The translations under genes and the position numbers were made by a program. 64,000 nucleotides of DNA. Origin: Bacteroidota bacterium (lineage in GTDB: Bacteria > Bacteroidota > Bacteroidia > B-17B0 > Aurantibacillaceae). The stretch covers positions 124,001 through 188,000 of the forward strand of contig JAQZBQ010000007.1 of NCBI GenBank assembly GCA_029237825.1. The letters run 5' to 3'. The notes under the pieces were generated by a model. That model had not been told where the DNA came from and did not search any database. It saw nothing but the letters and a program-made list of their open reading frames with translations. This document shows, piece after piece, positions 1-64,000 of the stretch. Every line of letters begins with the position of its first letter. Position 1 is the stretch's first letter.

Positions 1-182
1 CAAGCAATGCCGAATCATATCTTGAAAAAAACAAGGTTTATCCGCACCAAAAAATCATCGCTATGGGCGAAGCAACCGAAAAATCATTATTGAAAGCGCG
101 CGTTCCGGAACATCAAATTACAAAGCCATATTCTTTTGACGATATGGGGTTGTACAGGGCAATACTCCAAACCTTTCAATAA
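1..182 (+). CDS. hemD: Uroporphyrinogen-III synthase, C-terminal end (partial)
   Basis: Only the last 60 codons are in the window; the frame starting at base 3 is open to the left edge and stops with TAA at 180-182. The peptide contains SNAESYLEKN, IIAMGEATEKSL and FDDMGLYRAIL, the layout expected at the C-terminus of HemD, where a Ser/Asn-rich loop is followed by a strand ending in G-x-A/T-T and a final helix. HemD closes and rearranges hydroxymethylbilane to uroporphyrinogen III in the cytoplasm. The nearby hemB at 945 supports a haem-synthesis neighbourhood. The catalytic N-terminal part cannot be seen, so the identification rests on this tail and the context. Confidence 0.7.
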   Translation, partial: SNAESYLEKNKVYPHQKIIAMGEATEKSLLKARVPEHQITKPYSFDDMGLYRAILQTFQ

Positions 183-219
183 CCTCCAACAAAAAATTTA
201 AATCGCAAGACAACACCTC

Positions 220-912
220 ATGATTCCTTTCCAAAATCCGACCATATATATAGGAAATTTAAGGATCGACGAGCCTATCACAACGCTTACTGATTTTTTG
301 TTTATAGGCGTTTGTTTTTTTGCATTTATGAAGACCAAAAATGTATCCGGAAACAAAGGAATTAATCTATACCGCTGGTTTTTTTTACTTACCGGCTTCT
401 CGTCGTTAATTGCAGCATTAATTGGACATGCATTCCTGTATTACTTTGGAATGGAAGCCAAAATTTATGGTTGGGTAACGGGCATTATCAGTGTTTCATT
501 TGCACAATTTGCCGCACTGTACCATACAAGAAACAGTATCTCTCCTGCCCTGTTCACGGTTTTTAAAATCGCTAACATTGTTGAGATAGTCTTTATATGT
601 ATTCTGTTATTTGTTTTCTATTCGTTTGTTATGGTAGAAATTCATTCGGCCTATTCTCTCGTATTAAATGTTACTGTCCTGGAATGGGTCCATTATAAAA
701 AAACCGGTTCTCCTGTGAGTAAAAACCTCGTCGCTGGTGTGGGAATAGCAGTTCTGGCGGTAATGTGCCACGTGTTTAAAGTAGCGTTTTCAATATGGTT
801 TAATCACCTCGACCTTAGTCATATTTTCATGGCAATGAGTATATATGTTATGTATCGTGGCGTTAAACAATTTGTACCAGTCGAACACTCAACCCAATCG
901 ATACACCCATAA
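220..912 (+). CDS. Multi-pass membrane protein of unknown function in a haem gene cluster
   Basis: A 230-residue, very hydrophobic protein with about seven predicted membrane spans (roughly residues 22-38, 50-75, 82-102, 112-135, 138-155, 168-190 and 197-215). Histidines recur near membrane faces: IGHAFLYYFG, ALYHTRN, MCHVFKVAF and the closing FNHLDLSHIFMAMSIY. The last pattern, His and Asp at the edge of a late helix, recalls uncharacterised 7-TM families related to the CREST/ceramidase-like hydrolases (a DUF6962-type protein is my best guess), but I cannot prove membership. It sits 37 bases after hemD and 32 before hemB on the same strand, so it is probably co-transcribed with them. Whether it works in haem metabolism is open. 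Confidence 0.6.
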   Translation: MIPFQNPTIYIGNLRIDEPITTLTDFLFIGVCFFAFMKTKNVSGNKGINLYRWFFLLTGFSSLIAALIGHAFLYYFGMEAKIYGWVTGIISVSFAQFAALYHTRNSISPALFTVFKIANIVEIVFICILLFVFYSFVMVEIHSAYSLVLNVTVLEWVHYKKTGSPVSKNLVAGVGIAVLAVMCHVFKVAFSIWFNHLDLSHIFMAMSIYVMYRGVKQFVPVEHSTQSIHP

Positions 913-944
913 GTCATTTTTCATTTAATAAGGATATAAATCCC

Positions 945-1919
945 ATGATCACAAACCGACCTCGCAGAAACAGAAAATCAGAAGCCATCAGGAATCTTAT
1001 TCAGGAAAATCATGTTACAGTAAACGATTTTATTTTTCCTCTATTCTTAATTGAAGGGAAAAATCAAAAATCGGAAGTGAAGTCTATGCCGGGCATTTAT
1101 CGATTAAGCCCGGATCTGCTCTTAAAAGAGATTGAGAGTTGCATGAAGTTGGGAATAATGACGTTCGATGTGTTTCCAAGTTTGGCCGATAAGTTTAAAG
1201 ATAAGACCGCAAGCGAAAGCACAAATAAAAACGGTTTGTATTTAAAGACGCTTACCCTTATTAAGAAAAAATTCCCGGAAGCATGTATTATGACCGACGT
1301 GGCGATGGATCCATACAGCAGTGACGGCCATGACGGTTTGGTTAAAAATGGCGAAATTGTTAATGATGAAACGCTGGAAATATTAGGAAGAATGGCGGTT
1401 GCGCAAGCAGAATGCGGGATAGATATTATAGGACCAAGCGATATGATGGATGGCCGCGTGGGTTACATTCGCGAATCACTGGACCAAGCGGGTTTTTCGA
1501 ACGTTTCAATCATGAGCTACACTGCTAAATACGCAAGTGCGTTTTACGGTCCGTTCCGTGATGCCTTAGATAGTGCGCCAAAATTTGGAGATAAAAAAAC
1601 TTACCAAATGAATCCTGCAAATAGTAAGGAGGCTTTAATTGAGGCGCAGCTTGACCTGGAAGAAGGCGCTGATTTTTTGATGGTAAAACCCGCGTTATCG
1701 TATCTGGATGTTATCAAAGACCTCAACGCAAATTTTGATTTACCTATCGCCGCTTACAATGTGAGCGGAGAATATGCGATGGTAAAAGCAGCGGCTGCAA
1801 AAGGATGGATTGATGGTGACAGAGTTCGGGATGAAATTTTATTAAGTATGAAGCGTGCCGGCGCATCAGTAATTCTCACCTATTTTGCAAAAGAATGGGC
1901 ATTGAAACATAAGAAATAA
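945..1919 (+). CDS. hemB: Delta-aminolevulinic acid dehydratase (porphobilinogen synthase)
   Basis: Cytosolic TIM-barrel enzyme of 324 residues, the usual family length, which condenses two 5-aminolevulinates to porphobilinogen. The two Schiff-base lysines are visible: K195 in MSYTAKYASAFYGPFR and K248 in FLMVKPAL. The metal loop reads DVAMDPYSSDGHDG (residues 118-131) with Asp instead of the three Cys of zinc enzymes, so it should belong to the Mg/K-dependent class. The N-terminus RPRRNRKSEAIRNLIQE is the normal family start, supporting the ATG at 945. It is the third gene of the hemD-membrane protein-hemB run. Confidence 0.97.
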   Translation: MITNRPRRNRKSEAIRNLIQENHVTVNDFIFPLFLIEGKNQKSEVKSMPGIYRLSPDLLLKEIESCMKLGIMTFDVFPSLADKFKDKTASESTNKNGLYLKTLTLIKKKFPEACIMTDVAMDPYSSDGHDGLVKNGEIVNDETLEILGRMAVAQAECGIDIIGPSDMMDGRVGYIRESLDQAGFSNVSIMSYTAKYASAFYGPFRDALDSAPKFGDKKTYQMNPANSKEALIEAQLDLEEGADFLMVKPALSYLDVIKDLNANFDLPIAAYNVSGEYAMVKAAAAKGWIDGDRVRDEILLSMKRAGASVILTYFAKEWALKHKK

Positions 1920-1985
1920 ATAGCTAGTATTCCCAATATTACTGATCCTCTTAAAAAATCCTGATTAGATAAATATAGATTGGGA

Positions 1986-2693
1986 TTAAGATGCTTTCAC
2001 TTCAACTACAACGCCATCCGTGGTAGTGTAATATACGGGAATAGTAGCCTTACGAAGGGCTAAATAACCCGTGTATACATCGGAAAAATTCTTTCTTTCG
2101 GTAACAACCGCTTCATAATTTCCGTTGAGGCCGATCATAAGTTCACAGGCTTCACGTACAGAACCGCGTCCGCTTGTATTTCCTGTAAGATAATCCGCCA
2201 AATGGTGCTTTAAAACATACTCATTAAATAATGGGTTTGATTTTCGGGGAATAAATATTCTCAGACCACACACCTCCGCAAGTCCAAGATCCAGCACATC
2301 ATCAAAAACATACGCAATTTGATTTAACTGAATATTATGAACAGAACACAGGTGGTTGGCGGCATCTATTTTATTTGCAAATTTTGAGTAAGACGTGTGA
2401 AACCGCTCCCTGTCAACAAATAAAAACGCTGAATTGTTTTTCTCTCCTGAAATAATGGCGGTTGTCGGTAGACACTGATGCTGTAAATAGTAAGAAAACC
2501 TTAACAGGTTTGTGCCCATGCTATCCACTTCACTAAAACGACTATTTAGCTGAAAGTCTTTACCGGCATCTGTAAACACGCCGTCCCAATCAAAAACGAA
2601 TGCTTTGATGTTCTTCATCTTCTCAATCAGTGAAGCTTCGGGTAAAATGAAATCACCGCCTATCTGTGTAAATACCTGCGTTAAATGCGACAT
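1986..2693 (-). CDS. KdsC-like HAD-superfamily phosphatase
   Basis: A 235-residue HAD hydrolase without a cap domain. Motif I is DWDGVFTD (nucleophile D35, acid D37), motif II is IISG (S82), motif IV is FDDVLDLGL (D131, D132), and the C-terminal GRGSVREACELM (about 175-186) matches the tail loop of KDO-8-phosphate phosphatase KdsC, which reaches into the neighbouring subunit's active site. It is longer than KdsC (about 170-190 residues), with about 28 extra residues in front and about 45 behind. An alternative start at M26 would remove most of the front extension. It lies downstream of the transaldolase-CBS gene with a hairpin terminator between them, so its expression may depend on read-through. 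KdsC-type specificity (Kdo or another acidic sugar phosphate) is inferred. Confidence 0.75.
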   Translation of the reverse strand: MSHLTQVFTQIGGDFILPEASLIEKMKNIKAFVFDWDGVFTDAGKDFQLNSRFSEVDSMGTNLLRFSYYLQHQCLPTTAIISGEKNNSAFLFVDRERFHTSYSKFANKIDAANHLCSVHNIQLNQIAYVFDDVLDLGLAEVCGLRIFIPRKSNPLFNEYVLKHHLADYLTGNTSGRGSVREACELMIGLNGNYEAVVTERKNFSDVYTGYLALRKATIPVYYTTTDGVVVEVKAS

Positions 2694-2713
2694 GTTATTA
2701 TTTTAAATTTTCA

Positions 2714-2750
2714 TAAAAAAAGCTTTACCTCAGGAGATAAAGCTTTTTTA
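2714..2750 (-). terminator. Intrinsic terminator after the transaldolase-CBS gene
   Basis: AGCTTTA at 2721-2727 pairs with TAAAGCT at 2738-2744; the stem is extended by an A-run on the left and a T-run on the right, with loop CCTCAGGAGA-like bases between. On the minus strand it lies just beyond the transaldolase stop (2767) and just before the KdsC-like start (2693), so it could separate or attenuate the two. Confidence 0.7.
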
Positions 2751-2766
2751 AATACTGTTCTTTTAA

Positions 2767-3777
2767 TTATCCTTTCATATCCTGGATGTCCAGCATACCA
2801 ACAGGCTTCCCGCCATCTGTTACGACAATTGTATCCACGTTGGTTTTTTTAAACAAGGCGCTGGCATCATTTAATAACACACCACCATCAATAGTGATTG
2901 GCTCACGGTATTCTAAATCTGAAAGTTTTTTAGTTAAGATGTCGCGTCCTTTTTCACCTATTAACTTCCTAAGCCCTCCATCTGTGAATACTCCTTTGAT
3001 GCTGCCGTCAGCTTTAGTAACTGTAACCGCGCCATAGCCAAACTCAGTCATTTTGATAATAGCATCGGTAATTGTAGTGTTTTCCGCCACAATAGGGTTA
3101 GTGCCTTTAATGGCTTCTCTTACGCGTACCATCATCATTCGCGTGTCGGCAATAAACTGGTCTGTTCCTAGTGTAGTAAAGTTGTTTTCTGTAAGCTGTT
3201 TCATAACTTTTAATGGTACCGTGATGGTATGAACCCCAACATTAATTGCATTACGAACATGCTCTGCATGACGGACAGAAGAAAACATGATTTTTGTATC
3301 ATAATCATACAGGTCCACCGCGTTAACACACTGTTCAACTAGGGCAAGGGCATCGTGACCCTGATCCTGTAAACGACCCACTAATGGACAAACATAGGTT
3401 GCACCTGCATGCATCGCCATATAAGCCTGTTGCAGTGTGTAAACCAAATGAACGTTAACTAAATATCCTTTGTCGCGTAACATTTTACAGGCACGCACAC
3501 CCTCCAAAGAAACCGGGATTTTAAATACTGTTTTTTTTGGGTCTAACCCTAAGGCTAGTTGACGCTCTGCCTCTGCTAATACTTCCTCCGCTGAGTTCCC
3601 AAGAGCTTCAATCTGAAGCACAGGTACCATTTTACTCAGTTTTACAATTGTTCCATCTATATCAGTAATCCCTTCTTTCTGCATGAAAGTAGGAGTTGTA
3701 GTAAGACCATTTAAAAATCCTAATTTAAAACCCTCTTCTATTTCTTTAAGGTTTGCCGAATCTAAATATAATTCCAT
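2767..3777 (-). CDS. Transaldolase/fructose-6-phosphate aldolase-like enzyme fused to a KdsD-type CBS pair
   Basis: The start was placed at the ATG ending at 3777 (MELYLDSANL), which is the canonical N-terminus of the small transaldolase/FSA family; an upstream ATG adds 20 unlike residues. Product 336 residues. Residues 1-220 form the FSA-like barrel: K86 in TVFKIPVS is the expected Schiff-base lysine, followed by YLVNVHLVYTLQQA and PLVGRLQDQG. Residues 227-336 are two CBS motifs (AVTVTKADGSIKGVFTDGGLRK and TIVVTDGGKPVGMLDIQDM) that resemble the C-terminal CBS pair of arabinose-5-phosphate isomerase KdsD/KpsF, not generic CBS proteins. FSA enzymes are normally about 220 residues and lack this tail. 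pgk is upstream, a KdsC-like phosphatase downstream. The reaction is inferred; regulation by a nucleotide or sugar nucleotide through CBS is likely. Confidence 0.85.
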   Translation of the reverse strand: MELYLDSANLKEIEEGFKLGFLNGLTTTPTFMQKEGITDIDGTIVKLSKMVPVLQIEALGNSAEEVLAEAERQLALGLDPKKTVFKIPVSLEGVRACKMLRDKGYLVNVHLVYTLQQAYMAMHAGATYVCPLVGRLQDQGHDALALVEQCVNAVDLYDYDTKIMFSSVRHAEHVRNAINVGVHTITVPLKVMKQLTENNFTTLGTDQFIADTRMMMVRVREAIKGTNPIVAENTTITDAIIKMTEFGYGAVTVTKADGSIKGVFTDGGLRKLIGEKGRDILTKKLSDLEYREPITIDGGVLLNDASALFKKTNVDTIVVTDGGKPVGMLDIQDMKG

Positions 3778-3889
3778 GTTGTGTTTTAATTTGTAAGTTT
3801 CAAATATATCGTTTTTCTGATTATGAATCCGCATCAAAAATGTAAAACTGTTATTTCCGATGCGTACAACTTTAGCGCTCTGTTAGAGT

Positions 3890-5083
3890 TTATTCTTCAA
3901 TCGCACGTACTCCAGGCAAGCTTCCTTGCTCGATGTATTCAAGTAAAGCTCCGCCACCAGTACTTACGTAGCTTACATCATCCGCCAATTTATATCTGTT
4001 AATGGCTGCCACACTGTCCCCTCCTCCAATTAATGAAAAGGCTCCTTTTTTTGTTGCGGCAGCAATTGCCAGCGCCACCTGCTTCGTGCCGTTTTCAAAA
4101 CTGCTCATTTCAAATACGCCCATTGGCCCATTCCACAAAATTGTTTTAGAGTTTTCAATCACTTCACTGTATGTTTTAATGGTGGCATCACTAATGTCCA
4201 GTCCCATCCAGCCTTCTTCAATGTTGTTTATGTCGCTTACTTTTGTAGCAGCATCATTTGAAAAATTATCAGCAACAACTGCATCAGTAGGAATATATAA
4301 GTTCACGCCTTTGGATTTTGCTTTTTCAAGCAAGTCTTTTGCAAGCGCGAGCTTATCATCTTCACACAGAGATTTACCTATGGTGCCGCCCATCGCTTTC
4401 ACAAAAGTAAACGCCATCCCGCCTCCGATGAGTATATTGTTGGCTTTAGACATCAGCTGTTCAATGATTAAAATCTTATCGCTCACTTTAGCGCCGCCAA
4501 CAATAGCGGTAAACGGCCTTTCTGCGCCATTAATCACTCTGTCAATACTAGCCACCTCGTTTGCCATTACATAGCCAAAGCACTTAGCATCAGCCTTAAA
4601 AAACTTTGCTATAACCGCAGTAGATGCATGAGCACGATGAGCAGTTCCAAATGCATCGTTCACATAAATATCACCGTGTTTACTCAGCTTTTCCGCAAAA
4701 GCCTCCTCGCCTTTTTCCTCCTGTTTGTAAAAACGCAGGTTTTCAAGAAGCAACACCTGGCCCGGCTTTAAAGACGCAGACTTCGAAAAAGCCTCTTCGC
4801 TAACGCAATCATCTGCAAAGATTACCTCAGCACCTGTGAGCTGACTCACAACACAGATGATGTGCCTCAAAGAATATTTATCGCTTGGCCCATCTTTTGG
4901 TCGTCCTAAATGAGACATTAAAACAACGCTGCCGCCTTTCTCAATTATTTTTTTAATCGTTGGAACCGCCGCTTTAATCCGTGTATCATCCGTCACCTCA
5001 AAAGACTCATTTAAAGGTACATTAAAATCCACGCGCACTAAGGCTCTTTTACCGGTAAAATTTAAATTATCTATTGTTTTCAT
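3890..5083 (-). CDS. pgk: Phosphoglycerate kinase
   Basis: Full-length 397-residue glycolytic kinase transferring phosphate between 1,3-bisphosphoglycerate and ADP. Seen: RVDFNVPL near residue 17, [17 protein letters not shown] substrate loop, [23 protein letters not shown], the [15 protein letters not shown] hinge strand, [10 protein letters not shown] and the C-terminal GGGDSVAAI nucleotide loop. The ATG at 5083 gives [21 protein letters not shown], the standard start. It is 112 bases ahead of the transaldolase-CBS gene on the same strand and may be cotranscribed with it. It is divergent from the broken T9SS gene at 5147. Confidence 0.98.
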
Positions 5084-5135
5084 GAATCGCTTTTTAGTTG
5101 GTAAATTTAACCTTATTCACAAAACAATAAATTAT

Positions 5136-5143
5136 TATCTTTA
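5136..5143 (+). promoter_or_regulatory. Bacteroidota-type -7 box before the T9SS pseudogene
   Basis: TATCTTTA, one base off the TAnnTTTG consensus, ends only three bases before the ATG at 5147. A transcript from here would be essentially leaderless. No TTG -33 element at the usual distance is clear. Confidence 0.35.
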
Positions 5144-5146
5144 AAT

Positions 5147-5875
5147 ATGTTTTGCAGACTTATCCTCCTATTAAGTTTAGCGTTCCCGCTGCTTTCCAAA
5201 GCTGTTACCATAAAAACAATTTCTTACGGCGATTGGGAAGATAATCTTGTTTGGAGTGACGGGCAGGTGCCGGGCGCAGTTGACACTATTCTTATCAGGC
5301 ATTACATAACTTTAAACCAAAATCTAACAGTTACCGCGCCAACCGTTATATTCATTGAAGCATCCGGTACTATTTGTGGGGATTTTTTGCTGGAAACATT
5401 GTGTGGCGCTTCTTTAATAAATCATGGACACCTTTATTTAAACTAGATAAAAACACGCGCTGGATTTAATTACCGGGAAATTGAATGCAAAAATTCAATT
5501 CTCGTCATGGGGTGCGCTCCTTCAGGCTCGGGTTATTTTAATTCGGTTCCTCCAAATGGAACCGTTAAGGTGTGGCCTCCTGTGTATTGCAAAACTAATG
5601 ATACCAACTGGGAATCAGGAATTATTGGATTAAACGAGTTGCAGAACAAGAACGTTTCAATGTATCCTAATCCGGTAACTTCTGGCTTATTGCAAATCCG
5701 GACGGGCACAAACACAGAGGCAAATATTTTTTCTGTTTCAGGCGACCGGATTTTAACACAACAGTTTGAACAGGAAACGGAAATCTCTCTTGAATTTCTT
5801 TCAAGTGGTGTTTATACCCTTGAGCTTATGACAGATCAAAATGTGTGGCGAAAAAAATTTATTAAACTTCCCTGA
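5147..5875 (+). pseudogene. Broken T9SS-exported surface protein
   Basis: Two pieces lie in the same reading frame. Piece one (5147-5446) has a signal peptide, MFCRLILLLSLAFPLLSKA, and a beta-strand start (SYGDWEDNLVWSDGQVPGAVDTILI) common in secreted Bacteroidota proteins. It stops at TAG 5444-5446. Piece two (5507-5875) ends in a type A sorting domain: MYPNPVTSGLLQIR, then SSGVYTLELMTD and RKKFIKLP. Piece two has no signal peptide, so alone it could not be exported. The 20 codons between are open in the same frame, but another frame there reads protein-like (LITGKLNAKIQFSSWG), so small indels, including one in the GGGG at about 5509-5512, may be involved besides the nonsense codon. A sequencing error cannot be excluded. 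Confidence 0.65.
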
Positions 5876-5877
5876 TT

Positions 5878-6333
5878 CTATTTTCCGCGAATTTCCTTAA
5901 ATCTACCAGTAATAGATGTAATTCCTCCTCCGGAACCGTGGCTCACAAATTCGCCCGACATTTTATTGTTCACGTTTTCAGATATAATTAAACTGCCACC
6001 GGATGCTAAATACGTTACGCTTACTTCTGAATAAGAAAGCGTATTAGCCGGAATTGAAAATGTATAGGTGCCTGGTGCCTGTGATGACGTTTTAATGTTA
6101 ACCCGTGTGGCAATGCCCTGGTAATACGAGGTAATGGTTTTGAAAGCTACGTTAAAAAATGCAGAATCAGCTTTTATTACTGTACCTCCGTTTTTTGAAT
6201 AATAAAACCCTATTGGCTCTTCCGTTCCGCCAACACTGCAAGAAGAACAGGATTGTTCCGGTTCTTTTTTACACGAAAAAAGTGTAAGTACAAAAACCGT
6301 TACTATAATGAAAATTGAATGTTTTTTTAGCAA
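5878..6333 (-). CDS. Small lipoprotein of unknown function
   Basis: A 151-residue protein with a lipoprotein signal: hydrophobic stretch IIVTVFVLTLFS followed by the lipobox Cys at about residue 21 (LFSC), then a short Cys-rich linker (CSSCSVGG). The mature part is predicted all-beta (GTYTFSIPANTLSYSEVSV, GSLIISENVNNKMSGEFV) and ends in a GxITGRF strand, as in small beta-sandwich lipoproteins of Bacteroidota whose function is not known. It overlaps nothing and directly follows the SPOR-like gene (one-base gap), so the two probably form an operon. Confidence 0.7.
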   Translation of the reverse strand: MLKKHSIFIIVTVFVLTLFSCKKEPEQSCSSCSVGGTEEPIGFYYSKNGGTVIKADSAFFNVAFKTITSYYQGIATRVNIKTSSQAPGTYTFSIPANTLSYSEVSVTYLASGGSLIISENVNNKMSGEFVSHGSGGGITSITGRFKEIRGK

Positions 6334-6334
6334 C

Positions 6335-6733
6335 CTAATTTATTTTTAGTGGTCTCACTTTGCTTTTAACGATAAACGCGTACGGGTAATCTTCCTTGAT
6401 TCTTTTCATAGCTTCAAACGCCTCAAGCTTCGTTTTGTAATCGCCTATCATTATTACAAAATTAGGCTGCTGATATTCCTGATAAGTGGGAATTTCTGAA
6501 TACTTCGCGGAAAACTTAGACTGGATTTCTTCCGCTTTGGATCTGTCAGAACCAAAATGAATTTTAACACGATAACCATCCGTTTCGCCATTGGTTCGCC
6601 GGTGATACTCCGCTTTCTTTTCCTGTAAAGCCCTCAGCTTTAAAGACGTTTGGATGGCACTGCTGTTTGGATTTTCCTGGGAAAAGGAAATGTGGGACAC
6701 TAAAAAAACGATTATTATCAGAATGTGTTTCAC
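6335..6733 (-). CDS. Secreted SPOR-like domain protein
   Basis: A 132-residue protein with a signal peptide (MKHILIIIVFLVSHISFSQ) ending at the usual S-Q of Bacteroidota. Residues about 52-125 (GYRVKIHFGSDRSKAEEI, FVIMIGDYKTKLEAFEAMKRIKEDYPYAFIV) have the beta-alpha-beta-beta-alpha-beta pattern of the SPOR fold, which binds denuded peptidoglycan glycan strands at division sites. Here the domain stands alone without other modules, so it may be a periplasmic accessory factor. It is transcribed away from sucA and heads a two-gene unit with the lipoprotein gene. Confidence 0.7.
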   Translation of the reverse strand: MKHILIIIVFLVSHISFSQENPNSSAIQTSLKLRALQEKKAEYHRRTNGETDGYRVKIHFGSDRSKAEEIQSKFSAKYSEIPTYQEYQQPNFVIMIGDYKTKLEAFEAMKRIKEDYPYAFIVKSKVRPLKIN

Positions 6734-6891
6734 TTAACAAAAGTAATCATTTTAAATGTATCCTGTGTCATCTTCTAACCGCTATATTATCGTACCCTAT
6801 CCTTCTCTTTATGGAGCGAATTTCGCGTGTATTTTTTAACCCTGATTACATTAAAATCCTTAAATTAGCCCTGTTTTTAACGAAAATTGAA

Positions 6892-9612
6892 ATGGACAAG
6901 TTTTCTTATGTTGGTACAAGCGATGTAAACGCTATTGAGAGTTTATTTTTACAATATAACCAGGACCCGAATTCAGTGGATTCATCCTGGAGGGATTTTT
7001 TCAAAGGGTTTGAATTCGCCCGCACCTCGTACGATTCAGATGGAGGAGCTATTCCAGAAAACGTCACAAAAGAATTCAAAGTTATTAGTTTAATCAATGG
7101 GTACCGCCAGCGCGGGCATTTGTTTACAAAAACAAACCCTGTGCGTCAGCGCAGGAATTATGAACCAACGCTGGCTCTTGAAAATTTTGGATTATCTGAA
7201 AAAGACCTTGAAACTGTTTTTCAGGCAGGGAATGAAATAGGGCTAGGCGCTGCCAAACTAAAAGATATTGTTTCGCACCTTGAACAAACGTACTGCCAAA
7301 GTATTGGCGTTGAATACGTGTATATGCGTGAACCAAAAGTGTTGAAATGGTTACAGGAGCGCATGGAAAAAAACAAAAACACACCTGCTTTTTCACTGGA
7401 TGAGAAAAAAACAATCCTAAAAAAGTTAACCCAGGCTGTTGTTTTTGAAAACTATCTGCACACGAAGTTTGTTGGTCAAAAACGCTTTTCGTTGGAGGGT
7501 GGTGAAGCTGTTATTCCGGCAATCAATGCTTTAATGGAACATGGCGCGAATTTAGGAATAGAGGACTACGTGATTGGTATGGCACACAGGGGTCGTTTAA
7601 ACGTTCTTACCAACATCATGAATAAAACCTACAAAGACGTCTTTACAGAGTTTGAAGGGCGTCCGAGTGAAGATTCATTGTTTGATGGGGATGTTAAGTA
7701 CCACATGGGCTATTCATCTGATCAGTTAAGTGATGATGGTAAAAATGTGCATATCAGCCTTACACCAAACCCATCACATTTGGAAACCTCAGCAGCTGTT
7801 GTTCAGGGCATTATTCGTTCTAAAATTGACAGCCGCCATGGAGGGGATAATTCGAGAGCATGCGCCATTACTCTTCACGGAGATGGGGCTATTGCCGGCC
7901 AGGGTTTGGTTTATGAATTAGTACAAATGAGCCAGCTAGATGGATACAAAACAGGGGGAACTGTTCATTTTGTAATTAATAACCAGGTTGGATTTACAAC
8001 TAATTTTCTTGATGCGCGTTCATCAACATACTGTACAGATGTAGCCAAAGTGGTGCTTAGCCCGGTGTTTCACGTAAACGGAGATGATGTGGAAGCCTTG
8101 TGTTTCATTTCAAAATTGGCAATGGAATTCAGGCAAACGTTCCACCGTGATGTATTTATTGATGTATTGTGTTACCGAAAATACGGCCACAACGAGGGCG
8201 ATGAACCACGTTTCACTCAACCGTTACTTTATAAAGCGATAGCGGCACATGCTAATCCTAAAGATATTTATGTTGAAAAACTTAAGGCTGAAAACTCACC
8301 TTTAGTTAATGAGGCAAAAATTTTGGAAACATCCTTTAAAGCTGAACTGGATTCTAATCTTGATGAAGCAAAAAAAACTGAAAAGGCAAAAATCACTTCT
8401 TTCTTGGAAGGAAGCTGGAAGGGCGTGAGGATGGCAACTAGTGGCGATTTTGATGAGTCGCCAAACACCGGCATCGATGAGAAACTATTCCTTGAAATTG
8501 CAAAAAAAACAACCGAACTGCCTAAAGACAAAAAGTTTTTCAATAAGATTCAGAAATTGTTCGATGATCGCAAAGCAATGATTGCAAACGATACGTATGA
8601 TTGGGCAATGGGTGAACTGTTAGCATACGCCTCTTTAATGAAAGAAGGGTTTCCTGTTCGCTTTAGCGGGCAGGATGTTGAGCGTGGTACTTTCTCGCAT
8701 CGTCACGCTATTGTGAAATTGGAAGACAGTGAAGAAGAATATACACCGCTGAATAATATTGACGCGAAAGTAAAACTAGAAATATACAATTCCCTATTAA
8801 GTGAATATGCTGTTTTAGGCTTTGAATATGGCTATGCTTTTGCAGCGCCAAACACTCTAACCATTTGGGAAGCGCAATTCGGGGATTTCTTTAATGGTGC
8901 CCAAATAATTGTTGACCAGTATTTAACTTCCGCTGAATATAAATGGCGCCGGATGAATGGATTGGTGGTGTTATTGCCACATGGATATGAAGGACAAGGT
9001 CCGGAACATTCAAGCGCCCGCATGGAACGCTTCCTTCAAGCCTGTGCAGAAAACAACATGCAGATTGTAAATACCACTACACCCGCACAGCAGTTCCATG
9101 TATTACGACGCCAGCTGAAACGCGACTTCCGAAAACCCCTTGTGTGTTTTACTCCAAAAAAATTATTACGTTATCCAACTTGCGTAAGTAAATTAACCGA
9201 CTTTACAAAAGGGAAATTTCAGGAAGTATTGGACGATTCGATTGACACAAAAAATGTTACTCGACTCGCATTTTGTTCAGGAAAAATATATTATGATTTA
9301 ATTGAACGTCGCGAAAAAGAAGGGACAAATGATATAGCTTTCATTCGATTAGAACAACTTTATCCATTTCCTAAAAAACAAGTTGATGCTATTTTAAAGA
9401 AGTATAACATGGTCACCGAATACCTTTTTATTCAGGAAGAGCCAGAAAATATGGGTCCATGGCGCTTTGTAGATAAAAACCTCCGCTCTTTGAACCTTAA
9501 ATACATTGGCAGAAACGAAGCAGCCAGTCCGGCTACCGGATTTGCGAAACGTCACGCCGCAGAGAATGAAGAAATTATGTCAAAAATTTTCTCGAAAGTA
9601 TTAGTAAAATAA
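6892..9612 (+). CDS. sucA: 2-oxoglutarate dehydrogenase E1 component
   Basis: Thiamine-diphosphate-dependent decarboxylase of the TCA cycle, 906 residues from the ATG at 6892 (MDKFSYVGTSDVNAIESLF), which is the normal family N-terminus. The open frame runs further upstream but that part overlaps the divergent SPOR gene and is unlike E1. Visible motifs: LYNQ-like N-terminal helix with SSWRDFFKGFEF, MAHRGRLNVLTNIM, SLTPNPSHLE, the TDP-binding HGDGAIAGQGLVYE to INNQVGFTTN, WEAQFGDFFNGAQ, and PHGYEGQGPEHSSAR. It acts in the cytosolic multienzyme complex with the E2 encoded next, 79 bases downstream, and a distant E3. Confidence 0.97.
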   Translation: MDKFSYVGTSDVNAIESLFLQYNQDPNSVDSSWRDFFKGFEFARTSYDSDGGAIPENVTKEFKVISLINGYRQRGHLFTKTNPVRQRRNYEPTLALENFGLSEKDLETVFQAGNEIGLGAAKLKDIVSHLEQTYCQSIGVEYVYMREPKVLKWLQERMEKNKNTPAFSLDEKKTILKKLTQAVVFENYLHTKFVGQKRFSLEGGEAVIPAINALMEHGANLGIEDYVIGMAHRGRLNVLTNIMNKTYKDVFTEFEGRPSEDSLFDGDVKYHMGYSSDQLSDDGKNVHISLTPNPSHLETSAAVVQGIIRSKIDSRHGGDNSRACAITLHGDGAIAGQGLVYELVQMSQLDGYKTGGTVHFVINNQVGFTTNFLDARSSTYCTDVAKVVLSPVFHVNGDDVEALCFISKLAMEFRQTFHRDVFIDVLCYRKYGHNEGDEPRFTQPLLYKAIAAHANPKDIYVEKLKAENSPLVNEAKILETSFKAELDSNLDEAKKTEKAKITSFLEGSWKGVRMATSGDFDESPNTGIDEKLFLEIAKKTTELPKDKKFFNKIQKLFDDRKAMIANDTYDWAMGELLAYASLMKEGFPVRFSGQDVERGTFSHRHAIVKLEDSEEEYTPLNNIDAKVKLEIYNSLLSEYAVLGFEYGYAFAAPNTLTIWEAQFGDFFNGAQIIVDQYLTSAEYKWRRMNGLVVLLPHGYEGQGPEHSSARMERFLQACAENNMQIVNTTTPAQQFHVLRRQLKRDFRKPLVCFTPKKLLRYPTCVSKLTDFTKGKFQEVLDDSIDTKNVTRLAFCSGKIYYDLIERREKEGTNDIAFIRLEQLYPFPKKQVDAILKKYNMVTEYLFIQEEPENMGPWRFVDKNLRSLNLKYIGRNEAASPATGFAKRHAAENEEIMSKIFSKVLVK

Positions 9613-9691
9613 CCATAAATAAAACATTCAATGTAGCTTTAAGTGAAACTGAAAGCGCACCTGTCTGAGATTAAAAATTAAAACAAATTAT

Positions 9692-10948
9692 ATGGCAATT
9701 GTAGAATTAAAAGTACCTAGTCCTGGAGAATCGATCACTGAAGTTGTTATTGCCCGTTGGGTAAAAAATACAGGTGATGTAGTTGAAAAGGATGATGTAT
9801 TAGCTGAAATTGATTCAGATAAAGCGACCTTAACACTTAACGCTGAAGAAGCGGGTAAAATTGAGGTTTTGGCCGCCGAAGGTGACACGGTAAAAGTTGG
9901 TCAGGTGGTTGTGAAAATTGATACATCTGTTAAACCAGAAGCGAAGGCCGAAGCGCCGAAAACAGAAGCTAAAAAAGAGGAACCAAAGAAAGAAGCTGCA
10001 ATCACTTCTGGTGGAACAGAAAAATCCGGAAATGCAACGTATGCGACTGGGACGCCGAGTATTGCAGCCGCTAAATTAATGGCAGAAAGCAACATCCAGG
10101 CCGGCCAATTGAACGGGACCGGTAAAGACGGGCGCATTACCAAACAAGACGTATTAATGGCATTATCCAATGGCTTGCCTACTGCATCAAAAGTGTTAAG
10201 CAACAGCTGGCAGGGAGGAAGAGAAAAAGACCGGTCAAAAATGACCTCTCTTCGTAAAACGGTAGCAAAACGACTGGTAGCTGTTAAAAATGAAACTGCC
10301 ATGTTAACCACATTTAACGAGGTTGACATGAGCGCGATATATGCAATTCGCGCTAAATACAAGGATAAGTTTAAAGAGGTATATGGAACCAATGTCGGAT
10401 TCATGAGTTTCTTTACAAAAGCTGTAACTGAGGCGTTATATCATTATCCCGCTGTAAATGCCATGATTGATGGAGAGGAGATTGTTTATAATAAGTATTG
10501 TGACATCGGAATAGCGGTGAGCGCCCCTAAAGGATTGATGGTTCCTGTTTTGCGTAACGCTGAATTGATGAGCATTGCCGATATTGAAAAAGGAATAAAA
10601 GATTTAGCTATTAAAGCCCGCGACGGAAAATTAACCATTGCTGATATGGAAGGCGGTACGTTTACCATTACAAACGGAGGTGTTTTTGGAAGTATGATGA
10701 GTACTCCAATCATTAATCCTCCTCAAAGCGCAATCCTGGGCATGCACAATGTTGTTGAACGCCCAATGGCAGTTGACGGACAGGTAGTCATTCGCCCAAT
10801 GATGTACATCGCACTAAGTTATGATCACAGGATCATTGATGGAAGAGAAAGTGTTGGTTTCTTAGTGAAAGTTAAAGAAATGTTGGAGAACCCAAGCAGA
10901 ATGTTGTTTGGGGGGAAAGTTCCTGAAGAGATTTTGCTTGGTTTATAA
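9692..10948 (+). CDS. sucB: 2-oxoglutarate dehydrogenase E2 (dihydrolipoyl succinyltransferase)
   Basis: A 418-residue E2. Residues 1-77 are the lipoyl domain with lipoylation lysine K44 in [11 protein letters not shown]. An Ala/Lys/Glu linker follows, then a peripheral subunit-binding domain at about 118-155 ([25 protein letters not shown]), then the catalytic domain with the C-terminal [11 protein letters not shown] motif (H379, D383). One lipoyl domain and the DHRIIDG form fit the succinyl-transferring enzyme, and linkage to sucA confirms it. The ATG at 9692 gives the usual [17 protein letters not shown] start. Confidence 0.97.
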
Positions 10949-10969
10949 TTTTTTATTTTCGTATTGGAA

Positions 10970-11005
10970 AAACCCTGGAGCGAAAAACTTCGGGGTTTCT
11001 TTTTA
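10970..11005 (+). terminator. Intrinsic terminator after sucB
   Basis: AAACCC-t-GGAG pairs with CTTC-g-GGGTTT around a CGAAAAA loop and is followed by CTTTTT. It lies 22 bases after the sucB stop and inside the extended, wrong 5' part of the next open frame, which supports the later start chosen for the next gene. Confidence 0.7.
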
Positions 11006-11071
11006 AAACGCATAACATCTCCGCCCTCTAAAATCCCTGTTGAATTCAAATTCATTACATTTAGAATACTT

Positions 11072-12760
11072 ATGCGCGGTGTCATTCAATTCATTCTGAA
11101 ACATCCTGTCCGTCTTTTTTGCATTTGCATTTTTGCAATGAACCTGACAATTGCATTGGTGTATAAAAACTCTGGCTCACCTAATACACACAAACACACG
11201 ACTCTATATGGTGGTGATGCGCAGGGATACTACGAATACTTAGACTGGGCCTTTAACGGAAAAAACATCAATTACGAATCGGGTTATTCTTATCCCCGTG
11301 GCGAAAACCGCATCTTAAAATATACGTTTGGAACGGCCGCCTTTCAACTTCCTTTCTCCTTAATTTCATCGGCTCTAGAATCAAAGCATCTGTCTGATTC
11401 TGCGTTTTCCTTTACCGATGATCTTCTCATTAATATCGGAGCTAGTTTTTATTTAGCACTTGCACTGTATCTGTTATTTCGCTTACTAGGTAAATTCTCT
11501 CTTTCAAAACGCTCCAGAGTTCTTGCGGTTATCACCATGTATGGTGCAACCAATTTGTTGTATTATTCTGCTATTGAGAATATGATGTCCCATTTGTATT
11601 CGTTTCTGAGTATATCAGGTTATGTATTTTATACCATCCAGTATACAGACTCTAAAGACAGAAAACATTTTCTATACTCTTTAATCTTTCTGTTTCTCAT
11701 AATAGCGATCAGACCATTCAATGTAATCATCGTTTTTCCGTTTCTGGTATACCTTTTTGCAAAAAGCAAAACAATTTCAAAGCTAATTTATTCAGTGATG
11801 ACGATTATTCTGGCTGGAACTATTCAAATCATCCTTTGGCGTTTTCAGTGTGGTGAATGGACTATCGCTTCTTATGATGGAGAAGGGTTCTATTGGTTTG
11901 ATCCGCAATTTAAAAACGTCCTCTTTAGTTTTCGAAAGGGATTGTTTGTGTACTCACCGGTATTAATTCTTTCCGTTTTCGGGTTACTATTCATGCCTGG
12001 AAAGAAATCGAGTCATATTGCCGTGATTTTTTCGTTATTAATTTTTACTTACACCGTATCCTGCTGGTGGCATTGGCCTTATGGCGACAGCTTCGGGCAT
12101 CGCGCATTTATTGACGTGTATCCTTTTCTTGCCCTTGGACTCGCCTCCACATTTGAGTATTTTAAAAACAAAGGGTTAAAAACAGGCATTGGAGTTTTTG
12201 TCATATTTTGCAGTGTAATTACCCTTTTTCAATCATGGCAATATGGCAATTTTATTCTCGCGCCAGAATATATGACTTTTGGAAAGTATAAAGCTACCTT
12301 CTTACAAACGAACGATTCCATTACGCGAGCGCTTGGCGGACCAAAAGACATATTTCCATATAAAGCCAGATATGACTTAATCTTTGATAGTTTAATGGAT
12401 ATGGATCTGTCTACACGCGAATACTCAGAGGCATTGGTTTTTAAGGATCACCCAAAAGGTCACCGTAAATGTTATTTGGATATTTCTTTTGTTAAGGAAG
12501 AAATCATCTCCGGTGGTTCTTTTGATGCGCGTTTACTTTTTCAAACCGCTGATACTGTAACTGAACAAACAACTTACCGGGGCTGCTGCCTAAACGAGGG
12601 ATCAGCGGATTATTTAAAACCCAATACCAAATCTTACTCCTTTCAACTCGACTTTCAACGCCTGAAACAAACTGAAAAATTAACTGTGTTTTTTACGAAT
12701 CCGCGGCTAAAGCCGTTTCGTATCAAACACGTGAAAGTAAAGGTATACTATATCCAGTAG
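11072..12760 (+). CDS. GT-C-like polytopic membrane protein, probable glycosyltransferase
   Basis: Start set at ATG 11072 (MRGVIQFILKHPVRLF); the frame extends upstream only to a TTG inside the sucB terminator. Product 562 residues with a first membrane span at about 12-32, a periplasmic loop holding the acidic GGDAQGYYEYLDWAF motif at about 49-63, some nine further spans up to about residue 400, and a C-terminal soluble region of about 150 residues rich in beta strands. An acidic residue in the first loop followed by many spans is the layout of GT-C lipid-linked sugar transferases (PMT/ArnT/GT39 style). I do not recognise the specific family or substrate. No glycan genes adjoin it. Confidence 0.6.
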   Translation: MRGVIQFILKHPVRLFCICIFAMNLTIALVYKNSGSPNTHKHTTLYGGDAQGYYEYLDWAFNGKNINYESGYSYPRGENRILKYTFGTAAFQLPFSLISSALESKHLSDSAFSFTDDLLINIGASFYLALALYLLFRLLGKFSLSKRSRVLAVITMYGATNLLYYSAIENMMSHLYSFLSISGYVFYTIQYTDSKDRKHFLYSLIFLFLIIAIRPFNVIIVFPFLVYLFAKSKTISKLIYSVMTIILAGTIQIILWRFQCGEWTIASYDGEGFYWFDPQFKNVLFSFRKGLFVYSPVLILSVFGLLFMPGKKSSHIAVIFSLLIFTYTVSCWWHWPYGDSFGHRAFIDVYPFLALGLASTFEYFKNKGLKTGIGVFVIFCSVITLFQSWQYGNFILAPEYMTFGKYKATFLQTNDSITRALGGPKDIFPYKARYDLIFDSLMDMDLSTREYSEALVFKDHPKGHRKCYLDISFVKEEIISGGSFDARLLFQTADTVTEQTTYRGCCLNEGSADYLKPNTKSYSFQLDFQRLKQTEKLTVFFTNPRLKPFRIKHVKVKVYYIQ

Positions 12761-12764
12761 CTTA

Positions 12765-13244
12765 TTAGTTTGCGTCAGGTAAAGCAATAAGGCTTCTTTG
12801 AGCCCGAAAAAAATCTACGAGATTTTCCTTTTGTTCATCACTTAACTTTGCGCCCTTATGCATCCATGTGTAAGAAACCATAGGCATTTCTCCTTCTTCA
12901 ACCATTTCAATGCATTCTTCGAGCTTGTGATCTTTTTTCTTATCCGAATAGGTTCCCCAAATAGAAAAATTCAAATGTCGGGTACCCTCATCAATGTGGT
13001 TTTGCATCCACCAGGATATGGGCGCAATATTTGAATACCATGGATATACTGGTTGACCAGAATGGCAGTCATAACATGCAGCTTTAAGTGTATTGGCCAC
13101 TTCTGTTCCCGGCGAAGATAAAGCCACAAAATCTTTTTTAGCGTCAAAAGGTTCCGTTGTTTTTTCAAAGCGAATGGACTGAATGAGTAAAAACAAAAAA
13201 ACCAGAACGATGGCGATATTCTTTGGTGTGAAGCGCTTTTTCAT
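12765..13244 (-). CDS. Membrane-anchored haem-binding domain protein (c-type haem motif)
   Basis: A 159-residue protein with an N-terminal membrane anchor (IAIVLVFLFLLIQSI) and a periplasmic domain carrying one CxxCH haem attachment motif, ACYDCHSGQPVYPWYSNIAP, followed by WWMQNHIDEGTRHLNFSIW and later MPMVSYTWMHKGAKLSDEQK. This pattern is the small Haem_bd family (PF14376) common in Bacteroidota, with Met/His candidates for the distal ligand in the second half. It probably takes part in periplasmic electron transfer. Its stop is 5 bases from the convergent membrane protein. It is divergent from the EEP phosphoesterase gene. Confidence 0.85.
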   Translation of the reverse strand: MKKRFTPKNIAIVLVFLFLLIQSIRFEKTTEPFDAKKDFVALSSPGTEVANTLKAACYDCHSGQPVYPWYSNIAPISWWMQNHIDEGTRHLNFSIWGTYSDKKKDHKLEECIEMVEEGEMPMVSYTWMHKGAKLSDEQKENLVDFFRAQRSLIALPDAN

Positions 13245-13303
13245 GTGCGGAAAATTTTAATAAATAATAACACGGGGCAAATATGCTATAATTTTCGAAA
13301 CCG

Positions 13304-13311
13304 TATCTTTG
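13304..13311 (+). promoter_or_regulatory. Bacteroidota-type -7 box before the EEP gene
   Basis: TATCTTTG matches TAnnTTTG exactly and lies 27 bases before the chosen ATG at 13339, in the gap between two divergent genes. No clear -33 TTG is seen. Confidence 0.5.
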
Positions 13312-13338
13312 CACCTAATCATTTTCACATCTTTTACC

Positions 13339-14349
13339 ATGAGGTATCTTTTTTATTTAATTCTCGCTTCTGTTAGTGTTTTTCCCGCATTTTCTCAACA
13401 CCAGCCAATTACTTTAGCTTTTTACAATTGCGAAAATTTTTTCGATACAAAGGATGACCCTGCTAAAAAAGATGAAGAATTTCTGCCCCAGTCCCCGCTT
13501 AAGTGGGATAGTACGCGTTTTATGAATAAACTATTTAAAATTGCGGAAGTACTCGACTCAACTGTTTCCGGACCGGGCTTACCGGCGTTAGTTGGATTGG
13601 TTGAAATTGAAAATAAGGAAGTTCTCGACGAGCTGGTTTCGAAATCACAATTAAAAAAAACGTCCTATGGCGTTCTTGCAACTGATAGCCCCGATGAACG
13701 GAGTATAGATTGTGGTTTATTATATGATAAATCTGTGTTTACGCTTATTGATTTTCAGGAAATAAACGCTACCAATCCCTCGCTTGGAGATTATAAAACA
13801 AGGAATATTTTGTTTGCTACAGTTAAAGCAACAAACGGTGATGTTTTTTACGTATTTGTGAATCATTGGCCGAGCCGCCGCGAAGGTCAAAAGGAATCTG
13901 AGCCACGTCGTGTTTTTGCGGCAGAGCAGGTTCGGAACAAAATTAATGAGTTACAGAAAAAAGACCAGAAAGCAAAAATAATCGTAATGGGTGATTTTAA
14001 CGATCATCCTGATGATGTTAGTGTGCTGAAAACCCTAAAGGCCAGCGATAAGCCAAAAGACAAATCAGAACTCTATAATCCTTACCAGACTTTAGATGCG
14101 TTGAAGCAAGGAACGCATTATTACGACAAGGAATGGCGAGTATTAGATCAGATCATTGTTTCCCAGGGATTTATTAATGCCAGGAAAGGATACAAGTTCG
14201 ATCCAAAGAATGCACACATCTTACGCAAAGATTTTGTTCTTTTTAAGAACCAAAAGACTGGGGAAGAAAAACCGAACCGTACATTTAGTGGTGAAAAATA
14301 CCATAATGGTTATAGCGATCATTTGTCTGTTTACATAACACTTCACTAA
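13339..14349 (+). CDS. Secreted endonuclease/exonuclease/phosphatase-family hydrolase
   Basis: The ATG at 13339 gives a clean signal peptide, MRYLFYLILASVSVFPAFSQ; an in-frame TTG 30 bases upstream would bury it behind ten extra residues and lies on the promoter box. The 336-residue product has EEP-fold landmarks: FYNCENFFDT (N/E metal site), LVGLVEIENKEVL, FVNHWPSRREG, IVMGDFNDHPDD and the closing GYSDHLSVY with the catalytic SDH. Such exported EEP proteins hydrolyse phosphodiesters or sugar/lipid phosphates; substrate unknown. The 3' end overlaps the convergent next gene by 4 bases. Confidence 0.9.
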   Translation: MRYLFYLILASVSVFPAFSQHQPITLAFYNCENFFDTKDDPAKKDEEFLPQSPLKWDSTRFMNKLFKIAEVLDSTVSGPGLPALVGLVEIENKEVLDELVSKSQLKKTSYGVLATDSPDERSIDCGLLYDKSVFTLIDFQEINATNPSLGDYKTRNILFATVKATNGDVFYVFVNHWPSRREGQKESEPRRVFAAEQVRNKINELQKKDQKAKIIVMGDFNDHPDDVSVLKTLKASDKPKDKSELYNPYQTLDALKQGTHYYDKEWRVLDQIIVSQGFINARKGYKFDPKNAHILRKDFVLFKNQKTGEEKPNRTFSGEKYHNGYSDHLSVYITLH

Positions 14350-14783
14350 ATTACCAACGTTCTGTTTTTTGTGGAAATGTGCGGCTGTTGCTGCTCCAGA
14401 CACCAGGCTTCTGCTTCATTCATTTTATTAAACACGCGGTAGGGAAACGAGGGCCGGTATACATTTAAATAGAAATTGGCAATTAAACGGTGCCCAAGCG
14501 TAGAAACCAAAACTGCCATACAGGATTTTTGAAACGTTGGTTCCAGTTCTTTGGCACGTTTTCGTGCCTCATCCGTATAAACAACAGTTCCGTTTTCACT
14601 GTAAACTAAAAAAGCATATGTGTTATTTCCGCTAAATGCTTTGTAAACCTCAATATTTTCATCCACATTCTCTGCGGTGACCTCTGAATTTTTCTTAAGC
14701 ATTACCCGGATGATTCCGTCCCCGCAAAGGCTGATAACAGCTGTAGCGGTTTCCGTTTTTTTAAAAACAGTGTAAGCGGACAT
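14346..14783 (-). CDS. SpoIIAA/STAS-like cytosolic protein of unknown function
   Basis: A 145-residue soluble protein without signal peptide. It opens with two strands (ATAVISLCGDGIIRVMLK), then an alternating helix/strand pattern (VDENIEVYKAFSG, YAFLVYSENGTVVYTDEARKRAKELE, CMAVLVSTLGHRLIANFYL) and ends in a helix EAEAWCLEQQ. This looks like the compact SpoIIAA-like/STAS folds often found alone in Bacteroidota genomes, but no diagnostic residue is conserved enough to be sure. It is divergent from the aminopeptidase gene at 14836 and convergent with the EEP gene, so it is a single-gene unit. Confidence 0.6.
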   Translation of the reverse strand: MSAYTVFKKTETATAVISLCGDGIIRVMLKKNSEVTAENVDENIEVYKAFSGNNTYAFLVYSENGTVVYTDEARKRAKELEPTFQKSCMAVLVSTLGHRLIANFYLNVYRPSFPYRVFNKMNEAEAWCLEQQQPHISTKNRTLVI

Positions 14784-14835
14784 TTAAAAAAAAGTTATAT
14801 TAGTACAAAACAAATATAATTAACTAATCGACAAA

Positions 14836-16125
14836 ATGAAATATTCCGCCATAAACAACCAGTTGTTCATCGATAATAGGAAACGATTTACGCAGCATCT
14901 AAAACCAAATTCAGTTGCCTTGTTTGTGAGCAATGATATTTTACCCACAAACGCCGACGGTTCATTTGGGTTTGTACAAAACAGCGATTTATTTCATTTA
15001 AGCGGTATCGATCAGGAAGACACCATTTTAATGATTTTTCCTGGCGTAAAAGACGGCAAACACAAAGAGGTTTTATTTATTAAAGAAACAAGCGAACTCA
15101 TAGCCGTTTGGGAAGGCGCAAAACTTACAAAAGAGCAGGCCAAGACCGTTAGTGGTATTGAAAATATTTATTGGCACCACGAATTCGAAAAAGTATTTAA
15201 AGGTTTTGTTTTTCAGGCAGAAAACCTGTATTTAAACAGTAATGAACATACACGTCGTTACATTGATATGGAAAGTGCAGAAATGCGTTTCAACAAAAGG
15301 ATAAGAGAACAATTTCCTCTGCATACGGTGTTACGCTCTGCGCCAATCATGCATAAAATACGAGCCATAAAACACCCAATCGAAATTGAGCAAATTCAAC
15401 AGGCTTGTAACATTACTGAAAAAGGCTTTCGAAGATTGCTCGGTTTTGTAAAGCCAGGGGTAATGGAATACGAAATTGAAGCAGAACTGATTCATGAGTT
15501 TGTAAGAAACCGTAGCCGGGGCTTTGCCTATGGACCTATTGTTGCCAGCGGACCAAATGCTTGTGTGTTACACTATGTTGATAACAATCAACAGTGTAAA
15601 GATGGCGATGTTATTTTACTGGACGTGGCCGCCGAATACGCTAACTATGCCAGTGATATGACGCGTGCAATTCCGGTTAACGGCAAATATACCAAACGGC
15701 AAAAGGAGGTGTATAACGCCGTTTTAAGCGTAATGAAAGCAGCCACTAAGATGCTGGTTGCAGGAAATACCTTCGAAAAGTACAACAAAACTGTTGGCGA
15801 ATTAATGACTGAAGAGCTCCTGCAATTAGGTTTACTTAAATCGGATGAGGTTAAAAATCAAAACCCGGCCTGGCCAGCATTTAAGAAATATTTCATGCAT
15901 GGTACATCGCACTTCCTTGGCCTGGACGTTCACGACGTCGGTTTCTTTCACGAACCGATGCAGGCGGGAATGGTTTTCACCTGCGAACCCGGGATCTACA
16001 TTCCTGAAGAAGGACTGGGAATAAGATTAGAAAATAACATTTTAATTACTTCCAGTGGAAATGAAGATTTGATGAAAACGATTCCCTTGGAAACAGACGA
16101 AATCGAGGAGTTGATGAATAAATAA
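14836..16125 (+). CDS. pepP: Xaa-Pro aminopeptidase (aminopeptidase P)
   Basis: Cytosolic dinuclear metallopeptidase of 429 residues that removes N-terminal residues preceding proline. Residues 1-150 are the creatinase/aminopeptidase P N-terminal domain, about 172-425 the pita-bread M24 domain. The five metal ligands are all present: D263 and D274 (LLDVAAEYANYASDMTR), H359 (MHGTSHFLGLDVHD), E384 (CEPGIYIPEE) and E399 (GIRLENNI). The ATG at 14836 fits MKYSAINNQLFIDNRKRF. A terminator hairpin lies 35 bases after the stop. Confidence 0.95.
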   Translation: MKYSAINNQLFIDNRKRFTQHLKPNSVALFVSNDILPTNADGSFGFVQNSDLFHLSGIDQEDTILMIFPGVKDGKHKEVLFIKETSELIAVWEGAKLTKEQAKTVSGIENIYWHHEFEKVFKGFVFQAENLYLNSNEHTRRYIDMESAEMRFNKRIREQFPLHTVLRSAPIMHKIRAIKHPIEIEQIQQACNITEKGFRRLLGFVKPGVMEYEIEAELIHEFVRNRSRGFAYGPIVASGPNACVLHYVDNNQQCKDGDVILLDVAAEYANYASDMTRAIPVNGKYTKRQKEVYNAVLSVMKAATKMLVAGNTFEKYNKTVGELMTEELLQLGLLKSDEVKNQNPAWPAFKKYFMHGTSHFLGLDVHDVGFFHEPMQAGMVFTCEPGIYIPEEGLGIRLENNILITSSGNEDLMKTIPLETDEIEELMNK

Positions 16126-16159
16126 GGGCAATTTGCCGTAAAACGTTAAATATCAAGAC

Positions 16160-16205
16160 AAAAGGTAATTTCTCATACGCATGAAGGTTACCTTTTCTCT
16201 TTTTA
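16160..16205 (+). terminator. Intrinsic terminator after pepP
   Basis: AAAAGGTAA at 16160-16168 pairs perfectly with TTACCTTTT at 16188-16196, followed by CTCTTTTT. It separates pepP from the sigma-factor gene. Confidence 0.7.
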
Positions 16206-16230
16206 AGCATTAACCCAATAGAAAGACTTT

Positions 16231-16788
16231 ATGTCGAAAACGCAATTCACCGACCTTGAATTTATTGAAGGACTCAGGCATAATAATGATGCAGTGTTGC
16301 GGGCTTTGTACAAAAAGTATTTTAATCTCGTTCTTAAATATGTTGTAAACAATAGTGGAAATAGTGAAGTTGCTGCCGACGTTTATCAGGAAACAATTAT
16401 TGTTCTATACGAAAACGCACAAAAGCCAGCATTTACATTAAATTGCCAGCTGCAGACCTATATTTTTTCGATCGCAAAACGCCTTTGGTTGAAACAACTC
16501 AGGATGAATGGGTCGCTTTCAAGGTTTAAAGAAGACGAAGAAAACGAGGTGGTTGATGTTGAAAGCGAACTGTCTGACCATTTAAAAAAAGAATCAGATA
16601 TTGAAAAAATGAATGTATGCATGGAGAATCTGGGAGAACCCTGTAAAACGCTATTAAAGGATTTTTATGTGTATAGGCTAAGCATGGACGAGATCTCGGA
16701 GAAGTTCGGGTATACAAACTCCGATAATGCTAAAACACAAAAGTATAAATGTTTACAACGTTTAAAGCGGTATTTTTTTGAAAATTAA
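16231..16788 (+). CDS. ECF-family RNA polymerase sigma factor
   Basis: A 185-residue sigma-70 family protein with region 2 at about 22-90 (LRALYKKYFNLVLKYV, DVYQETIIVLYEN, QTYIFSIAKRLWLKQLR) and region 4 at about 130-182 (CKTLLKDFYVYRLSMDEISEKFGYTNSDNAKTQKYKCLQRLKRYF), with no region 3, the ECF layout. The linker is acidic (EDEENEVVDVESEL). The next gene starts 20 bases later and has an anti-sigma-like cytosolic N-terminus, so the pair is probably a sigma/anti-sigma module that reports on the envelope. The sigma factor likely also drives its own operon, but no promoter repeat could be picked out by eye. Confidence 0.92.
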   Translation: MSKTQFTDLEFIEGLRHNNDAVLRALYKKYFNLVLKYVVNNSGNSEVAADVYQETIIVLYENAQKPAFTLNCQLQTYIFSIAKRLWLKQLRMNGSLSRFKEDEENEVVDVESELSDHLKKESDIEKMNVCMENLGEPCKTLLKDFYVYRLSMDEISEKFGYTNSDNAKTQKYKCLQRLKRYFFEN

Positions 16789-16808
16789 AATGACAGACGG
16801 AAATAGAG

Positions 16809-17900
16809 ATGAGAGCTATGGAGCAATTTGACGAGTATATTTTCGGAACCCTGGGTTCTGAACAAAAGCAAGCATTTGAAGAACGCCTAAAAACGGATGT
16901 GGAATTTGCCGCAGCATTCAACAAACATAAAGCTTTGATTGAAGCAATCAACCATAACGAACAACGCATTCACCTTAAACAAATTCTTTCAACGATTCAT
17001 AAACAGGAATTTGGAAATGATCCAAAAGTCATCAACATCAAAGAAGAGACCTTTATCAAAAGGTATGGTAAGACATTTGCCGTTGCTGCCTCAGTAGCTG
17101 TTTTAGCCGTTATCGGAACGGTTACTTTATTAAGCACTGGCGGGTATTTACTCAAGCAACAAAGCAACGCAATTACTGACCTGAAACGGGATGTAACAGA
17201 GTTAAAATACTCACAGGGCGCAATCATTGAAGGAATTACAGGCGCAACCAATAAGCGAATTAAAAATTATGCCCCTGCAAACATAGAAGGAACTGGTTTC
17301 GCTTTAAACAATAAAGGCTATTTCATCACAAGCTTTCACATGGTGAAAAATGCAGATTCTGTATTTGTAACCAACGCTATCCTTGACCGGGCTTCGGCTA
17401 AATTAGTTGCTAGCGAGCCTTCCCTTGATATTGCGATATATAAAATTGAACGGATCGACGCAATTAAAACATTCGTTTTCCCTTTTTCCTTTAAAGAAAA
17501 TTCATCGGAAATTGGCGATAAAATTTTCACCCTCGGTTATCCGCGCCGGGATGCAGTTTACGGCGAAGGCGCTTTAAGTTCTATGACAGGTTTTAACAAT
17601 GATACTACAATGTATCAGATTTCCATACCGGTTAATCCGGGTAACAGTGGCGGTCCGTTAATGGATGAACAAGGAAACATTATTGGGGTGATCCGGGGCA
17701 AACAGAGTTCAGCTGAAGGCACAGGCTTTGCCATTAAATCCAATTTCATTAAACAAACCATCGATCGCCTTGAAAATGATTCCTTGAGAAAAGAACTCAC
17801 TCTCAGTACAAAAAAATCCAATTTAAGGGGTTTAAAGCGCAGTGAACAAATAAAGAAAATTCAACCTTTTGTATTCAACGTCATGGTTTACAAACGCTAG
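16809..17900 (+). CDS. Membrane protein: anti-sigma-like N-terminus fused to a periplasmic trypsin-like protease
   Basis: A 363-residue protein. Residues 1-85 are cytosolic and helical (MEQFDEYIFGTLGSEQKQAFEERLK, FAAAFNKHKALIEAI), the pattern of zinc-less anti-sigma factors that follow ECF genes in Bacteroidota. A single membrane span covers about 88-112, then a short coiled-coil-like stretch (ITDLKRDVTELKYS), then a DegP/S1-type protease domain at about 155-345 with a complete triad: H177 (ITSFHMV), D207 (SLDIAIY) and S280 (NPGNSGGPL). No PDZ domain is present. The start at 16809 has GGAAATAGAG just ahead; ATG 16818 is an alternative. Co-location with the sigma factor suggests membrane sequestration of sigma linked to periplasmic proteolysis; this link is inference. 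Confidence 0.85.
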   Translation: MRAMEQFDEYIFGTLGSEQKQAFEERLKTDVEFAAAFNKHKALIEAINHNEQRIHLKQILSTIHKQEFGNDPKVINIKEETFIKRYGKTFAVAASVAVLAVIGTVTLLSTGGYLLKQQSNAITDLKRDVTELKYSQGAIIEGITGATNKRIKNYAPANIEGTGFALNNKGYFITSFHMVKNADSVFVTNAILDRASAKLVASEPSLDIAIYKIERIDAIKTFVFPFSFKENSSEIGDKIFTLGYPRRDAVYGEGALSSMTGFNNDTTMYQISIPVNPGNSGGPLMDEQGNIIGVIRGKQSSAEGTGFAIKSNFIKQTIDRLENDSLRKELTLSTKKSNLRGLKRSEQIKKIQPFVFNVMVYKR

Positions 17901-17924
17901 CACCTCGTTTTATTAAACTTATTT

Positions 17925-17949
17925 AACCCCGTTCCAAGCGGGGTTTTTT
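17925..17949 (+). terminator. Intrinsic terminator after the sigma/protease operon
   Basis: AACCCCG (17925-17931) pairs with CGGGGTT (17939-17945) around TTCCAAG, followed by TTTTG. It ends the protease gene and lies directly upstream of the promoter box of the S4 gene. Confidence 0.85.
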
Positions 17950-17960
17950 GTTTTTGGGCG

Positions 17961-17968
17961 TATCTTTA
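17961..17968 (+). promoter_or_regulatory. Bacteroidota-type -7 box before the S4 gene
   Basis: TATCTTTA, one base from TAnnTTTG, ends six bases before the ATG at 17975, predicting a nearly leaderless message. It follows the terminator of the previous operon, where a new promoter is needed. Confidence 0.45.
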
Positions 17969-17974
17969 AAGCAA

Positions 17975-18358
17975 ATGGACAAACAGGTTAGAATTGATAG
18001 TTACTTATGGGCAATACGAATGTACAAATCGCGTTCACTTGCTGCGCAAGCCATTAAAAGTAATAAGGTGAAACTAAATGACGACGTGGTAAAGGCTGCG
18101 CACTTGGTCAAAATTGGTGAACGCTACACGCTATCTTTTCTTCAAGGCGTAAAGAAAATTATTGAGGTAACCGGACTGATAGACAAGCGGCAAAGTTACG
18201 ACATTGCAAAAGAAAACTACGTCGACCACTCGCCGCCAGTGGAAAAAATGGAACGATTGCCCTCTGTTTTTTTTATGCCAAATATGAAACGCGACCGAGG
18301 ATCGGGTAGGCCGACAAAAAAAGAAAAGAGAGATATGGATAATTTCCGTCGCGAATAA
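17975..18358 (+). CDS. S4-domain RNA-binding protein, Hsp15-like
   Basis: Start at ATG 17975 (MDKQVRIDSYLWAIRMYKSR); the frame also opens at a TTG 27 bases upstream but that would include the promoter box. Product 127 residues. Residues about 3-65 form an S4 domain (RIDSYLWAIRMYKSRSLAAQAIKSNKVKLND), with a basic C-terminal tail (RDRGSGRPTKKEKRDMDNFRRE). This is the layout of Hsp15/HslR, which binds 50S subunits carrying stalled nascent chains. It is convergent with pyk, 2 bases apart. Confidence 0.88.
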   Translation: MDKQVRIDSYLWAIRMYKSRSLAAQAIKSNKVKLNDDVVKAAHLVKIGERYTLSFLQGVKKIIEVTGLIDKRQSYDIAKENYVDHSPPVEKMERLPSVFFMPNMKRDRGSGRPTKKEKRDMDNFRRE

Positions 18359-18360
18359 CG

Positions 18361-19791
18361 CTATTGAATATAGCTTAACTTAAGCATATTGGTGCGGCCT
18401 TTTTCCTTCATTGGCATACTGGCTAAATTAATCACCAGATCATCCGCTTTTACGAATCCGCCTTCTTTAATATACTCTTTTAAATCCGCAATCGTTTGAT
18501 CCGTGCTTTCATACCGGTCGTAATAAAAACCCCGAACACCCCAAACCAAACTCAGTGCGTTTAAAAGAGACTGGTTGTCGGTGAAAATATATACGTTAGC
18601 TTTTGGCCTGTGACTGCTAAGTTTAAAAGCGGTATAGCCGCTGTGCGTCATTGATATAATGGCAGATACACCGGCTTGCTTCGCCATAACGCTGGCATTA
18701 TAACAAATGCTATCAGTAATATACGTCACCGTTTTCAACTCCGGTTCATGTTCTTTATAATAAATACGATCATCGCTTTCTATCTGAGTAATGATGCGTC
18801 GCATGTATTCAATCACTTTTACAGGATATCTGCCAACAGAGGTCTCTGCACTTAACATCACGGCGTCGGCACCGTCTAACACCGCATTAGCAACGTCGTT
18901 CACCTCGGCGCGGGTTGGAGTATATGCCGTGATCATACTCTCCATCATTTGTGTAGCAATAATTACCGGCTTCGAGGCTGAAATGCATTTGTTCACAATC
19001 ATTTTCTGTAGCAAGGGTACCTGCTCCATCGGCATCTCTACCCCAAGGTCACCACGGGCAACCATTACCCCATCTGTTACTTCAATAATTTTATCAATTT
19101 CGCGAATGGCTTCGGGTTTCTCAATCTTTGCGATAACCCTCGCATTCTTTTTCTTTGAACGAATAATATCTTTCAACTCCACAATATCAGTAACGCTTCT
19201 TACAAACGATAGACCCACCCATTCAAAATTATTTTCAAGCGCAAAATCAAGGTCTCTTAAATCCTTTAAAGTGAGGCAAGGAAGGGAGATCTTCGTATTT
19301 GGAAGGTTGACGCCCTTTTTCGAGGATAATATTCCACCCGCAATGATTTTAGCGCGAACTTCGTCTTTTCTGTTGGTTTCAATAACTTTTAACGTAATTT
19401 TTCCATCATCAATTAAAACAAGTTCTCCGGCGGCTACGTCCTGAGGAAATTGAGGGTAAGTAATAAAAATTCTTTCCGCTGTACCCTCGCATTCTTTAGT
19501 AGTAATTGTGATTTCATTCCCGTTAATCAAATCGATCGCATTATCCTTCACTTTACCAATCCTGAGTTTAGGGCCTTGTAAATCTCCAAGAATCCCAACA
19601 TTTCGGTTGAGTTTTTTGTTGAGGGTGCGGATATTATCCACTACGTGCTTTATGGGCTCATAATCACCATGAGAAAAGTTAATTCTGCAAATGTCTAATC
19701 CGGCGTTAAACAGCTCTTCCAGAATTGTGATATTCTCCGTGGAAGGCCCCATGGTAGCTACTATTTTTGTTTTATTGTAGATAAAGTTCAT
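18361..19791 (-). CDS. pyk: Pyruvate kinase
   Basis: A 476-residue glycolytic enzyme converting PEP and ADP to pyruvate and ATP. Features in order: KIVATMGPSTEN at the N-terminus, CRINFSHGDY, ILGDLQGPKLRIG, the B domain, SLPCLTLKDLRDLDFAL, the catalytic IAKIEKPEAI, VMVARGDLGVEMP, ATQMMESMITAYTPTRAEVNDVANAVLDGADAVMLSAETSVG, and the C-terminal allosteric domain. The ATG at 19791 (MNFIYNKTKIVATMGP) is right. The gene is a single unit, convergent with the S4 gene and divergent from trmB. Confidence 0.98.
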   Translation of the reverse strand: MNFIYNKTKIVATMGPSTENITILEELFNAGLDICRINFSHGDYEPIKHVVDNIRTLNKKLNRNVGILGDLQGPKLRIGKVKDNAIDLINGNEITITTKECEGTAERIFITYPQFPQDVAAGELVLIDDGKITLKVIETNRKDEVRAKIIAGGILSSKKGVNLPNTKISLPCLTLKDLRDLDFALENNFEWVGLSFVRSVTDIVELKDIIRSKKKNARVIAKIEKPEAIREIDKIIEVTDGVMVARGDLGVEMPMEQVPLLQKMIVNKCISASKPVIIATQMMESMITAYTPTRAEVNDVANAVLDGADAVMLSAETSVGRYPVKVIEYMRRIITQIESDDRIYYKEHEPELKTVTYITDSICYNASVMAKQAGVSAIISMTHSGYTAFKLSSHRPKANVYIFTDNQSLLNALSLVWGVRGFYYDRYESTDQTIADLKEYIKEGGFVKADDLVINLASMPMKEKGRTNMLKLSYIQ

Positions 19792-19885
19792 AGTGGTAAA
19801 TTGTACACGAATGTAATAATTTCAAAACAAAAACGTATTATTAAATCATTACCAATTTTACTACTTTAGCGGTCAATAAACCATC

Positions 19886-20557
19886 ATGCCTAACAAACTC
19901 GAAAAATTTGCTGAATTAAATACTTTTGAAAACACTTTCTCGTTTCATCATTTTGATATTCCTGATGGATTTTCTAAAAAAGGAAAATGGCATGCTGAAG
20001 TGTTTAAAAACGAAAACCCCATTGTGGTGGAATTAGGTTGCGGGCGAGGCGAATACACTATTGGGTTAGCGGAACATACTTTACAAAAAAATTTTATTGG
20101 GGTTGACGTGAAGGGTAACCGCATTTGGACCGGTGCAAGACACGCTACCGACCATCAACTTAAAAACGTTGCGTTTTTGAGAACGCGAATTGATTTTATC
20201 GACCACTGCTTTTCAGAGAATGAAGTGTCAGAAATATGGATCACTTTTCCTGACCCGCAGCCTCAGAAAAACCGTGCACGTAAGCGCTTAACAAATCCCG
20301 CATTCTTTTTAAACCGTTATAAGAAAATTTTGAAGCCTGGGGGATTAATCCATTTAAAAACAGACAGTACATTTTTTTATGATTATACAATGGAAGTTAT
20401 CAAAGAAAATAATTTTCATTTGTTATATGCTACCCACAACCTTTATAAAAATTGCCCCGAAGGAAGAGATGAACTTATCCGTATAAAAACTTACTATGAA
20501 GGCTTGTTTACAGCCAAAGGAGAAGATATAAAATACTGTTGTTTTCAAATTAACTAA
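19886..20557 (+). CDS. trmB: tRNA (guanine-46-N7)-methyltransferase
   Basis: A 223-residue SAM-dependent methyltransferase that modifies G46 in the tRNA variable loop. SAM-binding motif I is VVELGCGRGEYTIGLA at about 49-64; FIGVDVKGNRIWTGA is motif II; the TrmB hallmark TFPDPQPQKNRARKRLTNPAF at about 130 carries the catalytic Asp/Pro region and the basic tRNA-contacting patch; GGLIHLKTDSTFFYDYTMEV follows. Length is as expected. It lies 69 bases before lgt on the same strand. Confidence 0.96.
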   Translation: MPNKLEKFAELNTFENTFSFHHFDIPDGFSKKGKWHAEVFKNENPIVVELGCGRGEYTIGLAEHTLQKNFIGVDVKGNRIWTGARHATDHQLKNVAFLRTRIDFIDHCFSENEVSEIWITFPDPQPQKNRARKRLTNPAFFLNRYKKILKPGGLIHLKTDSTFFYDYTMEVIKENNFHLLYATHNLYKNCPEGRDELIRIKTYYEGLFTAKGEDIKYCCFQIN

Positions 20558-20626
20558 ATACGCCTTAGGGGAATTATTAAACATTTTTAACCAGTTCCAT
20601 TCGAATAAAACACTTAAACTTACCGC

Positions 20627-21445
20627 ATGCTTTCATATTTTATAAATTGGAATCCTAGCCCTGAAATATTTACAATACCGGGTATCGATTGGCCGGTACG
20701 TTGGTATGGCTTATCGTGGGCTTTAGCCTTCATTGGATGCCATTTTTTCATGAACCGCATTTTTAAAGCCGAAGGACGAACAGATAAGCAACTGGATACG
20801 CTTACCCTATATATCGTAATTGCTACCGTTTTAGGTGCGCGCATTGGTCATTGCCTGTTTTATGATTTCGCCTATTATTCCAGGCACCCGCTCGACATTT
20901 TAAAAGTGTATGAAGGAGGATTAGCGAGCCACGGAGGAGCTATTGGAATTTTAATAGGTATGTGGCTGTATTGCCGTAAAACCAAAGAAAGCTGGATATG
21001 GCTTTTCGACCGTTTAGTGGTTGTGGTTCCTTTTGCCTCCTTTATGATCCGTTTTGGAAACTTAATGAATTCTGAAATTGTTGGCAGACCAACCGATGTA
21101 TCGTGGGCATTTATCTTTCACCAGGTGGATGATTTACCGCGGCACCCGACACAACTTTACGAATCATTATTTTACATCTTTCTTTTTATTCTATTCTACA
21201 CGCTGTGGAAGTATAAAAGAAACGATTTTGGCAAAGGATTTATGTTTGGGTTGTTTTGCGTATTGATGTTTACGTTCCGGTTTCTAATGGAATTTCTAAA
21301 AGAAAACCAGGAAGCATTTGAAAATGCACTTCCAATAAACATGGGTCAAATTTTAAGCATTCCTTTTGTTGCCATTGGAATTTACATGATGTTCCGATCA
21401 AAAAAAGAAACAACTCATTTGCCTCAACCTCAAAACACCCTCTAA
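20627..21445 (+). CDS. lgt: Prolipoprotein diacylglyceryl transferase
   Basis: A 272-residue inner-membrane enzyme that transfers diacylglycerol from phosphatidylglycerol to the lipobox Cys of prolipoproteins. About seven membrane spans are predicted. The family motifs are present: WPVRWYGLSWALAF, the GGLASHGGAIG loop with the essential His (about residue 105), RFGNLMNSEIVGRPTD and the C-terminal FLMEFLKENQ. Several lipoproteins that need it are in this window (5878, 52589). The DinB-like gene follows after 2 bases, so the two are likely cotranscribed. Confidence 0.97.
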   Translation: MLSYFINWNPSPEIFTIPGIDWPVRWYGLSWALAFIGCHFFMNRIFKAEGRTDKQLDTLTLYIVIATVLGARIGHCLFYDFAYYSRHPLDILKVYEGGLASHGGAIGILIGMWLYCRKTKESWIWLFDRLVVVVPFASFMIRFGNLMNSEIVGRPTDVSWAFIFHQVDDLPRHPTQLYESLFYIFLFILFYTLWKYKRNDFGKGFMFGLFCVLMFTFRFLMEFLKENQEAFENALPINMGQILSIPFVAIGIYMMFRSKKETTHLPQPQNTL

Positions 21446-21447
21446 AA

Positions 21448-21906
21448 ATGGCATTACCTAGCGTATTCGACCCTAAAACAACCGAAGAAACGTTTCAACG
21501 TTTAGAAAAATTAAATTATATGTCTAAACCGCTTTGGGGCAAAATGTCTGCCGCGCAAATGCTTGCCCATTTAAACGTTAGCTATGATTTAGCTTATGGT
21601 AAAACGGTTTCAAATCCTGGTTTTTTTGGTAAACTGATGTTGAAATGGTTTGTGAAAGGAATTGTTACAAGTGAAAAACCTTATGCTAAAAACTCTCGTA
21701 CTGGTCCTGATTTTATTATCAGCAACCAGCGTGATTTTGAAAAAGAGAAATCTATTTTTATTGATTACGTAAAAAAGACCGAATCGCTTGGCGCAGATTA
21801 TTTTGAAGGGAGGGAAAGTTCCTCATTCGGTTCAATGACTGCTAAGGAATGGAGTACACAATTTTATAAACACATCGACCACCATTTTCGTCAGTTTGGC
21901 GTATAA
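21448..21906 (+). CDS. DinB-like protein, DUF1569 family
   Basis: A 152-residue helical protein. MSAAQMLAHLNVSYDLAYGK at about 34-53, EKEKSIFIDYVKK and the closing WSTQFYKHIDHHFRQFGV fit the four-helix DinB/YfiT fold; three His positions (H43 and the HIDHHF pair) could bind a metal. Members of DUF1569 have no firm function; DinB relatives include thiol-dependent transferases. It is translated 2 bases after lgt with no room for another promoter, so it belongs to the lgt operon. Confidence 0.8.
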   Translation: MALPSVFDPKTTEETFQRLEKLNYMSKPLWGKMSAAQMLAHLNVSYDLAYGKTVSNPGFFGKLMLKWFVKGIVTSEKPYAKNSRTGPDFIISNQRDFEKEKSIFIDYVKKTESLGADYFEGRESSSFGSMTAKEWSTQFYKHIDHHFRQFGV

Positions 21907-22025
21907 TCCCATTTAAGTTACATAATTTCTCTGTTAAGAACTCTGTTTTTAGTTTTCAACGAAATTACCCCATTTCCTCTTCTTAATTAATTATATTTAC
22001 AATAACACGCTATCGTGTTGTATTT

Positions 22026-24251
22026 ATGACAAGATCAAAGAAAAAACAACCTAAACGCTATTTATTTGAAGAAGTATTAGCATTTTTGCGGCACAATAAC
22101 CAAAAAGCTTTCAATTATAAACAGTTGGGCTCGGCCATGGAAATTGAAAATGAGGGTGACCGGTTTGCTTTATTGGAAACCCTGGAAGAATTGAAGCATC
22201 AGGGCTTTGTCACTGAAAAAGAAATAGGGAAATACCAGGCGAAAGAAAATAAAATTTACGAAACAGGAACCATTGATTTTACTACACAAGGTACAGCGTT
22301 TGTTGTAATATCGCCCGAATTGCCCGACGTTTTTATTCCCTTCCGCAAAACCCGTGATGCGCTTCAGGGCGACCTTGTTAAAATTGAAGTACAACCTCAG
22401 CGCGGCAGGGCTAAACCCGAAGGCGAAGTTGTTGAAGTTATTGAACGAAAAAAAACCAAATACGTAGGCACCATTCAAATCAATCCAAAATTTGCGTTTG
22501 TTGTCCCGGATTATACCAAAATACATGTTGATTTTTTTGTTCCTATTCATGACATTAACGGTGCAAAAAATGGGCAGAAAGTGTTGGTTGAATTAACGGA
22601 TTGGAAAAAAGGATCAGAAAACCCGAACGGAAAAGTAATTGATGTCTTAGGAACCGCTGGTGAACATGAAACGGAAATTAATGCCATCATGGCTGAATTT
22701 GGTTTACCCATGGTGTTTGCCCCCGAGGTGGAAGCTGCGGCAAAAAAACTAGCTACAGAGATTACACCTGAAGAAATTGCCAGAAGGCGGGACTTCAGAA
22801 AAATCACCACTTTTACCATTGATCCGGTTGATGCCAAAGATTTCGATGATGCCTTGTCTCTTCAAAAGCTGGAAAATGGGAACTGGGAAGTTGGCGTTCA
22901 CATAGCCGATGTCACTCACTACCTTAAACCCGGCACCATATTAGATGACGAGGCGGTAAGCCGCGCAACCTCGGTTTACCTCGTAGACCGTTGTGTGCCA
23001 ATGCTTCCAGAAATTCTCAGCAACTTTGCCTGTTCGCTACGTCCGCAAGAAGAAAAATATTGCTTCAGTGCGGTATTTGAAATGGACGACCAGGCACAAA
23101 TACAAAACCAATGGTTTGGTAAAACCGTTATTTACAGCGACCATCGTTTTTCGTATGAGGAAGTACAAACCATTATTGAAACAGAGGAAGGTCCGTTCAA
23201 AGAAGAAATTTTAACGCTGGACAGGTTGGCAAAAATCCTTAGAGCCGAACGAACTTCTAAAGGTTCGATCTTTTTTGATAAAGCCGAAGTTAAGTTTCAA
23301 CTCGATGATAAAGGTGTTCCAACCGGAGTATATTTTAAAACTCAAAAAGATGCTCATAAGCTCATTGAAGATTTTATGCTACTGGCAAACCGTAAAGTTG
23401 CCGAATTTCTTGGTAAAAAAGGCAAAGATGATCAGCCAAAAAACCGGGATAAAAAAGTGAAAAACGAAAAGGGTTCGGATGCTGTTGTATACCGGATCCA
23501 TGATGTTCCAAAAGATGAAAAGCTTTTTGAATTGAATAATTTTGTAGAGCGGTTTGGTTACTCGGTAGCTGTTGGAAATAAAACCAAAACAGCCCAATCC
23601 ATCAATAAATTATTGCAGGATGTAAAAAATAAGAAAGAACAAAGCATGATCGAACTGCTCGCTGTTCGTTCAATGCCAAAGGCCATTTATACCACTAAAA
23701 ACGTAGGTCACTATGGTTTGGGTTTTGATTACTATACGCATTTTACTTCGCCTATTCGACGTTATCCGGATGTAATGGTGCACCGTTTGCTGGAAGCTAA
23801 ACTTCAACACACACACTACCTGAAAGCTGATGAACTTGAATTACTTTGTAAGCATTCTTCCGAGATGGAAAAACTTGCCTCTGACGCGGAACGGGCATCA
23901 GTTAAGTACAAACAAGTAGAATTTTTAGAGAATAAGATCGGCGAAGAGTTCGATGGAGTTATCAGTGGAGTAACAGAGTGGGGCATTTTTGTTGAGATCA
24001 TTGAAAATAAGTGTGAGGGTCGCGTTAGCATGCGAGACATGAAAGACGATCAATATGTGTTTGATGAGGAAAATTATCGTGTTGTGGGTAGAAGAACTGG
24101 CCGGGTGTATACACTGGGTGATAAAGTTAGAATTAGCGTAAAACGCGCCGACTTGATTAAAAAACAACTCGACTTTGAGTTTGTCTCAGGCATTTCTTCT
24201 AAACAGGAGCCTGAAATAAGGAATCCGAAGCGCTACAAAAAAAGAAAATAA
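22026..24251 (+). CDS. rnr: Ribonuclease R
   Basis: A 741-residue processive 3'-5' exoribonuclease of the RNB family. N-terminal winged-helix region (residues 1-65), two cold-shock OB folds (about 75-225), RNB catalytic domain (about 255-590) with the metal-binding TIDPVDAKDFDDALSL, and a C-terminal S1 domain (about 640-715, GEEFDGVISGVTEWGIFVEI), then a short basic tail RNPKRYKKRK. Between about 465 and 490 there is a Lys/Asp-rich insert (GKKGKDDQPKNRDKKVKNEKG) typical of Bacteroidota homologues. The ATG at 22026 is followed by MTRSKKKQPKRY. A strong terminator follows. Confidence 0.97.
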   Translation: MTRSKKKQPKRYLFEEVLAFLRHNNQKAFNYKQLGSAMEIENEGDRFALLETLEELKHQGFVTEKEIGKYQAKENKIYETGTIDFTTQGTAFVVISPELPDVFIPFRKTRDALQGDLVKIEVQPQRGRAKPEGEVVEVIERKKTKYVGTIQINPKFAFVVPDYTKIHVDFFVPIHDINGAKNGQKVLVELTDWKKGSENPNGKVIDVLGTAGEHETEINAIMAEFGLPMVFAPEVEAAAKKLATEITPEEIARRRDFRKITTFTIDPVDAKDFDDALSLQKLENGNWEVGVHIADVTHYLKPGTILDDEAVSRATSVYLVDRCVPMLPEILSNFACSLRPQEEKYCFSAVFEMDDQAQIQNQWFGKTVIYSDHRFSYEEVQTIIETEEGPFKEEILTLDRLAKILRAERTSKGSIFFDKAEVKFQLDDKGVPTGVYFKTQKDAHKLIEDFMLLANRKVAEFLGKKGKDDQPKNRDKKVKNEKGSDAVVYRIHDVPKDEKLFELNNFVERFGYSVAVGNKTKTAQSINKLLQDVKNKKEQSMIELLAVRSMPKAIYTTKNVGHYGLGFDYYTHFTSPIRRYPDVMVHRLLEAKLQHTHYLKADELELLCKHSSEMEKLASDAERASVKYKQVEFLENKIGEEFDGVISGVTEWGIFVEIIENKCEGRVSMRDMKDDQYVFDEENYRVVGRRTGRVYTLGDKVRISVKRADLIKKQLDFEFVSGISSKQEPEIRNPKRYKKRK

Positions 24252-24284
24252 TTCGTGTGATAAAAACTGTACGTGAATAAAGCC

Positions 24285-24317
24285 AAAAAACACCATCTAT
24301 ACCCGATGGTGTTTTTT
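24285..24317 (+). terminator. Intrinsic terminator after rnr
   Basis: AAAAAACACCATC pairs without mismatch with GATGGTGTTTTTT around a TATACCC loop. A textbook rho-independent terminator, and symmetric enough to work in both directions. Confidence 0.9.
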
Positions 24318-24522
24318 GTTAATGCAATTAATGGATCATTAAATTCTGTTTTTCTGGTCGGCCCGATTTTACTCTTGACAAACAGGTATAATTAATTTCC
24401 TCGCGCCCTTGTCTATTGTTGTCTTTGGGCTCATTATCCTTTCGTAGAATAGGTTTCCATTACAAAACCTCTGCCCTATCCTTTCTTTGACCTGGAAACA
24501 ACATAACATTCTTTAAATTTAA

Positions 24523-24530
24523 TATATTTG
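24523..24530 (+). promoter_or_regulatory. Bacteroidota-type -7 box before the TPR kinase
   Basis: TATATTTG matches TAnnTTTG exactly and ends 23 bases before the ATG at 24554. A TTTG at 24486 is too distant to be a regular -33 element. Confidence 0.45.
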
Positions 24531-24553
24531 GTTTGCATAACCCGCGCTTGTAC

Positions 24554-26518
24554 ATGCCTGTAAAAGTTATTTATTCCTTAGTCATCCTTCTATTCTGTTT
24601 TTTGAAAACTCAGGCACAGTATACCGGCGAAATTTTGCGCGACTTGAAGGATGTGAAAAAAGCTTCTTTTGGCGACTCGGCAACACTATTTAAAATCGGG
24701 GAACAAACCCTACACAAAATTAAACAGGGGAAAAAATTAGGCGCGGTTGCGGAAGTGAGCCTGTATTATGGAAACTATTTTTACTACACCCGCAACATTG
24801 AGCGTGCCAAAATGTATTTTAGTAAAGCGAGGGATGAAGCCCAGAAATATTCAAATGACCACATTTATACACTGGCAACAATACGTTTAATTTTTATTGA
24901 ACATGAAACAGGTATAAATAACACTGCGGAGCAGGATCTTTTAAATTTACTTATCGAAACCAAACAGAAGGGTGATTTCGAAAACTCGGCCGAACTGATA
25001 AACCTTCTTGGCATCATCAAAGAATCAAAAAACGAATTGCAAGGCGCAGCCGAATTGTATATGGAGGGGTTGGTTTTATCGGAAGCCCACAACCTCACCC
25101 ATTACCCTTCAGTTTTCAGAAACAATCTTGGCTTGATTAAACTTTACCTGAACCAAATAGATGACGCGCTGCTCGATTTTGAAAAGGGCTTGGAACTAGC
25201 AAAAAAAGAAAATGATAAAAACCTGGCGAGCCATATTCAAATAAATATTTGTCTTGTGTTGGTAAAAAAGAATCGGGTTGAAGAGGCTCTAAAAATTTTC
25301 AGGGAAGTAATCGCGTACACAAGGGAAAATAATCACCCGCGCGAACTTTCGGCAGCATTCATTAACCTGGGAGCTGAATTCAGTCGTTCAAATAAACCAA
25401 AACTTGCCATGGCTTATCTGGATTCCTCCATAGTAATCTTAAAAGGAACAGAGTTGCATAATAATGAACTAACAGAGGCCTACCTGGGAAAAGCAGAAGT
25501 TTTAGTTTCCCTTCAAAAGAATAAAGAAGCGAGAGAAAACCTTGAGATTGCTAAACGCTTATTCACAAAGACTCAAAACCTTAACAGCCAGGTCAATTAT
25601 AATTTCCTACTATTTACAATTGAAAAATCTGAACGAAATTATGAAAAAGCACTCGACTATTATTTAACTTACGAAAACCTCAAAGATAGTATCGAAACTG
25701 CTTTAAACGGAAAGTTGTTACAGGAACTGCAACTTAGGTACAATGTTCAGAAAAAAGAAGCCGAACTTGAAAAAGAAAAATCTAAATACCTATTGCTCGA
25801 ACAAAGGCATCAGGATGAACGGTTTGTAAAGTGGCTCGTAATTGGGATTTCGATCATTGTTCTAATTGTTACTATTGGTGTGGTTTATTTTTTCTACAGC
25901 AAAAAGCTCCGCGAGAAGCAAGCCTCTTTTAGTCAACAGTTGATAAAAAATATTGAGGAAGATCGCCTTCGGATTGCAATGGACCTGCATGACGATATTG
26001 GTCAGTCGTTGTCCTTTATTAAGTCCAAAATGGCTGTTTCAAAAAATGAATTGGACAAAAGTATTGAGTCCGAACTGTCACGGGTCATTGATCAGACAAG
26101 AGAGCTTTCCAAAAACCTGTATCCCTCCTACTTAGAAAAAATTGGTCTTAAGCGTTCTATTGCGCGCCTTCTTGAAAATTTGCAGTCGGGTTCTAATATT
26201 GAATGCAGTTTTGATGTTGACGATAATGTTGAACAGTTGCCACTGCAAACCAAAACGCATCTTTATCGTATCATACAGGAATGTACCAACAACACCGTAA
26301 AACACGCGAAAGCAAGCGCATTAAAAATTTCCATTTTGGAAAAAAACAATGAGTTTACAATGGTTTATCAAGACAACGGACAGGGGATATCTCCGGGAGA
26401 GACGAACGGACTTGGACTTTTATCCATTCAGGAACGCGCAAAAATTATAAACGGTAATGTTAATTTTGAAGACCGAACAAATAAAAGTTTTAAATTAACC
26501 TTAAAATTTAACCCGTGA
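24554..26518 (+). CDS. TPR sensor histidine kinase, HisKA_3 (NarX/LytS-like) class
   Basis: Start at ATG 24554 (MPVKVIYSLVILLFCFLKTQAQ), which gives a proper signal peptide; a TTG 21 bases earlier is also in frame. Product 654 residues: a periplasmic region of about six tetratricopeptide repeats (about 40-390, e.g. LEKGLELAKKENDK, AYLDSSIVIL), a coiled coil, one membrane span at about 424-450, then a cytosolic HisKA_3 dimerisation domain with phospho-acceptor H479 (RIAMDLHDDIGQSLSFIKSKM) and an HATPase with NTVKHAKA, DNGQGI and GLGLLSIQERA. Its stop overlaps the regulator's GTG by 4 bases (GTGA), so the two are translationally coupled. Confidence 0.93.
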   Translation: MPVKVIYSLVILLFCFLKTQAQYTGEILRDLKDVKKASFGDSATLFKIGEQTLHKIKQGKKLGAVAEVSLYYGNYFYYTRNIERAKMYFSKARDEAQKYSNDHIYTLATIRLIFIEHETGINNTAEQDLLNLLIETKQKGDFENSAELINLLGIIKESKNELQGAAELYMEGLVLSEAHNLTHYPSVFRNNLGLIKLYLNQIDDALLDFEKGLELAKKENDKNLASHIQINICLVLVKKNRVEEALKIFREVIAYTRENNHPRELSAAFINLGAEFSRSNKPKLAMAYLDSSIVILKGTELHNNELTEAYLGKAEVLVSLQKNKEARENLEIAKRLFTKTQNLNSQVNYNFLLFTIEKSERNYEKALDYYLTYENLKDSIETALNGKLLQELQLRYNVQKKEAELEKEKSKYLLLEQRHQDERFVKWLVIGISIIVLIVTIGVVYFFYSKKLREKQASFSQQLIKNIEEDRLRIAMDLHDDIGQSLSFIKSKMAVSKNELDKSIESELSRVIDQTRELSKNLYPSYLEKIGLKRSIARLLENLQSGSNIECSFDVDDNVEQLPLQTKTHLYRIIQECTNNTVKHAKASALKISILEKNNEFTMVYQDNGQGISPGETNGLGLLSIQERAKIINGNVNFEDRTNKSFKLTLKFNP

Positions 26519-27189
26519 GTCCTTTAAAATCCTTGCTAATTGCTGATGACCATCCGATTTTTAGAAAAGGGCTAATGGATTTGTTACAGGATTCTTTTCC
26601 AGGCATAAAAATTACGGAGTGCCGCAACGGAACGGAAGCGATAAATGGAATTTTAAAAAGTGCACCTGAAATAGCCATTCTTGATATCAATATGCCGGGC
26701 TCGAATGGGTTGGAGGTTTGCAAGCGCGCAGTAAAAGAGGGATCAAAAACAAAAATCATTATTCTTACCATGTACCAGGAAAAAGAAATGATTAAAAACG
26801 CCATGCTTTCAGGCGCGCTAGGTTATATTTTAAAAGATAACGCAGTGGATGAAATAATGGATTGTGTGAAAACGGTTCTACGTGGCGAAAAATATGTTGG
26901 TACAGCAATGCAAATGCATGCCAACGAAATTACCTCAACCGATAAGAAAAAACTGATGCTCATTGAAAATATCCGCAGCCTAAGCCAGGCAGAATTAAAA
27001 ACACTCAAGTTGGTAAGCCAGAATAAAACCTCCAAGGAAATTTCTGAATTGCTTTTCCTTTCAGAGAAAACAATTGAAAATTACCGATCACGGATTTGCC
27101 AGAAACTGGAACTGCCTCCGCGTAACAACAGCCTGGTAATTTGGATTAGCGAAAACAAAGGGCTTCTCACTTACATTGATGAGTTTTAA
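26515..27189 (+). CDS. NarL/LuxR-family response regulator
   Basis: A 224-residue regulator starting at GTG 26515, which overlaps the kinase stop codon; no other start leaves a complete receiver domain. Receiver at about 5-122 with acidic pair DDH (11-13), phospho-acceptor D57 (AILDINMPG), T84-like switch in IILTMYQ and K in YILKDNA. The C-terminal HTH at about 153-210 (LSQAELKTLKLVSQNKTSKEISELLFLSEKTIENYRSRICQKL) is LuxR type and should bind DNA as a dimer. Cognate of the upstream TPR kinase by operon structure. Targets unknown. Confidence 0.95.
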   Translation: MSPLKSLLIADDHPIFRKGLMDLLQDSFPGIKITECRNGTEAINGILKSAPEIAILDINMPGSNGLEVCKRAVKEGSKTKIIILTMYQEKEMIKNAMLSGALGYILKDNAVDEIMDCVKTVLRGEKYVGTAMQMHANEITSTDKKKLMLIENIRSLSQAELKTLKLVSQNKTSKEISELLFLSEKTIENYRSRICQKLELPPRNNSLVIWISENKGLLTYIDEF

Positions 27190-27193
27190 CCGC

Positions 27194-28588
27194 CTATAAA
27201 ATTGACCTAAACAATAAGAATAATCCTCCTGACAAAATCATGGTTACAGGAAGCGTTAACACCCATGCCATGAATATATTAGTAATTGTTTTTCGCTGTA
27301 AGTTTTTCAGTCCCTTTTTTGCAACCATGCTTCCCATAATACCGGAGCTTAACATGTGTGTGGTACTTACCGGAACACCATAGGCGGTAGCTACGCCAAT
27401 TCCCATAGAGGCAACCAGTTCTGCCGAAGCGCCTTGTGCATAACTCATATGCTGTTTTCCGATTTTTTCACCGATTGTTTTTACAATCCGTTTCCATCCG
27501 ATCATAGTACCGAGACCAAGTGAAATTGAAATCATAATGATTACCCAGGAAGGAGCATACTCCACCAGTTTTTTTGCATCTTTAATTTCTCCTCTCAGTG
27601 TTCTAATTTCTTTAAGCGAAAGCGAGAGGTTTCCTCCGTCAATAATTTTTTCTGTGCCTTTTGTAATTTTTATGATATCCTTCCTTAATTCGAACCGGCT
27701 ACCAAGGGAAACGTTTTCCGGAATCATCTTGCCGTTAGCCTCAGAACTAAAGTGCTCGGAATGTTTAAATATTTGTTTATAAGTGGCCAATTCCTTTCCG
27801 GATAATATTGTAGTATCCGCTTTTCGCATCATTGCCTCGATGTGACTTATATTGGCGTTAATACTTTGTAAATTCACAGTGCTGTCTAGCGAAAAATATG
27901 CTGGCATAATGGCTATTAAGATCATCATTACCAGGCCTACTCCTTTCTGTCCATCGTTTTGTCCATGGAAAAAGCTTACTAATCCGCAGGTTGTCCACAA
28001 TATCATTCGGATCCATATTGGCGGCATTTTCCCGGGAATAGGTTCTTTATAGATAGTATCATTTTTAACAATGCGTTTAAAAACAAACATCATGATGATG
28101 GCGGCGGTGAAGCCGGCTAAAGGGGAAATGAGCAGAGCAAGTCCGGTATCCTTCGCTTTATCCCAGTTAACGGCGCTTCCGCCCACGTTACCGGGTAAAA
28201 AATAAAACGCTAGACCAATTCCGATAATGGACCCGATTAACGTATGAGAACTTGAAGCCGGTAAACCAAACCACCATGTTCCCAGGTTCCAGATGATGGC
28301 AGATAATAGTAGCGCTAAAATCATAGCTATACCGTGGTAAACATTTGAATCTACCAGCACTTCCATAGGCAGTAAATTCACAATACCCATTGCAACGGCA
28401 ATACCACCGGTCATAACTCCAATAAAATTTAACATACCACTATAAACCACTGCAACGGTAGGTTTCATTGAGTTAGTATAAATAACAGTTGCCACCGCGT
28501 TAGCAGTATCATGAAAACCGTTTACGAATTCGAAAGTACATGCCAGAACCAGGCAAACAATTAAAAAAATAATTAAAGACGTTGTCAT
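27194..28588 (-). CDS. PiT-family inorganic phosphate transporter
   Basis: A 464-residue inner-membrane permease that carries metal-phosphate or sodium/proton-coupled phosphate. Both inverted family signatures are seen: FEFVNGFHDTANAVATVIYT near the N-terminus and FFHGQNDGQKGVGLVMM in the second half, plus PASSSHTLIGSIIG and the C-terminal YGVPVSTTHMLSSGIMG. Between about residues 235 and 350 there is a charged cytosolic insert of roughly 115 residues (ISHIEAMMRKADTT, KITKGTEKIIDGGN). The next gene upstream on the same strand is a phosphate-selective-type porin, so the two probably form a phosphate uptake operon. Confidence 0.93.
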   Translation of the reverse strand: MTTSLIIFLIVCLVLACTFEFVNGFHDTANAVATVIYTNSMKPTVAVVYSGMLNFIGVMTGGIAVAMGIVNLLPMEVLVDSNVYHGIAMILALLLSAIIWNLGTWWFGLPASSSHTLIGSIIGIGLAFYFLPGNVGGSAVNWDKAKDTGLALLISPLAGFTAAIIMMFVFKRIVKNDTIYKEPIPGKMPPIWIRMILWTTCGLVSFFHGQNDGQKGVGLVMMILIAIMPAYFSLDSTVNLQSINANISHIEAMMRKADTTILSGKELATYKQIFKHSEHFSSEANGKMIPENVSLGSRFELRKDIIKITKGTEKIIDGGNLSLSLKEIRTLRGEIKDAKKLVEYAPSWVIIMISISLGLGTMIGWKRIVKTIGEKIGKQHMSYAQGASAELVASMGIGVATAYGVPVSTTHMLSSGIMGSMVAKKGLKNLQRKTITNIFMAWVLTLPVTMILSGGLFLLFRSIL

Positions 28589-28657
28589 TGTGTTGTTTTG
28601 TGTAAAGGTAAAACGTTGTTCGCTTCGCTATGTTATGTTAATGTTAAGTTGCTATTT

Positions 28658-29728
28658 TTAAATTCCTAATTCTATTTGCAGAACTCCAAAAAAGTATTTA
28701 TTGTGGTCTTCCTGCTTGTATAAATTTCTTTCTCGGTTATAAAACACATTTCCCTGAATTTTCACTTTGTGATGATACAGGTACTTGGAAACTCCCAGAC
28801 CGTATTGTTCATTTTCTCTAACCTGTGCTAATAGATCGTTATGTGGACTTACTAACGAATGCCTGGCCGCAATCTCAAGTCGGTTCTTAAAACAGTAACT
28901 TAATTGCGTATTAATACCGTCGCCCGTTACGATTGTTCGTAATTTAGCGTCTGTGCCTATCACAACCGGCGAACCATCAGTATCCCTTCGAATGTATTCG
29001 CTGCTCAAAGCAAAGCCCTGGTATTTAAAAACAAAGTCGGCCATGTATACATTATAACTTCGGGTAGCCATTAAATCTTTTCCTAACTGACCTCCCGTAC
29101 GCACTGCCAGATCATTCAAGTGATATCCACCTGCAATAGAAACTTTAGGTTTTGTTTCTCTAGAACGGTCGTAAAATTGCTGTGCGCCTGAAGAAATAAC
29201 ACGTTGTCGGTTACCTGGCAGCTTCCCTTGCCCAAAGCCAAACTGAAGGTTTCTGACGGGGCGATAAAAAATCATCGCGTCGCGTACAACATTCGGACTC
29301 GTATTTTGGATCGATGCGTCTGCATCACTCCAGTCCATATCGCCGCGGGAAAAAGAGAGTTGTAAATAATAGTTCCATTTCTGATTCACTACATGACCCG
29401 CAAAACTTAAACGGCATCTCCGAACTCTTGCTTCCCAACTTCCGGGTTCAAGGTGTTCTTCATCCTTCGTATTCATTAAAAAGCGGTTTTGCATCCTAAA
29501 TCTGATGTTTACAGAATATGAACTATCTGGAGTTGTAAATCCCAGTCCGGATTTATATTGAAAGCGTGGAAAGTCTGAGACACGCTTTTCTTTTAAATGA
29601 TTTACTTCCTTTTTTAACTCTAATAATTCCTTCAGGATGCTATCCTGAGAAACGGATTGGGAGTTTTGGGCGTACGAGTGTAGTGTAATTAAAACAATAA
29701 CCGTAAGTAATCGAAAGGGCTTTTTCAT
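28658..29728 (-). CDS. Phosphate-selective porin O/P-like outer-membrane protein
   Basis: A 356-residue protein with a signal peptide (MKKPFRLLTVIVLITLHSYAQ), a short coiled coil (ILKELLELKKEVNHLKEKRV) for trimerisation, then alternating amphipathic strands of a 16-strand beta barrel: VNIRFRMQNRFLMN, ARVRRCRLSFAGHV, WNYYLQLSFSRGD, AMIFYRPVRNLQFGFGQGKLP, ending in the aromatic-terminal strand YFFGVLQIELGI. The coiled coil-barrel order and the RVRRCRLSFAG pattern fit the OprO/OprP family (PF07396). It precedes the PiT gene by 69 bases on the same strand, consistent with phosphate passage across the outer membrane. Confidence 0.9.
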   Translation of the reverse strand: MKKPFRLLTVIVLITLHSYAQNSQSVSQDSILKELLELKKEVNHLKEKRVSDFPRFQYKSGLGFTTPDSSYSVNIRFRMQNRFLMNTKDEEHLEPGSWEARVRRCRLSFAGHVVNQKWNYYLQLSFSRGDMDWSDADASIQNTSPNVVRDAMIFYRPVRNLQFGFGQGKLPGNRQRVISSGAQQFYDRSRETKPKVSIAGGYHLNDLAVRTGGQLGKDLMATRSYNVYMADFVFKYQGFALSSEYIRRDTDGSPVVIGTDAKLRTIVTGDGINTQLSYCFKNRLEIAARHSLVSPHNDLLAQVRENEQYGLGVSKYLYHHKVKIQGNVFYNRERNLYKQEDHNKYFFGVLQIELGI

Positions 29729-29811
29729 GTATTCTAAATATTAACTGAAACCAAAATAACAACCCTTAAATTAGCTCCGTGTGATGCTAATGTTATGAAA
29801 TTGTTAAGGCG

Positions 29812-31338
29812 CTAAAACCCTAAGGTTTTTGCATCAATTGTATTTAAAAACTGTAAGGTCGACATGCTATTATTGTAAACATAAAACATTCCGTCTTCAT
29901 TTATTTTTTGAATATTAATTTCTTTGTGCGTTTCGTGGCATCGGATGTCTAAATATTTATCCCTGGAATAAATGATAAAACTTTCATTCACCTGATTCAG
30001 TTCTTCATCCGTTCTCCAACGTCGCCGTTCAAAGTGGGGCTTAAAAGTTCGGGGGTAATCATCAAATAATGCCGGCCCACCATAATTAATAAAATTGTCT
30101 CCCCAACAGGCGCCAATTATTAAAATAAGGTTAGTGTCATATTCTTTACAAATAGATCTGAGCGATGATGTGTGTTGCATCACTTTTTCAAAAGGGAACA
30201 AACTTAAAGTCATCCAGTTTTTATCTGCAACATACTGTTCAAGTTTTCCCTGAAAAGTAACCATTTTGATGATTGTATAAACCAGTGTTAATGCAAATGC
30301 TACTTTCAGCCACTTTTTGTGAAGAGGTGGAAAAAACCATAAAGAAAACATAAATAAAAAAGGTAAAGCCAGAAACATGCGGCTCAGTGAAAAGAAAGGC
30401 CAGGTTCCTCCCTCCGAAATTTTCTGAAAGCAGAGCGAACATAATAAGATAAAAACAAAGAGAAGGATCACAAAAAACCAATACCGGTTGTGTCTGTAAA
30501 AATAAACAGCCAGTGAAATGATAATTAAAATGGAAAGAAGACTCGTTCCTTCTACCAATAATCCAATATGGGCAAAATGCGTGTCGAGGTGCGATATGGC
30601 ATTAACAAAATAAGAGGGATGGAATTTATTATCTAAAGTAAAAACCACATGTTCCGGGTGAGAACGGTAAAACTGATTTAATATGAATTCTACTGGTAAG
30701 GCAATAAGTAGTCCCAGGAAACTCGCTCGATAGTAACCTTTAGATTTATAATTATGAAAGCCTATATAAGCAAGAAAAGGAATAGAAATCAAAAGCGAAT
30801 TAGGGTTAACAAGAAAAGCAACCAACGATAAGCTTGTATTTAAAATGATGTATTTCTCCTTCCTTGGGTTAATAAGCGACAAAATATAAAAAGAACAAAA
30901 AAATAACCCGGTAATAAAGCCTCTTGGTATAGAAGTAACGATATTATATCCCAAAGGCATACATAACAGTAAAATGAGTAGAAGAATGGCTTTATCAATT
31001 TTTCCTATTCGTTTTAAAATAAAGCTGGTAAATACGAATGGAAATAAAAAAAGGAGGTGTGTTGCTAAGGGTACTGCATAATACACTGGAATTTTCATCC
31101 AAATGAAAGGAACGGCCACCAACGCTTCAAGGAATGTGTTATAAGCTTGCCCATAAAAGCGCGGTTCATGAAACACACCGTTGGCATAATCTTTTGCTCC
31201 TAACCACATTAACACCTGATCATCGTCAATATAACGGATATTAACTGAAAGGTAAATTAAAAGGTGCTCACCTGCCAGAAATACCAGCAAAGTGAAAAAA
31301 AGGACGTTTAGAGAATTATTTTCAGCTGATTTTAGCAA
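29812..31338 (-). CDS. Polytopic membrane protein, possible GT-C glycosyltransferase
   Basis: A 508-residue protein with about ten membrane spans over residues 12-365 and a C-terminal soluble domain of about 140 residues. The first extracytoplasmic loop carries an acidic cluster and aromatic motif (IRYIDDDQVLMWLGAKDYANG), the kind of site used by GT-C transferases of the GT39/GT87 type, but no signature identifies the family. Its start codon overlaps the end of rpiB by 7 bases, so it is translationally coupled to that gene. Substrate and pathway are unknown. Confidence 0.6.
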   Translation of the reverse strand: MLKSAENNSLNVLFFTLLVFLAGEHLLIYLSVNIRYIDDDQVLMWLGAKDYANGVFHEPRFYGQAYNTFLEALVAVPFIWMKIPVYYAVPLATHLLFLFPFVFTSFILKRIGKIDKAILLLILLLCMPLGYNIVTSIPRGFITGLFFCSFYILSLINPRKEKYIILNTSLSLVAFLVNPNSLLISIPFLAYIGFHNYKSKGYYRASFLGLLIALPVEFILNQFYRSHPEHVVFTLDNKFHPSYFVNAISHLDTHFAHIGLLVEGTSLLSILIIISLAVYFYRHNRYWFFVILLFVFILLCSLCFQKISEGGTWPFFSLSRMFLALPFLFMFSLWFFPPLHKKWLKVAFALTLVYTIIKMVTFQGKLEQYVADKNWMTLSLFPFEKVMQHTSSLRSICKEYDTNLILIIGACWGDNFINYGGPALFDDYPRTFKPHFERRRWRTDEELNQVNESFIIYSRDKYLDIRCHETHKEINIQKINEDGMFYVYNNSMSTLQFLNTIDAKTLGF

Positions 31339-31763
31339 TCGATTTTTTTAACCCGGTCTGCGTGCCTTCCTCTTTCAAACGCTTCCGATAGAAATACGTC
31401 CACGCATTTCTTGGCTTCTTCTAATGAAATATAGCGCGCCGGAAGGGTAAGTATATTTGCATCGTTATGCTGGCGGGCCAAGGCCGCAATTTCAGAATTC
31501 CAGCATAAAGCGGCACGAATCCCTTTATGCTTGTTGGCAGACATATTTATTCCATTTCCGCTACCGCACAATAAAATTCCAAAAGTAACTTCATTTGTTA
31601 AAATAGCTGTTGCTACCGCATGCGCAGCGTCAGGATAATCGGCTCTGGCTATACTAAAACACCCTTTATCGATTACCGTTAGGTTTTGTTCACCTATATA
31701 CGATATTAGATCAGATTTTAATTCAAACCCTGCGTGGTCGCTTCCTATTGCAATTTTAATCAT
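31332..31763 (-). CDS. rpiB: Ribose-5-phosphate isomerase B
   Basis: A 143-residue RpiB/LacAB-type isomerase interconverting ribose 5-phosphate and ribulose 5-phosphate. Motifs: IGSDHAGFELKSDL at the N-terminus (D10, H11 substrate binding), FGILLCGSGNGINMSANKHKGIRAALC with the catalytic Cys and the GSGNG phosphate loop, and NDANILTLPARYIS. Ribulose 5-phosphate is the precursor of arabinose 5-phosphate for Kdo. The ATG at 31763 (MIKIAIGSDHAGFE) is the standard start. The membrane protein gene follows with a 7-base overlap. Confidence 0.96.
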   Translation of the reverse strand: MIKIAIGSDHAGFELKSDLISYIGEQNLTVIDKGCFSIARADYPDAAHAVATAILTNEVTFGILLCGSGNGINMSANKHKGIRAALCWNSEIAALARQHNDANILTLPARYISLEEAKKCVDVFLSEAFERGRHADRVKKIDC

Positions 31764-32245
31764 TTCAAATGTTTGTTAATAGTTTGTAATCAACGTTAAT
31801 TAACACTCACAATATCACTAGCTGATAATGAGTTGTTTAAACAGGATGCTAATTAACAAAATTAGTGTGTATAATTAAATTCTGCGTTAATAAGTTTCGG
31901 TAATTAAAGAGGCGATTGTTAACAACCGTATCCTTTATTCTAATTTCTGAACCGACAAAAAAATCTTAATAGATTTAATGAGGTGGTTATCCAACTTTAC
32001 AAACAGATTTTTTTAGTCGGAACACCGTGATTCTTTTTAACCGTGTCTAAATGAGCTGAAATGTTCATTTCTATCTATCTTATTTAACGTCATTGCTTTA
32101 TATAACATTAATTGGTGTAATATATGTTAATAGACTGTAATTTAGCATTAAAACAAGTAAACAAAATCTTATTTTTACACAGTATTAACACCCTATATAC
32201 TATAACCATAATTTTAAATTTTAAAAATTCTTTTATTTATAATAT
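31764..32245. other. AT-rich intergenic region between divergent rpiB and nadA
   Basis: About 480 bases, strongly AT-rich, with no coding signal in either direction. It contains the long interrupted inverted repeat at 31952-32020 and many TTAAT/ATTAA strings. Promoters for rpiB (leftward) and nadA (rightward) must lie here, but no clean TAnnTTTG box was found. Confidence 0.6.
31952..32020. repeat. Interrupted inverted repeat upstream of nadA
   Basis: CCGACAAAAAAATCT (31952-31966) and AGATTTTTTTAGTCGG (32005-32020) are reverse complements apart from one extra base in the second arm; the similarity continues weakly outward (TGAA versus TTCG-side bases). The spacer is 38 bases. It may be a regulatory element, a long-stem transcript structure, or the remains of a small mobile element. 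Confidence 0.6.
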
Positions 32246-33223
32246 ATGAATTTAGAAAAAGGATTCCTCGAAAAAAAAATTGATCCATCGCTTGATTTGT
32301 TCGCAGAGATTTCCGATCTTAAGAAAACAAAGAACGCCATCATACTTGCCCATTACTATCAAGATGCTGATATACAGGATATTGCAGACTATATTGGAGA
32401 TAGTTTAGGGCTTGCTCAGCAGGCCGAAAAAACCAAAGCGGACATGATTTTATTTGCGGGTGTTCATTTCATGGCCGAAACCGCTAAAATGTTAAATCCT
32501 GATTCAAAAGTTGTGGTTCCGGATTTAAATGCAGGTTGTTCTTTAGCTGATTCTTGTCCCCCAAATGAATTTGCCGCATTTAAAGCTGCACACCCAGATC
32601 ATGTGGTATTAACCTATATCAATTGTACCGCGGATATCAAAGCGCTCTCAGATGTCATTGTAACGTCTACAAACGCTGTTCAAATTGTAGAGTCCTTCCC
32701 GAAGGATCAGAAAATCATTTTTGCCCCCGATAAAAACCTTGGTGCCTATATAAACAAGGTTACAGGGAGAAATATGGTTTTATGGAACGGCGCATGCATG
32801 GTTCATGAAATATTTAGCCTGGAAAAACTCATAAAACTGAAAGTTCAACATCCAAAAGCGATTGTTTTGGCCCATCCGGAGTGTGAAGCACCGATTTTAG
32901 AACACGCCCATTTTATTGGAAGTACGACGGCTATATTAAATTACAGTAAAAAATCGGATGCCAAAGAATTTATTGTTTTAACAGAAGCTGGTATCATTCA
33001 TCAAATGCAAAAGTCAAGTCCTTTAAAAACATTTATTCCGGCACCACCAAATAACAGCTGTGCCTGTAATGATTGTCCTTACATGAAATTAAACACGCTT
33101 GAGAAAATTTATATTGCATTGAAATACGAGCAACCCGAAATTCTTATGAGTTCGGAACTCATGGAAAAAGCAAAACGGCCCCTTGTAAAAATGCTGGAAC
33201 TGTCAGCAAAATTTGGCTTGTAA
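32246..33223 (+). CDS. nadA: Quinolinate synthase A
   Basis: A 325-residue [4Fe-4S] enzyme condensing iminoaspartate with dihydroxyacetone phosphate to quinolinate for NAD synthesis. The triplicated fold is recognisable: [76 protein letters not shown]. The three cluster Cys are likely C98 ([10 protein letters not shown]), C184 (NGACMVHE) and C277 ([14 protein letters not shown]). Length and N-terminus are normal. nadB and nadC are not in the window. Confidence 0.96.
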
Positions 33224-33283
33224 ACAAAATGTACTTTTATACTATTTATATTTATAATTTAGAAGATTAATAATTTAATATTC

Positions 33284-34990
33284 TTGAAAATCAGCCAAAA
33301 ACATACCCTATTAGTTTTGTTGTGTATTCTCATGCAACGCCTATTTTTTGCGCAGGAAACGAATCCTAACGGCTATAATATTTTCTATTATGAAAATGGA
33401 GCAAAATCTTCAGAAGGGAATATGCGAGATGGAAAAGCGGATGGTTATTGGAAAAATTATTATAAAAACGGGAATTTAAAAATTGAAGGAAACAGGAAAA
33501 ACTTTCAACTTGATAGTGTCTGGAAATTTTATTCTGAAAAGGGGAGAATTACAAAAGCGGTAAATTACCTGGAAGGAAAAAAGAACGGGTATACCTTTAA
33601 TTACGATACCAGTCAGCGTGTTTCCAGTAAAGAATATTTTGTAAATGATATCAAACAGGGAAATTCGTTTGTTTTTTACCTGTCAGGAAAAACGAAATCG
33701 ATGATTCCTTATTTGCGTGGTAAACCCGATGGTATAGCCTATGAATATTCTGAGGATTCGGTAATTATTTCCATCATGAAATACCAGGGAGGAATTTTAG
33801 CATCCGTTGAACGATTAAACCGAAAGGATGAGGCTGGGAAAAAACAGGGAGTTTGGAAGGATTTTTATGAAGATGGAAAAGTAAAGGAAGAAAAGAAATA
33901 TAAAGACGATGTTATTGATGGGTATGTTAAGACGTTTGATAAGAAAGGTAACCTGAGCAACACAGAGAAATTTAATAATGGAAAGCAGGTGAAAAATGCC
34001 CCAGAGCTGGCTAAACTTGATGTGTATAAAGATTTTTATGAAGATGGTACCATGAAGTATGAGGGTGGGTATATTAATGGTGTTCCGGTGGGTACGCATT
34101 ACCATTACCGTCAAAAATATATGTGTGATTCCTTACCTGTTGCCAGAGATGATACCAGTGATGTAATGATAAAGAAGTATGTATGTCGAAACCGGGCTGT
34201 TCCTGATTCTGCTATTACGTTTTTAGATGGTGTTAAACTAGAATATGGCGCTGTGGATTCAATGAGAAATAAAGTTGGAATATGGACAGAATACCATAAT
34301 TCCGGTGAATTTAGAGCAAAAGGTTTGTATGGTAATGGCAAAAGAATTGGTGAATGGATATTTTATTACCCTAATAAACAGATTGAACAAAGGGGTAAGT
34401 ATGATAAAAAAGGCCGCGCACAAGGGGAGTGGAAGTGGTTTTATGAAAACGGTGCTTTAATGCGCGAAGAAATTTATGTGGATAACCTGCGGGAAGGACT
34501 AATGACAGAATATACCGAAGATGGAAAAATCATCACCAAGGGTGAATTCATTGAAGATATGCAGGAAGGAATTTGGGTTTACGAAACACCAGAATATAAA
34601 GAGATAGGAAAGTACGTGAATGATAAACCGGATAGTTTATGGAAAAGTTATTATATGCCAAAAGAAAAATTACGTTTTGAAGGACGTTTCTTAAATGGCG
34701 ATGAAGACGGTCAGCATACCTGGTACTATGAAAATGGAAGGCGGATGACTCAGGGTACTTATACGGGTGGTGTAAAACAAAACGATTGGAAATTTTATGA
34801 TGAAGCGGGTTATAATTACCTCACCATATATTACGAAAATGGTATTGAAGTGAAGTTTCAGGGTGTTAAAGTCACACCAACTTATGAAGAGAGTCTTAGA
34901 GATTATTCTTCTATTTATAACAAGAAACCAGATAAAACTATTTTATTAGATAAAGAGAAAAAGAAAGATGAGAAGCAAGGTGAAGAATAA
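33284..34990 (+). CDS. Secreted MORN-repeat protein
   Basis: The frame starts with TTG at 33284, needed to obtain a full signal peptide (MKISQKHTLLVLLCILMQRLFFAQ). The 568-residue product is almost wholly built from MORN/YwqK-type beta hairpins of about 22-24 residues with the pattern YYENG-x-x-x-x-E-G-x(4-6)-G-x-W/Y-x-x-Y, e.g. YYKNGNLKIEGN, FYEDGTMKYEGGYINGVPVG, YYPNKQIEQRGKYD, YYENGRRMTQGTYTGG. About 17-19 repeats, interrupted near residues 270-320 by a Cys-containing insert. Databases often call such proteins antitoxins, which is not supported here. The 3' end overlaps the PAS kinase start by 23 bases, hinting at a shared sensory role. Confidence 0.8.
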   Translation: MKISQKHTLLVLLCILMQRLFFAQETNPNGYNIFYYENGAKSSEGNMRDGKADGYWKNYYKNGNLKIEGNRKNFQLDSVWKFYSEKGRITKAVNYLEGKKNGYTFNYDTSQRVSSKEYFVNDIKQGNSFVFYLSGKTKSMIPYLRGKPDGIAYEYSEDSVIISIMKYQGGILASVERLNRKDEAGKKQGVWKDFYEDGKVKEEKKYKDDVIDGYVKTFDKKGNLSNTEKFNNGKQVKNAPELAKLDVYKDFYEDGTMKYEGGYINGVPVGTHYHYRQKYMCDSLPVARDDTSDVMIKKYVCRNRAVPDSAITFLDGVKLEYGAVDSMRNKVGIWTEYHNSGEFRAKGLYGNGKRIGEWIFYYPNKQIEQRGKYDKKGRAQGEWKWFYENGALMREEIYVDNLREGLMTEYTEDGKIITKGEFIEDMQEGIWVYETPEYKEIGKYVNDKPDSLWKSYYMPKEKLRFEGRFLNGDEDGQHTWYYENGRRMTQGTYTGGVKQNDWKFYDEAGYNYLTIYYENGIEVKFQGVKVTPTYEESLRDYSSIYNKKPDKTILLDKEKKKDEKQGEE

Positions 34991-37900
34991 TAAACCTGTT
35001 TCCAAAGCTGTTAAGCCTTTTAACCATGATTCCGGAAATGATGCTTTACTTGTTTCTGTTCTTGAAAGTTTGCCGGTAGGTGTTATTATTTATACCTTGA
35101 AATCGATACTGTACGCTAATTCATCTGCTTTTACTTACCTCAATTTCAACAAAAGTGTAAAGAAAAATTTATCGTCTTTATCTGTTTTTGACTTTTTGTT
35201 ACCTGAATTTCACGAAAAGGTAAAAGAGAATTATAACTTACTACTTGAGGGAAAAAAACCAAACCGTTTAATTTTTAAATTAAAAAACAGCAAGCAGGAT
35301 ATTTTTAATATCGAGGTTAAATCTGTACCTGTTGTTTTTAAAGGTGAAAAAGCCCTCCAGGCAACATTTATTGAAGTAAGTGATCAAATTAACAAGATTA
35401 ATGAGCTTGATAAAACAAAGCGTATTTTAGATAGTATTGGTAGTAATTTCAAGGATGTTATATATGAATACGCGCTAGTTCCGCAACCACGGATTAGTTA
35501 TATAAGCAATTCGTCTCTTGAGGTTTTAGGAGTGTCGTCTAATGATGTTTATAAAGACTCAAATTCAATTTTAGATAACCTGCATCAAAAGCCCACGAAA
35601 GGCTTTAAAGAAACAAACTTAAATTATTTCTTAAGTCGTGTGCGCCGAACAAAAGCAAGCAAAGCCGTATTTTATTTACTCAAAAACGAAAAGCTTTGTT
35701 TTATTGAAGTAACGGCTACCCCTAAATTCGAGGGACGAAAGTTGGTTAGTATCATTGGTGTAATGAAAGATATTACCCAGGAAATTAACCAGCAATCAGA
35801 ACTGGAACAAAAATGGATTAACTATAAAAACCTGCTGGATTCATCGCCAATAGGTATATTCATCCATGAAGGAATTTGCATTTACAGTAACAAAACCGCG
35901 GCAAAAATTCTGGAAGTAAATGATCCGAAAAAGCTGGTGGGAAAAGATTTGATTGGTTTTTTATTACCAGAGGAACGCGAAAGGGCTAAAATCCGGATGC
36001 AGAAGGCATTGCAAGGCGAAGAACAAAACGATGCGCAGTATCAGGCTAAAACCATAAAAGGAAAAATTATCGATATTGAACTTAAAACCGTTCCTTTTAT
36101 TTATAACGGGAAACCTTGCGTTCAAACCACCATCACGAATCTGTCTTCAGAGAAAGCTTTGTCGCGTGAAAAGCTTAGGGCAGAAATTGCAGAAGAAGCC
36201 AATAAAACGCTGACGAGAGAAATAAAATTTCGTCAAAAAATTCAGCATGAATTAATGACGCAAACCCTTAAATACGAGGCAATTTTCAACAGTACGTCCT
36301 TATTGATCTGGACAATTGACAAATCACTACGGATTACCTCTTTTAACCACAATTATTATAACTACATTAAATCAAATTTCGGGCACAGCCTTTTAATTGG
36401 TCAACATATAACTGAAATTAAAACACGTCCTCAGTCCATTGTTCAACTCGATATCTGGATTAAAAAATATAAAGAGTTTTTTAAGAACAAGAAGGATAAT
36501 AAGGCTGAATTTTTTGAGATAAAAAATTCAAACCGTCAGGGTGAAACCAGTTATAGGGAAATATATTTACACCCTATTCGCAACGCCGAAGGTAAAATTG
36601 TGGAAATTGCGGTGATCGGTCAGGATACTACCGAAAGAAGGCTTTCTGAGCAAAAAGTGTTAGAGCAATCTGCGAAGTTACAAGCTATTTTTGAGAGTGG
36701 TAAGCAATTAATCTGGACTGTGGACAGGAATTATTTTTTCACCTCGTTTAATCAGAATTTTTCTGATGCAATGTTTAGCCTTTATAAAGTTAAGCCAACG
36801 CTGGAAAATAAAGTTTACAGGCCTCAGAAAACGAAGGCCGGGATTGAATACCATTTATGGTGGCTGAAAAAATATGACGAAGTGTTTAAAAGCGGCAACG
36901 GGATTGAATTTACTACTGAGCAACTCGATTCGAACAAGAAAAAAGTTTTCCGTCAAATATTCTTGCATCCCATTATCAGGAACGGAAAAGTTGTGGAAGT
37001 TTCCTGTATATCAAACGACGTAACAGAGTTACGGCATCTACAAAACGAATCAATCAACCAGGCTGCGAAACTTACTTCCATTTTTGAAAGTTCTTCCCAT
37101 TTAATCTGGACGATTGATAAAGATTATAAAGTGACGTCTTTCAATAAGAATTTTGAAAAGTCATTTAAGCTGTATAACAGATCAGTACCGGTATTAAATA
37201 CACAGCTTCATACTTTAATTCCAAAAAGGCAACAAGCAGAGTATAAATCGTATTGGTATTCTATCTATAAGAAAGTGTTTCAGGGTAATTCTTTAAAACT
37301 TGAACGTCAGCAAAAAGAGCCCGATGGAAGCATTAATTACAAAGAAATTTACCTTAACCCGGTAAGGAACGCAAACAAAGAAATTATTGAGATTGCTTGT
37401 TTAGCTCACGATATTACGGAGAATAAACGGTTTGAACAGCGTATTATTGACCAATCAGCAAAACTTAAAGCAATTTTTGAAAGTGGCGATCATCTCATAT
37501 GGACGGTTAATAAAAACCTTGAACTTACCTCCTACAATAAAAATTATTATAGCCTGGTTCGCAATAATTTAATTAAGCGAAAGGCGGAAGGGAAGAAGAC
37601 TATTTCTGTTATTGATACGATACAGGACAAAGAGAAACGAAAATTCTGGGTAAGTAAATACCGGCTGGTTTTGAAAGGAAAACCCCATGTGTTTGTTCAT
37701 AAAAGCGTCATTAATAAAATCAGTGTTTATCGGGAGATATATCTTTACCCTATTTTTTTAAATGGAAATGTTGAAGAAGTTTCTGTGATAGCGCAGAACA
37801 TTACAGAACGAATCGAAAACGAGAATAAGATTTTAGAACAATCCGCAAAATTAAAAGCGATTTTTGAGAGTGGTGACCAGTTAATGTGGACGATCACGAA

Positions 37901-38828
37901 GGACATGAAACTCACTTCGTTTAATCAAAATTATGCGAATTCCATTTATGATTTTTATGGGTATTATCCTGAATTAGGGAAATCCATGAGGAGTAATAAA
38001 ACAACGGAATACCATGATATCTGGGATGAAAAATATGAGCAGGCTTTTAAAGGCAAGCAGGTAGAATTTATTTCTGAAAGGACAAAACGCGATGGCACTA
38101 AGATTATCCGCCAAATTTTACTTTATCCTATTAAGGACGTAAATAATAAAGTAGTTGAAATTTCTGGAATTGGCTTTGATATTACTGAGAACAAAAGGAA
38201 TGAAGAAAAAATTACCCAATCCTTAAAGGAAAAGGATATTTTATTGAAAGAAGTCCATCACCGTGTAAAAAACAATATGCAGGTAATATCAAGCATCCTT
38301 AATCTCCAATCGTCTTACGTGAAGGATAGTTATGCCCTGAACCTCTTAAAAGAATGTCAGAACCGGATTAAATCCATGGCATTTATTCACGAAAGCCTTT
38401 ACCAGACAAAGAACTTCGAATCGGTTAATTTCTCTGAGTACGTAACTACCCTTTCAAAAAACCTGGTTCACACGTATTCCATTCACTCCAAAAAAATTAA
38501 ATTAATTCTCACGCTCGATAATTTGTTCCTGAGCCTTGATGCGTCTATCCCCTGTGGTTTAATCATTAACGAAATTGTTTCAAATTCCTTAAAATATGCA
38601 TTTCCTGATAATAGAGATGGAATAATCTTTGTAACTTTGAGGGTTGTTAAAAATCAGGTAAAAATTGAAGTTGGTGATAACGGTATCGGGATACCCGAAA
38701 GCGTGGATATAAAGAACACTCAAACACTCGGTTTACAGCTTGTAGACACCTTGGTAGAGCAGCTTAACGGAACTTTAATATTAAAGAGAAATAAAGGAAC
38801 TACTTTTTGTATAGATTTTAAAATATAG
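34968..38828 (+). CDS. Cytosolic multi-PAS sensor histidine kinase (HisKA_2 class)
   Basis: A 1286-residue kinase without any signal peptide or membrane span. Three PAS-like domains (about 28-138, 155-272, 285-395) are followed by a helical linker and then five PAS domains of one repeated type at about 436-557, 568-687, 699-817, 830-948 and 960-1076. Each repeat opens with QSAKLxAIFES-G-xxLIWTIDK-x(4)-TSFNxNY and contains (R/K)EIYLHPI followed by a final V-V-E-I strand. The C-terminal transmitter has the HisKA_2 motif LLKEVHHRVKNNMQVISSIL (H1097/H1098) and HATPase boxes NEIVSNSLKYAF, DNGIGIP and LGLQLVDTLVEQL. The LytTR regulator follows after 3 bases. Confidence 0.92.
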   Translation: MRSKVKNNKPVSKAVKPFNHDSGNDALLVSVLESLPVGVIIYTLKSILYANSSAFTYLNFNKSVKKNLSSLSVFDFLLPEFHEKVKENYNLLLEGKKPNRLIFKLKNSKQDIFNIEVKSVPVVFKGEKALQATFIEVSDQINKINELDKTKRILDSIGSNFKDVIYEYALVPQPRISYISNSSLEVLGVSSNDVYKDSNSILDNLHQKPTKGFKETNLNYFLSRVRRTKASKAVFYLLKNEKLCFIEVTATPKFEGRKLVSIIGVMKDITQEINQQSELEQKWINYKNLLDSSPIGIFIHEGICIYSNKTAAKILEVNDPKKLVGKDLIGFLLPEERERAKIRMQKALQGEEQNDAQYQAKTIKGKIIDIELKTVPFIYNGKPCVQTTITNLSSEKALSREKLRAEIAEEANKTLTREIKFRQKIQHELMTQTLKYEAIFNSTSLLIWTIDKSLRITSFNHNYYNYIKSNFGHSLLIGQHITEIKTRPQSIVQLDIWIKKYKEFFKNKKDNKAEFFEIKNSNRQGETSYREIYLHPIRNAEGKIVEIAVIGQDTTERRLSEQKVLEQSAKLQAIFESGKQLIWTVDRNYFFTSFNQNFSDAMFSLYKVKPTLENKVYRPQKTKAGIEYHLWWLKKYDEVFKSGNGIEFTTEQLDSNKKKVFRQIFLHPIIRNGKVVEVSCISNDVTELRHLQNESINQAAKLTSIFESSSHLIWTIDKDYKVTSFNKNFEKSFKLYNRSVPVLNTQLHTLIPKRQQAEYKSYWYSIYKKVFQGNSLKLERQQKEPDGSINYKEIYLNPVRNANKEIIEIACLAHDITENKRFEQRIIDQSAKLKAIFESGDHLIWTVNKNLELTSYNKNYYSLVRNNLIKRKAEGKKTISVIDTIQDKEKRKFWVSKYRLVLKGKPHVFVHKSVINKISVYREIYLYPIFLNGNVEEVSVIAQNITERIENENKILEQSAKLKAIFESGDQLMWTITKDMKLTSFNQNYANSIYDFYGYYPELGKSMRSNKTTEYHDIWDEKYEQAFKGKQVEFISERTKRDGTKIIRQILLYPIKDVNNKVVEISGIGFDITENKRNEEKITQSLKEKDILLKEVHHRVKNNMQVISSILNLQSSYVKDSYALNLLKECQNRIKSMAFIHESLYQTKNFESVNFSEYVTTLSKNLVHTYSIHSKKIKLILTLDNLFLSLDASIPCGLIINEIVSNSLKYAFPDNRDGIIFVTLRVVKNQVKIEVGDNGIGIPESVDIKNTQTLGLQLVDTLVEQLNGTLILKRNKGTTFCIDFKI
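36279..38195 (+). repeat. Five tandem PAS-coding modules
   Basis: Codons for residues about 438-1076 of the kinase consist of five head-to-tail copies of a module of about 390 bases. Wording such as GCNATTTTTGANAGTGG (FESG) and ATCTGGAC (IWT) recurs in each. Protein identity between copies is far higher within the conserved strands than in the central ligand loop, which varies in length. Confidence 0.75.
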
Positions 38829-38831
38829 ATT

Positions 38832-39599
38832 ATGGAAAACAATAACAACATTAATGTTTACATTGTAGAAGATGAAAGCATCGTTGCAAAAGACATTCAG
38901 AACAGCCTTAAAAAGTTAGGCTATAATGTTTTGGGTATTAGCAATAATGGCGCTGATGCAATTAAGAACATTGTGGACCTGGAACCTAATATCGTTTTAA
39001 TGGATATCATGATCAAGGGGAACATGACCGGTATTGATGTTGCCGAAACCATAAAGAAGGAGTATAATATTCCCGTAATATTTTTAACGGCTTATGCCGA
39101 TGAAAGCACGCTTTCTAAAGCGAAGATCACTGAGCCTTACGGATATATTTTAAAGCCGTTTAAAGAAATTGATTTGCATTCCACAATCGAAATGGCTTTG
39201 TATAAGCATAAAAAAGATACAGAGGTTCAAAAAGAACGCGATTTTCTTTACTCGTTGGTGGAAAACAAAGACGACGCCGCTAAAGATATTTTATTTGTTA
39301 AATCAAACAGTCGCTTGGTAAAGGTGAATTTGAAGGATATTTACTATGTGGAAGCGTTAAAAGATTACGTCGTATTAAACACACAGTACACGCGTTATAC
39401 TATTCATTCAACCATGAAGGATATAGAGAAAAAGCTGGACAATGGTGATTTTATCCGCGTACACCGATCTTTTATTGCGCGTATAGATAAAATACAAACT
39501 ATTGAAAATCAGACAGTTGTGTTGGAAGAAAATAAGAAAGTCATTCCTATTGGCGGATCCTACCGCGATGAATTATTAGCTAAATTAAACATGATTTAA
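38832..39599 (+). CDS. LytTR-family response regulator
   Basis: A 255-residue regulator: receiver domain at about 8-125 with EDE (13-15), phospho-acceptor D58 (IVLMDIMIKGNMTGID), T/Y switch and the Lys of YGYILKPF; then a LytTR DNA-binding domain at about 152-252 (ILFVKSNSRLVKVNLKDIYYVEALKDYV, DFIRVHRSFIARIDKI, VIPIGGSYRDELL). It starts 3 bases after the multi-PAS kinase stops and is its obvious partner. LytTR regulators often control surface polysaccharides or secreted proteins, but targets are not visible. Confidence 0.95.
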   Translation: MENNNNINVYIVEDESIVAKDIQNSLKKLGYNVLGISNNGADAIKNIVDLEPNIVLMDIMIKGNMTGIDVAETIKKEYNIPVIFLTAYADESTLSKAKITEPYGYILKPFKEIDLHSTIEMALYKHKKDTEVQKERDFLYSLVENKDDAAKDILFVKSNSRLVKVNLKDIYYVEALKDYVVLNTQYTRYTIHSTMKDIEKKLDNGDFIRVHRSFIARIDKIQTIENQTVVLEENKKVIPIGGSYRDELLAKLNMI

Positions 39600-39661
39600 A
39601 TGTATAAAGGATAGATATTTTATTTTAAATCTTTTCTAGCTTTTTCTACAAGTTCCTTAAG

Positions 39662-41557
39662 TTGAATTCACAATATGATGTTATAGTAGTTGGTGCTGGG
39701 CACGCAGGCTGTGAAGCTGCTGCAGCCGCTGCAAATATGGGTTCGAAAGTATTGTTGCTCACCATGAACATGCAAACCATCGCCCAAATGAGTTGTAATC
39801 CGGCTATGGGTGGAATTGCGAAAGGTCAAATAGTTAGGGAAATCGATGCCCTCGGTGGTTATAGTGGTATAGTTTCAGATAAATCTGCTATTCAGTTCCG
39901 GATGTTAAATCGCTCAAAGGGCCCAGCGATGTGGAGTCCAAGAACTCAAAATGACAGAATGTTGTTTGCAACTACATGGCGAGAAATGCTGGAGCAAACT
40001 CCGAATGTGGATTTCTGGCAGGATATGTGCCGCGAATTAATTGTTTCCAAAGACGGTAAAAGAGTTGAAGGTGTTATTAGCGGAATGGGCTTGGAATTTA
40101 AAGCCAAAGCTGTAGTACTAACTAATGGTACATTTTTAAACGGATTGATTCATTTAGGAGAAAAGCAAATTGGCGGAGGCCGCAGTGGTGAATCTGCTTC
40201 TTATGGAATTACGGAACAATTAGTAAAATTGGGATTTGAAAATGGCCGCATGAAGACCGGAACACCGCCACGAATTGATGGCCGCACTTTGGATTACTCT
40301 AAAATGGAGGAGCAGGAAGGCGATACGGCTATTGATAAATTTTCTTACCTGGACAACACTTCTCCTTTCGTTTCCAGTAACGGATCTCCTGTCAAAAAAC
40401 AGGTTCCTTGTCATATTACGTATACCAACCAGGATGTGCATGACATATTAAGAACTGGCTTTGAAAAGTCTCCGATGTATTCCGGAAGAATTCAGGGGTT
40501 GGGCCCTAGATATTGCCCGAGCATTGAAGATAAGATCACCCGCTTTTTTGAACGGGACCGTCATCAACTATTTGTTGAGCCGGAAGGTTGGGATACAGTA
40601 GAAATTTATGTCAACGGATTTTCCACTTCTTTGCCAGTAGATGTACAGCAAAAAGCTTTAAAGTTAATTCCTGGATTTGAGAACGCAAAAATGTTTCGTC
40701 CGGGTTACGCGATTGAGTACGATTTTTTCCCACCAACCCAATTGCAGTTAACATTAGAAACCAAATTGGTAGAGGGTTTATATTTTGCGGGACAAATTAA
40801 CGGAACTACCGGGTATGAAGAAGCGGCTTGCCAGGGACAAATGGCCGGCATTAATGCCCACTTAAAAATTAATGAAAAAGATCCTTTCATCTTGAAAAGG
40901 CACGAGGCTTATATCGGTGTTTTAATTGATGATCTTGTAACAAAAGGAACAGATGAGCCTTATCGCATGTTCACCTCCCGTTCAGAATACCGCTTACTTT
41001 TAAGACAGGATAATGCTGATGTTCGTTTAACACCTCTCTCCTACTCGATTGGTTTGGCGAATAAGGAAAGAATGGACCGGGTCTCGGATAAGGTAAAAAA
41101 TTATGAGAATCTGATAAGATACTTTAAAAATACAAGTGCTGACCCTGATGAAATAAATCCTTACATGGAAAGCATAAACTCTGCTCCATTGACTCAAAAG
41201 ATGCGTTATTTTAATGTTTTGTCCCGTCCGGATGTTAATATTGCTGACTTGTCAAGGCATGCGGGTAATTTGAAAGACATTACTTCTTCCCTGGATGCTG
41301 ATACAATTATGCAAGCTGAGATATTGATGAAGTACGAAGGATACATTGAACGCGAAAGAGAAAATGCTGAGAAAGTTGCGAAGCTGGATAATTATAAGAT
41401 TAAACCTGATTTTGATTTCAATGCCGTAAATAGTTTGTCTTTGGAAGCCAGGGATAAATTGACAAAGTTACGTCCGGCAACCATCGGACAGGCCAGTAGA
41501 ATTTCAGGAATTAACCCAGCCGACATTTCAGTTTTATTAGTGCACTTGGGAAGATAA
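39662..41557 (+). CDS. mnmG: tRNA U34 carboxymethylaminomethyl synthase, FAD subunit
   Basis: A 631-residue FAD enzyme (GidA) that with MnmE makes cmnm5U34 in tRNAs. It begins at TTG 39662; no in-frame ATG lies upstream before non-coding sequence, and [19 protein letters not shown] directly follows. Motifs: [10 protein letters not shown] dinucleotide site, [65 protein letters not shown], and the C-terminal MnmE/tRNA-binding helical domain ([18 protein letters not shown]-like [15 protein letters not shown]). In many bacteria gidA lies by the origin next to parAB; here parS-like sites follow directly. Confidence 0.97.
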
Positions 41558-41560
41558 CAG

Positions 41561-41576
41561 TGTTCCACGTGGAACA
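41561..41576. promoter_or_regulatory. parS-like ParB-binding site A
   Basis: TGTTCCACGTGGAACA, a perfect 16-base palindrome between mnmG and the methyltransferase. It equals the known alternative parS form of some gamma-proteobacteria and differs from the Bacillus consensus TGTTTCACGTGAAACA by one symmetric pair. Confidence 0.85.
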
Positions 41577-41592
41577 ATTAACCAGATAAATT

Positions 41593-42477
41593 ATGATAAC
41601 CATCGATAAGTGTTTAGTATGTGGCTCAAATCAGTTTGAGCCTTTTTTAGTTTGTAAGGATTATACTGTTAGCCAGGAGCAATTCAATATTGTTTCCTGC
41701 AAGTCTTGTGGGTTTAAGTTTACCAGCCCTCGCCCTGACAATTCGGTGCTTGGAAATTATTATAAAGCAGAATCATATGTTTCCCATACGGACAGTAAAA
41801 AGGGATTCGTTAACAAGCTTTACCATATGGTGCGAAGTTATACTTTAAAGCAAAAGATTAAATTGATTTCCTCCTATGTTTCACGTGGAACGGTCTTGGA
41901 TTATGGGTGCGGGACTGGCATGTTTTTGTCGGCTTGTAAAAGTGCTGGGTGGGAGGCTTATGGTATGGAGCCTGACGCCGACGCGATGCGAATTGCTTCT
42001 GAAAAAAATTTGAGCCTCTTTTGTGATAAAAACACCATGCAACTTCATTTAGCCGAAAGGGAGTTTGACGCCATTACCTTATGGCACGTTTTAGAACACG
42101 TGACGGACATGCATGACACCCTCGCGTTTTTTAAGCATAAGCTGAAATCTGACGGCGTGTTAGTTATTGCGGTTCCTAATTACAAATCTTTTGATGCTAA
42201 CTATTATAAAGAATGTTGGGCAGCATATGACGTTCCCAGACATCTTTATCATTTTGATTTGAAATCTATAACCGCCCTGTTAGACCATAGTGGTTTTCAA
42301 TTAGTAGAAACCATACCCATGAAGTTTGATAGTGTTTATGTTTCAATGCTAAGCGAGAAATATAAGACAGGAAAGGTTAATCTTGCTCAGGCTTTTAGGA
42401 TCGGAATGCAATCCAACATGAAGGCTAAAGACTCCAGTTCTTATTCAAGCACGATCTATATCTTCCAACACAAATAG
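41593..42477 (+). CDS. Zinc-ribbon class I SAM methyltransferase
   Basis: A 294-residue protein. N-terminal zinc knuckle with two CxxC pairs (KCLVCGSNQ at 7-13 and SCKSCGFKF at about 36-44), then an insertion with FTSPRPDNSVLGNYY, and a SAM domain of the Methyltransf_23 type: motif I VLDYGCGTGMFL (about 101-112), acidic loop YGMEPDADA, ALWHVLEHV-like ITLWHVLEHVTD, GVLVIAVPNYKSFDANYY and the HLYHFDLKSI segment. Such enzymes methylate sugars or small metabolites; the substrate is unknown. It follows mnmG by 35 bases, with parS site A in the gap, site B inside its coding sequence and site C on its stop codon. Confidence 0.9.
   Translation: MITIDKCLVCGSNQFEPFLVCKDYTVSQEQFNIVSCKSCGFKFTSPRPDNSVLGNYYKAESYVSHTDSKKGFVNKLYHMVRSYTLKQKIKLISSYVSRGTVLDYGCGTGMFLSACKSAGWEAYGMEPDADAMRIASEKNLSLFCDKNTMQLHLAEREFDAITLWHVLEHVTDMHDTLAFFKHKLKSDGVLVIAVPNYKSFDANYYKECWAAYDVPRHLYHFDLKSITALLDHSGFQLVETIPMKFDSVYVSMLSEKYKTGKVNLAQAFRIGMQSNMKAKDSSSYSSTIYIFQHK
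41877..41892. promoter_or_regulatory. parS-like site B (inside the methyltransferase gene)
   Basis: TGTTTCACGTGGAACG: left half as in the Bacillus-type parS, right half as in site A, last base off. It encodes V-S-R-G-T, so the site coexists with coding constraint. Confidence 0.65.
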
Positions 42478-42491
42478 TTCCACGTGGAACA
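42476..42491. promoter_or_regulatory. parS-like site C (on the methyltransferase stop codon)
   Basis: AGTTCCACGTGGAACA; the inner 14 bases are the same palindrome as in site A. The methyltransferase TAG stop (42475-42477) overlaps it. Confidence 0.8.
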
Positions 42492-42498
42492 ATTTGCT

Positions 42499-42530
42499 TA
42501 GCCCAATTGTTTTTCAGTTGGGCTTTTTCT
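42499..42530 (+). terminator. Intrinsic terminator after the methyltransferase
   Basis: AGCCCAA (42500-42506) pairs with TTGGGCT (42518-42524), loop TTGTTTTTCAG, followed by TTTTTCTTTT. Ends the mnmG-methyltransferase unit. Confidence 0.85.
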
Positions 42531-43035
42531 TTTGTGGTATTTTGCGGTTGTTTTCAACTCTAACGAATTGTTGTATGTGAAATAATTTTGTTTATCCATT
42601 AAACATCTTGTCTTATATGCCGTAATTATTTTCTGTTTTTAAGCCAGGCGGTATTTAAGTTCATGTGGTTTTCATTAGTTCTAAATGTCATAAACCAAAT
42701 ATTTATGCTCCAGGTTGCTTCTTCTCCATTATTTGTATTCTATGAATTTCTTTAAGTTAAATTGTATTGCAACCCAACGAGGTTTTTATATTGGTAAGAA
42801 TTCGGTAAAGATGAGCCTAAAGTATTACATTAGCCACCGCTTTATATTATAATTGTAACCCGGTAAATGCCAGGAAAGGACTTAATTATTTTTCAACTTA
42901 GGATCAATCGGTTACTCATTTATAATTTGTACTGAAATATCTTTTTTGATGTATATTATGATTTTAGCTTAAGAACTCTGGACGTGTTTTCTTTTCTTAT
43001 TTTTTATTTATACAACTTCACACATGAACTATTTT

Positions 43036-43051
43036 TGTTCCACGTGAAACA
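43036..43051. promoter_or_regulatory. parS-like site D
   Basis: TGTTCCACGTGAAACA: left half as site A, right half as the Bacillus-type consensus; 15 of 16 bases match either form. It lies in non-coding DNA, where a chance match is least constrained. Confidence 0.8.
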
Positions 43052-43073
43052 AGTTTCTATTCATTAAGGCCAA

Positions 43074-43112
43074 AGAAAAAGGCCTCCCAATTTGGAAAGG
43101 CTTTATTTGGTC
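43074..43112 (-). terminator. Leftward terminator-like hairpin downstream of the SDR remnant
   Basis: On the minus strand AAAGCC-TTTCCAAATTGGGA-GGCCTTTTTCTTT forms a stem (one bulged G, inner TCC/GGA pairs) followed by T-rich DNA. It fits the former 3' end of the decayed TetR-SDR unit. Confidence 0.55.
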
Positions 43113-43137
43113 ATGAAAGTGGATTGTGTTATTTAAT

Positions 43138-43640
43138 TTGACTCAGGAATAATTTGTCAAATAGTTTGTTGGGCGCTTACAAACAACAAAAGTTTGGATC
43201 TCCTCCATACAATCTGGTTAGGACTATTGAGTTGATTTATTTAGCTTAATGACCGCACTATTAATAAATTGCTTCAACTCCATTCTTAAACAACCACTAA
43301 TCCTTCAACCGCAAATACCAGGCACCTTTCTTCTCCAAATTTCCTCCCATTGGAAGATATACGATTTTATCTGATTATTGATTTCCATATTCTAATTGAG
43401 TTAAACGAGCTAATTCAAAAAACATTAACCTAAAACTGAAATTTTGCCTCTGTAATTGAACCTCTTTGAGGCCCCAAAAGAACCATAACCCGTATTGTTC
43501 ACTAAAACATCAATTTGGGTTTCTTTCTCTAAATTTTGTATACCCTGAACCGTTGATTCATCATTAGTGATATCCATTTTTAAAAGGCGTAACCATGGTC
43601 TTTTATCTGATTCATTTTACCTAGCACTATGTGACTAGCC
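43138..43640 (-). pseudogene. Decayed short-chain dehydrogenase/reductase (SDR)
   Basis: Reading leftward, family hallmarks appear in broken frames: KDHGY then KMDITNDESTVQGIQNL, the strand QIDVLVNNTGYGSFGA (43480-43530, catalytic-loop NNxG), EAKFQF-stop-VNVF-stop with LARLTQL, a GGNLEKKGAWY stretch corresponding to the serine/YxxxK region, FAVEGL, LRMELK, and finally TRLYGG and FDKLFLS near 43140, the usual SDR C-terminus. The Rossmann TGASSGIG start and a middle section are missing, and several stops and frameshifts intervene. It lies directly downstream of, and in the same direction as, the TetR gene, so it is probably the former target gene. Not rescuable as a sequencing error: too many lesions. 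Confidence 0.75.
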
Positions 43641-43681
43641 TTAACTTCATCTCCATCCCTTGTGCATTAGTAGGTTCAAAT

Positions 43682-44242
43682 TTATGTGATCATATCCCAT
43701 AACAATTCAAAAGATTCTTTAATGATCTTGTTTTGTTTGACCTTTGAAAACTCTCCGGCTAGCAGGTATTGAGTGACCCCGGAAATATGACTGGTAATAA
43801 GTGTTTGGAGGAGGTCAGCCGGTAAATGTTTTAGGTTAGCTGTTTTAATTCCTTCATGTATGAAATCCAATAAGATCGCTGCCTGGCTATTCATATCCTC
43901 TGGTGAAATTAAGGAATGAAGAGGCGAACTGGAAAACTGCTGGATAAAGGCAGATTCCGCTTTGTTTTCCACCGACCATTCAATCGTATTTGTATAAATT
44001 GATCTGAAAACCATTTCTAACGAATCTTCCTTGCTAACTTTCGGTTGAACATAAGTTGATAATTGGCCCTGGGTATGTTTATACAGCGCCAGGATCAATT
44101 CTTCCTTGGTATTGTAATAATGAAACAGGGTGCCGTTGGCCACGCCTGCTTCTTTGGCGATTTTACTGGTAGGCGTGGCATGGAAGCCAAATCCCACAAA
44201 TAATTTAAGCGCTGATTTTAATATTACTTCTATTTTATCCAT
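43682..44242 (-). CDS. TetR/AcrR-family transcriptional repressor
   Basis: A 186-residue regulator with an N-terminal HTH at about 8-50 (ILKSALKLFVGFGFHATPTSKIAKEAGVANGTLFHYYNTKEELILALY), the unmistakable TetR signature, and a helical ligand/dimer domain behind it (LEMVFRSIYTNTIEWSVENK, HLPADLLQTLITSHISGVTQYLL). The gene is intact although the SDR gene that follows it is degraded. A palindrome directly upstream is its likely operator, so it should repress itself. Ligand unknown. Confidence 0.95.
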   Translation of the reverse strand: MDKIEVILKSALKLFVGFGFHATPTSKIAKEAGVANGTLFHYYNTKEELILALYKHTQGQLSTYVQPKVSKEDSLEMVFRSIYTNTIEWSVENKAESAFIQQFSSSPLHSLISPEDMNSQAAILLDFIHEGIKTANLKHLPADLLQTLITSHISGVTQYLLAGEFSKVKQNKIIKESFELLWDMIT

Positions 44243-44248
44243 TTTATA

Positions 44249-44264
44249 GACTGATTAGTCAGTC
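44249..44264. promoter_or_regulatory. Likely TetR-family operator
   Basis: GACTGA-TTAG-TCAGTC: perfect 6-base arms around a 4-base centre, starting 7 bases upstream of the TetR start codon. Position and form are those of autoregulatory TetR operators. Confidence 0.7.
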
Positions 44265-44407
44265 GATAAAAATAATCATTCTTCCAGAGAATACAATTTA
44301 ATTTATGGTAACAACTAGTCGTTGCTTCTGGCTTGGCTTTGGGTTACAATCTTTTTCCGAATGAGGCAGGCAAAAGTTTCCACGACTCCCTAACGCAAAA
44401 ATAATCC

Positions 44408-44653
44408 CTAAGAATCGTTATTAAAACGAGCTTTTATCATTATATGATAGCTTCTCACAATTAGAATAGCAATAGCTGTTGTCAAAACCTTTAAAACATT
44501 ATCAGGTGAATGTATTTTGCCATTTACATGTAAATAAAAGACATAAAAAGCAAAAGCAATAAAACCAATAACCAATAGAGTAATTAATATTGTTTGAAAA
44601 ATGTTTCCTATTGTTGAAGCTGGTCTTTTACTTGGTCTATTTTTCTTCATCAT
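44408..44653 (-). CDS. Small two-span membrane protein of unknown function
   Basis: An 81-residue reading frame: a basic N-terminus (MKKNRPSKRP), a membrane span at about 19-43 (IFQTILITLLVIGFIAFAFYVFYLHV), a short hydrophilic turn, a second span at about 56-70 (VLKVLTTAIAILIVRSY) and a basic tail. The positive-inside pattern is consistent and the composition is protein-like, but no family is recognised. A second ATG one codon on is equally possible as start. It stands alone between TetR and fumC. Confidence 0.45.
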   Translation of the reverse strand: MMKKNRPSKRPASTIGNIFQTILITLLVIGFIAFAFYVFYLHVNGKIHSPDNVLKVLTTAIAILIVRSYHIMIKARFNNDS

Positions 44654-45026
44654 AATTATTTTAATTAGTTAACTCTCTATTATAAGAACACACTGTTTTT
44701 GTTTTTTACAAAAGTATTTCCTGCATCGGCCTCAAATCCCTTATCGTTACAACTTTTCCTGTCCAACTGATATCCAAATTAATTCTTCAAAAAATAAAAA
44801 GCCGTTCACTTACCACATTATCTTACCATTAAATAATGAGAAATTTGAATCTGATGATTTTCTCTACATATAAATAGTGAGAACTTCATTTTTTACAAAA
44901 AGTATTTTAAAAATAAATGTATAAGCCGCAGAGCCAGCGTAGTTAGACTAACAAAAATTCATCTTCAATTATCTTCAATTAACCAACATTTTTAGTAAAT
45001 TCAGCCCATCTAAAACAAAACGCTTT
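44654..45026. other. AT-rich intergenic region upstream of fumC
   Basis: About 370 bases with no coding signal or RNA gene. Only a short direct duplication is seen (ATCTTCAATT twice at about 44961-44981). It must contain the fumC promoter, but no exact TAnnTTTG box was found. Confidence 0.5.
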
Positions 45027-46424
45027 ATGGAATTCAGAATTGAAACAGACACGATGGGCGAGGTAAAAGTACCTGCTGATGTTTATTGGGGTGCACAAAC
45101 TGAGCGTTCCCGTAATAATTTTAAAATTGGACCCGAGGCAAGCATGCCAAAGGAAATTATATATGCATTTGGATATTTGAAAAAAGCGGCAGCTTTAGCT
45201 AACTGCGAGTTAGGCGTATTATCGAAAGAAAAAGCCGACTTAATTGCCAAAGCTTGTGATGAGATACTGGCAAAAAAACTGGATGATCAGTTTCCTTTAG
45301 TGATCTGGCAAACAGGTTCCGGTACTCAAAGTAACATGAACGCCAATGAAGTGATTGCATACCGCGCGCACGTGATGAACGGTGGTAAATTAACTGATGA
45401 ACCAAAAGTTTTACACCCAAACGATGATGTGAACAAATCACAATCATCCAACGATACGTACCCAACAGCCATGCATATTGCGGCATACAAACAGGTGGTG
45501 GAGATTACCATCCCGGGCATGGAAAAACTGCGTGATTCTTTGGATAAAAAAGCGAAGGCCTTTGACAAAATCATTAAAACAGGTCGTACGCATTTCATGG
45601 ACGCGACCCCATTATCATTAGGACAGGAATTCAGCGGATACGTGCAGCAAATTAACATGAGCATCCGTGCTTTGAAAAACGCATTAGAAGCTGTGAAAGA
45701 ACTGGCCTTAGGCGGAACAGCCGTTGGAACAGGATTAAACACCCCAAAAGGATACGATGTGCTGGTGGCAAAAAAAATTGCCGAATTAACAGGATTACCA
45801 TTTGTAACTGCGCCAAACAAGTTTGAAGCATTAGCGGCCCATGATGCTATGATTGAGTTAAGCGGAGCACTGAAACGTTCAGCCGTTGCTTTGTTTAAAA
45901 TTGCTAATGATATTCGGATGTTATCGTCCGGACCTCGTTGCGGAATAGGGGAGATCATAATTCCGGATAATGAACCTGGATCATCTATCATGCCCGGGAA
46001 AGTGAATCCAACACAGCCTGAAGCTTTAACCATGGTTTGCGCGCAGGTGATTGGAAATGATGTGGCGGCTACAGTTGGCGGATTGAATGGACATTTTGAA
46101 CTGAACGTATTTAAACCATTGATCGCTTCTAACGTATTACAGTCCGCGCGTTTAATCGGCGATGCCTGTGTATCTTTCACCGAGAAATGCAGTGATGGCA
46201 TTGAACCAAATCTACCAGAATTAAAGAAACACCTTGAAAACTCACTGATGTTGGTTACGGCATTAAACACTCACATCGGTTATGAAAAAGCCGCGAAAAT
46301 TGCGAAAACAGCACACAAGGGAAATAAAACCCTGCGTGAAGCAGCAATCGAATTAGGCTACGTAACAAATGATCAATTCGATCAATGGGTAAGGCCTGAA
46401 GACATGATTGGGAGTTTGAAATAA
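45027..46424 (+). CDS. fumC: Class II fumarate hydratase
   Basis: A 465-residue homotetrameric, iron-free fumarase of the TCA cycle. Motifs: [23 protein letters not shown] at the start, [59 protein letters not shown] with the catalytic His, [13 protein letters not shown], and the superfamily signature [15 protein letters not shown] carrying the catalytic Ser. The long open frame on the opposite strand (45326-46270) is a shadow. The gene is a single unit ahead of mfd. Confidence 0.98.
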
Positions 46425-46490
46425 ACTTTGTAAATTTAACAGAAATCCTGGTCAGCGTTATGTCTGGTCGGGATTTCGTATTTAATAAAC

Positions 46491-46498
46491 TATCTTTA
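46491..46498 (+). promoter_or_regulatory. Bacteroidota-type -7 box before mfd
   Basis: TATCTTTA, one base from TAnnTTTG, ends ten bases before the mfd ATG, giving a very short leader. Confidence 0.4.
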
Positions 46499-46508
46499 CA
46501 GCAATATC

Positions 46509-49500
46509 ATGTGGTGGAACGGTAAGTTTTGGGGCGAATTAAAACAAAAACAGGCGAATCTTAATACAAATGTATTTTTCTCGGGTTTGCGCGGGTCTTC
46601 TTTTGCCTTTTTAATTAATGACCTGTTTCAAAACACATCTTCAAACTACTTTATTGTTTGTAACGATAAAGAGAAGGCTGCCTATCTATTAAACGATCTT
46701 CAATCGCTTTTACCCGAAAAGCACATACATTATTTTCCCGAAAGCTATAAGGTCCCTTATAAAGAAGAAAAAACAAGCAACGCTTCTGTGCAGGAACGCG
46801 CCGAAACACTCAGCAACCTGAGCAAGGATAATTACTCAGGCATCGTGGTTACCTACGCTTCAGCCCTGGCCGAAAAAGTAGCATCAAAAAAGAGTTTAAG
46901 CAAAAACACCCTGGTAATAAAAAAAGGCGAGAAGCTGAGCATTGATTTTATTCAAGAGTTCCTGTCCAGCTACGACTTCGAGCTTTGCGATTTTGTCTCA
47001 GAACCGGGCCAATATGCAATTCGAGGCGGCATTGTGGATATTTATTCATTTGCGCATGAATTGCCTTACAGGATAGAGTTATTTGGAAACGATGTGGATG
47101 CCATTAAAACCTTTGATCCCGCTTCCCAATTATCAAATCACAATTACGATTTTGTGACAGTGATTCCGGATATTCAGTCAAGTCAGGTAATTGAAGTAAG
47201 GCAATCTATTTTTGACTATCTGGCTCACGACACAATCCTTTGTTTTGATGACGTGGTGTTTTCCAAAGATACAATTCAGAAACAGTTTGAAAAAACAGAA
47301 AAAGCCCATTCGGTAGCGGCAGGGACCATTGAACGTTTGCCGCCGCATGAATTGTATATTCAGGGAGGTGATTTTTTAGCGCTCATCAAACCGTTTAGAA
47401 TTATTGAATACGGCTTGCAAAATCATTTGTCACAACAAGAGGTTAATTTCAATCAAAGCGGCCAGCCACAGTTCCATAAAAATTTTGATATGTTGATTAA
47501 TGACCTGAAAGCTAATAAAGCCAAGGGGTACAAAAATTATTTAACAACAGATAATACCAAGCAGGCTGAACGGCTGCATACTATCTTCAATGACTTGTTA
47601 TCTAAAGAACATCGAACGGCTGATAGTTTAATTGAACATGTGAATATTAATATTCACGAAGGGTTCATCGATCATGATTTGAAGATTGCGTGTTACACCG
47701 ACCATCAGGTATTTGAACGCTACCATCGGTTTCACTTAAAAGAAACAAAATACAAAACTGCGGAATCACTCACTTTAAAAGAAATTTTGTCGCTTAACCC
47801 TGGTGATTTTGTTACACACATTGATCATGGTATAGGAAGATTTGGCGGACTGGTGAAATTAAATGTCAATGGCAAAGAGCAGGAGGCCGTGAAGTTGGTT
47901 TACAAAGACAACGACTTCTTGTACGTAAGTATTCACAGTCTGCACCGCATCAGTAAATACACAGGAAAGGAAGGAAATGTACCACGTATTGATAAAATCG
48001 GATCAACAACCTGGAGTACTTTAAAACAAAAGACGAAACGTAACGTTAAGGAAGTTGCCTATGACCTGATCAAGCTTTACGCCAAACGCAAGGCTCAGCC
48101 GGGACATCGTTATCCGCAGGACAATTACCTGCAACATGAACTTGAGGCATCCTTTATTTATGAAGATACACCGGATCAAATTAAAGTAACCGCTGATGTA
48201 AAAAAAGATATGGAAAAACCCCATCCCATGGACCGATTGGTGTGTGGCGATGTTGGCTTCGGCAAAACAGAGATTGCTATACGAGCGGCATTTAAGGCAG
48301 TGTGTGACAGTAAACAGGTGGCTGTTTTGGTTCCCACTACAATTCTGGCTTATCAGCATTATAAAACATTTAAGGAGCGGTTGAAAGACTTGCCTTGCAA
48401 TGTTAATTACATCAACCGTTTCCGGAGTACAAAGGAAGTAAAAGAAATTCTGACCCAAACCAATGAGGGGAAAATAGACATTCTTATCGGCACCCATAAA
48501 ATTGTGGGGAAGGATGTTAAATTCAAAGATCTGGGTTTGCTGATTGTTGATGAGGAGCAGAAGTTTGGTGTTGGAATCAAAGATAAACTGAAAACATTTA
48601 AAACGACGGTAGATACATTGACCCTAACAGCAACACCGATTCCGAGAACCCTGCAATTTAGTTTGATGGGCGCGCGTGATTTATCGGTTATTTCTACACC
48701 TCCAGCTAACCGATATCCCGTTCAAACTGAACTTATTTCTTTTAGCGAGGAAGCTATCAGAGACGCTATTTCCTATGAACTGGGCCGTGGCGGACAGGTT
48801 TACTTTGTGCACAACAAAGTGCAAACCATCCAGGAAGTGGCAGGCATTATTCAACGGCTTGTTCCTGAGGCGCGCGTTGCCGTTGGCCATGGGCAAATGG
48901 ATGGTGATAAGCTGGAAGATGTGATGTTTAGTTTTATTGAAGGGGAGTTTGATGTTTTAGTTGCAACTACAATAATCGAATCTGGTTTGGATATTAGTAA
49001 CGCCAACACCATTATCATCAATGATTCTCAAAATTTTGGTTTAAGCGATTTGCATCAGATGCGGGGCAGGGTAGGGCGCAGCAACAAAAAAGCGTTTTGT
49101 TATTTGCTGACACCGCCATTTATTAACCTCACAACCGAAGCAAGGAAGCGTTTAAAAGCTATTGTTGAGTTTAGTGATTTGGGAAGTGGTTTTCAAATTG
49201 CGATGCGCGACCTTGATATTCGTGGCGCGGGGAACTTATTAGGTGGTGAACAAAGTGGTTTCATCAACGATATGGGTTTCGATACCTATATGAAAATTTT
49301 AAATGAAGCTATTGAGGAGCTTAAACAGGAGGATTGGTATAGAGAAGCCGTGGATAACGGAGAAGGCGCCGGAACAGATAAATCTGTGTTCTCCCGCCAG
49401 TTTGTGAAAGAAACAGTAGTTGATACTGATTTACAGTTGTTGATTCCCGATACCTACGTAAGTAACCTTACGGAACGTTTATTGCTCTACCGCGAACTGG

Positions 49501-49880
49501 ACAATATTTCAAAGAAGGAAGACCTGGTGGTGTTTGAATCGAAGTTGAGAGATCGGTTTGGGCCTTTGCCTATCGAAGTTTCCGAACTGATAAACGTTGT
49601 GCGGATGCGTTGGGCAGCCATGAAGTTAGGATTTGAGAAAATAACCTTGAAAAACAATAAGATGCTTTCTTATTTTTTAAGCAAACAGGATAGCGAATAT
49701 TTCAACTCAGCCATGTTTAAAGCCGTGTTAGCTTTTGCACAAAAAACGCCAAAGCAAACCGCTCTTAAGGAACAAAATAGCAAGCTTTGGTTAACTATTG
49801 AAAACATTAAAAGTGTGGACGAAGCGATTGTGGTTTTGGATAAAATTAATGCCCTGGTATCGCCCGGCACCACAGAATAG
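46509..49880 (+). CDS. mfd: Transcription-repair coupling factor
   Basis: A 1123-residue ATP-driven translocase that removes RNA polymerase stalled at DNA lesions and recruits UvrA. Domain order: UvrB-like N-terminal modules (about 1-340, incl. EPGQYAIRGGIVDIYSF), the polymerase-binding CarD/RID domain (about 420-480, LNPGDFVTHIDHGIGRFGGL), superfamily 2 helicase with Walker A GDVGFGKT at 580-587, DEEQKFG, TATPIPRTLQFSLMGARD, QMRGRVGRSNKKAFCYLL, and the C-terminal TRCF domain (about 985-1080). It is shorter in places than E. coli Mfd (1148) but complete. A strong bidirectional terminator follows. Confidence 0.97.
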   Translation: MWWNGKFWGELKQKQANLNTNVFFSGLRGSSFAFLINDLFQNTSSNYFIVCNDKEKAAYLLNDLQSLLPEKHIHYFPESYKVPYKEEKTSNASVQERAETLSNLSKDNYSGIVVTYASALAEKVASKKSLSKNTLVIKKGEKLSIDFIQEFLSSYDFELCDFVSEPGQYAIRGGIVDIYSFAHELPYRIELFGNDVDAIKTFDPASQLSNHNYDFVTVIPDIQSSQVIEVRQSIFDYLAHDTILCFDDVVFSKDTIQKQFEKTEKAHSVAAGTIERLPPHELYIQGGDFLALIKPFRIIEYGLQNHLSQQEVNFNQSGQPQFHKNFDMLINDLKANKAKGYKNYLTTDNTKQAERLHTIFNDLLSKEHRTADSLIEHVNINIHEGFIDHDLKIACYTDHQVFERYHRFHLKETKYKTAESLTLKEILSLNPGDFVTHIDHGIGRFGGLVKLNVNGKEQEAVKLVYKDNDFLYVSIHSLHRISKYTGKEGNVPRIDKIGSTTWSTLKQKTKRNVKEVAYDLIKLYAKRKAQPGHRYPQDNYLQHELEASFIYEDTPDQIKVTADVKKDMEKPHPMDRLVCGDVGFGKTEIAIRAAFKAVCDSKQVAVLVPTTILAYQHYKTFKERLKDLPCNVNYINRFRSTKEVKEILTQTNEGKIDILIGTHKIVGKDVKFKDLGLLIVDEEQKFGVGIKDKLKTFKTTVDTLTLTATPIPRTLQFSLMGARDLSVISTPPANRYPVQTELISFSEEAIRDAISYELGRGGQVYFVHNKVQTIQEVAGIIQRLVPEARVAVGHGQMDGDKLEDVMFSFIEGEFDVLVATTIIESGLDISNANTIIINDSQNFGLSDLHQMRGRVGRSNKKAFCYLLTPPFINLTTEARKRLKAIVEFSDLGSGFQIAMRDLDIRGAGNLLGGEQSGFINDMGFDTYMKILNEAIEELKQEDWYREAVDNGEGAGTDKSVFSRQFVKETVVDTDLQLLIPDTYVSNLTERLLLYRELDNISKKEDLVVFESKLRDRFGPLPIEVSELINVVRMRWAAMKLGFEKITLKNNKMLSYFLSKQDSEYFNSAMFKAVLAFAQKTPKQTALKEQNSKLWLTIENIKSVDEAIVVLDKINALVSPGTTE

Positions 49881-49927
49881 CCTTGCAACCGTTCGAATTT
49901 CTTTTTAAAAACCATAGATAGTGCCAT

Positions 49928-49964
49928 AAAAAAACCCGCCTCGAATAAACGAAGCGGGTTTTTT
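49928..49964. terminator. Bidirectional terminator between convergent mfd and a T9SS gene
   Basis: AAAAAAACCCGC pairs with GCGGGTTTTTT around CTCGAATAAACGAA; A-run on one side and T-run on the other let it serve both mfd and the convergent gene at 49980. Confidence 0.9.
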
Positions 49965-49979
49965 AGTTATTGATAATAA

Positions 49980-51335
49980 TTATTCTACAATCATTTTCTT
50001 AGTAGATACATTACCATCTACGTTTAAAGAGTAGTAATATACACCAGATGCCAAAGTGTTTAAGTTCACTGTGTGAGTTCCAGCAGTAGTTCCAACGTTT
50101 TCAGTTGAAATAACTCGGCCCATTACGTCAGTAACTGTAAATACAGCAGATTTAACGTCTTTTGCTAATTCAAATTTCACAGAAGATGATTTAGAAAATG
50201 GATTTGGAGAGTTTTGACCTAATGCAAATCCTTTGTTCTCTAATTCGCTAACCTTCGTTACAGTATTTGTGAAGTGAATAGAGAAATCAATCCAGTATCC
50301 TAAATAGAAAGCAGCTCTTCCGGCAGTTGCAAAAGCACCAGCCTCTTGAAGGTAACGGCCTTTCTTAAGAATGTAGTTAGAACCGTTTTTACCTGTACCG
50401 AAATCATCGTATCCATCGCTAACGTCAGCAATTGAGTTTAAAGCAGGAACATCTTGTGCGAATTCAACAGCTGCCCAACCACTAACTGTACCTGGAGCAG
50501 GAGAAGAAGGTGACGCATAAGAAATATCTCCGTTTGCATGAGTTCCACCAGCATTAAAAGAGTAACCGCAAGAAACGATATTTCCAGCAGGAATCAATTG
50601 ACCTAGTGTGCCGTTTACAGCAATTGGTAAATAATCTGAAACATCAGCCATGTAAGTTGAATCTGCTTTAGTTAACACATGCTTAAACGTTTTTCTGTTA
50701 GTTAAAGGAGCAGAATAACGGATTTTATCGCCATTTCCAAGTGACGTTGTGAATTTAGGAACTGCCCAGTAACCCATTGCGTTTAGGTTTGGAGAAGCTG
50801 TTGAATATGCATATCTAGCGAATACTGCTGTATTTGCTGTATCTCCCCAAACAACTTCAACGATTAAAGTATCATCTACAGTATGACCTCTGCGTTGGTA
50901 AACACCACCAATCCAAACAGTATCCAAAAAGTAAGAATCAGTTGGAGTTAATAATGGTTGAAAGTTAACCTGATCAAAAATGATTGATTTAGGATCAAAA
51001 GTTACACCATAATTGTGGCCATCAATAATTGAAGCGGTAGAAAAAGAAGATTTTACAGTTGTGTCAACAAAAATTGGATCAACATAAATACCATAATCAT
51101 CACCTGTTCCTCCTACTGTTTTACCATGAGCCGTAGGAAGGGCATAACTTGGATCGAAACGGCCAGAAAAGTTAGCCGTAGTTACTTTTTTATTTTTAAC
51201 CGGAGCTCTTTCTGCAGACTTTCCTACATAAGTTTGTTTTTGAACACCTAATACTGCTTGTTGCATAAAGCTTTGTTGAGCAATAGCACACGCAGAAAGC
51301 ATCACTGCGCTGATTGATAAGTAGATTTTTTTCAT
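49980..51335 (-). CDS. T9SS-exported protein with type A sorting domain
   Basis: Start set at the ATG ending at 51335, giving the signal peptide MKKIYLSISAVMLSACAIAQ; 14 codons of open frame upstream are unlike one. The 451-residue product has a predicted all-beta body of unknown function (IIFDQVNFQPLLTPTDSYFLDTVWIGGVYQRRG, LIVEVVWGDTANTAVFARY) and the C-terminal sorting domain at about 372-451: LGQNSPNPFSKSSSVKFEL, AVFTVTDVMGRVIS, LASGVYYYSLNVDG, KKMIVE. It would be exported across the outer membrane, the tail removed by the PorU machinery. Its codons are notably regular (TTA/GAA/ATT-poor variants), as in well-expressed genes. Confidence 0.88.
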   Translation of the reverse strand: MKKIYLSISAVMLSACAIAQQSFMQQAVLGVQKQTYVGKSAERAPVKNKKVTTANFSGRFDPSYALPTAHGKTVGGTGDDYGIYVDPIFVDTTVKSSFSTASIIDGHNYGVTFDPKSIIFDQVNFQPLLTPTDSYFLDTVWIGGVYQRRGHTVDDTLIVEVVWGDTANTAVFARYAYSTASPNLNAMGYWAVPKFTTSLGNGDKIRYSAPLTNRKTFKHVLTKADSTYMADVSDYLPIAVNGTLGQLIPAGNIVSCGYSFNAGGTHANGDISYASPSSPAPGTVSGWAAVEFAQDVPALNSIADVSDGYDDFGTGKNGSNYILKKGRYLQEAGAFATAGRAAFYLGYWIDFSIHFTNTVTKVSELENKGFALGQNSPNPFSKSSSVKFELAKDVKSAVFTVTDVMGRVISTENVGTTAGTHTVNLNTLASGVYYYSLNVDGNVSTKKMIVE

Positions 51336-51506
51336 TTTATACTGTTTTAGTAAATTAAGTTTAGACAAATATAACAATCGGATTATAAAAACAAACTATG
51401 TAATTCACATTTTAACAGTGTTAATGCTTGGTAAACCATCAAAGCCCGCCGTTTCTGAAAAAAAATAGTAAGATTTATATAATATTTCTTTTCCTTTACA
51501 ATCTTT

Positions 51507-51514
51507 TATCTTTG
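51507..51514 (+). promoter_or_regulatory. Bacteroidota-type -7 box before the thioesterase
   Basis: TATCTTTG matches TAnnTTTG exactly and ends four bases before the ATG at 51519, so transcripts should be almost leaderless. Confidence 0.5.
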
Positions 51515-51518
51515 GTAA

Positions 51519-51938
51519 ATGTTAAAAAACACGTCTCATTCAATCATTAAATTTAGTGAAGTGGATTCCTTGCACGTGGTATGGCACGGCCACTATGTGA
51601 GGTATTTTGAAGACGGCCGCGAGGCCTTCGGAAAGCAATTCGGGTTGGGTTATCTGGATGTATACGCACACGGACTTGCGGTTCCATTGGTTGATTTGCA
51701 GGTAAGTTTTAAACGAATCCTGGAATATGGCGATACAGCAATCATTGAAACAACTTTTATAGACTCACCGGCAGCAAAGCTGATGTTTAATTACCATATT
51801 TTAAGTGAGAAACATGGGTATGTTGCCTGCACGGGGAAAACCACACAGGTATTTATGAATCCTCATAAGAAAGAGTTATTTATTACGATGCCCCCTTTTA
51901 TGGAAGACTGGAAAACGAAGTGGTTAAAAAACAAATAA
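51519..51938 (+). CDS. YbgC/FadM-like acyl-CoA thioesterase (hotdog fold)
   Basis: A 139-residue single hotdog domain. The active-site strand-helix reads DSLHVVWHGHYVRYFEDGREAF, with the Asp (about residue 15) and HGHY characteristic of 4-hydroxybenzoyl-CoA-type thioesterases; later strands AIIETTFIDSPAAKLMFNYHI and TGKTTQVFMN complete the fold. A thioesterase of this type is part of aryl-polyene and flexirubin clusters, and the LolA-like, lipoprotein and dehydratase genes downstream fit that set. It releases or trims an acyl chain; substrate inferred. A small hairpin lies between it and the next gene. Confidence 0.88.
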   Translation: MLKNTSHSIIKFSEVDSLHVVWHGHYVRYFEDGREAFGKQFGLGYLDVYAHGLAVPLVDLQVSFKRILEYGDTAIIETTFIDSPAAKLMFNYHILSEKHGYVACTGKTTQVFMNPHKKELFITMPPFMEDWKTKWLKNK

Positions 51939-51957
51939 AACACCTCTTGTGTTTTGT
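51937..51957 (+). terminator. Possible weak terminator after the thioesterase gene
   Basis: AAAACAC (51937-51943) pairs with GTGTTTT (51949-51955), loop CTCTT. AT-rich stem over the stop codon; may attenuate rather than end transcription. Confidence 0.45.
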
Positions 51958-52005
51958 TAACACGATTTTAAACCACACTCTGTCTTTATTAATTATTTTT
52001 AGCCC

Positions 52006-52626
52006 ATGAAAAACTGGATTTTATTGATAATTTGCCCGTTGTTAGGATACTCTCAAACGTTTAAGTCTGTCAAAGACACCACTCTGCTCAAACAAAAAAT
52101 TGAACACATGAGCAAAACGACGTCATCTATAGAATCCGATTTTATTCAGGAAAAAAATTTAAGCATGCTATCTGAAAAAGTGACCAGTAAAGGGCACTTT
52201 ATATTTAAAAAGGATAATCTTCTGCGGTGGGAATACAGCTCCCCCTCTAAATACCTTATTGTCATCAATAAAGATAAAGTACTCATTAAGGACGAGAAGA
52301 AAACAACCCGCTATGATATGAATAGCAATAAGGTGTTTAAAGAAATTAACGACATCATGTTGTCGTGTGTTCAGGGCACCATTTTCAAATCCCAAAAGTT
52401 TAAAACACATTATTTTGAAAATGAAAAATTTTTCAAATTAGAGCTGATCCCGCAGGTAAAGACAATGAAAGAAACCTTTAAAAAAATTAACCTCTATTTT
52501 GATAAAAACGTAACTTCGGTTGCTAAAATGGAAATGATAGAAAACAACGACGACCTAACGTCTCTGGATTTCTCTAATAAAAAATTAAATGCTGCGGTCT
52601 CCGAAACTATATTTACTGTTAAGTAG
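52006..52626 (+). CDS. LolA-like periplasmic lipid/lipoprotein carrier
   Basis: A 206-residue protein with a short signal peptide (MKNWILLIICPLLGYSQ). The mature part has the LolA half-barrel order: a first helix LLKQKIEHMSKTTSSIESDFIQEK, then strands GHFIFKKDNLLRWEYSSPSKYLIVIN, KVLIKDEKKTTRYD, a helix over the opening, and FKLELIPQVKTMKETFKKINLYFDK. The W-x-Y-x-x-P segment is typical of LolA and its paralogues in aryl-polyene clusters. It likely ferries a hydrophobic product or lipoprotein through the periplasm. It shares 38 bases with the next gene, so the two are co-translated. Confidence 0.82.
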   Translation: MKNWILLIICPLLGYSQTFKSVKDTTLLKQKIEHMSKTTSSIESDFIQEKNLSMLSEKVTSKGHFIFKKDNLLRWEYSSPSKYLIVINKDKVLIKDEKKTTRYDMNSNKVFKEINDIMLSCVQGTIFKSQKFKTHYFENEKFFKLELIPQVKTMKETFKKINLYFDKNVTSVAKMEMIENNDDLTSLDFSNKKLNAAVSETIFTVK

Positions 52627-53236
52627 CCTCGTTTTTTTATCGTGCCGATTTTCTAATTACCAAATTAAATCGCCTTCTTCTCATAAAGAGACCGTCACTT
52701 CAAATCAAATTCATCCGGTTATTCATCCCGCAGGAACCGCTACTAAATACAAAGCTTCAATCGATGTAGTAAATAAACACTTCAGCGGTTTAATCGTTGT
52801 AAAAAAAACCGACTCGGTAACTACCCATGTTGTTTTCATAACCGAACTCGGCATGAAAATGTTTGATTTGGAAAAAAAGGACACTGCTATTCAAATGGCG
52901 TATGTTTTTGAGCCTATGAATAAGCCAGCCCTGGTAAATGCCTTAAAAACGAATTTCACACATATTTTTTTGCTGGATGTTTTCGATAAGACTTTGGAAA
53001 GCGGGAACACAAAGAATAATGAGCGAGTGCTTGCCTTCAAAAACGAAAAAGAACACCGTTTTTTTGTGATGGGGGACAGTGCCGGTGTTCTTAACAGGCA
53101 GGCTTTGTTTCACAAGCGCAAAAAGACTGCTCTCATAAATTATCAATTTGATTTCTCGGCCAGAACCTACTCTAAAATTAAATCCGTTCAATATGGTTTG
53201 CCGAAAATTAAAATTGAACTAAACACTATAAATTGA
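52589..53236 (+). CDS. Lipoprotein of unknown function, aryl-polyene-cluster type
   Basis: A 215-residue protein beginning inside the LolA-like gene (38-base overlap). Signal: KLYLLLSSLVFLSC with the lipobox Cys at about residue 19. The mature part has repeated beta strands (ATKYKASIDVVNKHFSGLIVVKK, HVVFITELGMKMFDLEKKD, KTALINYQFDFSARTYSKIKSVQYGLPKIKIEL), the last a GLPKIKIEL strand like that of LolB/DUF3261-type outer-membrane acceptors. By position it may be the outer-membrane partner of the carrier before it. No firm family assignment. Confidence 0.7.
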   Translation: MLRSPKLYLLLSSLVFLSCRFSNYQIKSPSSHKETVTSNQIHPVIHPAGTATKYKASIDVVNKHFSGLIVVKKTDSVTTHVVFITELGMKMFDLEKKDTAIQMAYVFEPMNKPALVNALKTNFTHIFLLDVFDKTLESGNTKNNERVLAFKNEKEHRFFVMGDSAGVLNRQALFHKRKKTALINYQFDFSARTYSKIKSVQYGLPKIKIELNTIN

Positions 53237-53250
53237 TAATTGAACAACAC

Positions 53251-53628
53251 ATGAATCAAACCTTTTTATTAAACGACTTTTATGAAGTGATTGCTTCTCA
53301 AAACGAAGAGAACCGCATAACAGCAAGCATTCGTCTCAACGCCAGCCATAATGTTTTCAATGGCCATTTCGAGCAGATGCCTGTAGTGCCTGGCGTTTAC
53401 CAAACCCAGATAATAAAAGAGTTGTTGCAACAGTTGCTTGATGTTAATTTAACATTGACTCATGGCGACAATATCAAATTCACTTCGATGATCATCCCAA
53501 CACAACACCCAGAACTAAGCATAGAGATTGCCTATAAAGAAACCGAATCAGGGTACACGGCCGAAGCACGGTTGTTTAGAGAAGAACTCACATTTACGAA
53601 ATTTAAAGGGACATTCAAATTAATTTAA
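53251..53628 (+). CDS. 3-hydroxyacyl-ACP dehydratase-like hotdog protein
   Basis: Start at ATG 53251 (MNQTFLLNDFYEV); the frame opens 18 bases earlier with a TTG overlapping the previous gene. Product 125 residues with the FabZ/ApeP-like hotdog core: NASHNVFNGHFEQMPVVPGVYQTQIIKELLQQLL, in which the His of GHF and the P-x-x-P-G-V loop correspond to the dehydratase active-site His and loop. Second-half strands (IKFTSMIIPTQHPELSIEIAYKE, AEARLFREELTFTKFKGTFKLI) fit. The catalytic Glu of FabZ is not obvious, as in the polyene-cluster members. Last gene of the four-gene set. Confidence 0.8.
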   Translation: MNQTFLLNDFYEVIASQNEENRITASIRLNASHNVFNGHFEQMPVVPGVYQTQIIKELLQQLLDVNLTLTHGDNIKFTSMIIPTQHPELSIEIAYKETESGYTAEARLFREELTFTKFKGTFKLI

Positions 53629-53631
53629 TCC

Positions 53632-54231
53632 ATGGGAGCCAACGCCTTATTACAGAAACAAAACGATAAGACCGTATTTAAAATCGTACTCCTTGTTACC
53701 GTTTTAATTTGCATAGTCGTCGTTGTTTTAAATCAAAAACTCATTCCTGTTCCACAGGTTTTTCCTTCCTTTATATACAAATTACCAGCTCTAAACGCGT
53801 GTATTAATGGAACCTGCACCATCCTTCTATTGGCCTCATTATGGGCTATTAAGAGAAAGAATATTTCGCTTCACAAAAAATTAAATCTAACTGCGTTTTT
53901 CCTCTCCGGGTTGTTTTTGATTTCTTATGTCACCGCACATTATTTCATCCCCGATACAAAATTCGGCGATATTAATCACGACCATATTCTGCAGACTGAC
54001 GAACTTTTATTGGTGAAGGGCGTCAGGCCATACTACTTGGTACTTTTGTTAAGCCACATTTTATTGGCAGTAGTTGTTTTGCCGTTGATTCTATTATCAT
54101 TTTATTTTGCGTTAAAAGACGATAGGGTTAAGCACAGAAAGATTACCCGGTTTAGTTATCCGGTTTGGTTATATGTTACAATCTCGGGTGTTGTTGTGTA
54201 TCTTTTAATCTCACCTTACTACAATTATTGA
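53632..54231 (+). CDS. DUF420 membrane protein
   Basis: A 199-residue protein with five predicted spans (about 17-35, 50-68, 80-100, 135-158, 175-195). The family core is clear: PALNACINGTCTILLLASLWAIKRKNISLHKKLNLTAFFLSGLFLISYVTAHYF, with conserved Asn, His and Tyr/His at membrane faces, then SHILLAVVVLPLILLSFYFALK and KHRKITRFSYPVWLYVTISGVVVYLL. DUF420 (CtaM/YozB-like) proteins are linked to cytochrome c oxidase assembly in Gram-positive bacteria; in Bacteroidota they usually sit by respiratory genes, which are absent here. It starts 3 bases after the dehydratase gene. Confidence 0.88.
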   Translation: MGANALLQKQNDKTVFKIVLLVTVLICIVVVVLNQKLIPVPQVFPSFIYKLPALNACINGTCTILLLASLWAIKRKNISLHKKLNLTAFFLSGLFLISYVTAHYFIPDTKFGDINHDHILQTDELLLVKGVRPYYLVLLLSHILLAVVVLPLILLSFYFALKDDRVKHRKITRFSYPVWLYVTISGVVVYLLISPYYNY

Positions 54232-54270
54232 TACATATAATGCGTGCCGGTTATTTTCAGGGGCTTTTCG

Positions 54271-54278
54271 TATATTTG
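54271..54278 (+). promoter_or_regulatory. Bacteroidota-type -7 box before rpoN
   Basis: TATATTTG matches TAnnTTTG exactly and ends ten bases before the rpoN ATG. Confidence 0.5.
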
Positions 54279-54288
54279 TCATTAGATT

Positions 54289-55773
54289 ATGGCACTTAGG
54301 CAAACACAAAATTTAAAACTTCTCCAAAAGTTATCTCCACAACAAATTCAGTTAATGAAGTTGTTGCAATTGCCTACGGTTGCCCTTGAACAACGGATCA
54401 AGGAAGAACTGGAACTCAATCCTGCCCTCGAAGAAGAAAGTGCGGAAGTTGAAAGTGACGACATTGAAAACGAGTTTGAGGAAGACAACTCAGAATCGGA
54501 TGACGTGAATGACTTTGAAGAGAAAGAAGTTGACAAGATTGATGATGGTTATGAGTTAGAAGATTACATGGATGCCGGTGATCTTGATGCTTACAAATAT
54601 GAGATTTCTAACCGCAGCGCAGACGACGAGGTGTTTCAATCTGTTGTTGTAGAAGGCCCGGATTTCCATTCACAATTGGAAGAACAATTGGGCTTACGTG
54701 ATTTAACGGAAAAACAATATTCCATTGGCTTATACCTTATCGGGTGCATTGATGAGGATGGATACATCAGGAGGGATTTGGATTTGATTGTTGACGATCT
54801 GGCATTTTCGCAGAATATGACAACCACAAAGACCGAACTGGAAGAGGTGTTGCAGACGATTCAAGAGTTTGATCCGGCGGGGGTAGGAGCCAGGACGTTA
54901 CAGGAATGCCTCCTTATCCAACTTGAAAGAAAGCCTGTAAAGGCGAAGGAAACTCATTTAGCGATCGAAGTCGTAAGAACAATGATGGATGAGTTCTCTA
55001 AAAAGCATTATGATAAAATCATTCGAAGGTTAAACATCGAAGATGAAGACCTGAAAGATATAATTGCCGAAATCACGCATCTGAATCCCCGCCCTGGAAA
55101 CTCCGAAGGCGATAATAAAGGGCAAATGTCAGAGGTGGTTCCCGATTTCAACATCAGTGTTAACGATGGCGTTGCCGAATTAAGCATCAACCAGAGAAAC
55201 CTTCCTGAGCTTAAAATCAGCAGCGAGTATATTGAAATGCTGAAAGAGTATTCCCGTGCAAAAGAAAAATCCATTAAAGAAGCGGGCTCGTTCATAAAAG
55301 GAAAAATTGAATCGGCGCAATGGTTTATCGAAGCCTTGCAACAGCGTCATCAAACCATGTTGGTTTCAATGCATGCGATTATGGAATACCAGCAGGAGTA
55401 TTTTGCAAGCGGTGACGAATCCAAACTAAAGCCAATGATATTGAAGGATATCGCCGACAAAGTAGGCCTGGATATTTCTACCGTATCCCGCGTAGCCAAC
55501 AGTAAATACGTTCAAACGCCTTATGGAACGTTTTTACTAAAATCGTTTTTCTCTGAATCACTCAGCACAGATGGAGGCGAGGAGGTGAGTACAAGGGAAG
55601 TAAAGAAAATCCTTCAGGAATGTATTTCGAATGAGGACAAACGCAAGCCATTAACGGATGATGCCTTGTGTGAGATCCTGAAAGAAAAAAAATACAACAT
55701 AGCCCGTCGCACCGTTGCAAAATACAGGGAGCAACTTGACATTCCTGTTGCCCGCATGCGAAAGGAAATTTAG
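54289..55773 (+). CDS. rpoN: RNA polymerase sigma-54 factor
   Basis: A 494-residue sigma-54. Region I (residues 1-50) is the Gln/Leu-rich LRQTQNLKLLQKLSPQQIQLMKLLQLPTVALEQRIKEELELNPALEEE that contacts activators; region II is an acidic stretch (about 50-110); region III spans the core-binding domain and the HTH (DIADKVGLDISTVSRVANSKYVQTPYGTFLLKSFFSE), and the RpoN box ARRTVAKYREQLDI lies near residue 478. All parts are present. Transcription with this factor needs AAA+ activators, none of which are in the window. Confidence 0.98.
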   Translation: MALRQTQNLKLLQKLSPQQIQLMKLLQLPTVALEQRIKEELELNPALEEESAEVESDDIENEFEEDNSESDDVNDFEEKEVDKIDDGYELEDYMDAGDLDAYKYEISNRSADDEVFQSVVVEGPDFHSQLEEQLGLRDLTEKQYSIGLYLIGCIDEDGYIRRDLDLIVDDLAFSQNMTTTKTELEEVLQTIQEFDPAGVGARTLQECLLIQLERKPVKAKETHLAIEVVRTMMDEFSKKHYDKIIRRLNIEDEDLKDIIAEITHLNPRPGNSEGDNKGQMSEVVPDFNISVNDGVAELSINQRNLPELKISSEYIEMLKEYSRAKEKSIKEAGSFIKGKIESAQWFIEALQQRHQTMLVSMHAIMEYQQEYFASGDESKLKPMILKDIADKVGLDISTVSRVANSKYVQTPYGTFLLKSFFSESLSTDGGEEVSTREVKKILQECISNEDKRKPLTDDALCEILKEKKYNIARRTVAKYREQLDIPVARMRKEI

Positions 55774-55870
55774 CTTTTCAGACAGCCCATGCGTGATTTC
55801 CCGATTTAGAAATGCAGTTATGATTGCAGAGAATTTTCAGTTGCAATTCTTATATTTCCGCCCAATAACG

Positions 55871-55878
55871 TATCTTTG
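55871..55878 (+). promoter_or_regulatory. Bacteroidota-type -7 box before lepA
   Basis: TATCTTTG matches TAnnTTTG exactly and ends 18 bases before the lepA ATG at 55897; a near match TATATTTC lies 20 bases further up. Confidence 0.5.
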
Positions 55879-55896
55879 CAGACTTATTTAACCCAC

Positions 55897-57687
55897 ATGA
55901 AGAACATTCGCAATTTTTGCATTATTGCCCATATCGATCACGGTAAATCCACCTTGGCAGACAGGCTTTTGGAGTATACGAAAACCATTACCAGCCGCGA
56001 AATGGAGGCACAGGTGCTTGATGATATGGATTTGGAAAAGGAACGGGGCATTACCATTAAAAGCCACGCGATCCAAATGGATTATAATTACAAGGGTGAA
56101 CAATATGTACTTAATTTAATTGATACTCCCGGGCATGTTGATTTTAGTTATGAAGTTTCACGTTCGATAGCTGCCTGCGAAGGGGCGTTATTGATTGTAG
56201 ACGCGGCGCAGGGAATTCAGGCTCAAACCATTTCTAACCTGTATTTGGCATTGGAGCATGATTTAACCATCATTCCCATTCTAAATAAAATGGATCTGCC
56301 TAGCGCTGAACCTGAAATGGTAACGGATCAGATTGTAGATTTAATCGGATGCGACCGGGGAGATGTAATTCCTGCGAGTGGGAAAACCGGGATGGGAATT
56401 GAAGAAATTCTCGCAGCAATTATTGAGCGCGTGAAGGCTCCGGTAGGTGATCCTGAAGCGCCTTTACAGGCACTTATCTTTGATAGCGTGTTCAATAGTT
56501 TCAGGGGCATCATTGCCTACTACAAAATATTAAACGGTAAAATAAAGAAGGGGGATAAAGTTAAATTCTTCAATACCGGATCTGTTTACAACGCAGATGA
56601 GATAGGGGTTTTGAAATTAAAACCAGAACCGCGAAACACAATGGGTACCGGCGACGTAGGGTATATCATTTCCGGAATTAAAGAAGCTAAAGAGGTAAAG
56701 GTTGGCGATACAATTACTCATTTCGACAGGCCATGCGCTGAAGCGATTCATGGTTTTGAAGAAGTGAAGCCGATGGTTTTTGCGGGGATTTATCCGGTAG
56801 ATACGGAAGATTTTGAAGAGCTACGATACAGTATGGAGAAACTGCAATTGAACGATGCCTCTCTTACCTGGGAGCCGGAATCTTCACTTGCATTAGGATT
56901 TGGCTTTCGTTGCGGGTTTTTAGGGATGCTCCACATGGAAATTGTTCAGGAGCGCCTCGAGCGTGAATTTAAAATGACTGTTATTACAACGGTTCCTAAC
57001 GTTTCCTATATTGCCTACCAAACCAACGGCGATGTTGTTAAAGTTAACAATCCAAGTGATTTGCCTGATCCGGCTCGGATAAACTACATTGAGGAACCTT
57101 ACATCAAGGCAAATATCATTACAAAGTCTGATTTCATTGGGCCGGTTATGAGTTTGTGTATTGAGAAGCGCGGCACGATTGTTACCCAAAATTATCTAAC
57201 AGCCGACAGGGTGGAGTTGGTATTTGAGATGCCATTAGGCGAGGTAGTTTTTGATTTTTTCGATCGTTTAAAATCTATTTCAAAAGGATATGCCTCTTTC
57301 GATTATCATCCAATTGGAATGCGCGAATCAGATCTCGTGAAACTTGATATTTTATTGAAAGGTGAACCCGTGGATGCTTTATCCTGTTTGATTCACCGAA
57401 GCAATTCGTACCACTTTGGTAAGAAAATCTGCGAGAAGCTTAAAGAACTGATTCCTAAACAGCAGTTTGAAATCCCTATCCAGGCTGCAATTGGAGCAAA
57501 GATTATTTCCCGGGAAACCATTAGCGCTATGCGTAAAGACGTAACCGCTAAGTGTTATGGTGGAGATATCAGCCGTAAACGAAAGCTTTTAGAGAAACAA
57601 AAAGAAGGAAAGAAGCGTATGAAGTCGGTTGGAAATGTTGAAATCCCGCAAAGTGCATTTATGGCCGTTCTTAAGCTGAATGACTAG
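55897..57687 (+). CDS. lepA: Elongation factor 4 (LepA), ribosome-associated GTPase
   Basis: The ATG at 55897 ([26 protein letters not shown]) is the family start; seven extra codons from a TTG lie inside the promoter box. The 596-residue GTPase has G1 [10 protein letters not shown]3 [10 protein letters not shown]4 NKMDLP, domain II, the EF-G-like domains III and V, and the LepA-only C-terminal domain ending [35 protein letters not shown]. It acts on the ribosome in initiation/back-translocation. Its 3' end overlaps the convergent O-antigen ligase-like gene by 17 bases. Confidence 0.98.
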
Positions 57688-59263
57688 TTGATTCAGTAGC
57701 TGAATCATTTTCGCGGAAGGACGCAGGCCAGAGGAAGAGGCATTGGAAAAAGATAAAGAACGTGACTCCTGCTTGTGTTTCTAGGGTATCTTCTGTAAGA
57801 AAGGATAAAATCGCAATGATAAAAAATGGCCAGTAAAGGAAATGGATTTTTTTCCTCAACAAAATGGCTGGATAAAACAGGTAGAAGAGGAAAATGGCCG
57901 CGCCAATTATACCAAAGGCAACCGTTATTGCCAGGTATTGATTATGACATCGCAGGCGCCACACGGCATCTAATTTTGAATTCGTTCGTACATACATCTC
58001 ATTAAAGGCGTCTTGAACATCTCCCGTGCCCACACCAAACACAGGGTGGTCATGTATGATATAAGAAGCAATTTTCCAGAATTCGAGCCGCATCATCAGC
58101 GTGTGGCCAGAAGGGTTTTCACCGCGTTTATATTTTGTGTATTCCCACACCAGCCCTCGCCAGCGCGACAAAAGGCCTTTATTTATACTGTATTTATAAT
58201 TCGAAGTGCCATTCTGGATCGCGGTTACGTCTTCGTCCGACAAAGAAGCAACGCCTGCTGAATCTTTGGTGAGCCCCTTACTGGCGAGGTATCGAAGCGA
58301 TGTAAATTTTATCTCATTTCCTTTTCGGTCAAATTCATCAAACTTAATTTTGCTCCTTTGGTTCCAGGTGTTTTCGAGTTCATATACATTGATGTTTATA
58401 AAAACAAGGTTTCCGTTTTCGGCAATTTTGGATAGGGTATCATGAAAGAGAATTCGTCCACTTTTTGATGTCTTCAACAACTTATTTGCGCCACTTGAAA
58501 TTTCTGCTTCAAACATGTTTAGGCTGGAAAGTGCCGAATTTAAACCAAGACCTAAAAGGATAAGCATAGATATGCTTAGGGCAAATGCGACTGTTTTTTT
58601 GAGATGTTTAATACTTAAAACAAAAATCAATATCCCGCCCGCGATGAGCAAGCATAAAAATCCGGTAACCATTTGTAACTTAAACATCACAAACAACAGC
58701 CACCCGATCAAGAGCGTGTACATCAGGCGGAGGAGAATTTTTTTTTCCTTTACAATAAAATAAATAAGCGCAGTCACTGCAAATGCGACGTATAAAGAGA
58801 ATCGTATATGTGACATAAACACTGAGGCGTTTCGCACGTCGATAACCGTTTTTTTTGTATAACCAGCATAAACCAGATAACAGCAAACGGTACTCACCAA
58901 TATACTCAACAAATAAAAATGGAAAAGCAACCTGAACTCTTTTTTAGAGAGCGGGATCGTAGAAAAGAGAATGATTGGGAGGGTGAGTAAGGGTAATTTA
59001 TTCCTTAATTCATTTAAACCCTGCTGCATGTTTTCTGTATAGATGATACCAATAACATGCAGAATAAATAAAGTAGTAAGAATAAGGAAAATCCTGTTTG
59101 ATTTTAATTGACGCAGTTTATCGCTGAAATTTTTTTCAAGTAGCCAGTTTGCCGCTAAAATAATTTGAGGAATACTGGTTGGAACTGTTCCGAATAACAT
59201 ACCGCAGGCCAATCCAATAATGCCAAAAAGGAAAATATAGCGATGCCAGAGTGCAGGGAGCAT
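57671..59263 (-). CDS. O-antigen ligase/polymerase-like membrane protein
   Basis: A 530-residue protein with about ten to twelve membrane spans and a large periplasmic loop at about 240-420. Before the last spans it has the Wzy_C/WaaL-type pattern [20 protein letters not shown] followed by [24 protein letters not shown], with the conserved His of HNQYL. Such proteins join O-antigen or other glycans to lipid A or polymerise them. No other glycan genes adjoin, so substrate is uncertain. It overlaps the lepA 3' end by 17 bases. Confidence 0.85.
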
Positions 59264-59341
59264 AAGGTTTGTTATGTTAACAATAACGGGATTTTTTACG
59301 TGATATTGTCCACAAACCGAGGTTAAATTTTGGTTTGGAAG

Positions 59342-60877
59342 TTAAAACCAACTGTTTTTTTTCCCTCTTCCTCCCAATCCAAGAACACCAAGCAATCCTC
59401 TTGCAACTTCTTTCACCACCGTTCTCCCCACTTGCCTTACCATGGTGTTTTCACTAAGTTTTTCCAGGGTGCTTTTATCCTCTTTTTTTGTTAAGGGTTT
59501 GGGTTCCTCCGAGGTTTTTGGTTCTTCCTTCAGTTTTTTACTTAGTATCTCATAGGCACTTTCCCTGTCTATAGTGTCATTGTATTTTTTCGCGAGCGGG
59601 CTCAACGAAACTACTTCCTGAATTTCCTCCCTGGTAAGTACACCAATTCGGCTCATGGGTGCCCGTAAGTGTGTGGCGGCTAACGGTGTCGGGATTCCCT
59701 TTTCATTTAAAGCGGATATGAGGGCCTGGCCAATTCCGAGGCTGGTTAAGAGCTCATCAGTTTTATAAAATTCGGAAATCGGATAATTTTCCGCGGTTTT
59801 ACGGATTGCCTTCCTGTCTTTTTCTGTGAACGCGCGAAGGGCGTGTTGAACTTTTAATCCAAGCTGTGCCAATACCGCTTCGGGAATATCATAGGGATTT
59901 TGTGTACAGAAATAGATGCCAACACCTTTACTTCGGATAAGTTTAATAATGGATTCAATCTGGTCTAATAATGCCTTCGACGCTTCTTTAAAAATAAGGT
60001 GAGCTTCATCAATGAATACACAAAGTTTTGGTTTCTCTGAGTCGCCTTCTTCAGGAAAGGTTTGATAAATTTCAGCCAACAAACACAACATGAACGTTGA
60101 AAACAATTTGGGTTTGTCCTGAATATCGGTTAACCGGATAATGGAAGCAATGCCGTGTCCATTGCTATCCAGTTTTACCAGATCTGTAACTTCAAACGAA
60201 CGTTCTCCAAAGAACGCTTCTGCACCTTGAGATTCGAGCTCAATAATCGCCCGTAATATTGTACCCGCTGAAGCTTTTGATACATTTCCGTATGTCTTTT
60301 GAACGTCTTCTTTCCCTTCAGTTGTGATATGATTTAACAGTCTTTTAAAATCTTTTAAATCCAGTAAAGGGAGTTTTTGATCATCCGCATATTTGAATAT
60401 AATCGCCACGATGCCACTCTGCGTTTCGTTGAGGTCAAGTATTTTTGAAAACAGGACTGGACCAAACTCGCTGAGCGTTGCGCGTAATTTGGCGCCATTT
60501 TCTTTTGAGAGTGTTAGAAATTCTACAGATGTTTTCTGTGGCTCAAATGGTATTCCAATTGCTTCATGGCGTTCGTTGATTTTTGGATTTATAGTCCCGT
60601 CTTTTGCAATTCCGCTTAAGTCACCTTTAAGATCCATCAGCAAAACCGGAATTCCCTTTTTGCACATGTTCTCCGCAATGATCTGAAGTGTTACAGTTTT
60701 TCCGGTACCGGTTGCACCAGCAATGAGACCATGACGGTTTAAGGTTTTTAAGGGCAATTTCACCTGTGCGTTTTTATCCGGGGCGCCATCAAAAAGTGCA
60801 GAACCCAAAACAATATAATCTCCTTTTGTTTGATAGCCTTCAGTAATACTTTGGATAAATTTTTCTTTCCTTTCCAT
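59342..60877 (-). CDS. HerA-like ATPase (DUF853/YjgR family)
   Basis: A 511-residue P-loop ATPase. It begins MERKEKFIQSITEGYQ, then GLIAGATGTGKTVTLQIIAEN with Walker A at 54-61, LLMDLKGDLSG (the HerA/FtsK-type strand), SIIRLTDIQDKPKLFSTF, Walker B CVFIDEAHLIFKEAS, a sensor segment GVGIYFCTQNPYDIPEAVLAQLG, and a C-terminal Lys/Glu-rich region. This is the DUF853/YjgR group of HerA-related hexameric DNA-pumping ATPases; cellular role unknown. No NurA partner is next to it. Likely the second gene after the large T9SS gene, though a terminator separates them. Confidence 0.9.
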   Translation of the reverse strand: MERKEKFIQSITEGYQTKGDYIVLGSALFDGAPDKNAQVKLPLKTLNRHGLIAGATGTGKTVTLQIIAENMCKKGIPVLLMDLKGDLSGIAKDGTINPKINERHEAIGIPFEPQKTSVEFLTLSKENGAKLRATLSEFGPVLFSKILDLNETQSGIVAIIFKYADDQKLPLLDLKDFKRLLNHITTEGKEDVQKTYGNVSKASAGTILRAIIELESQGAEAFFGERSFEVTDLVKLDSNGHGIASIIRLTDIQDKPKLFSTFMLCLLAEIYQTFPEEGDSEKPKLCVFIDEAHLIFKEASKALLDQIESIIKLIRSKGVGIYFCTQNPYDIPEAVLAQLGLKVQHALRAFTEKDRKAIRKTAENYPISEFYKTDELLTSLGIGQALISALNEKGIPTPLAATHLRAPMSRIGVLTREEIQEVVSLSPLAKKYNDTIDRESAYEILSKKLKEEPKTSEEPKPLTKKEDKSTLEKLSENTMVRQVGRTVVKEVARGLLGVLGLGGRGKKNSWF

Positions 60878-60898
60878 GATTTAAAGGTATTTTTTAAA

Positions 60899-60934
60899 CA
60901 AAAAGCTCTGCTGAGGAAATCAGCAGAGCTTTTA
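60899..60934 (-). terminator. Intrinsic terminator after the large T9SS gene
   Basis: AAAAGCTCTGCTGA pairs perfectly with TCAGCAGAGCTTTT around GGAAA. On the minus strand it follows the surface-protein stop (60950) and precedes the HerA-like gene (start 60877). Confidence 0.9.
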
Positions 60935-60949
60935 ACAATTGAGTTTTAA

Positions 60950-63900
60950 TTATTTTCGAAGCAACGATACGTGCCCTATTTTGTCATAATGTTTCTTCTT
61001 TTCATCCTGAAAATGAATTTTCCAAACATACACATCCTGTTTGAGTATAGGGCCTGAATTATTTTTAGCGCCTGTCCATGATTGGGTTATATCATTGGAT
61101 TGGAAAATCAGTTCTCCCCATCGGTCGTAAATTACAATGCTATAGGTTGAATAGTCAGCACCGCTTGGAGGAATAAACACCTGGAACACGTCATTTAAAC
61201 CATCAGAACCTGGCGTAAATGCATTCGGCACATAAATGACAACATCAGGATTTACTTTGATAACTACCGAAGTGTCGTCTGTACAGCCATCTACTGTTGT
61301 AGCTGTTAAAGTAACAACATAATCTCCAGAATTAAGGAACAAATAAGATTCATCAACATTATTACTTCCATATAAACCACCAATATCCCATGCATAGGTA
61401 TTATCTGCAAGCACTGTAGATTGATTGGTGAATTCCACTTGGCCGTCAACCACGGTGGTCTCGGTAATCGAAGGCTGAAAGGATGCTACGGGTAAACCGT
61501 TAACTTTGATTCCGCTGCTTGCAATGGTCGTGTCCTTACAGCCGGCTGGGTCTGTATAATATAAGGTGGCTGTATAGGTTCCCGGTATATCATAAACGTG
61601 TGTAATTAACAACCCCGTATCCCTCGGAGTTCCATCACCAAAATCCCAGATTGCAGTTCCTAAATTAACAGTAGTGGTTGAATAATCGATCGTTACTGGA
61701 GTACAGCCAACTGTTGTATTCGGCACAGCGTTGGCCACTGGTTTTGGATTAACAATTATTGAAAGAGATTTTGAGTCAGGACACAAACCGTTTGGAGTCG
61801 GATCGGTACTATAGGTAATGGTATGTACACCAGCGCCCGCTGTTGAAGGGCTGAAAGATGAACCGATTACACCGTTTCCTGTCCAGGTTCCTCCGGTAAA
61901 TTGCGCAGTTGGCTGTAAGTTAACTGAAGGATCATAAATACAATATGGGCCAAGTGCACCAATAATTGTTGCCGGCACAAAATGCACTACAGAAATATCA
62001 ACCGAATCTTTCTTGGAACATGGGGCATTGGTGAGTGTATAATATATTTTATTTGTGCCTAACGAACTGGAAGCAGGTGAAAACAGCCCAGAGCCCGTAA
62101 CCGAAGTGCCCATATTGGCCGCGCTCCAGGTTCCACCGGATGGACTAACAGACAATTGTTGGCTTGTAAAATTATCACAGAACGGGCCAGCCGGTGTAAT
62201 CGTAGGTTGTACAACTGAGTTCACTGTTAGATTAATGGTGCTTGAAGAAGGACAAAGGCTCGCTGTTGGATTTGAATTAGTACTGTAAGTGATAGTATGA
62301 ACACCAGAACCGGCAACCGATGGATCAAAACTGGTTCCGGAAACACCATTGCCGCTCCAAACACCGGTTCCCAACGGAGATGTTGACAATGCTGTTGCGA
62401 GGTTAATCACTGGATCTGAAATACACATAACATTGACTGACCCGGTAATGGTAGAAGGCACAAATTGTTCAATTGAAATAGTTGTGGTTCCTGTTGCCGA
62501 ACAAGTGGAGGATCCAACGGTGTATGTATAGGTGTTGTTACCCACTGTAGCCACCGACGGAGAAAGAACTCCGGAAGTTGAAATCCCGCTTCCTATCCAC
62601 GTACCACCAGAAGGTGTAGCAACCACCGTTAATGAATTTGCATTTGTACAAAACGGCCCAACTGCTGTAATGGTTGGCTGGGCTGCAGAATTAATTGTTA
62701 CTGCAATTGTGCTCGACGATGGACACAAACTAGCAGTAGGGGAAGAACTAGTACTATAGGTAAGGGTATGGGTGCCAACACCTGCAGCTACAGGATCAAA
62801 CGTTGAACCAGTAACACCATTGCCTGCCCAGGTGCCTGCCCCCAGTGTAGAAGTTGTTAATGCCGTTGAGAGGTTAACCGGTGTGCCTGGTAAACAAATT
62901 GGTGAGATTGTTCCGCCGATCGTAGAAGGCACGAATTTTTCAATGGAAATGGTTGTATTTCCAACCGATGAACATGATCCGGAACCAATGGAATACGTAT
63001 AGGTGTTATTTCCTATAGCAGCGAGAGAAGGCGTAAGCACACCCACAGGAGATACTCCCGATCCGCTCCAGGTTCCACCTGATGGTGTAGCCGTTAAGTT
63101 AACAGTTGATGCATTAGAACACATTGCATTAACCGGCGTAACAGTTGCAGGAACAGGAACCACAACTGTAATAGTCGATGATTGTGCCTGCATACAGTTT
63201 GTTTGTCCTATCGGATTCACCTGAACGGTATAAACAGTTGTAACTGTCGGGCTTGCCATGGTTGTATACGTAGTTGTAGACGACAATCCTGCGCTTGGTG
63301 TCCATGTATAATTGAAGGCAGCAGGGTTAGTGTTTGGAGAGTTTGAAAAACGAATATTTGGTCTGTTTGATGAGGTTGAACTTGCACTTGTAATTGGGCA
63401 CGCTACTGTGCCGTCCGCATTATAATAGCGTACAGAAATGAAAGGGGTTGTAGTATAAGGAGAAGAAGAATTGTTTGTATAGGATGGCGTCTGAGAATTA
63501 CAAACATCGATAAGGATGTTAGAAACACCATCCCATTCATAGGCTACCGGGAATTGATAGGTATTCCAACCAGTGGTAATATTAATGGATGGGGAATAAT
63601 AAACCTGCGTTAAGCCGGTTTGATCAAATGTAAATGAGCTTACGTCTGTTACGTTTGTACATTTCATTTTAATAGTAAAATCTGGATAAGTGGTTGTTCC
63701 GTTAATGGTTGTTATATTCCATGAAATGCTGGTAATTTTACCTGGTGAAATTCCAGCTGCTAGTAACTCACTGGCGCGGTAGAGGATTTGGTGTCTCGCG
63801 TTACGATACCAGTTACTATAAATGGCGGGGTAGGAGGTAGTAGAATTTACGTTAGTTCCATTTCCAATAATTATTTGTTTTGGAGTTGAGCAGTTGCTGC

Positions 63901-64000
63901 TAGATGAGGATAAACCGCACGAAGCCTGCGCAGCATTGCAAAAATTAACGGCAAGAGAAGTGCTCCCTGGGGAACAAATATTTGCTGCGGAGGGGGTGAG
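60950..64000 (-). CDS. Large modular surface protein with CHU_C/type B T9SS sorting domain (5' partial)
   Basis: The frame is open to the right edge with no start, so the N-terminus and signal peptide are outside; at least 1016 residues are present. The portion before 63667 belongs to a secreted beta-sandwich domain (GISPGKITSISWNITTINGTTTYPDF, WNTYQFPVAYEWDGVSNILIDVCN). Three tandem modules of about 155 residues follow (61748-63145), each with half A (PSGGTW-S/I-GSG...NNTYTYxVGSxxCS) and half B (GAGTWAGNGVTGSTFDPxxAGxGxHTxTYST). Then two PKD domains (AIWDFGDGTPRDTG, AWDIGGLYGSNNVDESYLF) and the C-terminal CHU_C domain VYVPNAFTPGSDGLNDVF to SLLRK. A gliding/adhesion-type surface protein. Confidence 0.9.
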   Translation of the reverse strand, partial: LTPSAANICSPGSTSLAVNFCNAAQASCGLSSSSSNCSTPKQIIIGNGTNVNSTTSYPAIYSNWYRNARHQILYRASELLAAGISPGKITSISWNITTINGTTTYPDFTIKMKCTNVTDVSSFTFDQTGLTQVYYSPSINITTGWNTYQFPVAYEWDGVSNILIDVCNSQTPSYTNNSSSPYTTTPFISVRYYNADGTVACPITSASSTSSNRPNIRFSNSPNTNPAAFNYTWTPSAGLSSTTTYTTMASPTVTTVYTVQVNPIGQTNCMQAQSSTITVVVPVPATVTPVNAMCSNASTVNLTATPSGGTWSGSGVSPVGVLTPSLAAIGNNTYTYSIGSGSCSSVGNTTISIEKFVPSTIGGTISPICLPGTPVNLSTALTTSTLGAGTWAGNGVTGSTFDPVAAGVGTHTLTYSTSSSPTASLCPSSSTIAVTINSAAQPTITAVGPFCTNANSLTVVATPSGGTWIGSGISTSGVLSPSVATVGNNTYTYTVGSSTCSATGTTTISIEQFVPSTITGSVNVMCISDPVINLATALSTSPLGTGVWSGNGVSGTSFDPSVAGSGVHTITYSTNSNPTASLCPSSSTINLTVNSVVQPTITPAGPFCDNFTSQQLSVSPSGGTWSAANMGTSVTGSGLFSPASSSLGTNKIYYTLTNAPCSKKDSVDISVVHFVPATIIGALGPYCIYDPSVNLQPTAQFTGGTWTGNGVIGSSFSPSTAGAGVHTITYSTDPTPNGLCPDSKSLSIIVNPKPVANAVPNTTVGCTPVTIDYSTTTVNLGTAIWDFGDGTPRDTGLLITHVYDIPGTYTATLYYTDPAGCKDTTIASSGIKVNGLPVASFQPSITETTVVDGQVEFTNQSTVLADNTYAWDIGGLYGSNNVDESYLFLNSGDYVVTLTATTVDGCTDDTSVVIKVNPDVVIYVPNAFTPGSDGLNDVFQVFIPPSGADYSTYSIVIYDRWGELIFQSNDITQSWTGAKNNSGPILKQDVYVWKIHFQDEKKKHYDKIGHVSLLRK
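61748..63145 (-). repeat. Three tandem two-part adhesin modules
   Basis: Approximate units in coding order: 63145-62681, 62680-62207 and 62206-61748, each about 155 codons. Units 1 and 2 are close copies (PSGGTW, NNTYTYxVGSxTCS, TTISIEQFVPSTI, STSPLGxGxWSGNGVSGTSFDP, PTASLCPSSST); unit 3 is more diverged and partly re-spaced. Confidence 0.8.

Follow-up and report, generated by a model that had tools for sequence, protein, structure and literature searches.

The window analysed here is a stretch of 64,000 nucleotides from a Bacteroidota genome (contig JAQZBQ010000007.1, positions 124,001 to 188,000). On its reverse strand we saw a gene in which a TalC/FSA-type barrel is joined to a KdsD-type CBS pair; a gene for a KdsC-like HAD phosphatase follows, with an inverted repeat between the two. 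The features are as follows:

2767..3777, minus strand: fusion gene, TalC/FSA-type barrel plus KdsD-type CBS pair (336 aa in a single frame, ATG at 3777)
3142..3777, minus strand: transaldolase/FSA barrel, residues 1-212 (PF00923 at 120.5 bits, and a fold match)
2767..3141, minus strand: CBS pair of KpsF/KdsD type, residues 213-336 and the stop codon (profile, PDB and locus comparisons)
3520..3522, minus strand: codon of Lys86, the Schiff-base lysine (unchanged in all 99 fusions and in 25 ordinary FSAs)
3694..3696, minus strand: codon of Thr28, in place of the donor-recognition Asn of ordinary FSA/TalC (99/99 fusions)
3448..3450, minus strand: codon of His110, in place of the catalytic-water Thr (99/99 fusions)
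1986..2693, minus strand: KdsC-like HAD phosphatase, 235 aa, 73 nt downstream of the fusion (PRK09484 and TIGR01670 both below cut-off)
2716..2749, no strand assigned: 12-bp inverted repeat with T runs on both strands, a possible two-way terminator between the fusion and HAD genes (fold -14.8 kcal/mol)

The Pfam match to TAL_FSA (PF00923) covers residues 3-201 of the fusion protein, above the cut-off of 27, and the NCBIfam model fsa_talC (TIGR00875) reaches 163.4 bits over residues 1-212, under the equivalog cut-off of 245.95. Pfam also found two CBS stretches; for a SIS isomerase domain it returned no match. Thus, the reading of the first-pass annotation, an FSA/transaldolase barrel with K86 followed in one frame by a KdsD/KpsF-type CBS pair, was borne out by both Pfam and NCBIfam, and the motifs GVFTDGGLRK and PVGMLDIQDM stand as it quoted them.

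The AlphaFold2 model of the fusion has a pLDDT of 90.1 and a pTM of 0.60; with the latter value, the relative placing of the barrel and the CBS domains cannot be trusted. The modelled barrel matched the transaldolases of T. acidophilum (3s0c) and B. subtilis (3r8r) with Z 29.7. As the VIA-align and Foldseek rows were limited to the barrel, the CBS fold of the fusion rests on sequence. With Pfam score, Lys86 and barrel fold all meeting the criteria, the fusion is a member of the TAL/FSA superfamily. It is not a TalC/MipB equivalog in the sense of TIGR00875; both the score and the donor- and water-site residues fail.

The fusion is not a product of chance or of an assembly joint, since a scan of the collection gave at least 80 full-length or nearly full-length fusion loci in other genomes (470 related stretches were confirmed). 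A second FSA/TalC, ordinary and without CBS, is encoded in the host genome, so the fusion is not required as the sole transaldolase. Upstream of the fusion is a phosphoglycerate kinase gene, identified from its sequence. Elsewhere, in about 24 listed loci (L051-L092), the fusion is preceded by genes for Omp28-like secreted proteins that carry C-terminal sorting domains and are duplicated in some cases.

The HAD gene, described at the first pass as KdsC-like and next to the fusion, is indeed there with its motifs intact: DWDGVF, S/T-G, K and DD..D are conserved across the aligned HAD proteins of fusion-carrying genomes (carriers). The scores, 51 bits for PRK09484 (cut-off 208) and 36 bits for TIGR01670 (cut-off 107), leave the KdsC cut-offs unmet. 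Among the 75 listed fusion loci with enough downstream sequence, HAD was the next gene in 52, with a median gap of 36 nt. In the window, the inverted repeat with its T runs suggests that the fusion and HAD genes may lack a common transcript; a terminator scan, which needs three G-C pairs, did not report this repeat.

KdsD and the fusion across genomes

The C-terminal part of the fusion was compared with several sets of CBS proteins. The KpsF profile TIGR00393 scored 55 bits, aligned only at profile positions 151-267 of 268, the CBS part; the best CBS-bearing NCBIfam model outside the KdsD/KpsF/GutQ group gave 28 bits on the tail. PDB matches of the tail were CBS chains of arabinose-5-phosphate isomerase (4o9k, 3k2v and 3fna). 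Against KdsD loci of other genomes the tail scored up to 60.8 bits, and no more than 25.8 bits (E 0.026) against any of the host genome's eight further CBS loci, which agrees with the KdsD-like wording seen at the first pass. An unrelated CBS family as source of the tail is ruled out by the profile, PDB and locus scores, and, judged by sequence similarity, the closest relatives of this CBS pair are those of KdsD/KpsF. The tail was probably taken over from a KdsD-type protein and probably has the same allosteric role as in KdsD; regulation is inferred only from the presence of CBS, and the ligand is untested. With the KdsD/KpsF/GutQ proteins the fusion shares the C-terminal CBS pair, the place beside kdsA and the niche of KdsA-containing genomes; it differs from them in having no SIS domain and an unrelated catalytic fold.

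The host assembly (3.55 Mb, 99.7% complete) was searched family by family. KdsA (335 bits) and KdsB (219 bits) were both found over cut-off; a SIS-domain KdsD was not found in this search. GlmS, a single MurQ-like protein and a single GmhA-like protein were the only SIS proteins that the family-by-family search turned up in the host, and a KdsD concealed elsewhere in the genome was rejected on this ground.

We then considered a phylum sample of 296 Bacteroidota genomes, in which KdsD was counted at E <= 1e-40. KdsA was present in 219 genomes, KdsD in 212 and the full-length fusion in five; all five fusion genomes had KdsA and lacked KdsD. The fusion was therefore seen in 5/8 genomes with KdsA and no KdsD versus 0/211 genomes with both (Fisher p 1.4e-8, uncorrected for phylogeny). 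In the remaining three (G023, G200 and G272), which contain KdsA, we found no KdsD and no fusion; gaps in the assemblies or another, third source of arabinose 5-phosphate (A5P) are possible explanations.

Within the host order (87 genomes) the fusion was present in 84 and KdsD absent from 85. Two members of this order had both genes: in G346 (L181) KdsD sits beside recQ, a kdsD site common to several KdsD-containing relatives; in G366 (L182) the copy is on a 3.3-kb contig, a possible contamination. As one clade proves little, a mixed family, f11, was chosen (222 genomes from 36 genera, 181 of high quality). In f11 we saw the fusion in 21 genomes from four genera, KdsD in 185 and both in none; the high-quality genomes contained 19 with the fusion, 159 with KdsD, none with both and three with neither. 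Families f3 and f9 of the phylum sample also contained fusion genomes as well as KdsD genomes. Such mixing within f11, f3 and f9 indicates that the pattern arose several times or travelled. The genomic evidence strongly supports replacement of the SIS-domain KdsD by the fusion in a large group of Bacteroidota; the survey of this phylum proposed at the first pass found the fusion recurring in place of KdsD.

Operon context and the KdsA of carriers

In some 12 listed loci from several lineages the gene order is aminotransferase - Fe-ADH - kdsA - fusion - HAD - kdsB, with HAD missing in some; in the host, the aminotransferase, Fe-ADH and kdsA genes are together on a separate contig (C31, L180). 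The first two genes of the operon code for DegT/DnrJ/EryC1 and Fe-ADH proteins, the make-up of KdnA/KdnB, and no KdnA/KdnB-specific model was among the NCBIfam hits for these two proteins. In Shewanella, KdnA is the partner of KdnB in turning Kdo into 8-amino-Kdo (Kdo8N), a route on which work was reportedly done by Gattis in 2013; A5P presumably comes there from an ordinary KdsD, a difference from carriers. The role of Shewanella KdnB in formation of Kdo8N from Kdo has been described (PMC5125639). What carriers have in common with Shewanella is that their kds genes are accompanied by those for an Fe-ADH and a DegT-type aminotransferase; a DegT aminotransferase and an Fe-ADH adjoining kdsA, the criterion for Kdo8N genes, are present in the host as well as in carrier operons. 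With the fusion inside a kdn/kds operon, the related sugar is likely to be 8-amino-Kdo. In one carrier (G091, L010:2609-3072) a small two-gene cassette resembling a HicAB toxin-antitoxin pair separates kdsA from the fusion.

In other Bacteroidota, e.g. G001 and G009, kdsD adjoins kdsA, the very slot occupied by the fusion in carriers. Most telling is G249 (L187), which has a kdnA-kdnB-kdsA-HAD-kdsB operon from which the fusion alone is missing, and a canonical KdsD is encoded elsewhere in its genome. Within one genetic setting, then, the fusion and KdsD appear to be exchangeable, an argument for their supplying the same product. The first-pass annotation had inferred another way into Kdo or a related sugar that bypasses KdsD, and this inference is supported by KdsA and KdsB without KdsD in the host, by the KdsD-like CBS tail, by the replacement across genomes and by the operons.

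The KdsA proteins of carriers are themselves unusual. In 19/19 aligned carriers KdsA was changed at positions invariant in 24 KdsD-containing genomes: KANRS, the A5P-binding motif, has become KDNRS, accompanied by F116Y, R119M, Q202R, P204Y and a two-residue insert in the loop near 204-207. The loci of this type are:

L005:1453-2283, L010, L011, L012, L095-L118, L163 and L164: carrier-type KdsA

One could take these changes, including KDNRS and Arg119 to Met, as a sign that the fusion makes another aldose phosphate from which the divergent KdsA builds a different ulosonic acid, and an altered KdsA following a different fusion product was initially favoured. This explanation was weakened by G249, which has the same type of KdsA with KdsD and no fusion: here carrier-type KdsA evidently works with the KdsD product, so the change in KdsA is not tied to the source of A5P. 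As kdsB is retained as well, we consider another aldose phosphate improbable.

Active site and proposed chemistry

We compared the active sites of 99 fusions and 25 ordinary FSA/TalC proteins. Asp6, Thr26, Glu57, Lys86, Asn108, Arg135, Ser167 and Arg169 were kept in all 99 fusions; changed in all of them were N28T, T110H, S130C, F132L, D137Q and the small residue (Ala/Val/Ser) at 165, replaced by Phe. All 25 ordinary FSAs had Asn, Thr and Phe at 28, 110 and 132. Donor recognition in E. coli FsaA depends in part on Asn28, and the catalytic water is held by Thr109 with Gln59 and Tyr131 (PMC13259622). With the lysine and the phosphate site (both phosphate arginines) kept and positions 28, 110 and 132 changed, the donor site and the proton relay are rewritten. 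The earlier view of the barrel as an ordinary FSA needs a reservation, since several donor and catalytic residues differ in every fusion. Thr28 and Phe165 fit a donor smaller than dihydroxyacetone, and closure of the pocket on the C1 side would select for a donor lacking the hydroxymethyl group; this is an inference with no pocket measurement behind it. The change of the water-site Thr to His and of the proton-shuttle aromatic residue to Leu in all fusions also means that the chemistry of the barrel may differ from a plain aldol reaction.

The closest characterized relatives, TalC/FSA enzymes (3r8r, 3s0c and E. coli FsaA, 1l6w), share with the fusion the fold, ~33-38% identity (to TalC-type members) and Lys86, Asp6, Glu57, Asn108, Ser167, Arg135 and Arg169; the CBS tail, the rewritten residues and the linkage to Kdo genes instead of the pentose phosphate pathway belong to the fusion alone. 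Homology of the barrel to transaldolases leaves room for a merely regulated transaldolase, with A5P coming from elsewhere, for instance from a side activity of GlmS, as eukaryotic GFAT has A5P isomerase activity (PMC11301363). However, a kdsD gutQ mutant of E. coli is auxotrophic despite its own GlmS (PMC11301363), the host already has an ordinary FSA/TalC without CBS, and the fusion differs at conserved active-site positions, takes the place of KdsD and is part of the kdn/kds operon; we see little room for such an explanation.

We infer instead, with considerable confidence, that the fusion is the A5P source for Kdo and 8-amino-Kdo in place of KdsD, although no activity has been shown and A5P as the product is itself inferred. 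Somewhat less firmly, we find it likely that A5P for Kdo is made on a CBS-controlled transaldolase barrel, its tail taken over from KdsD, through either a C-C bond reaction at a Schiff base or inversion of ribose 5-phosphate at C2; this would be a second natural way of taking the first committed step in the Kdo pathway, possibly passed between lineages with the kdn/kds operon. As to the chemistry, aldol addition of free glycolaldehyde to glyceraldehyde 3-phosphate is the likeliest single reaction, though our inference could equally well turn out right or wrong. Arabinose 5-phosphate is fructose 6-phosphate without C1, hence the stereochemistry fits this route. The donor would be held on Lys86 of the barrel as a Schiff base, and glycolaldehyde and glyceraldehyde 3-phosphate would yield A5P; KdsA would then join A5P and phosphoenolpyruvate, and the neighbouring HAD enzyme would remove the phosphate. 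KdnB/KdnA would place the amino group at C8 and KdsB would activate the sugar, with a pathway product or a nucleotide probably exerting allosteric control of the fusion through the CBS tail. For the whole of this explanation (A5P-supplying fusion, aldol route, HAD, KdnB, KdnA and KdsB downstream, CBS control) we regard the case as evenly balanced.

The proposed reaction has precedents. FsaA prefers glycolaldehyde as donor and with glyceraldehyde 3-phosphate as acceptor gives A5P (PMC6298115); the same route has been used in vivo (PMC9947464). The synthetic, A5P-dependent glycolaldehyde assimilation (PMC9947464; PMC6298115) resembles our proposal in running this reaction on an FSA barrel, and differs in being engineered, catabolic and CBS-free, with no link to lipopolysaccharide. 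The title of PDB entry 3upb describes a transaldolase in covalent linkage with arabinose 5-phosphate. The weak point of the aldol route is the glycolaldehyde: no dedicated source gene was identified, and by our estimate folate synthesis alone would give far too little.

This supply problem would be avoided by the main rival, a ribose 5-phosphate 2-epimerase in the same role, as ribose 5-phosphate is an abundant metabolite that differs from A5P at C2 only. The Lys86 aldimine would lose its C2 proton to form an enamine and regain one on the opposite face, or the sugar would be split and rejoined, without free glycolaldehyde; His110, invariant along with Leu132 in the 99 fusions, would be the new acid/base. 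No assay speaks for it, and we know of no natural aldose 2-epimerase in the transaldolase barrel fold, so that we consider it unlikely, even though TalB F178Y, given glycolaldehyde and glyceraldehyde 3-phosphate, yields A5P as well as ribose 5-phosphate (PMC9947464). Still more doubtful is a ribulose 5-phosphate/arabinose 5-phosphate isomerase evolved in the aldolase barrel. It would replace KdsD without change of precursor, and eukaryotic GFAT, an enzyme of different main function, has this activity (PMC11301363); yet a ketone Schiff base gives no simple path to the free aldose, and Lys86 is strictly kept.

Implications for the Kdo pathway

Nearly all Gram-negative bacteria synthesize Kdo, the inner sugar of lipopolysaccharide, and the pathway is often essential to them; a single enzyme family is taught as responsible for its first step. 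By the evidence here, the fusion is a non-orthologous replacement, not described before, within a known pathway; we found no published description of a transaldolase-CBS fusion or of a KdsD-free Kdo route in the open-access literature (most subscription journals were outside the scope). The rule that a genome has kdsA exactly when it has kdsD or gutQ has served as a benchmark (PMC3402364). Throughout one order and in scattered genera of Bacteroidota this rule breaks down, and the gap is accounted for by a specific gene. If our explanation is true, a pathway hole is filled, and a regulatory CBS pair has been carried between unrelated enzymes for one metabolic step; inhibitors of KdsD would then miss the organisms that carry the fusion.
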